From assembly GCA_003696075.1 (NCBI GenBank), contig RFHH01000181.1:1-34098 (forward strand): a DNA stretch of 34,098 nucleotides. The letters run 5' to 3'. Shown here piece after piece: positions 1 through 34,098 of the stretch. How positions within the stretch are numbered: the stretch's first letter is position 1; every line of letters starts with the position of its first letter. The position numbers and the translations under genes were made by a program. The notes beneath the pieces were generated by a model. It saw only the letters and a list, made by a program, of their open reading frames with translations. It was not told the origin of the DNA and made no database searches. The DNA is from Acidobacteriota bacterium. GTDB lineage: Bacteria; Acidobacteriota; Polarisedimenticolia; J045.

Positions 1-270
1 CGATAGGCCGCAGAAGGCCGCCGGAGGGCCGCCGCGCCCAGTGCGCTCGCTCGTCGGCCCTGATCCGACGGGAGCCCCCGCGCGAATCGCCCCCGAGGTC
101 GCCAGGACCGGTCGATCGACTCGCCGGGCTGGCCCGCGGCCCGCTCCGGTCCCCTTCCCGCCCGCCGCCCGCCGGCGGGCCGGCGGAGAGAGCCTCCCGT
201 CCCGGTTGCGGGACGCCGCGACCCCGTCGAGACTCCCGGCGGCTCCCTGTCGGGGCCGGGAGGAACACGC
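1..270. other. Left edge: no gene recognised
   Basis: I could not support a gene here. Two plus-strand frames stay open, but they run unbroken into the HAD gene in the wrong frame and their composition is only arginine/proline-rich GC translation. Positions 167-180 form a perfect 14-bp palindrome (GCCCGCCGGCGGGC), which may be a transcript-end hairpin of an upstream gene; there is no T-run next to it. A Shine-Dalgarno-like GGGAGGA at about 258-264 belongs to the next gene. Confidence 0.5.
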
Positions 271-909
271 GTGGCACCGGAGGCGGGCACGGCCCCACGG
301 ATCGAGTGGGAGCGGATCCGCGTGGTCGGCATCGACCTGATGGACACCCTCATCGTCGACCCGTTCCGGGAGGCGCTCGCCGAGGCGACCGGGGAGCGCA
401 TCGAGGATCTCGAGGGCCTCGTCGACCGGGGCGCTTGGCCGGCGTTCGAGCTCGGCGAGATCGACGAGGAGGGGTACGCCGCGCGCTACTTCCTGCCGGG
501 CAGCGGCCGGACGCTCGACGCGGCGAGGCTCCGGCGGGCCCTCTTCCGGCGCTACCGGTTCGTCCCGGGGATGCGCGACCTCGCCCGGGCGATCGCCCGC
601 GTCCGGCCGGTTCACGTGCTGTCGAACTACAGCCCCTGGTACGAAGCGATCCGCGAGCGCTTCGAGCTCGACCTCTTCGCCTCCGGACACCACCCCTCGT
701 ACGAGGTCGGAGCGCGCAAGCCCGATCCGGAGTACTTCCTCCGCGTCGCGCGTCGGATCGGCGTTCGTCCCTCGGCGATCCTGTTCGTCGATGACCGCGA
801 ACGCAACGTCCGGGGGGCGGCGAGTCTCGGGATCCCCTCGCTGAGGTTCGACAGCGCTACGCAGTTGCGCCGCGATCTGCGCCCGCTTCTCCGCGGCGCC
901 CGGGGGTGA
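271..909 (+). CDS. HAD-superfamily phosphatase, plant chloroplast FMN-hydrolase-like
   Basis: 212 aa, GTG start with GGGAGGA about seven bases upstream. It is a HAD-fold hydrolase. Motif I is GIDLMDTL with D22 as the expected nucleophile; motif II is in LSNYSP (S118/N119); motif III is the lysine of ARKPDPEYF (K150); motif IV is FVDDRERN (D174/D175). The segments DPFREAL after motif I, the WP.FE..EIDEE stretch and SNYSPWYE resemble, from memory, the small plant/cyanobacterial group that includes chloroplastic FMN hydrolase AtcpFHy1, so a phosphatase acting on FMN or another small phosphate ester is plausible. Oddly, the second acidic residue of the usual DxD motif is methionine (M24). No signal peptide, so cytoplasmic. 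Substrate unproven; fold assignment secure. Confidence 0.82.
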   Translation: MAPEAGTAPRIEWERIRVVGIDLMDTLIVDPFREALAEATGERIEDLEGLVDRGAWPAFELGEIDEEGYAARYFLPGSGRTLDAARLRRALFRRYRFVPGMRDLARAIARVRPVHVLSNYSPWYEAIRERFELDLFASGHHPSYEVGARKPDPEYFLRVARRIGVRPSAILFVDDRERNVRGAASLGIPSLRFDSATQLRRDLRPLLRGARG

Positions 910-973
910 GCCGCGAGCGGAATCTGGCGCGGCCGCCCGCCCGGCGTCATACTCCGCCTCGAGGACCGACGGG

Positions 974-1342
974 ATGGCTCGACCCAACCGACGTGTCCCG
1001 GGCTGGGCGGTCGGCCTCGTGCTCGCCGGTCTGCTGCTGATGGCGGCGGGCTGGCTGGCCGGCCGGGCCGGAGACTCCGGGAGCCAGCCGGCCGCGGCGG
1101 CGGCCGAGCAGGTGTTCTTCCGCGTCCCGGGGCTGAACTGCACCGGGTGCGAGCGCGAAGTCCGGCAGGGACTCGCCCAGCTCGATGGCGTCATCGACGT
1201 CGAGGCCTCGTTCCGGGCGCGAACGGCGCTCGTCACCTACGACCCCCGCCGGATCCGGCCCGAGGCGATCGCGAGAGCCATCAGCCGCCTCGGCTACGAC
1301 GCCGTCGAGGAAGACCCGCCCGTTCTCAAGGTTTCCCGCTGA
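974..1342 (+). CDS. Membrane-anchored heavy-metal-associated (HMA) domain protein
   Basis: 122 aa. ATG start with GAGG at 961-964. Residues 10-30 form one hydrophobic segment (signal anchor or signal peptide), followed by an Ala/Pro/Ser-rich linker. Residues about 46-112 are an HMA (MerP/CopZ-like) beta-alpha-beta-beta-alpha-beta domain with the metal-binding motif GLNCTGC (C56, C59) and a conserved RLGYDA ending. Such domains bind Cu(I), Hg(II) or Zn(II) through the two cysteines. The N-terminal segment would place it on the outer face of the membrane, like MerP. No metal P-type ATPase, MerT or metalloregulator is beside it, so the metal and partner cannot be named. The genes either side (HAD phosphatase, HPPD) give no metal context. 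Confidence 0.82.
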   Translation: MARPNRRVPGWAVGLVLAGLLLMAAGWLAGRAGDSGSQPAAAAAEQVFFRVPGLNCTGCEREVRQGLAQLDGVIDVEASFRARTALVTYDPRRIRPEAIARAISRLGYDAVEEDPPVLKVSR

Positions 1343-1368
1343 GTTCCGGCGGGATCCCCGTTTCGCGC

Positions 1369-1374
1369 TAGAAT
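1369..1374 (+). promoter_or_regulatory. Candidate -10 element (TAGAAT) for HPPD
   Basis: TAGAAT matches five of six bases of the sigma-70 -10 consensus and lies about 56 bases upstream of the HPPD start, in one of the few AT-richer spots of this spacer. No convincing -35 hexamer is seen at 16-18 bases. Confidence 0.4.
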
Positions 1375-1395
1375 CCGCGCCGCGCCCGCCGCGGA

Positions 1396-1416
1396 GCGCG
1401 CGGTCTCGCCGCGCGC
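1396..1416 (+). promoter_or_regulatory. GC hairpin in the HPPD leader, directly before the RBS
   Basis: GCGCGCGG (1396-1403) and CCGCGCGC (1409-1416) are perfect 8-bp arms around a five-base loop. The hairpin ends immediately before the purine-rich ribosome-binding site (GAGGGAGGAGGAG, 1417-1429). It could shield or position the RBS, or simply be a by-product of GC richness. Confidence 0.35.
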
Positions 1417-1429
1417 GAGGGAGGAGGAG

Positions 1430-2599
1430 ATGCCGGACACGAACCCTGGACGGGCTGGATCGCCCGCGAACGATCCGCTTCGCCTGATCGACGTCGATCA
1501 CGTCCGCTTCTACGTCGGGAACGCCAAGCAGGCGGCCTGGTACTACGCCGGCCTTTTCGGCTTCGAGATCCGGCAGCGCGCGGATCTGACGACCGGCAGC
1601 CGGGACGAGGCTTCGTACCTGCTCACCCAGGGCAACATCCGGCTGCTGTTGACGACCGGATTGCACAAGGAGCACCCCGCGTCGCTCGAGGTCCAGCGCT
1701 ACGGCGACGGGGTCAAGGACGTCGCTTTCACCGTCCGCGATGCGGCCGCCGCTTTCGAGCGGGCCGTCGCCAACGGGGCCGAACCGGCCTACGAGCCGGT
1801 CGAGGAAAGCGACGAGAACGGGACCGTGGTGCGAGCGGGGATCCGGACCTACGGGCGCGTGATCCACAGCTTCGTCAGCCGCCACGGCGGCTACACTCTC
1901 GACGCGGTCCGGGAGGGAGGACGCTTCATGCCCCGGTTCGAGCCGGCGGGCGCGGAGGCGATCAACCGCCACAACCGCGAGCGTCCCTGCGGCCTCGAGT
2001 TCATCGACCACTGCGTGGGCAACGTCGAGCTCGGGAAGATGGACGAGTGGGTGCGCTGGTACGAGGAAGTGCTCGGTTTCACGCTGTTCAAGCACTTCGA
2101 CGACAAGGACATCTCGACCGAGTACTCGGCGCTCATGTCGAAGGTGATGGACTCCGGATCGGGCGTGATCAAGATGCCGATCAACGAGCCCGCAGAGGGC
2201 CGCCGGAAGAGCCAGATCCAGGAATACCTCGAGTGGCACGACATGACTCCCGGGGTGCAGCATCTCGCCCTCCGCACGGGTGACGCCCTCGCCACCGTCG
2301 GGGAGCTGCGCCGGCGGGGCGTCGACTTCCTCGACGTTCCGCGCGCCTACTACGAGACGGTCTGGGACCGGGTGGGCGAGATCGCCGAGGATCGCGCAGA
2401 GGTCGAGAGGCTGGGGCTCCTGGTCGATCGAGACGACAAGGGATACCTCCTCCAGCTCTTCACCAAGCCCCTCCAGGACCGGCCGACGCTGTTCTTCGAG
2501 ATCATCTGCCGCCGCGGGAGCGAATCGTTCGGCAAGGGGAACTTCAAGGCGCTGTTCGAGGCTCTGGAGATGGAGCAGGCGCGCCGGGGAAATCTCTGA
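1430..2599 (+). CDS. hppD: 4-hydroxyphenylpyruvate dioxygenase
   Basis: 389 aa, a normal length for the family. It converts 4-hydroxyphenylpyruvate and O2 to homogentisate and CO2, the second step of tyrosine breakdown. Two vicinal-oxygen-chelate halves are visible: the N-terminal half starts at VDHVRFYVGNAKQAAWYY, and the catalytic half contains all three Fe(II) ligands: H194 in FIDHCVGNV, H278 in GVQHLAL and E357 in LFFEIICRRG. The C-terminal SFGKGNFKALFEA is typical of the C-terminal gate helix. ATG start with a strong GGGAGGAGGAG site. The next pathway enzyme, homogentisate dioxygenase, is in this window at 31926-33083, but about 29 kb away on the other strand, so the two are not one transcript. 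Confidence 0.97.
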   Translation: MPDTNPGRAGSPANDPLRLIDVDHVRFYVGNAKQAAWYYAGLFGFEIRQRADLTTGSRDEASYLLTQGNIRLLLTTGLHKEHPASLEVQRYGDGVKDVAFTVRDAAAAFERAVANGAEPAYEPVEESDENGTVVRAGIRTYGRVIHSFVSRHGGYTLDAVREGGRFMPRFEPAGAEAINRHNRERPCGLEFIDHCVGNVELGKMDEWVRWYEEVLGFTLFKHFDDKDISTEYSALMSKVMDSGSGVIKMPINEPAEGRRKSQIQEYLEWHDMTPGVQHLALRTGDALATVGELRRRGVDFLDVPRAYYETVWDRVGEIAEDRAEVERLGLLVDRDDKGYLLQLFTKPLQDRPTLFFEIICRRGSESFGKGNFKALFEALEMEQARRGNL

Positions 2600-2700
2600 G
2601 CCGTCGGGAGGCCCGCGATGCCGGTTGCGGACCGGACGCACTCCGCCGCCACCGACCGCCGGGGTGACCGCCGATCCCACCGGCCCGCCGCGGGACGGCG

Positions 2701-3711
2701 ATGCCGCTGATCGAACCCTCGGGCTACCGCCCGCCCGTCCTGCTGCGGAATCCGCACCTGCAGACGCTGATCGGAGCCCAGCTCCGGCGGGTTCCCGGCG
2801 TCCCGTTCGCCCGCGAGCGGCTCGAGCTTCCCGACGGGGATTTCCTCGATCTCGACTGGTGGAGGCAGGGTGCGGACCGCGTCGCGATCCTCTGCCACGG
2901 CCTCGAGGGGAACTCCCGGCGGGTCTACATGCGCGGAATGGCCCGAACGCTGGCCCGCCGCGGCTGGGACGTGCTCGCCTGGAACTACCGCGGCTGCGGC
3001 GGCGAGCCGAATCGCTTGCTCCGCAGCTATCACAGCGGGGCGACCGAAGACCTCGACGCCGTCGTCCGCCGCGCGTTGCAGGCCGGATACGCCCGGGTGG
3101 CGCTCGTCGGCTTCAGCCTCGGCGGCAACCTGGTGCTGAAATACCTCGGCGAGCGGGGACGCGGCGTCGAAGCCCGGATCGCCGCTGCCGCGGCGATCTC
3201 CGCGCCGTGCGATCTCGCGGCGAGCGCCGAGGCGATGGCCCGTCCTTCGCGCCGGCCCTACATGCGATACTTCCTGCGGACCCTGGCGCGAAAGGTCCGG
3301 GAAAAGTCGCGGCGCTTCCCCGGAGCGATCGATCCGAGGGCTCTTCGAGGCGTGCGGACGTTCCGCGAGTTCGACGGCTTGTACACCGCACCGGTCCACG
3401 GCTTCGCGTCGGCGGAGGACTACTGGAGGCGCGCGAGTTCCCTCCACGTCCTTCCCGACCTCGCCGTTCCGTCTCTCCTGCTCAACGCGCGGGACGATCC
3501 TTTCCTGGCCGGTGGGTGCTACCCGTCCGATCTGGCGCGCGGGCACTCTTTCCTCCATGCGGAGTTTCCGCGGCACGGCGGCCATGTCGGCTTCGTCAGC
3601 TTCGGCCACGGAGGGGAGTTCTGGTCGGAGTCGAGGGTGGCGGCGTTCCTCGACCGGCCCGGATCGGCCGGACGATCCTGCGACCTGCCGGCCGCGCCGG
3701 TGCTCCGATGA
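2701..3711 (+). CDS. YheT-like alpha/beta hydrolase
   Basis: 336 aa. Alpha/beta hydrolase of the YheT/COG0429 (ABHD1/3-like) group, which act as esterases or (phospho)lipases with mostly undefined substrates. The diagnostic N-terminal LLRNPHLQTL (about 15-24) is present, then CHGLEGNS (oxyanion region), WNYRGCGGEPN, the nucleophile elbow GFSLGGN (S139), the acid in NARDDPF (D265/D266) and the catalytic histidine in GGHVGF (H295). No signal peptide. The start is the first ATG of the conserved region; the upstream RBS is weak (GGGACGG). The last bases form ATGA with the following gene (3708-3711), so the two are probably translationally coupled. Confidence 0.9.
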   Translation: MPLIEPSGYRPPVLLRNPHLQTLIGAQLRRVPGVPFARERLELPDGDFLDLDWWRQGADRVAILCHGLEGNSRRVYMRGMARTLARRGWDVLAWNYRGCGGEPNRLLRSYHSGATEDLDAVVRRALQAGYARVALVGFSLGGNLVLKYLGERGRGVEARIAAAAAISAPCDLAASAEAMARPSRRPYMRYFLRTLARKVREKSRRFPGAIDPRALRGVRTFREFDGLYTAPVHGFASAEDYWRRASSLHVLPDLAVPSLLLNARDDPFLAGGCYPSDLARGHSFLHAEFPRHGGHVGFVSFGHGGEFWSESRVAAFLDRPGSAGRSCDLPAAPVLR

Positions 3712-5117
3712 TCGTTTCGCTTGGCCCGCCGGGCCGGCAGGCGGCGGTGCGCCGCGGCGGCGCGGCTTTCCGCGGCCGTGTGTCGGCGGAACGGTCGCAG
3801 CGGGGGCGGCGACCGGCACGGCTTCTCGCCGTGCTGCTGGCGTGGTCGTTCCTTTCCGCGGCCGCGGCCGCGCCGGAGGGGCTCCCGGGAAGCCCCGTGT
3901 ACTCGCGCGCCGAGCTGGTCGAGGAAATCGGCGGGACGGTGGAGTGGCGGTGGCGCTCCGTGGTGCACCTCGAGCTGCCGCAGCCGGACTGCGAGCGCGG
4001 AGCCTTCCGGTGCCGCCGGGACGCCGTCTACGGGCAGCTGATCGGGTTCTCCTTCCGGCAGGAGGTCGAACGGGAACCCGCTACCGGGGAACGCGGCGAG
4101 TCCGCCGCCAGGGGGCGGCTTCTGATCGCCGCCGACCTCGATCCGGAAGATGCGCTCGCCCTCGAGGACGCCCTCCTTTCGCATCTTCGGGCGTTGACCG
4201 CGCCCGACTTCGCCAGGCCGTTCGCCGGGATGGCCTTCCCCCGGGAACCGCTCTCGGCCGAGGCGTTCGCCTCGTCGGCACTCCCCGTCTGGATCTGCCG
4301 TGTGACCGGGGACGAGACGGTGGCCGACATCCTCGTCTTCGGCGAGCGGCGCAACCGGTTCTTCAGCAGGCCCGGGCCGCTCGCGGCCGAGGCGTGCGGG
4401 GTGATGGCCGAGGCGGTGTCGGAGGCCGCTCCGCGGACGATCCGGACCGGCAGGCTCGCGCGGGTGGTTCGCCGCCGTGACGTGACGCTGGAGGAGGGCT
4501 CGAGCCTCGAAGCTGCGTTCTGGTCGGACGCGCTGGCGGAACTGCCCGGCGCGATCGCGTTCGGCAAGCGGGAGGTCGGAGACCGGCCGACGGGATCGAT
4601 CCTCGACTGGAAGGGGCGCACGCTCGTCGCCCGGGAGGGGCGCTACCACGGCGTCGAGCGCACGCTGCGGGCGGGACCGGCCGCGCTCGACCTGGCCGGC
4701 CGGCCGCTGTGGGCGGCCCGCTGGCGCTTCGAAACGCGCCTCGAGCGGTTCGGTGCCCACCCGTCCGCCGATGCGGTGGAGGTCTCGTCGCTGCTGGTGG
4801 CGGCGGTCCCGATCCGCGATCCGCTGATGGATCGGGAGACCGCCAGCCGGACCCCCCTTTGGGTGCCCGCCCGCGAGCTCGTCGATCGAGCCGTCCGGAG
4901 AATCGACTCCGCCGCCGCCCCCGGTCCGCGGCAAGTGCTCGAAGCGCTGGCCGACCCCTCGCTCTGGCCCGCCGCCGGCGATTGGCTGCTCGTAGCCTGC
5001 CGGGAGGACGGAACCGCGCGGTACGCGATCGCACCGGCCGCCCCCGAGGTCGAGGTCGAAAACGCGGGCGAGGTCTGCGCCGCCGCGGAAGAGGTGCTGG
5101 CCCCGGCCGGACGCTGA
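3708..5117 (+). CDS. Secreted protein of unknown function, coupled to the hydrolase
   Basis: 469 aa, start ATG overlapping the TGA of the upstream hydrolase (ATGA at 3708-3711). The N-terminus is a long basic region followed by a hydrophobic stretch around residues 37-55 (LLAVLLAWSFLSAAAAA), a Sec signal peptide with Ala-rich cleavage site; an in-frame GTG at 3780 would give a signal peptide of more usual length. The mature part is mixed alpha/beta, acidic, with scattered cysteines (PDCERGAFRC, VWICRVTGDE) and no transmembrane segment or lipobox. I do not recognise a domain. The coupling suggests co-expression with the YheT-like hydrolase, but nothing in the sequence gives the job. Codon use looks like that of its neighbours. 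Confidence 0.75.
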   Translation: MIVSLGPPGRQAAVRRGGAAFRGRVSAERSQRGRRPARLLAVLLAWSFLSAAAAAPEGLPGSPVYSRAELVEEIGGTVEWRWRSVVHLELPQPDCERGAFRCRRDAVYGQLIGFSFRQEVEREPATGERGESAARGRLLIAADLDPEDALALEDALLSHLRALTAPDFARPFAGMAFPREPLSAEAFASSALPVWICRVTGDETVADILVFGERRNRFFSRPGPLAAEACGVMAEAVSEAAPRTIRTGRLARVVRRRDVTLEEGSSLEAAFWSDALAELPGAIAFGKREVGDRPTGSILDWKGRTLVAREGRYHGVERTLRAGPAALDLAGRPLWAARWRFETRLERFGAHPSADAVEVSSLLVAAVPIRDPLMDRETASRTPLWVPARELVDRAVRRIDSAAAPGPRQVLEALADPSLWPAAGDWLLVACREDGTARYAIAPAAPEVEVENAGEVCAAAEEVLAPAGR

Positions 5118-5562
5118 AATCCGGCCGGTGCCGCCCTTCCGCGGCTCCGGGGCGGCCGCGCGCCGGCGGGGGCGCATCCGCGGTCCGGCGGACCCCGGTC
5201 CTTGCCGTCGAGAACGAGGCGCATTCCCGGCGGCGAGCGTTTTTCCGGCCATCCCCTCGACTCGTGGCGATCGGCCGGCTCCGGCGAGCTCCGGAAGCGC
5301 TTTCTGACCGATGCCGGTCGTTTCCCCGTCGGTCGGACGGCGGATCGCACCGTCCAGGGGGCACGTCCCGTCGGTGAAGCGGGGAGAGGGGATCGGGCCC
5401 GAGCGAAGGGCCGCCGGTGGCCGCAACTTCCTCGGGGGCAAGGAATCGGCCGGCGCGACGCGCCGTCGCGGATGCACCTTGCCGCTGCGAGGTTCGAGGG
5501 CGGCCGGCCCCGCGGCCGGGGTGCCGGGCTGCTGTCGAGCCCGGAGGTTCCCGAGGACGGAG
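5118..5562. other. 445-bp gap without a recognised gene
   Basis: Open frames here are extensions of neighbouring frames with no start signal and low-complexity Arg/Gly/Ala/Pro content. A GC hairpin (CCGGCC 5504-5509 / GGCCGG 5514-5519) lies about 45 bases before the next start. I see no promoter hexamers and no RNA gene. It presumably holds the 3' end of the upstream transcript and the promoter of the VasI/TonB fusion gene. Confidence 0.45.
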
Positions 5563-6543
5563 ATGTCAGGCTACGCCCGGCGTCCCCTGTCCGGAAAGGA
5601 GCGCGATTTGCGACCGGCGGCCCTCATCGCGGCGGTTGCCGCCGGAGCGATTCCCGCGGCCGGCGGGGAAGACGCCCCGCGAACGGCGGAAGCGGCGCGG
5701 GCCGAGTTCGACCGCTGCGCGGCGATCGACTCGGCGGACGGGCGGCTCGCCTGCTACGACGGGCTGGCGGAGCGGTGGCATCTCCAGCGGGAACGGATCG
5801 CGCTCGGCGCTTGGAAGACGGAGACGCTCTACTCGAGCGCCGACGGGTCCTGGTCGCTTCGCGCGGCCATCCCCACCGAAGAGGACGAGAAGGCCGCGGG
5901 GCCGCCGACGGTCAGGATGATCTGGACGTGCGATCGCGGGTCGGGCGGCGTGCGGATCGAAGGCGGCCTCGGTGTGCGCCAGGCGGCGCTTCTGCCATGG
6001 AAGGCCGATGGGAAGGATGCCCGCACGTACGAGTTCGTCCCTGTTCCCGGCGGCCTCACGGCCACGGACCCTGCGGCGACTCTCGACTATTTGTCGGATG
6101 CCCGGCGCGTGCGGATCGCGATCCAGGAGGGCGGCGGGGAAAGGCGGGAGCTGTCCTTCCGCGTGGCTCCTGGGGTCAACGCGCTGATCGACGCGATGCG
6201 GAAGTGCGGCACGAAGATGGAGCCTAAGTCGTGGGGGCTCGCCGCGCTCGTCGATCCCAGCCGGCTCTCGCCTCCGCGCGCCGTGCACAAGGTGATGCCG
6301 GAGTACCCCGAGGTCGCCCGCAAGACATCCGAAGAGGGCAAGGTCGTTCTCCTGTGCAGCGTCGCGACCGATGGAACGCTCCGGGTCCTGAGGGTCTTGA
6401 ACGCGCCCGTGCTCGACCGGGGAATGGTCGAGGCGGCCGCCGCAGCGGTCTCGCAGTGGCGGTACGAGCCGGCGAGGCTGGACGGTGCCCCGTTCGAGAT
6501 GACCATCGCCGTCGTGGTCCGCTTCGTGCTGGACCGGCGGTAG
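5563..6543 (+). CDS. VasI/TagO-like domain fused to a TonB C-terminal domain
   Basis: 326 aa from ATG 5563 (GAGG at 5553-5556). An in-frame TTG at 5608 has an equally good site (GGAAAGGAG 5593-5601) and would start directly before the hydrophobic RPAALIAAVAAGAIPAA; both leave a Sec signal peptide. After it comes FDRCAAIDSADGRLACYDGL, the Cys...RLACYD signature of VasI/TagO-type T6SS-associated periplasmic proteins, and a middle part ending in a VasI-like ALIDAMRKCG pattern. From about residue 230 (PPRAVHKVMPEYPEVARK) to the end is a TonB C-terminal domain with EGKVVL and WRYEPARLDG motifs. There is no N-terminal TonB anchor plus Pro-rich linker in the usual form, so this is probably a periplasmic or anchored adaptor rather than a classical ExbBD-driven TonB. 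Convergent with the next gene (24-bp gap, no terminator seen). Confidence 0.78.
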   Translation: MSGYARRPLSGKERDLRPAALIAAVAAGAIPAAGGEDAPRTAEAARAEFDRCAAIDSADGRLACYDGLAERWHLQRERIALGAWKTETLYSSADGSWSLRAAIPTEEDEKAAGPPTVRMIWTCDRGSGGVRIEGGLGVRQAALLPWKADGKDARTYEFVPVPGGLTATDPAATLDYLSDARRVRIAIQEGGGERRELSFRVAPGVNALIDAMRKCGTKMEPKSWGLAALVDPSRLSPPRAVHKVMPEYPEVARKTSEEGKVVLLCSVATDGTLRVLRVLNAPVLDRGMVEAAAAAVSQWRYEPARLDGAPFEMTIAVVVRFVLDRR

Positions 6544-6567
6544 GCCCGGCCGCCGTTCTCCCCCACT

Positions 6568-9084
6568 CTACGGGCAGGCCGAGACGGGGGTCCTTCCCGC
6601 GCCGAGGGGCGACTCGCCGGCGCAATTCCGTCCGGTGACGACGTGGAAGAACGATCCTCCGGGCGGCGGGAGGGCGCCGTCGTCCTGGGTCGAGGTCGTC
6701 GGGATGCCGTTCTGGAAGCAGGCGAGATCGGTCGCGTCCGGCGAGCTGCCCCGGTAGACGTTGTAGGTGTCGGCTCCGGGGATCGGATCCCAGCTCAGAT
6801 CGGCCACCGTCCCGCTCGACCGCGACAGCATGAGCCCCGTGCCCTCGGAGGGAACGGCCGCGCCGCAGGCGGAGCAGTCGATCACCGTCACGTCGTCGAC
6901 GGCCGCCTCGACGATCGACCCCGCCCCCTCGTCCGCAGCGATGAACCTCAGCCGGACGTTCGCCGTCGGGGTGACGAAGTCGGCCACCCGGAAGCTGTGG
7001 TAGATCCAGCCGCCGACGGTATCCGGTCCCGTGGGACCGACCGTCTCGACGTTGACCCAGGTCGCTCCGCCGTCGTTGGACACGTCGACGGTGAACACGT
7101 CTTCCCCGGGGGACGAACCCTTGTCGTTGGAGTACCAGCGCCAGTAGCCGATCGTCGGGTCCGACATCCCGGAAAGATCGAAGACGGGCGAGAAGAGCGT
7201 CGTGCGGCCGTCATCGACGTCGTTCTCGCCGATGCTCCCGCCGGGCGAGCCCTGGCCGGTGACCCAGCAGTAGACGCCGTTCGGCGTGTGGTCGTCCTCG
7301 GGCTGCGCTTCGGTTCCGATCGGATCGACGCGCTCCCAGATTCCGGTGGTGGCGGTGTCGGACGGATCCCCGACGGTCCAGCCCTCGTCGGTTTCGACGT
7401 CGAGCGTCACGTCGCACTCGTCGGGCCGGCCGTCCGAGTTGCAGTCGGCCGAATCTCCCGAGGAGATGTCGCACTCGTCGGGAACGAAATTCAGGTTGCA
7501 GTCGAAGCTGGTCCCGGAGGACAGATCGCAGCCGTCGGCGATGCCGTTCCCGTTGCAGTCGGGCTCGCACTCGTCCGGGATGCCGTTGGCGTTGCAGTCG
7601 GCGCTGTTCCCGCCGGGGCCGACGTCGAGGGAGTCGTGGGCGCCGTTGGCATTGCAGTCGCCGACGCGGAGGAAGTAGACATCCTGCTCGCCGTTGAAGG
7701 TGGCTGCATAGGCGACCGCCGCCCCGTCGGCGTCCGATCTCATGTGGTAGTAGTCCCCGATCTTGTTCTGCTGGGGATGCCCGATCGTCGAGTCGAACGC
7801 GGGGCTGACCGGGATCCCCGCCGACCACGTCTCTCCGTGGTCGGTGGAGTAGGCGTAGTACAGCTCGGAGATCACCCCCGAGGGATCGCTGCGCGTGTCG
7901 TTCCAGACCACGTCGAGGCGCCCGTCGGGCGCCACCGAGAGCGTTCCGAACCACTGGTAGCTGGTGCCCGTCGGATCGTCGTCGACCTGGATCGGCGCCG
8001 ACCAGGTCTGCCCGCCGTCGGTACTGCGGACGAGGTGCACCGACATCGGATCGGCGCCGGGAGGATCCACCGAGGCGAGGACGTAGACATAGCCGCGCGA
8101 GGGACCGTTCGAACGGTCCACGGCCACCCAGACCTGGCCGAGGAGCCCGCCGGGGTTCGGCGTCCCGCCGCTGCTCGTGGTGCCGCCCAAGTCGATCGAC
8201 TTCGCCAGCTCGAACTTCGGAGAGCCGTTCGTTCCATCCTTGAGGCTGTCGGAGCGCAGGATCACGTGGCCCGTCGCCGAGAGGTTCGCTCCCGTGAAAT
8301 AGACCTCGGCGTCGGGCCCGACGGCGATCGTTCCCCACTTCGGGCGGAAGTTCACCGGGCTGGCCCAAGGGCCCTGATAGGTGTAGCCGCCGTCGATCGA
8401 GCGCCCGTGGTCGGTGCCGGGGGCGCAGCAGGTGAACTGCGAGTTCCAGATCGGGTACAAGAATCCATCCGACGGCAAACCGGTCGTGTCGACCGTGAGC
8501 CAGTTCTTGTCGCCTCCCTGCGCGGGGATCGGTCCCTCCCACGTCACGCCCTTGTCGCGCGAGATGAACATCTCGGCATTGGTGGTGGAGGAGAGGGAGT
8601 AGTAGTAGAAGACCCCGTTGCTGTCGGCGTCGAGCACCGGGTCGCTGCGGAACTGCCCCGGTTCGAGTACACCGGGAAAGGTCCAGGTCTTCCCCCCGTC
8701 GTGGCTGTAGGCATACCCCGCCTGGCGAAAGCTCGATCCGACGTCGTCGAACTGCCGCCACCCGATGACGATGTTGTTCGGGTCGGTGGGGTCGATCGCG
8801 ATCGACGGCTCGTTGGCGGCGTCCCCGACGATGTTGTTGCCGGCGGCGTCCACGTTCACCTGGACGCTCGTGAAGTTCCCGCGCGTCACCTGCGCAGCGG
8901 CGCTCGTCGTCCGCTCGCTGCGCGGCGGGGGTGGCGTTTCCGGCGGCGGGACCGGGACCTCGAGGTGTCCCGGCCGGGGACGCGTCTCGCCGCCCGTTCC
9001 CGCCGGCGGTGTGCCGGCCCACGACGGCGCGACGAGCGATGCCACGACGATCACACGGACGACCGGACCGCGAACCTCTCTCAT
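6568..9084 (-). CDS. Secreted sialidase-like (Asp-box) protein with Ca-binding repeats and FnIII-like C-terminus
   Basis: 838 aa. ATG at 9084 with GAGGG at 9089-9093. Order: signal peptide (VRVIVVASLVAPSWAG); Pro-rich linker; a BNR/sialidase-like beta-propeller (about 70-470) with Asp boxes SHDGGKTW, SRDKGVTW, STDGGQTW and STDHGETW; DCNxNGxPDxCD-type repeats (about 476-558); a jelly-roll module like choice-of-anchor J (about 562-740) that itself carries SNDGGATW; and a C-terminal FnIII-like module (about 748-838) with YNVYRG and FFHVVTGRN. The catalytic Arg triad and Tyr/Glu of true sialidases are not evident to me, so carbohydrate binding or a structural surface role is as likely as hydrolysis. 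The final module resembles that of the partial gene at the right edge. Confidence 0.87.
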   Translation of the reverse strand: MREVRGPVVRVIVVASLVAPSWAGTPPAGTGGETRPRPGHLEVPVPPPETPPPPRSERTTSAAAQVTRGNFTSVQVNVDAAGNNIVGDAANEPSIAIDPTDPNNIVIGWRQFDDVGSSFRQAGYAYSHDGGKTWTFPGVLEPGQFRSDPVLDADSNGVFYYYSLSSTTNAEMFISRDKGVTWEGPIPAQGGDKNWLTVDTTGLPSDGFLYPIWNSQFTCCAPGTDHGRSIDGGYTYQGPWASPVNFRPKWGTIAVGPDAEVYFTGANLSATGHVILRSDSLKDGTNGSPKFELAKSIDLGGTTSSGGTPNPGGLLGQVWVAVDRSNGPSRGYVYVLASVDPPGADPMSVHLVRSTDGGQTWSAPIQVDDDPTGTSYQWFGTLSVAPDGRLDVVWNDTRSDPSGVISELYYAYSTDHGETWSAGIPVSPAFDSTIGHPQQNKIGDYYHMRSDADGAAVAYAATFNGEQDVYFLRVGDCNANGAHDSLDVGPGGNSADCNANGIPDECEPDCNGNGIADGCDLSSGTSFDCNLNFVPDECDISSGDSADCNSDGRPDECDVTLDVETDEGWTVGDPSDTATTGIWERVDPIGTEAQPEDDHTPNGVYCWVTGQGSPGGSIGENDVDDGRTTLFSPVFDLSGMSDPTIGYWRWYSNDKGSSPGEDVFTVDVSNDGGATWVNVETVGPTGPDTVGGWIYHSFRVADFVTPTANVRLRFIAADEGAGSIVEAAVDDVTVIDCSACGAAVPSEGTGLMLSRSSGTVADLSWDPIPGADTYNVYRGSSPDATDLACFQNGIPTTSTQDDGALPPPGGSFFHVVTGRNCAGESPLGAGRTPVSACP
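7411..7660 (-). repeat. Coding tandem repeats: DCNxNGxPDxCD calcium-binding type
   Basis: Within the Asp-box protein, about five imperfect units are read on the minus strand: DCNANGAHDSLD, DCNANGIPDEC, DCNGNGIADGCD, DCNLNFVPDECD, DCNSDGRPDECD, some separated by LSSGTSF or ISSGDSA-type spacers. Asp/Asn spacing matches EF-hand/thrombospondin-3-like Ca2+ loops, with paired cysteines. At DNA level the units show as repeated GTTGCAGTCG and GTCGCACTCGTCGGG-like words on the plus strand. Such repeats commonly act as rigid spacers in secreted proteins of Planctomycetota, Myxococcota and Acidobacteriota. Confidence 0.85.
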
Positions 9085-9114
9085 CGGACCCTCGCAGCGA
9101 GACGAAGCCCTCGC

Positions 9115-9126
9115 CTGACCGGTCAG
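9115..9126. promoter_or_regulatory. Perfect palindrome CTGACCGGTCAG upstream of the Asp-box gene
   Basis: A 12-bp perfect inverted repeat beginning 31 bp upstream of the minus-strand start codon at 9084. The position fits a dimeric repressor site overlapping the promoter or early leader. No regulator gene is adjacent, so this is only a candidate operator. Confidence 0.3.
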
Positions 9127-9313
9127 ATACCGGGGGGATGGCCCGGAGGCAACCGCGCCTTGGCGGCGAGGTCGCGAGCGGCTCCGCGAGCGGGACGAGC
9201 GGCCCGTTCCGTCCGGGTCGATCGAAAGGCGACAGCGGGATCCGGATGGAGAGGAGGCCGTTCCCCGCGCCCGAGGTGGGCGTCGGGGCCGGGGCGGACA
9301 GGGCACGATCGAT

Positions 9314-9332
9314 GCCCCGCAGCTTTCGGGGC
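9314..9332. repeat. GC-rich hairpin in the 628-bp gap
   Basis: GCCCCG (9314-9319) and CGGGGC (9327-9332) pair around the loop CAGCTTT. There is no adjacent T-run in either direction, so it is not a canonical intrinsic terminator. Confidence 0.3.
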
Positions 9333-9360
9333 GCACCGGATGGTGCGAGCCGCGCTTCGG

Positions 9361-9372
9361 CTTCTCGAGAAG
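9361..9372. repeat. Perfect palindrome CTTCTCGAGAAG
   Basis: A 12-bp perfect inverted repeat in the middle of the divergent gap, about 277 bp from one start and 340 bp from the other. Possible regulator site; may be chance. Confidence 0.25.
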
Positions 9373-9712
9373 CGGCGAGCTTGGACGATGACCGCGCGGC
9401 CGGATGGCGCGCGGCGCCGCAGCCCGCTCGCGGGCCGCGGGTTCGATCGAGCGACGCACCTTGTCGAATGCACGTCGCGCCCGGCGGCGATGGAGCAGGG
9501 CCTTCCCGGACTCCCGCTCCGTGCGGGCCCTGCGCCCCGCCGCGGCGGAACCGGTCCCGCGCGGCATCCGTGCCGCCGCGAGGATGCCGGCGATCACCGG
9601 GCTCCTCCGCGCCGCCAGCCGCAGGGCCGGGGCGCCCACGGGCGGCCGGGCCCGGGCATCCCCGGAGAGCCGGGCTACCCCGGCCGGGGAACCGGGGCTA
9701 ACCTTCAGGGCG

Positions 9713-12238
9713 ATGCGCACTTGGAAGGCGGGTGATCGGCTCACGCACCGGTTCAACCCCGAACTCGGCCCGGGGGAGGTGATCGCCGTCGAGGGCCGGA
9801 CGATCCTGGTGCGCTTCGCCGGGGCGGACGAGCCGGTGCGGCTGGCCGCGGCGTCGGACGCGCTCGTTCCGTTCGTCCCCGGTCCCGGGACGGAGGCCCG
9901 GCTGGGCCGCCGGCCGGTCCGAGTCGCCGGGGTGCTGGCGGACGGCCGGTGTGCCCTCGAGGACGGGACGGTCGTCGCGGCCGAGGAGCTCTGGCCGGAG
10001 TCGGGAGGCGGGTCGCTCGTGGACCGCCTGGCGCGGGGAGAGGTCGACCCGATCGACGACCTCGCCAACCGCATCGACGCCCTGCACCTGCAAAACCTGC
10101 GGCAGGCGGACGGCCTGGGGTCGTTCCTCGGCGGCCGGATCGAGATCTACCCGCACCAGCTCCACTGCGCCGAGCGCGCGGTCCGCCAGGATCCGGTCCG
10201 CTGGCTCCTGGCGGACGAGGTCGGACTCGGAAAGACGGTCGAGGCCTGCCTGATCGCCAGCCACCTGATCCGGACGCGCAGGGTGTCCCGCGTTCTGGTC
10301 GTCGCTCCCGAGACTCTCACCATCCAGTGGCTCGGCGAGCTGTGGCGCAAGTTCCACCAGGTCTTCGTCCTGATGGACGACAAGCGGCTTCGCGACGTCG
10401 AGCGGGAGCACGGGCGCGCGTTCAATCCGTTCGAGGCGCACCAGCGGATGATCGTCGCGCTCGAGCTGCTGGTCGGCGACCGGCGGCTCGCCGAGCTGGC
10501 GGCCTCGGCCGGATTCGATCTGCTCGTGGTGGACGAGGCGCATCGCCTCCGGAGGCCGCCCGGCCACCCCGGGAACCCGGCGTACCGGACGGTGGCTCCC
10601 CTCGCGAGGGCGACCCGCCACGTGCTCCTGCTCACGGCCACCCCGCTCGAGGACGACGCGCACGGCTTTTTCCGGCTGCTCCAACTGCTCAGGCCGGATG
10701 AGTTTCCGGAGGAGATCGACGTGGCCCAGCGCCTGGCCGCGCGCCGGCCGCTGCCTCCCTGCACCAGCGCCACGCGTCGCGCCGACCTGGGAGGGCTCGC
10801 GCCGCGCGTGCCGCGGCCGGTGGATCTGCCGGACGGGCACGGGTGGCGCGAGGTGGAGCGGCTGCTGGGGGCTCTCCGGTCCCGGCCGCCGCGTCACGAG
10901 GTCGAGCGGCGGACCCTCGCGTCCCGGATCGAGGCTGCGCTGTCGTCGGGTCCGGCCCTCGAGGCGCGCCTTCCCGCTGACGCCGCGCACCTGCGGCGCC
11001 TCGCGCGAGCCGCGGCCCGCGAGGATCCGCGGATCGTCTGGCTCGCCGACCAGGCGCGCCGGTGGCGAGAGGCGGGCGAGAAGGCGCTCGTCTTCGTCGC
11101 GCACCGGGAGACGCTCGAGTGGATCAGGGAGGAGCTCAGCCGGCGCGCCCAGATCCCGACCTCCGCGTTCCACGAACAGCTCGGCGCGGCGCAACGCGAT
11201 CTCGAGGTCGCGCGTTTTCGGAGGTCTTCGGGGCCCCCGATTCTCGTTTCCACCGAATGCGGCGGGGAGGGGAGGAATTTCCAGTTCTGCACGCGGATCG
11301 TCCTGTTCGACCTTCCCTGGAACCCTCAGGTCGTCGAACAGCGCATCGGCCGCCTCGACCGCATCGGGCGCCGGGATCCGGTGGAGATCGTCTACTTCCG
11401 CCCCCCGGGCGGCCTCGGTGCGTCGATCGTCCGCCTCTACGAGCGGCTCGGGCTCTTCGAGCGGCCGGCCGGCGGCCTGGTCCGCGAATTGTCCCCCGTC
11501 GCCACCGCGATCGCGCAGGCCGCCGTCACCGGCTGCGACGAGATCGAACCGGCGCTCGTCGAGCGCCTCGCGCGCCGCGCGCACGGGGCACGGAGCCGGA
11601 TCGAGGCGGCGGCCTTCCGCGAGCTGCACCGCGAGCCTTACCGCCCGGAGCTGGCCGGCGGGATCCTCCGCCGCGTTCCCGCGGAACTCGAGTCTCTCAC
11701 GCAGGAGGTCATTCTCTCCGCCTGCGAGCGCCTCGGATTCGAGGTGGAGCCGCTGCGAGACGGACGCAGCTGGTCGATCCGCCTCGGAACCCGTGCCGCG
11801 GTGGAGTCGCTGCCCGGGGTCCCGTCCGGGTCGGAGTTCACCGGGACGTTCGACCGGTCGGAGGCGGTGGTCCGCGAGCACGAAGACTTCTTCGCCTCCG
11901 GCCACCCGCTCGTCGAGGGAGTGCTGGCGGAGATTCTGGACGGCCCGCGGGGGCGGGTCGGGCTGATTCACGTTTCGGGACAGGGGGAGCGGGGGTTCGG
12001 GCTCCTCGCGTTCTACCGCCGCGGAAGCGGCTTCGTGGGCGTCGCGGTCGACAACCAGGGCCGCCGGCGGCCCGATTGGGTGGCCCGGTTCGGCGGGCCG
12101 CCGCTCCGCTCGCGCCGGGTCGACGCCCGGGACTGGGTGCGGCGGCCGGCGTGGGAACCGACCATCCGGCGGCTCGCGGCGATGCTCCCCGACGACATGG
12201 GCCCGCCGGTCGCGCTGGCGGCGCTCCGCGTCGGGTGA
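9713..12238 (+). CDS. RapA/HepA-like SNF2-family ATPase
   Basis: 841 aa. The N-terminus WKAGDRLTHRFNPELGPGEV with following beta-strands resembles the tandem Tudor-like domains of RapA. Then comes a complete SF2 core: YPHQLHCAERA (Q-like region), ADEVGLGKT (Walker A, K174), VVDEAHRL (DEAH, D274-H277), LLTATP (motif III), FVAHRETLEWIREEL, ECGGEGRNFQFC (motif V) and VEQRIGRLDRIGR (motif VI, from Q543). The C-terminal approximately 250 residues follow RapA's C-terminal layout. RapA binds RNA polymerase and recycles stalled or post-termination complexes. It is shorter than E. coli RapA (968 aa). Start: ATG at the first residue aligning with RapA; the RBS is weak (CAGGG). No methyltransferase, nuclease or phage-defence partner is adjacent, so a housekeeping role is favoured. 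The stop is 13 bp from the convergent symporter gene. Confidence 0.9.
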   Translation: MRTWKAGDRLTHRFNPELGPGEVIAVEGRTILVRFAGADEPVRLAAASDALVPFVPGPGTEARLGRRPVRVAGVLADGRCALEDGTVVAAEELWPESGGGSLVDRLARGEVDPIDDLANRIDALHLQNLRQADGLGSFLGGRIEIYPHQLHCAERAVRQDPVRWLLADEVGLGKTVEACLIASHLIRTRRVSRVLVVAPETLTIQWLGELWRKFHQVFVLMDDKRLRDVEREHGRAFNPFEAHQRMIVALELLVGDRRLAELAASAGFDLLVVDEAHRLRRPPGHPGNPAYRTVAPLARATRHVLLLTATPLEDDAHGFFRLLQLLRPDEFPEEIDVAQRLAARRPLPPCTSATRRADLGGLAPRVPRPVDLPDGHGWREVERLLGALRSRPPRHEVERRTLASRIEAALSSGPALEARLPADAAHLRRLARAAAREDPRIVWLADQARRWREAGEKALVFVAHRETLEWIREELSRRAQIPTSAFHEQLGAAQRDLEVARFRRSSGPPILVSTECGGEGRNFQFCTRIVLFDLPWNPQVVEQRIGRLDRIGRRDPVEIVYFRPPGGLGASIVRLYERLGLFERPAGGLVRELSPVATAIAQAAVTGCDEIEPALVERLARRAHGARSRIEAAAFRELHREPYRPELAGGILRRVPAELESLTQEVILSACERLGFEVEPLRDGRSWSIRLGTRAAVESLPGVPSGSEFTGTFDRSEAVVREHEDFFASGHPLVEGVLAEILDGPRGRVGLIHVSGQGERGFGLLAFYRRGSGFVGVAVDNQGRRRPDWVARFGGPPLRSRRVDARDWVRRPAWEPTIRRLAAMLPDDMGPPVALAALRVG

Positions 12239-12251
12239 CCGCGGTTTCCGG

Positions 12252-13610
12252 TCAGCGGTGCGCTTCGAGGTAGCGCCGCGTCTCCTCGGCCACGACCCCG
12301 CTCAGGAGGAGCAATCCGACCAGGTTCGGCAGCGCCATGAGCCCGTTCATCACGTCGGAGATCGACCAGACGAAATCGAGGCTTCTCACCGCGCCGACGA
12401 AGCACGCCGCCACGAAGAGGACGCGGTAGGGAAGCACCGCTCGCGGGCCGAGCAGGTACTCGATGCTCTTCTCGCCGTAGTAGCTCCAGCCCAGGATCGT
12501 GGAGAAGGCGAACATCGCCAGGCAGAGGGCCACGATCCAGGCGCCGGACTCCCCCGGCAGCGCGGTGCGGAAGGCGTGCTGGGTCAGCGGGGCGCCGTTG
12601 AGTCCCGTCTTCCACGCCCCCGTCACGATGATGGCCAGCCCGGTGAGCGAGCAGACGACGATCGTGTCGATGAAGGTCTGGGTCATCGACACGAGAGCCT
12701 GACGGGCGGGCTCCCGCGTCTGGGCGGCGGCGGCGGCGATGCCTGCCGATCCCAGCCCCGACTCGTTGGAGAAGATGCCGCGCGCCACGCCGAATCGGAT
12801 CGCCTCCCGCACGGCGGTCCCGGCGAATCCTCCCGCGGCGGCCGTCCCGGAGAACGCCCCGCCCAGCACGAGTGCCAAAGCCGCAGGAAGGTGCGGCAGG
12901 TTGACCAGGATGACGAAGCCGGAGCCGAGCATGTAGGCTCCGATCATCAAGGGGACGAAGACGCCGGTGAAGCGGCCGATCGACCGGATCCCCCCGAGGA
13001 TCACCGCCGCGGCGGCGGCCGTGACGAGGGCGCCGGTCACCCACGGCGGCAGGCCGAAAGCGTCGTGGAGCGAGGAGGCCATCGAGTTGGCCTGCACCAT
13101 GTTCCCGATCCCGAACGCGGCGCAGGCGGCGAACAGGGCGAAAAGCCACCCGAGGGCTCGACCGATCCACGGCCACGGAATCCCGCGCGCCAGGTAGTAC
13201 ATCGGCCCGCCGCACTGCTCCCCGCGGATGTCGGTGTCCCGGTACTTCACCGACAGCAGCGCTTCCGAATACTTCGTCGCCATGCCGAGCACGCCGGTGA
13301 CCCACATCCAGAAGAGGGCTCCCGGACCGCCGAGAGCGATGGCGGTCGCGACGCCGACGATGTTCCCGGTGCCCACCGTCGCGGCGAGTGCGGTCATCAG
13401 CGCCTCGAAGTGCGAGATGTCCCCCTCGGCGCCCTCTTCGCGGCGCACGACGAGCGCCAGCCAGAGGGAGTGCCCGAGGGTGGTGAACTGAAGCCCTCGC
13501 AGGCGAAACGTCAGCCAGATGCCCGTGAGCAGCAGAAGGGGGATGAGCAGGAGCGGGCCCCAGACGAAGTCCGAGGCGGCCTTGACGAGTTCGGTGGCAC
13601 GCTCCGCCAC
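12252..13610 (-). CDS. Alanine/glycine:cation symporter, AGCS family
   Basis: 452 aa integral membrane protein with about ten to eleven hydrophobic segments. It imports alanine or glycine with Na+ or H+ across the inner membrane. The family signature region is clear: [17 protein letters not shown] followed by [18 protein letters not shown], then [12 protein letters not shown], and later [18 protein letters not shown] and [13 protein letters not shown]. The GTG start at 13610 is chosen because it has GGGAGG six bases upstream (13617-13622) and gives the usual family length; further upstream the frame stays open but is Arg/Pro-rich and non-membranous. Transcribed alone; a 14-bp palindrome lies upstream in the promoter region. 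Confidence 0.93.
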
Positions 13611-13970
13611 GGCGATCCTCCCGCTGGGACGGCGCCGCGTCCCGGCCCGTGCGTGGCAAAGGCGGATCAGGATATCGCTTCCCGCCGGGCCGGTGCGGAC
13701 GCGATCTCCTTCGACGACCGCGAACAGGTCCGGGGCGCGCTCGCCGCCGCCTGACGGGGGCCAGCGGCGGTGAGGCGGCTCTCCGGGCAGGACCGGCTCG
13801 GCGAGTCCGCTCGTCACAGAACCGAAGTCCTGCTTCGATCGTGCGCAGCGCCGGTCAAAGGGGTGACTCGTCGAGACTTTTGGCGGTCGACCGCCGATGG
13901 GGCGCTCCACCGCGGCAGCCGATCGGCGCGGAGCGAGTTCGGTGCGAAAACGCCCCGTCGGAAAGGCACC
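13611..13970. other. Gap upstream of the AGCS gene
   Basis: About 360 bp between the symporter start and the cold-shock terminator. Besides the RBS of the symporter and the palindrome GGCGGTCGACCGCC (13882-13895) I see no gene. The minus-strand frame continues open but resembles no protein. The symporter promoter must lie here; I cannot pick hexamers with confidence. Confidence 0.4.
13882..13895. promoter_or_regulatory. Perfect 14-bp palindrome GGCGGTCGACCGCC
   Basis: Perfect inverted repeat about 270 bp upstream of the AGCS start and about 75 bp beyond the cold-shock terminator. Candidate operator for an amino-acid-responsive or other dimeric regulator; no regulator gene is nearby. Confidence 0.3.
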
Positions 13971-14003
13971 AAAAAGAACGGCGCCCCCGGTGCCGGGGGC
14001 GCC
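13971..14003 (-). terminator. Intrinsic terminator of the cold-shock gene
   Basis: Reading the minus strand, an 11-bp perfect GC stem (arms at 13993-14003 and 13980-13990, GGCGCCCCCGG / CCGGGGGCGCC) is followed within a few bases by TTTTT (13971-13975). It begins 22 bp after the cold-shock stop codon. This is the only textbook rho-independent terminator I see in the window. Confidence 0.88.
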
Positions 14004-14025
14004 GCCGTCCCGGTTCCGTTTTCGC

Positions 14026-14232
14026 TCAGCCCTGCGAGCGCTTCACGTGGCTGGCCTGGAGCCCCTTCGGACCCTGGGTCACCTCGAACTCGACAACTTC
14101 ACCCTCGTTGAGCGACTTGAACCCGGAACCCTCGATCGCCGTGTGGTGCACGAAAACATCCGTCCCGTCTTCCTGACGGATGAAACCGTAACCCTTGGCG
14201 TCGTTGAACCACTTCACGGTACCGCGTGCCAT
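14026..14232 (-). CDS. CspA-family cold-shock protein
   Basis: 68 aa single cold-shock domain. It binds single-stranded RNA/DNA and acts as an RNA chaperone in the cytoplasm. RNP1 is KGYGFI (13-18) and RNP2 is VFVHH (26-30); the N-terminal GTVKWFND and C-terminal [10 protein letters not shown] are standard. It is the only gene here with a fully visible expression unit: sigma-70-like promoter (14383-14412), about 145-nt leader and strong terminator. Such a long leader is a hallmark of temperature-regulated csp mRNAs, but constitutive csp paralogues exist and the sequence alone does not say which this is. RBS GAGG sits about 11 bases before the ATG, a rather wide spacing. Confidence 0.96.
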
Positions 14233-14307
14233 GACTCGCTGACCTCACTCGCTCGGAACACCACACAGCGCTCGCAAGCGACAGCGGCGGGACTCTCCGG
14301 CCGCCCC

Positions 14308-14326
14308 GGTGGAAACCGCTTCCACC
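14308..14326 (-). repeat. Inverted repeat in the cold-shock leader
   Basis: GGTGGAA (14308-14314) and TTCCACC (14320-14326) form 7-bp perfect arms around five bases, within the predicted transcribed leader about 50-70 nt after the probable start site. It may be a structured element of a thermosensing leader or an operator-like site. Confidence 0.4.
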
Positions 14327-14382
14327 GACGGATTGAAGCGGCGTGCGCGGAACCTCCCGCCAGATGATCGTTTCACCGGGCG

Positions 14383-14412
14383 ATTATCGGCCCGCTCCGG
14401 CCGGGGCGACAA
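14383..14412 (-). promoter_or_regulatory. Sigma-70-like promoter of the cold-shock gene
   Basis: On the minus strand: -35 TTGTCG (14407-14412), 18-bp spacer, -10 GATAAT (14383-14388). Matches are 4/6 and 5/6. Predicted start about 14376, giving a leader near 145 nt. The eleven bases ATTATCGGCCC (plus strand 14383-14393) recur exactly at 27704-27714 upstream of the OlsB-like gene. Confidence 0.6.
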
Positions 14413-14418
14413 GCGCGG

Positions 14419-16248
14419 CTATTCGCTGCTCTTTCGCCGGGAGCCGGTTTCCTGCGCTCCCGGCGCGGTTTCCGCCGGGGAAGCGGGAATCGGCAGGTCG
14501 AACAGCAAGGCCCGGACGAACTGTACCGGCGGCGATCCGAAGGAGAGCAGCCGGTCGTGGTATCGGCGCTGGTCGAAGGCGTCCCCCCACCGGCGCTCCG
14601 CCTCGCGCCGCAGGTCGGCGTGGCCCAGGTAGCCGACGAAGTACGTCGAGAGCTGGACCGCGGTAAGTTGGGCGCGCCGCCACTTCCCCTCCGCCTCGCT
14701 CTTCTCCTGGAACGCCGTCTCCACCATGAGGCGCATCGCTTCCTCGCGGGTCATACCGGAGGTGTGGACGCCCTGGTCGATGAGGGCGTTGACGATGACG
14801 CGGAGGTACCACTTGCGGTTCACCAGCTTCGTCAGCGGGTCGTCGTCCGGAAAGCCGGCGTCCGCCATCAGCTTCTCGGCGTAGACGGCCCATCCCTCGA
14901 TGAAGGGACCGGAGGCGAGGACGGCACGGAGCCTGGAGGGGTACCGGTTGGCGCGGGCGAGCTGGAGATAGTGGCCGGGCATCGCCTCGTGGACGGTCAG
15001 CTCGGCCATGGAGATCAGGTTGTACTCCCGGAGGAACGACCGGACCTGTTCGTCGGTCCACCCGGCGGGAAGCGGCGCGACGGCGAAGAAGGTCTTCTGC
15101 CCGACGTCGAGGGGACCGGGGGCGTCGCAGTAGGCCACCGCCACGCCCCGCTGGTACTCCGGCATCACGATGATCTCCACGGGATCCTCCGGGAGGCTCA
15201 CCAGGCCGTGTTCGCGGACGAATGCGGTGGCGCGGTCGAGCATGCGCTGCGCCGTCTCGACGAGGGCGTCCTTGTCCGGGAGCTGCCGGTACGCAACCTC
15301 CAGCGCCGCCCGGATGATCGCCTGCTTGTACGCCTCGCTCGGATTCTCGGGGAACTCGGTGTAGGGATAAAGGCGCGCGTACACCTGCCGCGCGAGCCCG
15401 TACATCTCCTCGCGCACCCGGGCGAGCTCGGCCTCGGCCCGCGAGCGGATCTCCTCGCGGCCGAGGGGCGAGAAGAGCGTGTGCCTCAGCTTGGCGTCGA
15501 ACAGCGCGGGGCCGAGCCGGAAGTCGCCCGAGGCCGCTGGGACCAGTTCCTCCTCGAGCCATCGCTGGTGGCGGCGGATGGCCTCCCGCGCGCTCTCGAG
15601 GGCGCGCTCCAGCCGCCGGCGGGACGGGCCCTCCAGCGCATCCAGACGGGGCCGAACCATCTCGTCCAGCACCGCCAGCAATCCCTCGGTTTGCCGCGCC
15701 GCCGTTTCCGCGTGGACGCGCGGAACGCGGGCCGGGTCGAGGGCGGCCCGCACCTGTTCGAAAAACCGCGGCAGAGCCAAAAGGCGCGCGGCGGCGCTCT
15801 CCAGCCGCCGGGGAAGCGGGGCGAAGTCACGCGCCATCAGCCCGTAGATCGCGCTTCCGGCGAGTCTCGTGTACAGGAGGGGATTCCAGGCCCACTCCTG
15901 CAAGGTTTCGAGTTCGAACAGCTCGCTGCGCAGCGCGTGCTCCAAGAGCGCCGCGTCGACCTGCCGGTCCCGTGAGAGGGCGCGGCGGTCGATCCGTGCG
16001 AGCCGCCCGAGGAACTCCCGTGCGAACGCCGCCCGCGCCCGCCGCGCCTCGGGGGAGACGTCGTCCAACTCGGAGTCGACGCGGTGATCCCCCAGGAGGG
16101 TCGCGCCGACGGGGGAGAGCGCCGGCATCCGGTCCAGGTACTCGGACGCCAGACGGTCGAAGCGCTCGTCGTCGCTCGACGCCGACCAGGCGGGGACCTT
16201 GAGGGCCACGACGAAAACGATCGAACCGATCAGAGCTTTCCCGAACAA
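14419..16248 (-). CDS. DUF885 family metallopeptidase-like secreted protein
   Basis: 609 aa. TTG start at 16248 chosen because GGAGGAAGG lies just upstream (16253-16261) and the product begins with a clean Sec signal peptide (FGKALIGSIVFVVALKVPAWSASS). DUF885 proteins are all-helical, gluzincin-like putative metallopeptidases; the metal motif HEAMPGH is at 420-426, followed by the conserved GPFIEGWAVYAEKL and the Glu-rich C-terminal helix TAFQEKSEAEGKW. Length fits the family (550-620). Predicted periplasmic. Specificity unknown; some members have been tied to peptide or ester hydrolysis. Its promoter region is the 193-bp divergent spacer shared with the zinc-ribbon gene. Confidence 0.9.
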   Translation of the reverse strand: MFGKALIGSIVFVVALKVPAWSASSDDERFDRLASEYLDRMPALSPVGATLLGDHRVDSELDDVSPEARRARAAFAREFLGRLARIDRRALSRDRQVDAALLEHALRSELFELETLQEWAWNPLLYTRLAGSAIYGLMARDFAPLPRRLESAAARLLALPRFFEQVRAALDPARVPRVHAETAARQTEGLLAVLDEMVRPRLDALEGPSRRRLERALESAREAIRRHQRWLEEELVPAASGDFRLGPALFDAKLRHTLFSPLGREEIRSRAEAELARVREEMYGLARQVYARLYPYTEFPENPSEAYKQAIIRAALEVAYRQLPDKDALVETAQRMLDRATAFVREHGLVSLPEDPVEIIVMPEYQRGVAVAYCDAPGPLDVGQKTFFAVAPLPAGWTDEQVRSFLREYNLISMAELTVHEAMPGHYLQLARANRYPSRLRAVLASGPFIEGWAVYAEKLMADAGFPDDDPLTKLVNRKWYLRVIVNALIDQGVHTSGMTREEAMRLMVETAFQEKSEAEGKWRRAQLTAVQLSTYFVGYLGHADLRREAERRWGDAFDQRRYHDRLLSFGSPPVQFVRALLFDLPIPASPAETAPGAQETGSRRKSSE

Positions 16249-16441
16249 TGGACCTTCCTCCGCGCCCCCCGTCGAGCTCCGCCAGCATACCGGCCCTTGC
16301 CGTCGCCGGCCGAGAGCCTCCGGACCTCGCTCAAGTCGGGCGTGCGGGGGCCGATGCGTGCCGAGAGCCCTTCCCGCCGGCAGCAGGGCCCCCGGGTGGC
16401 GTCCGGATCGCCGGGGGAGGGGCCGCCGGAGCGAGCCCATC

Positions 16442-17425
16442 GTGTCGACCGCCTGCACGGTCCAGTTCTTCTGCGTCACATGCGGCGACGGCCGAGAGAT
16501 GTCGGCCGAGGAGCGCGAGGACGGGCTGCTCGACCTCGTCTGCGGGGCCTGCGGCGAGCACTACAGCAACATCCCGCGGGAAGCGGTGGAGAGATTCGAG
16601 GCGGCGTCCTCGTCTCCCTCCGAAGAGGCCGAGCCGAGCGGCGGCGGCGACGAGGCGGCGACACCCAGGGCTCTGCGCCAAAAGATCGAAGGCGAGACCT
16701 CGGAGGGCACCGACCAGCCGGCCGAGGAGGCTCCCCCGGAGCCGCGCCCCCGGCACGCCGTCGAGAAGGCGCGCCGGATCGCGGAACGCCACCGGCTCCC
16801 GTTCCTTCTCGCGTTGCAGGTCGCGGAGGGCCGGCTGTCGCTCGCGCAGGCGCAAGCGAAGGCCCGCAACGCCGCCGCGGGGAGCTCCGCCGCACCTCGG
16901 GCCGGATTCGACCGGCGCGCCGCCTGGCTGGCGGTCGCCGCGTCGGGGCTCGCCCTCCTCCTCCTGCTGCTGACCCCCCGGCGGGCGGGTGAGGAAACGG
17001 CGCCCGGAGAGGAAGCGCCGCCGCCGGCCGCCGCCGCCGCTCCCCGCGAGCGGCCGGCACCGCGTCCGCCGGCGCGTCCGCTGCCGCCGAAAGCGCTGGT
17101 GGAGCTTCAACGCACCGCCGGCGGTGAGCTTGCGGGGATCACCGCCCCGACACCGGAGGCTGTCCTCGAGACCTTCTGCCGCCGGGCGTCCTACCGCTGC
17201 CTCGAACCGGTGGGGATCGGCCCGACCCTCCCGATGCGCTCCCGGACGCGGCTCGGTCTTTACATCTCCCGCCGGGCCGACCCGCCTTTCCGGGCGATCC
17301 GCATCGTCTATCGCCCGGAGGAGCATGGCTGGCGCGCCGGGGACGGCAAGTCTCCGATCCCCTCGGTCCCGGCCCCGGACTATCCGGACGGTGTCGTGAT
17401 CCACCCCGTGCGCGGGGGATCGTGA
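16442..17425 (+). CDS. Zinc-ribbon, single-pass membrane protein of unknown function
   Basis: 327 aa from GTG 16442; GGAG lies about ten bases upstream. The N-terminal zinc ribbon has CVTC (C11, C14) and CGAC (C34, C37) with the spacing of an MJ0042/DnaJ-like ribbon. Residues about 55-105 are acidic and disordered; 105-140 form a helical region (RRIAERHRLPFLLALQVAEG); one transmembrane helix lies at 160-178 (WLAVAASGLALLLLLL); then a Pro/Ala-rich linker; then a small C-terminal domain (about 225-327, VLETFCRRASYRCLEPVGIG) of unknown type. The likely topology is ribbon inside and C-terminal domain outside. This ribbon-TM-variable-domain style is common in delta-proteobacteria and Acidobacteria, often with no known function. 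Confidence 0.72.
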   Translation: MSTACTVQFFCVTCGDGREMSAEEREDGLLDLVCGACGEHYSNIPREAVERFEAASSSPSEEAEPSGGGDEAATPRALRQKIEGETSEGTDQPAEEAPPEPRPRHAVEKARRIAERHRLPFLLALQVAEGRLSLAQAQAKARNAAAGSSAAPRAGFDRRAAWLAVAASGLALLLLLLTPRRAGEETAPGEEAPPPAAAAAPRERPAPRPPARPLPPKALVELQRTAGGELAGITAPTPEAVLETFCRRASYRCLEPVGIGPTLPMRSRTRLGLYISRRADPPFRAIRIVYRPEEHGWRAGDGKSPIPSVPAPDYPDGVVIHPVRGGS

Positions 17426-17519
17426 CCGGCCGGTTGTGGCCCCGGCGGCATCGTCGTAAGAAACGTGGCGGACGGCGCGCCCGGCTCTCCGGGGATCGTC
17501 GCCGGCTCGAGGAGGTCTC

Positions 17520-19244
17520 ATGTCGCGCTGGCCTGCCGGCGCCGCGGCGGCCGCCGCGTGCGCGGCACTGATCGCGGCGCCCGCCATGGGTGCCGACGTC
17601 ACCAACCCCGCCGACGTCACCGGCTTGACGGCCGTGCGGGAGGGAACCGACGTCCACCTCACCTGGGCGCCGGTGACCACCGACGCGGCGGGACAGCCCG
17701 AGAACGTCGACTTCTACAAGATCTATCGCGGCGCCACACCCGATTTCGTCCCGGACAAGTCCGGGGGATCGAACCAGATCGGGACGTCCACCTCGACCGA
17801 CTTCGTCGATCCGGGTGCGGCCACCCCGGGTGGGAACGCCTTCTATCTGGTCAGCGCCGTCGACACGGCCGGCAACGAGGGCCGGACCAAGAAGAGCACG
17901 ATCACGAAGCCCCCCGTCCTGTCCGGTTACTGGACCGACACCTCGATCGAGCTCCAGTGGACCTCGGCCGAGCCGGCCGATCAGGTCACCGGCTACCGCG
18001 TGTACTACGGGCGCGCTTCCCGGCAGTACGAATTCGTCGACGACGTGGGGATGGCCACGAGTCACTCCCTCACCGGCCTGGAGACCAACGTCAACTGGTA
18101 TGCGGCGGTCACCGCGATCGACGTGAACGGGAACGAGTCGGACTTCTCCAACGAGCACGTCGATGCCGTCGGCGGCACGATCGACCTCCGGGCGATGAAC
18201 GAGGTGAAGCTCTGCTGGGGGGCGGACAACTGCCCGCCCCTCCCGGGAGAGATCCAGCGCTCGAACGGGCAGGAGAAGCTGCTGGCGGTCGATTTTCCGG
18301 AGGGCGACTGGACGAACATCACGGTCACGCTCACGCTCGACTCCCGGCTGTGCGGGCCGCCGATCGCCCCCGACAAGTGCGGCGACCAGAATCCCGGCTG
18401 GAATCCGTGCGGCGATCCCTGGGACCGCACGGCCCATCTCTTCCTGGTGCTGGACGACTGCGTCGACACCGGGGGGAGCTGCGTCGGGACGCACGAGAAC
18501 CTCGAGCTGATGCGGGCCATCACCCCGTTCGGGACCGATGCGCCGCCCCCGGACGGTTCGGGGGTCGTTCCGCCGCGCGTGCTGACGCTCGACATCACGC
18601 CCTACCGGCCGCTGCTCGTCGGAAGGAAGTACCTGGGTGCGAAGATCTCCACCTATGTCCGCTACTGGTGGGTGAGCGCCGACTTCCACTTCAGCGAGCG
18701 GCCCGAGGAGGCCTCGCCGAAGCCGCCCGCCAAGGGCGTGAAGGTGCTCTTCTTCGGCAACGCCGACCCGCCGACGAAGACGATCAGCATCCCCGCCTCC
18801 GCCACCCAGGTCATGACCCGGCTGTTCACCACCGGCCATGGGGGGAACTCCCGCTGCGACGGCGGGAGCAACGATGGTGGCGCCTGCTCTTCGAGCGCGG
18901 AGTGCCCGGGTGGCTCCTGCCAGAACTGCGACGAGTTCTGCCATCGCCTGAACCAGATCATCGTCGACGGCACGCCCGTGTGGGAAACGGTGCCGTGGCG
19001 GGACGACTGCAGTCCGGGAAGCATCTTCGCCTGCCAGGAGTGGAACGCCTGCGGGTGGCCCTCTTGCACCTTCTCGCGCGCCGGCTGGTGCCCCGGCTAC
19101 ATCGCCTGCCATCACGACGCCCCGTGCGACCAGGATCTGGACATGACGGCCTATCTGGCACCGGGCGGCACCTACGACGTCGACTATCACGTCGCCGTCC
19201 GGACCGGAAGCTGGGCGGTCAGCCTCGTCGCGTACTGGTACTGA
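17520..19244 (+). CDS. Secreted protein: two FnIII domains plus PNGase-F-like domains
   Basis: 574 aa; ATG with GGAGG five to six bases upstream; signal peptide 1-24 (ALIAAPAMGA). Residues about 26-128 and 130-222 are two FnIII domains (FYKIYRGATP, YRVYYGRAS). Residues about 225-400 look like the N-terminal, and 400-574 the C-terminal, beta-sandwich of peptide-N-glycosidase F: VSADFHF, TTGHGG, NCDEFCHRL, VPWRDDC, FSRAGWCPGY and VDYHV follow the order in PNGase F. PNGase F cleaves N-glycans from asparagine; related proteins also include non-enzymatic and PHM-like folds, and I cannot confirm the Asp/Glu catalytic triad. A Cys-rich insert (446-467) interrupts the C-terminal sandwich. A weak promoter-like TTGTGG-17-TAAGAA lies at 17434-17462. 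Confidence 0.8.
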   Translation: MSRWPAGAAAAAACAALIAAPAMGADVTNPADVTGLTAVREGTDVHLTWAPVTTDAAGQPENVDFYKIYRGATPDFVPDKSGGSNQIGTSTSTDFVDPGAATPGGNAFYLVSAVDTAGNEGRTKKSTITKPPVLSGYWTDTSIELQWTSAEPADQVTGYRVYYGRASRQYEFVDDVGMATSHSLTGLETNVNWYAAVTAIDVNGNESDFSNEHVDAVGGTIDLRAMNEVKLCWGADNCPPLPGEIQRSNGQEKLLAVDFPEGDWTNITVTLTLDSRLCGPPIAPDKCGDQNPGWNPCGDPWDRTAHLFLVLDDCVDTGGSCVGTHENLELMRAITPFGTDAPPPDGSGVVPPRVLTLDITPYRPLLVGRKYLGAKISTYVRYWWVSADFHFSERPEEASPKPPAKGVKVLFFGNADPPTKTISIPASATQVMTRLFTTGHGGNSRCDGGSNDGGACSSSAECPGGSCQNCDEFCHRLNQIIVDGTPVWETVPWRDDCSPGSIFACQEWNACGWPSCTFSRAGWCPGYIACHHDAPCDQDLDMTAYLAPGGTYDVDYHVAVRTGSWAVSLVAYWY

Positions 19245-19248
19245 CGGG

Positions 19249-19271
19249 CCTTCCCCGCGGCCCCGGGAAGG
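19249..19271 (+). terminator. Possible transcript-end hairpin after the PNGase-F-like gene
   Basis: CCTTCCC (19249-19255) pairs with GGGAAGG (19265-19271), beginning four bases after the stop codon, and is followed by a second GC hairpin (GCCGG/CCGGC near 19276-19288). There is no T-run, so a weak or Rho-assisted end is the most that can be claimed. Confidence 0.3.
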
Positions 19272-19314
19272 GGAGCCGGCCGCCGGCTGGACAAGGCGGC
19301 CCGGAGAATCGACG

Positions 19315-20013
19315 TTGGCAGGGATGGATGACGCCCTGCCGGTGGCCTATCGGCCGATCCTCGTGACGGGGCTGCCCCGTTCCGGTACCTCCCTGATCGC
19401 CGGGTGCCTCGAGAGGTGCGGCGCGTTCGTGGGCCGCTGCGTCGAGCCGACCCCGGAGAATCCGAAGGGGTTCTTCGAGAACGCCTTCTTGCGTGACGAG
19501 ATCGACAAGAGGCTCCTCCGGGCCCTTCACGCCGACCCGCGCGGCGTCGACCCGCTCCCGGCGCTGGCCGAGGTCCCCGGGATCCGGGGCCTGGAGCGGG
19601 TCGTCCTCGAGGCGCTGAGGATCGAGGGGTACGACGGGCGGCGCCCCTGGTTGTTCAAGGACGCCAAGCTCACGCTCCTGTGGCCGGCGTGGGCGACGGC
19701 CTTCCCGGCAGCGCGGTGGGTCATCGTCCGGAGGCGCGAAGAGGACGTCGTTCGCTCCTGCCTGAGGACCGGTTTCATGCGGCGCCGCTCCGGCGATCCA
19801 CGCTTCTGGCGGCTCTTCTGCCGGGCCTACCTCGACCGGCTCGAGCGACTGAAGGCCAGCGGTGCCTGGTGGCGCGAGATCTGGCCCGGCGGCCTCGTCG
19901 GCGGTGACCTCGCCCCCATCGAGCGGCTCTGCGCGGACCTCGGACTCGAGCCGGCACGGGAGGCGATCCGGCGGTTCGTGGCCCCCGAGCACTGGCACGC
20001 TCCCGCCGGTTGA
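19315..20013 (+). CDS. Sulfotransferase-family protein
   Basis: 232 aa from TTG 19315, which has GGAG about eight to nine bases upstream; ATG 19324 is an alternative but has almost no room for an RBS. The PAPS 5'-phosphosulfate-binding loop is VTGLPRSGTSL (about 17-27). The FFENAFLRDEIDK region, the FKDAKLTLLWPAW motif and the 3'-phosphate-binding-like WVIVRRREEDVVRSC match prokaryotic sulfotransferases. It would transfer sulfate from PAPS to a hydroxyl or amine of a metabolite, lipid or glycan; the acceptor cannot be read from the sequence. No signal peptide. It follows the PNGase-F-like gene on the same strand at 70 bp, across hairpins that may separate the transcripts. Confidence 0.83.
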   Translation: MAGMDDALPVAYRPILVTGLPRSGTSLIAGCLERCGAFVGRCVEPTPENPKGFFENAFLRDEIDKRLLRALHADPRGVDPLPALAEVPGIRGLERVVLEALRIEGYDGRRPWLFKDAKLTLLWPAWATAFPAARWVIVRRREEDVVRSCLRTGFMRRRSGDPRFWRLFCRAYLDRLERLKASGAWWREIWPGGLVGGDLAPIERLCADLGLEPAREAIRRFVAPEHWHAPAG

Positions 20014-20034
20014 GGGCCGTTGCGGGGGCCCCGC

Positions 20035-20063
20035 TTGTCAGGGCCGGACGGGGGCCGAATATT
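20035..20063 (+). promoter_or_regulatory. Candidate promoter for the ABA-sandwich-like gene
   Basis: TTGTCA (20035-20040), 17-bp spacer, AATATT (20058-20063). Matches 5/6 and 4/6. It lies in the only AT-containing patch of this spacer and predicts a start site near 20070, giving a roughly 50-nt leader. Confidence 0.45.
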
Positions 20064-20067
20064 GTCC

Positions 20068-20101
20068 CGAGGGCCCCGCCGGGTGCGCCCTCGGGGGCCC
20101 T
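20068..20101 (+). promoter_or_regulatory. Two mutually exclusive leader hairpins
   Basis: CGAGGGC (20068-20074) pairs perfectly with GCCCTCG (20087-20093). The overlapping AGGGCCCC (20070-20077) pairs perfectly with GGGGCCCT (20094-20101). Because both use 20070-20074 they cannot form together. This geometry recalls attenuator leaders, but no T-run, leader peptide or ligand domain is visible. Confidence 0.3.
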
Positions 20102-20121
20102 GACGCCGGAGGGGGAAGGAC

Positions 20122-20499
20122 GTGAACCTGCCCAAGCCTCCCGAGTACCTGCCGCCGGGGCCGGCCTTGAACCGGCTCGTCGCCACCCTGATCTGCGGGG
20201 CGACGAGCGGGATGCCGGACGAGACCTATCCCGCCTACAGCACCGACCCGGCCCTCGCCTTCGAGGCCGTGGACATCTTCCTGAGCGAGTTCGACGAGGC
20301 GAAGCTCACGATCGAGTACCCTGTCCCGGAGGTCTGGATCAAGATGAGTTCCGACGAGACCCACTCGAGCTGGGTCCCGGTCGCCTTCACGGTGGGAGAC
20401 ACGCTCCCGCACGCCCTCTGCCTGGCGATCCTCAAGGCGAAGGGGCACGAAGCGGAGATCACCGTCGATGCGAAGGCGGCCTCATCAGAGGCGGGCTGA
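20122..20499 (+). CDS. Small protein resembling the phage ABA-sandwich domain
   Basis: 125 aa from GTG 20122; GGGGGAAGG lies just upstream. The layout PGPALNRLVATLICG, then YPAYSTDPALAFEAVD, then SWVPVAFTVGD, and finally TLPHALCLAILKAKGHE follows, from memory, the phage ABA sandwich domain found in tailed-phage genomes and many bacteria, usually in small stand-alone proteins of about 100-130 aa. Function unknown in the family. No other phage gene is near and base composition matches the surroundings, so this looks like a domesticated or chromosomal member rather than a prophage remnant. Convergent with the PilT-like gene, with only 8 bp between stop codons. Confidence 0.62.
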   Translation: MNLPKPPEYLPPGPALNRLVATLICGATSGMPDETYPAYSTDPALAFEAVDIFLSEFDEAKLTIEYPVPEVWIKMSSDETHSSWVPVAFTVGDTLPHALCLAILKAKGHEAEITVDAKAASSEAG

Positions 20500-20507
20500 G
20501 GGCCCGA

Positions 20508-22115
20508 TTACCAGTCTCCCCAGACGTCGTCCTCGTCCTCGGTCATCTCGGAAGTCGGTTCGTCGGCGGGAAATCCACCGAGCTTGGATTCGTACCTCCG
20601 GCACAATTCCTCGAACGCCTGCACCGCGCGGCGCCGTTCCTCTTCGATGCGCCGGATCCGCTCGGCCTGCTCGCGGTCGCGGCACCGCATCTCCTCGAGC
20701 TCGCGCTCGAGCTGCTCCAACCGGCGGGCCGTCTGCTTCGCCTCCATCTCGTACAGCTTGTTCTGGGTTTCGACCGCCTTGAGGATCTCCTCGCGGTCGG
20801 CCTCCATGTGCCGCAGTTCGCGGATGCGGGCCGCCTCCGCCTGACGGAGCGTGCGGAGCTCCTCCTCCAGCTCGCGGATCTTCGCGTCCCGCTGGGCGAG
20901 TTGCCGCTCGGTCTCCCGCCGGAGCTTCTCGTACCGGGACTCGGCATCCAGCAACCTGTGAATCCGAGCGAATTCCGCTTCCGTCGGCATCGTCGACTCC
21001 TCGTTGACGCCGTGGCGCCGCCTCTCCGGGTGCAGGGCCCGCTGGCAAACTCCGCGCAGGAGGGCGTCGAACTCCGCGGCGTCGGGGGAGACCCGCCGCG
21101 CCGCCTCCGGTTCCACCACGCGGTGCACCGCCAGCGCGACGAGCGACTGGTTGAGCGTCTGCATGCCACGGCCGCCGTTCTCCCGGGCGATCGCCGGCAC
21201 GATCTCCTCGAGCCGGCCTCGGGCGACGAGGGCCGCGAGGTCGTCGGTCCGCCGCATCACCTCGACCGCCGCCACCATCCCGCTGCCATCCGCGCGCTCC
21301 ACCAGCCGCTGGTGGACCACCGCCTGGAGGACCTCGGCGACCCGTGCCCGCCGCCGCTCGTCCTCCCCCGCACCGGCCGCCGCGATCGCCTCCGAAAGCG
21401 ACGCAGCGCGCACGGTGGCGATCACGAGGCGATCGCCGGCGGCGTCCACGACGGCGGACCACGTGGGCTCGTCGCGGACCTCGTCGAGCGCGATCACGTC
21501 GGCCCCGTCCCTGATGGCGTTGCGCAGCGCCTCCTCGGCGGTGGCGACGTCGGCGCCGATCTCCTGCTGGATCACCGAACCGAGCCCGTCGGCGATGAGG
21601 TGCTCGATCGGATCCTCGATCGTGCACACCTGAACGAGCCGGCGGTCCACCACCTCCCGCAGCAACGCCGCGAGGGTGGACGATTTCCCGGAGGCGGGCG
21701 GTCCGGCGATCAGCACGAGGCCGTGCGCGAGGCCGGCCAACGGCCTGAGCAGGTCCGGCAGGTGCAGCGAATCGATCGTCGGCGGGGCCGCAGGAAGCCG
21801 CCGGAAGGAAGCGGCCAGCGTTCCCCGCTGGTGGAAGAGCGTCGCCCTGAACCGAGACACGCCGGGCAGCGAATAGCCGAACTCGACCCGCATCCGTTCG
21901 GCGAGGAGCCGCGCCCGCTTCGGTGTGAGGAGCCGGCGCAGGACGCGATCGAGTTCCGTGGGCGTGAGAGGTCGGCCGGGGAGGGGGATGAGCTTTCCCC
22001 GGAGCCGGAGCAGCGGAGGCCGCATCGGCTTGAGATGAAGGTCGGAGGCGTCCTGCTTGACCGCGACCCTCAGGAGGTGATCGAGCTCGAGCGTTCCTTC
22101 GGCGCCACCGCTCAC
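20508..22115 (-). CDS. Divergent PilT/PilU-like ATPase with C-terminal coiled coil
   Basis: 535 aa from GTG 22115, which begins at the first PilT-like residues (LELDHLLRVAVKQDASDLHL); a TTG at 22181 lacks an RBS. PilT-type features: N-terminal PAS-like domain; Walker A GPPASGKSS (K144); Asp box TIEDPIEHL; Walker-B-like VIALDEVRD. In retraction ATPases the sequence GTLHT carries the His box; here it is ATVRAAS (about 233-239), so the histidine is missing. The C-terminal 160 residues (376-535) are an almost continuous charged coiled coil, absent from PilT. No other pilus gene is in the window. It may be a motor adapted to another partner or a non-motor ATPase. An internal RBS-ATG could also make the coiled coil separately. 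Confidence 0.8.
   Translation of the reverse strand: MSGGAEGTLELDHLLRVAVKQDASDLHLKPMRPPLLRLRGKLIPLPGRPLTPTELDRVLRRLLTPKRARLLAERMRVEFGYSLPGVSRFRATLFHQRGTLAASFRRLPAAPPTIDSLHLPDLLRPLAGLAHGLVLIAGPPASGKSSTLAALLREVVDRRLVQVCTIEDPIEHLIADGLGSVIQQEIGADVATAEEALRNAIRDGADVIALDEVRDEPTWSAVVDAAGDRLVIATVRAASLSEAIAAAGAGEDERRRARVAEVLQAVVHQRLVERADGSGMVAAVEVMRRTDDLAALVARGRLEEIVPAIARENGGRGMQTLNQSLVALAVHRVVEPEAARRVSPDAAEFDALLRGVCQRALHPERRRHGVNEESTMPTEAEFARIHRLLDAESRYEKLRRETERQLAQRDAKIRELEEELRTLRQAEAARIRELRHMEADREEILKAVETQNKLYEMEAKQTARRLEQLERELEEMRCRDREQAERIRRIEEERRRAVQAFEELCRRYESKLGGFPADEPTSEMTEDEDDVWGDW
20991..21002 (-). promoter_or_regulatory. Internal in-frame ribosome-binding site inside the PilT-like gene
   Basis: On the minus strand GAGGAG (20997-21002) stands exactly six bases before an in-frame ATG (20988-20990), at the junction between the ATPase and the coiled coil. 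Initiation there would yield a free 160-residue coiled-coil protein starting MPTEAEFARIHRLL and ending at the same stop. The element is as good as the best RBSs in the window. Confidence 0.5.
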
Positions 22116-22253
22116 GGGCCGTCCCCGGACCGGTCCCCGGGCGGCGTGGCCGCCGCCGGGCAGACCGGTCGACGCTGCCAATCTAGGGTCTGGCCCCGGC
22201 GCCGGCCATGACGGAACGGCGGCGGCAAGGCCGGGACAAGCGGCACACCGGCG

Positions 22254-24836
22254 TCATCCGCGCCGGTGGTGCCACGCCATGGCGAGAAGGCGGCGAAGCG
22301 GGGTCGGCCGCACTCCGCGGGCCCGGTTCTCGCGCCCGATCTCGAAGGCGAGCCGCCACTGCTCGGAGAGCACCGCCAGGGCCTCGCGCAGGCCGAACCG
22401 CGGGTCGTACACGTGGGTCGCCTCGGAGGTGACTCCGTTCAGCTCGATGATCCGGATCCCCTCTCCGCGTGCCAGGTCGGACTCCGACGGTGCCCGGACG
22501 TCGTAGCGCCCGAAGTGGAACCCCGGTACCCGGCGGCTGATCTCGTCGATCCGGCGCGACAGCTCCGGAGTGGCCAGCTCCGCTGCATCCTCGAACACGG
22601 CCCCGCGGCAATGGGTGCCCAGCTCGACCAGGCGGACCCGCTCGCCCGCCGCCGGGACATCGTCCAGCCGGCCGGCGTTGGCGGCGAAGTAGACGGGTGC
22701 CAGGGCGACGGCGCGGGGATCGTCGAGGATCAGCCTCTCCAGCGTGCGGCGGCCGTCGCCCACGACCTCCGGCAGCCTCTTGCGCGTGACGGAGAAGAGG
22801 AACCCCCTCTCCTCTCCGGGGCGCCGGACGTAAAACAGCCCGAACTCGACCCCCGGCACGTACTCCTGCACGATCAGCGCCTCGCCGTCATCGAGGATGC
22901 GGCGGCGGGCCTGGTCGAGGTCGTGGCAGATCCGGACGCCGTATCCGCGCTCGCCGACATCCGGCTTGACGACCACCGGCGGTCCCCCGACGGCGGCGGC
23001 CGCCGCTTCCAGGGCGCGCAGCCGATCTTCTTTCCCGCCGGGCGGGATCAACCGGAAGCGCGCCACGGGAGCGCCGGCGCGTTCCAGGGCCGCGAGGATC
23101 CCGCTCTTGGACTCGCCGACGAATCCGCCCGCCTCGATGCACGGGTTGGCGGCGGTGAACACCGTGAGGCCGCCGTACCGCCAGGCGTGGTGGAGCAGGC
23201 GCGGGGCGAGAAGGCCGTAGATCACCCACGCCGGCCAGAACTCCCAGCGACGGAGGCGGAGAAACCACCCGGCGAGCCGGCGCCTGCCCCGGTGGGTCGC
23301 CGCGGCCGCCGCGAGCCTTCCGGCGAGGACGAGGGCGGCGACCGCCGCCACGATTCCGGCCAGCCCCACCCGGCGCGCCGCCAGCAGCGGTGCGAGGAAC
23401 GGCCGCCCGGCGAGCGCTGCCCCGCCCACCACGAGCGGCGTCCACAGCGCGGCCGCCGCGAAGAAGTAGAGAACGAACGCACCCGCCCCGGCCCCCGCGA
23501 CACCGGCGGAGAAGTAGACCGGCAGCCGGGCTCCGGGAAGGAACCGTGCCGCGAAGATCGCCGCGGGACCGCGGCGTTCGAACCAGGCCCGCGCCCGCTC
23601 CACCTGATCGGCTCGGATCAGCCAACGGAGCGGCGGCCGCCGGAGGGCGGGGCGCCCCAGCAGGCGCCCGGCCGCGAACAGTCCGAGGTCGCCGATCGCG
23701 ATTCCGGCGAAGCAGGCGAGCGTGCCGGGAAGGAATCGAATCCGTCCGGCCGCGATGAGCGCCCCCGTGGCGAGGCATGTCAGATCCTCGCTGGCCAGCG
23801 TCGCCGCCGCGATGAGCGCGGAAAGCACGACGAGCGCCAGGCCGGACGCCGGAGGGACCCGCGTCGGGTCGAAGGGACGCTCCGACATCGCCACGCGGTT
23901 CGGATCGGCCGTGGCGCGCACCGCGGCCAGACCGCCGTCCACCCGGTCGAGGAAGTCCTTCAGGACGGTGGCGATCCGGCCGGGGTGCCGGAAGACGGTG
24001 AAGTGATCCCCCTCGTCGAGCAGCAGCTCGCTCTGGGGCAGGAGCCGGTGATGCTCCAGCGCGGCGGCGGCGGGAACCAGGGGATCGGCCTTGCCGTGGA
24101 CGATCAGGGCGGGGCCGCTCCAGCGCCTCAGGGCCGCCCGGAGCGGCCGCTGGTCGCTCTCGTAGAAGGTGCGCGCGTAGGAGACGACCGGAAAGGTCCG
24201 ATCGAGCAGCCCCATGTGGGGGGTGAACGCGCGGAGCGACCACAAGGCGGCCAGTTGCAGCCCGTGGAGCGCGTGGTTCAGCCGCGCGTCCCCGAGGAGC
24301 TCGAGTTCCTGAACGCCCGTCGCCGAGAGCAGGGTGAGCGAGGCCACCCGCTCCGGAAAGCGGTCCGCCAGCAGGATCGCCACCGCGCCGCCGAGACTGT
24401 AGCCGACGGCGTGCACGCGCTCGATTCCGAGCGCATCCAGCCACGCGCCGAGGCGCAACGCATCCGCCTCGATCGACAGGTCGCAAGGCTCCCGCTCGCT
24501 CGCCCCGTGTCCCGGCAGGTCCGGCGCGAGCACACGCCGGGAGCCCGCCAGGCGCTCCGCGAGGCCGGAGAGCCCCCGGGCGTCGCCGGGGCTTCCGTGG
24601 ATCAGCAGGACGGGAGGGCCGGGGGGGCCGGGGCGGTCGGTCCAGGCGATGTGCGAAACGCCCGTGCACCCGGTTCCGGCCTCACGCTCGTCGATGACCG
24701 CGACGCGCTGCCCCGGCCTCGGCGGTCCCCAACCCGGCAGGAAGGCCCGGACCGCCGTCGACAGGGCGAGGGCCGCCAGGTAGGCGAGGGCGGCCGCGCG
24801 CCGGGCGCGCTTCCGGAAACGGGAGCGGCCGCTCAC
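22254..24836 (-). CDS. Three-part fusion: alpha/beta hydrolase - VTT (DedA) - ATP-grasp
   Basis: 860 aa. The GTG start at 24836 overlaps the TGA of the NRDE gene (GTGA), fixing the start. Residues about 10-35 are a basic plus hydrophobic segment (anchor). Residues 75-305 are an alpha/beta hydrolase: LLIHGSPGDARG, nucleophile GYSLGGA (S147), HGKADPLVP, and a histidine in EGDHFTVF. Residues about 325-540 are a multi-pass VTT/SNARE-associated (DedA) domain with AIFAARFLPGARLP and FSAGVAG, the family's Arg-Pro-Arg-Ala-Gly motif. Residues about 560-860 are an ATP-grasp ligase: NPCIEAGGFVGESKSG, VVVKPDVGERGYGVRI (about 613-628), IVQEYVPGVEFGLFY, and the metal-binding RIIELNGVTSE near 799. I do not know a characterised protein of this architecture. 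See findings. Confidence 0.9.
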   Translation of the reverse strand: MSGRSRFRKRARRAAALAYLAALALSTAVRAFLPGWGPPRPGQRVAVIDEREAGTGCTGVSHIAWTDRPGPPGPPVLLIHGSPGDARGLSGLAERLAGSRRVLAPDLPGHGASEREPCDLSIEADALRLGAWLDALGIERVHAVGYSLGGAVAILLADRFPERVASLTLLSATGVQELELLGDARLNHALHGLQLAALWSLRAFTPHMGLLDRTFPVVSYARTFYESDQRPLRAALRRWSGPALIVHGKADPLVPAAAALEHHRLLPQSELLLDEGDHFTVFRHPGRIATVLKDFLDRVDGGLAAVRATADPNRVAMSERPFDPTRVPPASGLALVVLSALIAAATLASEDLTCLATGALIAAGRIRFLPGTLACFAGIAIGDLGLFAAGRLLGRPALRRPPLRWLIRADQVERARAWFERRGPAAIFAARFLPGARLPVYFSAGVAGAGAGAFVLYFFAAAALWTPLVVGGAALAGRPFLAPLLAARRVGLAGIVAAVAALVLAGRLAAAAATHRGRRRLAGWFLRLRRWEFWPAWVIYGLLAPRLLHHAWRYGGLTVFTAANPCIEAGGFVGESKSGILAALERAGAPVARFRLIPPGGKEDRLRALEAAAAAVGGPPVVVKPDVGERGYGVRICHDLDQARRRILDDGEALIVQEYVPGVEFGLFYVRRPGEERGFLFSVTRKRLPEVVGDGRRTLERLILDDPRAVALAPVYFAANAGRLDDVPAAGERVRLVELGTHCRGAVFEDAAELATPELSRRIDEISRRVPGFHFGRYDVRAPSESDLARGEGIRIIELNGVTSEATHVYDPRFGLREALAVLSEQWRLAFEIGRENRARGVRPTPLRRLLAMAWHHRRG

Positions 24837-25582
24837 GCGCCGCGCGGGGAGGCCTGCGGGAGCCGCCGCAGGGGAAGGGTCCGGGGCGGGCCGAGCTCCG
24901 TGCGGCACGGGGGGCCCGGGGCGTACCACATCCGTGCCACGTCGCGCTCCACCGAGACGCGGGTCAGGCTGACCGTCCTGGCGTCCGGCCGGTGCATGCA
25001 GACCGAATAGGGGCCGATCTCCGGCTCGTGGCTCCGGTGGTACTCGAAGAGCCGGTTCGGATCGCGGCGGCCCGACGGGCCCAACCGCCGGAAGAGACGG
25101 CGCCGCGAGAGGGTCACCCCGGCCGGGTCGACGGACGAGGAGACCACCGGCTCGGCGTCCCAAGCGAGCGTGCTGCGGGCGACCCCGCGGCCGTCGTAGA
25201 GGACCATCAGCGGCGGGCTGCCGTGCTGGAAAAGGACGAGGCGGAAGGGACGGAACCGCCGGGCCACCCCTTCCGTGACCGCGCCGGCCGCTTCGGCGGC
25301 GGAGCGGCAGGCGGCCAGGGCGACGACGAGCCGGCCCCGGCTCTCCAAACCGCTCTCGACGGCACCCTCCGTCCCCTCGTAGTGGTTGAGCAGGCACAGG
25401 ACGAGGCCCGCCTCGTTGACGGCGATCCAGGTGCCGCCGCTCTCCCCGTCGATCGGCGCGAGGAACCGCAGCGGTCCGGGGTGGACGCTCGGCGGAAGCG
25501 CCGCCTTCCTGTCACGCCGCTCATCCCGATTGAAGAAGAGCTCGAAACCCTCGGGCCGGTCGACGAAGCTCAGCGTGCACAT
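24833..25582 (-). CDS. NRDE (TANGO2-like) family protein
   Basis: 249 aa. It begins MCTLSF, so methionine removal would expose C2 as an N-terminal nucleophile, and carries the family-defining NRDE within FFNRDERRDR (N18-E21), then GGTWIAVNEAGLVLCLLNHY. NRDE proteins are predicted Ntn-hydrolase folds; human TANGO2 is tied to lipid/CoA or heme metabolism, and bacterial members are mostly uncharacterised. Overlaps the fusion gene downstream by 4 bp and starts 6 bp after the DinB gene, so clearly in the operon. No signal peptide. Confidence 0.9.
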   Translation of the reverse strand: MCTLSFVDRPEGFELFFNRDERRDRKAALPPSVHPGPLRFLAPIDGESGGTWIAVNEAGLVLCLLNHYEGTEGAVESGLESRGRLVVALAACRSAAEAAGAVTEGVARRFRPFRLVLFQHGSPPLMVLYDGRGVARSTLAWDAEPVVSSSVDPAGVTLSRRRLFRRLGPSGRRDPNRLFEYHRSHEPEIGPYSVCMHRPDARTVSLTRVSVERDVARMWYAPGPPCRTELGPPRTLPLRRLPQASPRGA

Positions 25583-25588
25583 CGTCCG

Positions 25589-26101
25589 TCAACGCTCACT
25601 CCAGGACTCGAGCGTCGATGGGGCGACGCCGAAGGTCTCCGGGACGGCGCAGCCCCAGGAACGCAGGACGAGCGCGACGATGGCGAAGTGGTGCACCGTG
25701 TGCGACAGCAGGAATTGGAGCTCCCGTCCCACGCTCGACGGCTGCCAGGCTCGCTCCGGATCGGAGCCCGACTCGGCGCGAACGAGCAGCGGCGTCTCGG
25801 TGCCGATGTCCCGGAGTTCGCGCAGCGAGTGCACGGTGCGGCGGATCCGCGCCAGAGCGCGCTGCGGGTCGGTCTCCTCGGCGGCGTCCCGGCGCCGCCG
25901 GTCGTAGTCGACTCGCCGGTCACCGATCCCGGCGAAGAAGCGCTCGTAGAAATCGATGCCGTGGCGGAAGTGCGCCCCGACGGTGGCCCGCTGGCCAGGG
26001 ATGGGGCGCGAGTAGGTGGCGGCGTCGAGCGAGCGGATCAGCGCCTCCCCCTGCCTGAGCACCTCCACGTTGCGCCCGATCAGGCCGTTCCGGGAAGGCA
26101 T
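25589..26101 (-). CDS. DinB-fold protein
   Basis: 170 aa four-helix DinB/YfiT-like protein. Candidate metal-binding histidines: H44 and H47 in VGAHFRHGIDFYERF and H134, H137, H138 in LSHTVHHFAIVAL. DinB-fold proteins include metal-dependent thiol transferases (bacillithiol, mycothiol) and enzymes of unknown reaction. It overlaps the PlsC gene by 22 bp and is followed by NRDE after 6 bp. The placement inside an acyltransferase/ligase operon suggests it acts on an intermediate of that pathway, but nothing in the sequence says which. Confidence 0.88.
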   Translation of the reverse strand: MPSRNGLIGRNVEVLRQGEALIRSLDAATYSRPIPGQRATVGAHFRHGIDFYERFFAGIGDRRVDYDRRRRDAAEETDPQRALARIRRTVHSLRELRDIGTETPLLVRAESGSDPERAWQPSSVGRELQFLLSHTVHHFAIVALVLRSWGCAVPETFGVAPSTLESWSER

Positions 26102-26871
26102 CGCTCCTCACTCCTTTCCTCGCTCAGGCCGAGGGCCTCGCAGACATCGTCTCTCAGCTCCGAGGCCAGCTGTTTCCGGTCCGGGCCGGTGCGCGCGGGC
26201 CGGTAGCGGACGGCGGCGGTGAATCCCCGCAGTCCCAACAGCCTCCACAGGTGCGGGGCCATCACGGCGTCGCCCCACCAGCAGACGGCCTCTCCGGCGG
26301 GAGGGTCGCCAGGCGCCGTTTCGTACCGGATCGCGGCGGGCTGCACCGGAAGGCCGCGGCGGATCGCTGCGTCGAGCAGCGGGGAACGGAACGGCAGCAC
26401 CCGGTCCCCCGCGGTGCTGGTCCCCTCGGGGAAGAACGCCACCCTGAACCCGGCGTCCAGCACCGCTCCCATCTGCGCCAGAGCCCGCTTCAGATCGCTC
26501 ATCCGCGCGCGGTCGATGAAGATCGTTCCGGCCAGGCGCGTGATCGGCCCGAGGAGGGGCCACCGCGCCACCGGCGCCTTCGCGACGAAGATCGCCGGAG
26601 AGGTGGCCCCGAGGGCGATCACGTCCATGTACGAAAGGTGGTTCGCTACCAGGAGCACCGGCGGCGCCGCCGGGGAGCCGTCCGGTTCGATCCGCATCCC
26701 GGAGATCCGCGCCACCGCCCGGCACCATCGCCGAAACTGGTCCAGCCGCCGTCGCAACCTGTCCTCGTCGCGGCGGGCCGAGACGAGGCGCGCCGAGAGA
26801 ACCGCGGCATGGTAACCGGTCACCGCGGCGAGTGCGAGAATCCGCAGCAAGGCTCGGAGATGACCGCGCAT
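26080..26871 (-). CDS. PlsC-type 1-acyl-glycerol-3-phosphate / lyso-lipid O-acyltransferase
   Basis: 263 aa. Starts 8 bp after the stop of the OlsB-like gene; N-terminal membrane segment (ILALAAVTGYHAAVLSA). Acyltransferase block I is NHLSYMD (H78xxxxD83), block III FPEGTS (about 145-150) with downstream block IV-like VQPAAIRY. It would transfer an acyl chain to a lyso-lipid hydroxyl at the inner membrane. In ornithine-lipid synthesis OlsB makes the N-acyl product and OlsA, a PlsC-family enzyme, adds the second chain; the adjacent OlsB-like gene makes that role more likely than general phosphatidic acid synthesis. Confidence 0.9.
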   Translation of the reverse strand: MRGHLRALLRILALAAVTGYHAAVLSARLVSARRDEDRLRRRLDQFRRWCRAVARISGMRIEPDGSPAAPPVLLVANHLSYMDVIALGATSPAIFVAKAPVARWPLLGPITRLAGTIFIDRARMSDLKRALAQMGAVLDAGFRVAFFPEGTSTAGDRVLPFRSPLLDAAIRRGLPVQPAAIRYETAPGDPPAGEAVCWWGDAVMAPHLWRLLGLRGFTAAVRYRPARTGPDRKQLASELRDDVCEALGLSEERSEERCLPGTA

Positions 26872-26879
26872 CGCGTGGC

Positions 26880-27680
26880 TCACTCGAAGAAGCGCCGGAA
26901 GTCGCCGGAGGGCATCCGCGTCACGTCGAAGAGGACGAGGAAGTCGATCGTCTTGAACCGCCGGTCGATCGCCGGGAGGCTGCAGACTTTCGCGCCGTAC
27001 CTCAGGTAGACCCGGAACAGCGGCGGCAACTCGCACCGCTCCCCGCCGGCCGCGGACGGTCCATCGCATCCGAACCCCGGCCGCGGATGGACGAGGTACT
27101 CGGGATGCATATGGCCGCCCCGCCGCAGGTGGGCCAGCGCACGGGCACCGTCCGCCGGATCCTGGCTCGTCAGCGAGCAGCAGCCGAACAGGAAGCGCTT
27201 GCCGGACCGGCGCACGTAGCGGGCGAGGCCGCGCCACAGCAGGAACAGGACCTGGTGATTCCGGTGCTCGCGCGCCACGCAGGCGCGGCTCAGCTCGATC
27301 GCGTCCTCGAGGAGCGCCGCCGGAAATCCGGACAGATCGAACTCGGAAGCGGAGTAGAAGCCGCGATGCCGCGCCGCCATCGCGCTCGTCTGCAGGCGGT
27401 AGGTGCCGGCCAGCGCTCCGGTCCTCCGGTCCTCGACCATGAGGTGATGGCATCCGGGATCGTACTCGTCCAGATCGCGCCCGGTGGCCCAGGACTCGTC
27501 GAGACCCTCTCCCAGCTCCAGGTTGAACACGGCGAACCGCAGCCGGGCCACCCGGTCGAGGTCGGCGGGGGTCCGCGCGAAGCGAACCTCGAACCGCGGG
27601 TGCGACCGGTCGGGTTCGGGAAGCAGCTCCGGGAAGGCCGGGTAGTCGGTCCGGGCCGCCGTTCCAGTTTCGCTCTCCAT
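26880..27680 (-). CDS. OlsB/hemolysin-like GNAT N-acyltransferase
   Basis: 266 aa. First gene of the operon; ATG with GGAGG four to five bases upstream. Matches the OlsB/'putative hemolysin' GNAT group: LRFAVFNLELGEGL, HHLMVEDRRTGALAGTYRLQ, EFDLSGFPAALLEDAIELSRACV, LLWRGLARY, FGCCSLTSQDPA and the C-terminal YLRYGAKVCSLPAIDRRFKT followed by IDFLVLFDV. OlsB transfers a 3-hydroxyacyl chain from ACP to the alpha-amino group of ornithine; relatives make glycine, lysine or glutamine lipids. The amino-acid acceptor here cannot be inferred. A -10-like GATAAT lies 24 bp upstream of the ATG. Confidence 0.9.
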   Translation of the reverse strand: MESETGTAARTDYPAFPELLPEPDRSHPRFEVRFARTPADLDRVARLRFAVFNLELGEGLDESWATGRDLDEYDPGCHHLMVEDRRTGALAGTYRLQTSAMAARHRGFYSASEFDLSGFPAALLEDAIELSRACVAREHRNHQVLFLLWRGLARYVRRSGKRFLFGCCSLTSQDPADGARALAHLRRGGHMHPEYLVHPRPGFGCDGPSAAGGERCELPPLFRVYLRYGAKVCSLPAIDRRFKTIDFLVLFDVTRMPSGDFRRFFE

Positions 27681-27703
27681 TCGCCCTCCGAAAGGGTGAC
27701 CGC

Positions 27704-27714
27704 ATTATCGGCCC
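27704..27714 (-). promoter_or_regulatory. -10 element of the acyltransferase operon, shared with csp
   Basis: Minus-strand GATAAT (27704-27709) preceded by GGGCC, placing the start site about 18 bases before the OlsB-like ATG. The eleven bases are identical to those of the cold-shock promoter (14383-14393). No good -35 is seen (GTGCCT at 17 bp). Confidence 0.5.
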
Positions 27715-27753
27715 GTGCCCGGCCCGAGGCACACCGAGTTCCTCCGGGGGCGG

Positions 27754-27782
27754 TTGGAAGCCGCGGAGCGATGCCCTACAGT
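27754..27782 (+). promoter_or_regulatory. Candidate promoter of the DPP-IV-like gene
   Basis: TTGGAA (27754-27759), 17-bp spacer, TACAGT (27777-27782); 4/6 matches each, about 35 bases before the ATG. It lies back to back with the operon promoter 27704-27714 in the same 136-bp divergent region. Confidence 0.45.
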
Positions 27783-27816
27783 CGCGTCACACCGGAACCC
27801 TCCCGAGGAGACGACC

Positions 27817-29973
27817 ATGCGCCGTGCCTTGCTGATCGCGTTGTCGCTCGCGGCCCTGCCCGGGACCGCCGAACCCGCGGCCCCTATAGACCCTGCGCTG
27901 ATCGGCGCCGAGGGGGCCGAGGGGCGGCGGCCGCGCGGCTTCGTCTGGAGCGAGGACGGGGCGAGACTCGCCTTCCTCTACGACGGCGCCGGGGGCGACG
28001 CCGTCTACGTCACCGACGTCGGCACCGGGCGGACCGCGAAAGAGCTGGAGGCGTCGTCGCTGGAGGCCGGAGGGAAGAGAGCCGACCGCATCGACGCCGT
28101 CCTCTGGTCGCCGGCCGGAGAGTCGCTGCTCCTGCGGGCCGGAGGCGACCTCTTCCTCCATCCGCTCGGGCAGAGCGACTCTCGCCCGCTGACCCGCACG
28201 CGCGCCGAAGAGAAGGATCCCAAGTTCTCGCCCGACGGGACCCGCATCGCGTACGTCCGCGACGGGAATCTGTTCCTGATCGATCTCGCCGAAGGCGAGG
28301 AGCGCGCGCTCACCCGCGACGGTCGCCCCGGCGCGGTGCTCAACGGCGACACCGACTGGGTGTACTGGGAAGAAATCTGGGGGCGTGACGCCACCGGATT
28401 CTGGTGGAGTCCGGACGGGCGGCGGATCGCCTTCTACCGCTTCGACGACACGGCGGTCGACGCGTTCCCCATCGCGGGAGTCGAACGTCCCTATCCGCGT
28501 GTCCGCTGGCAGAAGTACCCGGCGGCGGGGCGCATCAACCCCGCCGTGCGGGTGGGTGTTCTCGACCTGGACACGGGCGGCATCGTCTACGCCGACACGG
28601 GAAACCGGGACGCCTACCTCGCCCGGGTCGCCTGGGAGCCGGACGGCAGAGCCCTCGACATTCTGCGGCTCGACCGGGAGCAGACGACCCTGACGCTGCT
28701 CCGCTGCGACCCGGAATCGGGCGAGTGCAAGCCCCTGATCGAGGAGAGCCATCCCACCTGGGTCAACGTGGAGAAGGACTTTCTCGTGCTTCCGGATGGA
28801 CGGTTCGTGTGGGGTTCGGAGCGGAGCGGCCGGCGGCGTCTTTATCTCTACTCCCGCGACGGGAACTTGCTGCATCCGCTCACCCCGCCGGACCGGATCG
28901 TCACCTCCCTCGACGGTTTCGACCGGGGCAGCGGCGAGATCGTGTACACCGCCACGGGGAAGGGCGAGCTGGGCGCCACGGTGCGGCATGTCTTCCGCGT
29001 CCCGGTGGACCGCCCCGTCCCGGTCGCGGTCACGGACGGGGACGGCTGGCACCGGGCGTGGCCGTCGCCGCGAGGCGGACACTTCGTGCACTCCTTCAGC
29101 GACGCCGACCATCCGCCGCGGATCGAGCTGATCCGCGGCGACGGCTCCGCGGTGGCCCTGCCGTCTTCGCCGCCGCAATTCGATCCCGACGCGCTACCCC
29201 GGTGGCGCTTCCTGACGATTCCAGGACCGGAAGGGCTGCGGTTGCCCGCGATGCTGCTCGAGCCGGAGACGCTCGAGCCGGGGAGCCGGCATCCGGCCAT
29301 CATGTATCACTACGGAGGGCCGGGCTCGCAGGTGGTCGCCCGCCGCTGGTCCGGGCGCGGCCGGGGCTTGTGGCACAAGATGATGGCCCAGCGCGGGTTC
29401 CTCGTCCTGAGCGTGGACAACGCGGCATCGATCCACTTCGGCAAGTCGGGAGAGGATCGGATCCACCGGCGGTTCGGGGAGGTGAACCTCGCAGCGCAGC
29501 TCGCGGGGGTGAGATTCCTCGCCTCGCTTCCCTACGCCGACACGGCGCGGATCGGTCTGTGGGGCTGGTCGGGCGGCGGCGCGAACACCCTCTACTGCCT
29601 GCTGCACCGGCCCGGGGTCTGGCGGGCCGGCGTGGCGGGGGCTCCCGTGACCGACTGGACCCTCTACGACACGATCTGGACCGAGCGGTATCTCGACAGT
29701 CCGGCGGACAACGAGGACGGCTACCGCGAGTCCTCGCCGATCAGCCACGCGGCGGACCTCGCCGATGCCTTGCTGATCGTCCACGGGACGGCCGACGACA
29801 ACGTCCACATGCTGAACACGCTAGCGTTCGTCGGCGAGCTGGTCGAGGCCGGCAAGCCGTTCGAAATGGCGATCTATCCGGGGCAGAAGCACGGTTTCCG
29901 CGGCGCCGCTCTCCGCCACTTTTACGCGCGGATGACGGAGTTCTTCGAGCGGCACCTGGCCGCCGGCCGGTAG
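27817..29973 (+). CDS. Dipeptidyl-peptidase IV-like serine peptidase (S9B), secreted
   Basis: 718 aa from ATG 27817 (GAGGAG six bases upstream), with signal peptide LLIALSLAALPGTAEPA. An N-terminal eight-bladed-type propeller (about 30-440) contains DWVYWEEIWGR, whose two Glu residues correspond to those that hold the substrate N-terminus in DPP-IV. The C-terminal alpha/beta hydrolase domain has the catalytic triad S585 (GWSGGGANT), D660 (GTADDNVH) and H692 (KHGF), and the MYHYGGPGSQ oxyanion-side loop. Predicted to remove Xaa-Pro or Xaa-Ala dipeptides from peptide N-termini in the periplasm. The elbow reads GWSGGG rather than the usual GWSYGG. Convergent with the acyl-CoA synthetase (7-bp gap). 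Confidence 0.94.
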   Translation: MRRALLIALSLAALPGTAEPAAPIDPALIGAEGAEGRRPRGFVWSEDGARLAFLYDGAGGDAVYVTDVGTGRTAKELEASSLEAGGKRADRIDAVLWSPAGESLLLRAGGDLFLHPLGQSDSRPLTRTRAEEKDPKFSPDGTRIAYVRDGNLFLIDLAEGEERALTRDGRPGAVLNGDTDWVYWEEIWGRDATGFWWSPDGRRIAFYRFDDTAVDAFPIAGVERPYPRVRWQKYPAAGRINPAVRVGVLDLDTGGIVYADTGNRDAYLARVAWEPDGRALDILRLDREQTTLTLLRCDPESGECKPLIEESHPTWVNVEKDFLVLPDGRFVWGSERSGRRRLYLYSRDGNLLHPLTPPDRIVTSLDGFDRGSGEIVYTATGKGELGATVRHVFRVPVDRPVPVAVTDGDGWHRAWPSPRGGHFVHSFSDADHPPRIELIRGDGSAVALPSSPPQFDPDALPRWRFLTIPGPEGLRLPAMLLEPETLEPGSRHPAIMYHYGGPGSQVVARRWSGRGRGLWHKMMAQRGFLVLSVDNAASIHFGKSGEDRIHRRFGEVNLAAQLAGVRFLASLPYADTARIGLWGWSGGGANTLYCLLHRPGVWRAGVAGAPVTDWTLYDTIWTERYLDSPADNEDGYRESSPISHAADLADALLIVHGTADDNVHMLNTLAFVGELVEAGKPFEMAIYPGQKHGFRGAALRHFYARMTEFFERHLAAGR

Positions 29974-29980
29974 AGAAGCC

Positions 29981-31915
29981 TCAGCGCAGAGCGTCGATCG
30001 CCTCGGGGTTGGCCACCGAGGAGAGATCGCCCGGAGGCTGGCCCATCAGGACCCGCCGGATGACACCCCGGACGATCTTGCCCGACCGGGTGACCGGGAG
30101 CGCGGAGACCCAGCGCACCGCCGCCGGGCGCATGGCGGGCCCCATCTTCTCCGCGATGTGCGCCGCGACCTCCCGGCCGAGCTCGTCGCTCGGCGTGACG
30201 CCGGGGGCGGGGACCGCCAGCAGCTCCAGACGCGTCCCCTTGATCTCGTCCGGCAGGCCGACCGCAGCGGCCTCGCGCACCGCCGGGTGGTCCACGGCGG
30301 CGGCCTCGACCTCGGCGGGACCGATTCGCTTGCCGGCGATCTTCAGGGTGTCGTCGGCGCGCCCGGTCAGGAACCAGAAGCCGTCCTCGTCGCAAAGGGC
30401 CCAGTCCCCGTGGAACCAGACGCTCTCCCCGAACCGCTCGAAGTAGGTCTTCAGGTACCGTTCCGGGTCGTTGAGGAAGCCGCGCGTCATATTGGGAGCG
30501 GCGTTCTTGCAGACCAGGTAACCGACCTCCCCGCGCACGCTTCGTCCCTCCTCGTCGAAGACATCCACGTCCATGCCGAGGGCGGGCCCCTGGAGAGTCG
30601 CCGGTTTGAGCGGCGCCACCGGCAGAGGGGCGAGGAGGCATCCCATCAGCTCCGTGCCTCCCGAGATGTTGATGATCGGACAGCGGGAGCCGCCGACGTT
30701 CTCGAAGTACCACATGTACGACGCCGCGTCCCACGGTTCCCCCGTGGAGCCGAGCACCCGGAGGCTCGACAGGTCGTGTGCCTGGAGCGGCTCGGTCCCG
30801 AAGCCGGCGAGGAGGCGGACGGCCGTGGGCGCGACCGCGAGGTGGGTGATGCGGTGCCGCTCCACCATGGCCCACAGCCGATCCGGCCCCGGATGGGTCG
30901 GCATGCCGTCGAGCAGCACGACCGTCCCCCCGTGGAACAGGGCGCCCAGGATCTCCCACGGTCCCATCATCCAGCCGATGTCGGTCAGCCAGAAGAGCCG
31001 TTCGCCGGGGCGGAGGTCCATGTGGTAGCCGACCTCCTTGGCGGTGACGATCTGGACCCCCGCGTGCGTGTGCACCGCACCTTTCGGCTTGCCCGTCGTT
31101 CCGGATGTGTAGAGAATGAGCGAACGCGCCGACGCGTCGAGTTCCTCCGTGGCCCACTCGTCCTGTGCCGCCTCTTCCAGTTCGTGCCACCACAGGTCGC
31201 GCTCGCTGTTCCACGGGATCTCGTCGCCGCTGTGGCGGAGAACGACCACCTGGTAGACCGACTCCGCCAGGTCGGCGCCGGCATCGGCGGTCGGCTTCAA
31301 CGCGATCTTCTTCCCTTTTCGCCGGGTTCCGTCCGCCGTCAGGAGCACCCCAGCGCCCGCGTCCCGCAGCCGGGCCGCCAGCGCCTCCGGCCCGAAGCCG
31401 GCGAAGACAGGGACGGGCACGGCGCCGATCTTGAGGCAGGCGAGAAGGGCGACCACGACGTCGGCGGACATCGGCAGGTAGAAGCCGACCGCATCACCGG
31501 CACCAAGGCCGAGGCCGGCGAGCGCGGCGGAAAGGCGGGAAACGCGGACGGCGAGCTGTTCGTAGGTCAGCGTGACGACGTTCTCATCGTCGTCTTCCGC
31601 GATCACGGCCGTGTGTGCACCTCGGCCGTCCCGCAGGTGCCGGTCGAGGCAGTTGTGCACGATGTTGATCCGGCCGCCGATGAACCACTCGGTCCAGGGG
31701 AGACCGCGGGAGTCGTCATAGAGCTGCCGGTAGTCTTCGAACCACTCGATGCCCAGGTCGTCGATGATCGCCGGGTAGAACCACTCCGGCTCGGCGGCGG
31801 CGCGGCGCCGCAGCTCGGCGGCGTCGGCGATGCCGTGCCGGCGCATGAAGCGGGCTACGTGGGAGTTCTCGAGGTCGTCCGGGCGGGGCCGCCAGATGAT
31901 CTCGCCTGTACCCAT
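29981..31915 (-). CDS. AMP-forming acyl-CoA synthetase (acetyl-/acetoacetyl-CoA synthetase-like)
   Basis: 644 aa; ATG with GAGGAGG upstream. ANL superfamily: an ACS-type N-terminal extension (PWTEWFIGGRINIVHNCLDRH), P-loop YTSGTTGKPKG (about 268-278), GSTGEPWD, the SGGTELMGC segment, the hinge GRADDTLKIAGKRIGP and the catalytic lysine K613 in TRSGKIVRG. It activates a carboxylate to its CoA thioester with ATP to AMP. It sits 10 bp downstream of homogentisate dioxygenase in the same transcript; since that pathway ends in fumarate plus acetoacetate, acetoacetate is an attractive substrate, but the sequence does not prove it and acetate, propionate or an aryl acid remain possible. Confidence 0.9.
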   Translation of the reverse strand: MGTGEIIWRPRPDDLENSHVARFMRRHGIADAAELRRRAAAEPEWFYPAIIDDLGIEWFEDYRQLYDDSRGLPWTEWFIGGRINIVHNCLDRHLRDGRGAHTAVIAEDDDENVVTLTYEQLAVRVSRLSAALAGLGLGAGDAVGFYLPMSADVVVALLACLKIGAVPVPVFAGFGPEALAARLRDAGAGVLLTADGTRRKGKKIALKPTADAGADLAESVYQVVVLRHSGDEIPWNSERDLWWHELEEAAQDEWATEELDASARSLILYTSGTTGKPKGAVHTHAGVQIVTAKEVGYHMDLRPGERLFWLTDIGWMMGPWEILGALFHGGTVVLLDGMPTHPGPDRLWAMVERHRITHLAVAPTAVRLLAGFGTEPLQAHDLSSLRVLGSTGEPWDAASYMWYFENVGGSRCPIINISGGTELMGCLLAPLPVAPLKPATLQGPALGMDVDVFDEEGRSVRGEVGYLVCKNAAPNMTRGFLNDPERYLKTYFERFGESVWFHGDWALCDEDGFWFLTGRADDTLKIAGKRIGPAEVEAAAVDHPAVREAAAVGLPDEIKGTRLELLAVPAPGVTPSDELGREVAAHIAEKMGPAMRPAAVRWVSALPVTRSGKIVRGVIRRVLMGQPPGDLSSVANPEAIDALR

Positions 31916-31925
31916 CGCTGCCTCC

Positions 31926-33083
31926 TCAGGACCAGCTCAGGTGATAGTCAGGATCCTCGATCCCGAGCGCGTGTTTCGTGGGGACCAGCGGCTTGAAGGT
32001 GTCGACCATGACCGCGAGCTCCTGCGTCCTTTGCGTGCCCACCGACGCCTCGTAGGTTCCGGGGTGCGGGCCGTGCGGAACCCCCGCCGGGTGCAACGAG
32101 ATCGATCCCGGCGCGATGCCCCTGCGGCTGGTGAAGTTTCCCTCGACGTAGTAGATCATCTCGTCGCAATCCACGGAGCTGTGCGGATACGGGCAGGGCA
32201 CCGCTTTCTCGTGGAAATCCACCACCCGGGGGACGAAGGAGCAGACGATGAAACCGCCTCCAGCGAAGGTGAGGTGGATCGTCGGGGGGAGGTGGACGAG
32301 GCCGGTCTTCGGCTGGAAGGCCCGGATCGGGAAGGCGAACGGCCAGACCTGGCCGTCCCAGCCGATCACGTCGAACGGATCGTGTGTGAGTTCATGAGCG
32401 GTCAGCGCGTCGCCCCGCTTGACAACGAGGCGCCGCGGCGCGCCGAGCGAGGCGGGGCCGCGATCGGGCCACTCGGGGGGCCGGAAGTCCCGGTGCGAGT
32501 ACGGTGCATCCATGCGGAGCTGGCCGCCGGCGTTGCGGAACTGGCGGGGCACATCGACATAGCTCCGCCCTTCGAGCACCAAGAGTGTGAGCACTCCGTC
32601 CGGCAACCATCGGTGCGGCAGCGCGCGTGGAACGAAAACGTAGTCGTGCGTTTCCACCCGGAGGGAGCCGAGCGGCGTGTCCAGTCGGCCGCCGCCCTCC
32701 ACCACGAAATGCAATTCATCCCCGTCGGCGTTGGCGCAAAGCTCCGGATCGGCGTCCGCCGCCCGTGCCATCCAGACGCCGAGATCGGAATTCGCGAGCA
32801 GCAGCTTCCGCCCGCGAAACGGCGCTCCTCCCCGAGGCAGCCGCGGCGTCAGAAAATGCCGGCGCCGCGTCCGGTCACCCGCCTCCGGCTCGGCGACCCC
32901 GGGATGAGGTCCGAGCTCCTCTCGCGAGCCGATCCAGTGGGGCGGCCGCCGGTGGTACAGGATCGTGTAGAGCCCGTCGAATCCCTGACGGGTCAGGCAG
33001 TGCTCGAAGGCCATGGAGCCCTCGGGCCGGAAGGCGGTGTGCGGCTTGTCGGGAACGTCTCCGCGCTGAAGGCGGTGGATCAT
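31926..33083 (-). CDS. hmgA: Homogentisate 1,2-dioxygenase
   Basis: 385 aa, the shorter bacterial form. Cupin-fold Fe(II) dioxygenase that opens the homogentisate ring to maleylacetoacetate. Evidence: N-terminal LQRGDVPDKPHTAF and GFDGLYTILYH; central GDELHFVVEGGG cupin motif; HDPFDVIGWDG; and the C-terminal iron site in YPHSSVDCDEMIYYVEGNF (H301, E308) with HPAGVPHGPHPG (H337). ATG with GGAG seven bases upstream. It uses the product of HPPD (1430-2599) as substrate. It heads, or follows the reductase gene in, a transcript with the acyl-CoA synthetase. Confidence 0.94.
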   Translation of the reverse strand: MIHRLQRGDVPDKPHTAFRPEGSMAFEHCLTRQGFDGLYTILYHRRPPHWIGSREELGPHPGVAEPEAGDRTRRRHFLTPRLPRGGAPFRGRKLLLANSDLGVWMARAADADPELCANADGDELHFVVEGGGRLDTPLGSLRVETHDYVFVPRALPHRWLPDGVLTLLVLEGRSYVDVPRQFRNAGGQLRMDAPYSHRDFRPPEWPDRGPASLGAPRRLVVKRGDALTAHELTHDPFDVIGWDGQVWPFAFPIRAFQPKTGLVHLPPTIHLTFAGGGFIVCSFVPRVVDFHEKAVPCPYPHSSVDCDEMIYYVEGNFTSRRGIAPGSISLHPAGVPHGPHPGTYEASVGTQRTQELAVMVDTFKPLVPTKHALGIEDPDYHLSWS

Positions 33084-33162
33084 CGCGGCGTCTCCATCCC
33101 GGCGGTCCGACCGGGCGCGCGCCGGGGCGGCGTCATCTTACCCCGAGGAAAGCCGAGGGCGT

Positions 33163-33636
33163 TCAGGCGCGCATGATCAGGTCGGCGATGGTCACGAGGC
33201 CCTCGACGTCGGTTCCGCAGAAGGCGTCCAGACGATCGGAATCGACATCGAGCACCGCCACCACCCGCCCGGCCTCGCGCAGCGGGACGACGACCTCGCT
33301 CTTCGATCGTGCGTCGCAGGCGATGTGGCCCGGGAAGCGGTGAACGTCCGGAACGAGCACCGGCTCGCCCCGCCGCACGCACTCCCAGCAGACCCCGCGG
33401 CCGCGCTCGAGCACCTGGCACGCGAGCGATCCCTGGTAGGGGCCGACGACGAGATCCTCGCCGACGAGCCGGTAGAAACCGGTCCAGAAGAAGTGCGGCA
33501 TCTTGTGGTGCAGCAGCGCCGCGGCGGTCGCCATCCGCGCCGTGCGGTCCGGGGTCGCGGCGAACAGCTCCTCGAGTTGGCGGGCGATGCGCTGGTAACG
33601 TCCGGAAAGGCGATCGGTCGGTGACGGTCCGGTCAT
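33163..33636 (-). CDS. msrC: Free methionine-(R)-sulfoxide reductase (GAF domain)
   Basis: 157 aa single GAF domain of the fRMsr (MsrC/YebR) group, which reduces free Met-R-O with thioredoxin in the cytoplasm. FFWTGFYRL, LVVGPYQGSLAC, GRGVC and VPDVHRFPGHIACDARSKSE are the family blocks. The three catalytic cysteines are present as C73, C83 and C107, with the same 10- and 24-residue spacing as C84/C94/C118 of the E. coli enzyme. An extra cysteine (C86) replaces part of the usual GVCGTA as GVCWEC. Same strand as hmgA, 79 bp upstream; possible co-transcription. Confidence 0.93.
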   Translation of the reverse strand: MTGPSPTDRLSGRYQRIARQLEELFAATPDRTARMATAAALLHHKMPHFFWTGFYRLVGEDLVVGPYQGSLACQVLERGRGVCWECVRRGEPVLVPDVHRFPGHIACDARSKSEVVVPLREAGRVVAVLDVDSDRLDAFCGTDVEGLVTIADLIMRA

Positions 33637-33820
33637 CCGGGTCGGCCTCGCCCCGGCGGTCGCGCCGGGCCCCTCATTCTGGCCCGAGGGGGGGCGCGCT
33701 GCCAGAGCCGTGCACCCGGGCCGGCCGCGGCGGGTTCAGCGCGCCGCCCGGCGCCCGCCCCCACGCACCCTCGCGCGCCTTTCACGCGCGCCCTTTCTCC
33801 TTTCAGCGGTAGCCGTGGAG

Positions 33821-33877
33821 CTTGCTCCCCGACTCCGAACAAGCTCCCCGGCTCCGAGCGGCCTTCCCGGCTACGGC
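33821..33877. repeat. Three imperfect 19-bp tandem units
   Basis: CTTGCTCCCCGACTCCGAA, CAAGCTCCCCGGCTCCGAG and CGGCCTTCCCGGCTACGGC follow one another at 33821, 33840 and 33859. Units 1 and 2 share 15 of 19 bases; unit 3 is more diverged and overlaps the stop codon of the partial gene. The array lies just 3' of that gene's coding region on the minus strand. Confidence 0.45.
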
Positions 33878-34098
33878 ACGCACCCCGCGGGGTTGCCGTT
33901 CGCCCGTTCGTTTCCGCTGCTGTCCGAGCCCCACGTCCCCGCCGCGGGACACGTCGCGTTCAGGCCGCGCACCAAATAGAAGAATCCCGCACCCGACGCC
34001 GGCACCTCCGGATCGTCGAAACGCGTGTCCGTCCGGTCCGGATCGCGGTCCGACTGGCACGACCCGTAGTCGCTCCCATCCAGACTCGACAGATCCCC
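33871..34098 (-). CDS. C-terminal fragment of a secreted protein (FnIII-like terminal module)
   Basis: 75 codons plus TAG stop (33871-33873), open to the right edge; the start lies outside the window. The fragment reads from DLSSLDGSDYGSC through DTRFDDPEVPASGAGFFYLV to GTWGSDSSGNERANG and ends NPAGCVP. The FFYLVRGLN, G..S.G.ER and final Cys-Pro pattern is the end of an FnIII-like module seen at the end of many secreted proteins in Acidobacteriota-type genomes and resembles the end of the Asp-box protein at 6568 (FFHVVTGRN ... ACP). Function of the whole protein unknown. Confidence 0.85.
   Translation of the reverse strand, partial: GDLSSLDGSDYGSCQSDRDPDRTDTRFDDPEVPASGAGFFYLVRGLNATCPAAGTWGSDSSGNERANGNPAGCVP

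Follow-up and report, generated by a model that had tools for sequence, protein, structure and literature searches.

The window analysed here, which is the whole 34,098-nucleotide stretch of an Acidobacteriota contig, carries on its minus strand a run of five genes that overlap or lie no more than 9 nt apart. In operon order, these are an OlsB-like amino-acid N-acyltransferase of the GNAT type (26880..27680, Pfam PF13444), an OlsA-like lyso-aminolipid O-acyltransferase with the PlsC fold (26080..26871, Pfam Acyltransferase), a DinB-superfamily gene (25589..26101, Pfam DinB_2), a divergent TANGO2-like gene with an N-terminal Cys and an NRDE motif (24833..25582, Pfam TANGO2, PF05742) and a tri-domain gene (22254..24836). 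Profiles built here find the same gene order recurring in many phyla; order and spacing show these five genes to be one tight conserved operon. The last gene encodes 860 aa made up of a membrane anchor, an alpha/beta-hydrolase, a VTT/DedA domain and an ATP-grasp domain. It runs from a GTG start at 24836-24834 to a stop at 22256-22254, with 860 codons and no internal stop, and the plus-strand frame over 22254-24836 is meaningless. In a GTGA, the start overlaps the TGA that ends the TANGO2-like gene upstream, and this overlap, on which the original prediction had fixed the start, is real.

The protein opens with a basic stretch and an N-terminal transmembrane anchor (24741..24821, minus strand, residues 6-32), which is a helix in the model and is predicted to lie with its N-terminus inside. 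Next comes the alpha/beta-hydrolase (23904..24710, minus strand, residues about 43-311), placed by Pfam, profile and Foldseek and predicted to be periplasmic. The Abhydrolase_1 match at residues 74-289 is above the Pfam cut-off (E 4.7e-28, 98.9 bits), and the S147/D251/H278 triad is conserved in the aligned full-length homologues, Ser and His being lost in one of them only (L031). Profile match and Ser-Asp-His triad together make the domain a member of the alpha/beta-hydrolase superfamily. The membrane phospholipase A 6i8w, which we take to be PlaF of Pseudomonas, gives a profile match to the hydrolase over nearly the full length, and the Foldseek neighbours are esterases, ABHD6 and again 6i8w. 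Both 6i8w and ABHD6 carry an N-terminal membrane helix before a hydrolase fold of the same lipase type as that of the tri-domain protein, but they are single-enzyme proteins, whereas the protein described here is a fusion. The 6i8w-like match suits a putative acyl-hydrolase working on membrane lipids.

The VTT/DedA domain and the transmembrane helix that follows it occupy 23298..23843 (minus strand, residues about 332-513), as delimited by Pfam and the model helices. VTT (PF09335) matches residues 359-471 with an E value of 4.9e-13 (50.1 bits against a gathering score of 33.9). The DedA plan consists of a re-entrant pair, a TM helix, a second re-entrant pair and a second TM helix (PMC7818093), and the model helices fit this plan with one extra TM ahead of the ligase. 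The two re-entrant helix pairs present E350/D351 and R431/R437 at their tips, and these acidic and arginine residues, characteristic of DedA/VTT proteins, are invariant in 27 sequences. The arrangement recalls E39/D51 and R130/R136 of YqjA, with acidic residues at the tip and an R-x5-R pair, although a counterpart of D51 is tentative. The VTT domain with its two re-entrant pairs is thus shared with the transporters UptA, YqjA and TMEM41B; unlike in these, soluble enzymes are fused on both sides. In NCBIfam the nearest named family is UptA, whose equivalog cut-off is far from reached (48.1 versus 250 bits). The genome of the window has one other VTT gene besides the tri-domain gene.

The C-terminal part (22257..23291, minus strand, residues 516-860, predicted cytosolic) begins with an amphipathic WEFWP segment and is an ATP-grasp domain. 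In Pfam the window protein stays under the gathering score for ATP-grasp (best about 13 bits, E 0.05), and the domain searched alone finds no family there at E 0.01. The assignment comes instead from NCBIfam, where this part matches cyanophycin synthetase (E 9e-9), from the family profile, which matches GshF- and CphA-type PDB structures (E 1.5e-9 to 1.4e-8), and from the structural model. As Foldseek with the full-length AlphaFold model (pLDDT 89.5, pTM 0.64) gave hydrolase hits only among those listed, the ATP-grasp part was modelled separately; this model (pLDDT 94.2, pTM 0.91) has CphA, GshF and Ddl as its top PDB neighbours. K624/D779/E798/N800 are invariant in the aligned full-length homologues, so that both the fold and the ATP/Mg residues of the superfamily are present. 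Fold and ATP/metal residues are common to cyanophycin synthetase, glutathione synthetase and RimK; unlike these enzymes, the window's domain has the extra WEFWP segment and a membrane fusion, and reaches no Pfam model. Model and alignment show a domain with the fold and the residues of a carboxylate-amine ligase, from which its activity is predicted. The presence of all three modules with their key motifs in one polypeptide, as first proposed, is therefore borne out by the Pfam hits for two of them, by the ATP-grasp model for the third and by the conserved catalytic residues.

Could this architecture be a local oddity? A genome scan returned 33 related loci, 17 of which hold the whole architecture in one frame, in records labelled Acidobacteriota/Thermoanaerobaculia, Rhodothermales, Gemmatimonadota, Planctomycetota and Krumholzibacteriota. 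Full-length homologues, 41-56% identical, are found in Acidobacteriota, Bacteroidota/Rhodothermota, Gemmatimonadota, Planctomycetota and Krumholzibacteriota. Of 297 genomes from the phylum of the window, at least 22 contain a match of near full length, and in about 15 others the match lacks the hydrolase. Since the 17 full-length homologues, from at least five phyla, keep three modules in a single frame, and given these same-phylum matches, chance or a frameshift as the source of the architecture is excluded, and the continuous frame that had been read through the modules holds. The literature searched yielded nothing relevant describing the architecture, in agreement with its earlier designation as uncharacterised. 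The tri-domain protein is, by its sequence, a conserved and undescribed combination of known parts; it offers a strong clue to a pathway, its activity being predicted. The 'synthesis and release chemistry' once attributed to it would correspond to ligase and hydrolase activities, which we infer from folds and conserved residues.

Shorter relatives, with VTT and ATP-grasp or with ATP-grasp alone, are related branches of the same family. In the phylum to which Rhodothermales belongs, Bacteroidota in GTDB, 39 of 198 genomes have the ligase; in 18 the frame is 812-907 aa long, and in the other 21 the protein has about 350 aa. Twelve of the 18 long-frame genes were fetched (L076-L087), and each joins the three modules in a single frame; the other six, among them that of G297, the genome of the Rhodothermales locus L008 itself, are classed as tri-domain from the length of their frames. 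In a midpoint-rooted maximum-likelihood tree of 70 ligase domains, eight stand-alone Bacteroidota ligases split from all others, several VTT fusions lie outside and the tri-domain form is nested. The hydrolase has apparently been lost or gained several times across this tree. In a Gemmataceae locus (L019) it is a separate neighbouring gene, and in another locus (L025) the VTT and ligase parts are encoded by two genes of the same neighbourhood; that these split genes stay neighbours supports a functional tie between the modules. One Krumholzibacteriota protein (L031:9524-12085) retains the hydrolase domain without its nucleophile Ser and its catalytic His. The hydrolase cannot be essential to the work of the ligase, as it is absent from many relatives and looks dead in this protein. 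In one MAG, the ATP-grasp frame is split over two overlapping frames (L030:9734-10806), by a frameshift or an assembly error.

The original prediction had left open whether the two enzymes face opposite sides of the membrane or the same side. The ligase needs ATP and should thus be cytosolic, and counting the helices back from it puts the hydrolase outside. Predicted cytosolic loops contain 2.1-2.7 K/R per 10 aa versus 0.9-1.4 in predicted outside loops, the bias has the same direction in 18 of 18 homologues, and residues 1-14 are strongly basic across homologues (3.1 K/R per 10 aa). A periplasmic hydrolase and a cytosolic ligase are thus a well-supported topology, predicted from sequences and model, and of the two arrangements envisaged the opposite-face one is favoured by this positive-inside analysis. 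The same-face arrangement would have the N-terminal helix peripheral or inverted and both enzymes in the cytosol, with substrates channelled between hydrolase and ligase on the inner leaflet. It would let the two enzymes share a substrate, and the full-length model, at a pTM of 0.64, leaves the relative placement of the domains unfixed. Nevertheless, the basic N-terminus, the hydrophobic first helix and the loop bias of all 18 sequences fit a hydrolase outside, and we consider a common face very unlikely.

Amino-acid lipids are widespread phosphorus-free membrane lipids. Ornithine-lipid synthesis by OlsBA uses a GNAT and a PlsC-like enzyme, a pair mirrored by adjacent genes in the operon, but the OlsBA pathway, in those parts of its literature that were available, has no ATP-grasp, VTT, DinB or TANGO2 partner. 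For both acyltransferases the best NCBIfam family is the expected one and is matched over nearly the full length, at 132.8 bits against an equivalog cut-off of 320 for OlsB and at 138.7 bits against 300 for OlsA. As these scores are far below the cut-offs, the amino acid need not be ornithine. The OlsB-like gene is the single copy of PF13444 in the window's genome. The original reading dealt with the tri-domain gene by itself; its modules stood, but it made no link to the OlsB/OlsA, DinB and TANGO2 operon, which is the strongest clue to function. Near 42 tri-domain loci, the OlsB-like GNAT is found at 37, the OlsA-like gene at 34, DinB at 30 and TANGO2 at 13. Around VTT-ATP-grasp loci the counts are 15/16 for DinB and 14/16 for TANGO2, and around lone ligases 11/12 and 7/12. 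A mutual replacement of TANGO2 and the fused hydrolase (13/42 versus 14/16, p 2e-4) was rejected, as only two supported independent pairs are left once kinship is considered. In about a quarter of loci the operon is preceded by a ferric-reductase-like/Rieske membrane fusion (such as L011:3867-6427), a GEIVDSKCFLGVMKPG-motif protein that matches neither Pfam nor NCBIfam, and a membrane protein of 91 aa.

We propose, giving it about an even chance (a probability of roughly 0.5), that the products of the operon synthesise an acyloxyacyl amino-acid lipid of the ornithine-lipid type, modify it and export it. The proposal is based on the tightness of the operon, the OlsB and OlsA best matches, the recurrent gene order, the sole PF13444 copy and the co-occurrence described below, as well as on the topology, the ATP-grasp fold and the 6i8w-like hydrolase. 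The OlsB-like enzyme would N-acylate an amino acid and the OlsA-like enzyme would add the second acyl chain. The ATP-grasp ligase would then, in the cytosol, attach a further unit, an amino compound or an acid, to the head group through an amide, giving a product similar to dipeptide or taurine-ornithine lipids. The fused VTT domain would carry this product to the outer leaflet, where the membrane-anchored periplasmic hydrolase could deacylate, re-acylate or cleave it, and DinB and TANGO2 may act on the same lipid or on its head group. Two-unit aminolipids do exist, either serine-glycine (PMC12746155) or taurine-ornithine. In its fullest form, the operon would be a transmembrane assembly line for a new class of such lipids, of dipeptide or taurine type, with ligation in the cytosol, flipping and remodelling outside all done by one polypeptide, DinB and the TANGO2-like protein being further enzymes of the pathway; this extension is tentative, and if true it would give bacterial TANGO2-like proteins a role on lipid amides.

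The DinB protein keeps a His cluster (H45, H48, H135, H138 and H139 in aligned numbering) over 55 operon homologues. The TANGO2-like protein scores 43.7 bits against a cut-off of 22.6, and the N-terminal Cys and N-R-D-E are found in 96% of 31 operon homologues, so that PF05742, Cys and NRDE coincide as in the family. The operon proteins form a low-scoring, divergent branch; many Bacteroidota genomes encode, elsewhere, a TANGO2 of the canonical kind with a high score. The fold of human TANGO2 is of the cysteine Ntn-hydrolase type, as in N-acyl-amide hydrolases (PMC13044924), and a function of TANGO2/HtpA in heme trafficking is disputed in the literature (PMC10470608, PMC12782551). From this fold and from the retention of Cys and NRDE in the operon, an amide-hydrolase or transfer step by the TANGO2-like protein is conceivable. 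The same observations, together with the second hydrolase fused to the ligase, would be in line with salvage or turnover, in which hydrolase and TANGO2-like protein degrade aminolipids or N-acyl amino acids, VTT imports the products and the ligase re-uses or detoxifies them. Against this, a biosynthetic OlsB/OlsA pair sits in the same operon, and ligase and DinB persist where the hydrolase or TANGO2 is absent; salvage thus seems unlikely. A TANGO2-like domain shares one frame with VTT-ATP-grasp in Gemmata sp. IIL30 (L022:9221-11554, 778 aa); this is the only such fusion seen and may result from a lost stop or a sequencing error. As a general feature the fusion was dismissed: an alignment spanning it was obtained for one of 23 planctomycete matches, the query genome itself.

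If the ligase works on aminolipids, as our preferred reading has it, the genomes that carry it are expected to have a gene for amino-acid N-acylation. Two types were considered, PF13444 and GH3; in Singulisphaera N-acyl-ornithine is the product of a GH3-type enzyme, OlsH, of the proven OlsH/OlsI route to ornithine lipids (PMC12493201). Each of the 18 Bacteroidota genomes with a gene counted as tri-domain carries PF13444 and lacks a strong GH3, whereas 21 of 21 stand-alone-ligase genomes have a strong GH3 hit, nine of them without PF13444; 'strong' means above a 150-bit line drawn after the result was seen. Over the 198 Bacteroidota genomes, the association of the ligase with either enzyme has a Fisher p of 4e-16, uncorrected for kinship. 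Four planctomycetes (G302, G303, G305 and G306) have the ligase and strong GH3 genes without PF13444, and in three of them an alpha/beta-hydrolase gene adjoins GH3, as in olsH/olsI. Neither enzyme was found in three ligase-bearing genomes (G033, G231 and G237). GH3 enzymes need not make aminolipids, which counts against this pathway test; indeed, for GH3 of the CFB group the authors doubted an ornithine product and considered other N-acyl amino acids possible (PMC12493201). Taken together, the co-occurrence supports a ligase that would belong to N-acyl-amino-acid lipid metabolism. OlsH/OlsI resembles the operon in using an alpha/beta-hydrolase-fold protein in aminolipid synthesis, and in the presence of GH3 in OlsB-less ligase-bearing planctomycetes, but OlsH is a GH3 enzyme and not an ATP-grasp one. 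We rejected an OlsI-type O-acyltransferase function for the fused hydrolase, as its profile gives no hit at E 10 on the OlsI-like neighbours of GH3, so called by position and motif alone.

Alternatively, the substrate of the ligase could be a different envelope molecule, such as a precursor of peptidoglycan or one linked to undecaprenyl phosphate, with VTT returning or flipping the carrier like UptA, the hydrolase trimming and the aminolipid genes merely co-regulated. UptA, the undecaprenyl phosphate transporter, is indeed the nearest named VTT family (48 bits), D-Ala-D-Ala ligases are among the structural neighbours of the ligase, and stand-alone ligases adjoin DinB/TANGO2 without OlsB or OlsA. 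The UptA score is nevertheless far below the cut-off of 250, the genes tightly linked over many phyla are of OlsB/OlsA type, and presence of the ligase tracks aminolipid-type N-acylating enzymes; we thus hold this explanation to be quite unlikely. On the aminolipid reading, the conserved multi-phylum operon suggests that amino-acid lipids are modified and moved in a way not described so far. It offers a candidate aminolipid ligase, a fused candidate transporter, where the literature searched revealed no dedicated aminolipid transporter, and a linked hydrolase; DinB and TANGO2-like proteins are tied to lipid metabolism by the conserved gene order and the one Gemmata in-frame fusion.

The serine-glycine dipeptide lipids (doreamides, lipid 654) contain an N-acyl amino acid to which a ligase, one still to be identified in 2025, joins a further amino acid (PMC12746155). 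The missing serine ligase of the Bacteroides lipids is probably not the ligase studied here, which is apparently absent from the GlsB-like genomes of our sample, GlsB-like being judged by frame length and score. Elsewhere in the window, 29981-31915 encodes an acetoacetyl-CoA synthetase-like AMP-binding enzyme and, by eye, 1430-2599 resembles 4-hydroxyphenylpyruvate dioxygenase and 31926-33083 homogentisate dioxygenase; the first of these and its dioxygenase-like neighbours are possible tyrosine breakdown genes. Directly downstream of the operon and on the same strand, 20508-22181 encodes a protein with a PilT-like T2SS/T4P ATPase domain and, after it, a long C-terminal region resembling a coiled coil, and 19315-20013 encodes a small protein of the sulfotransferase family.
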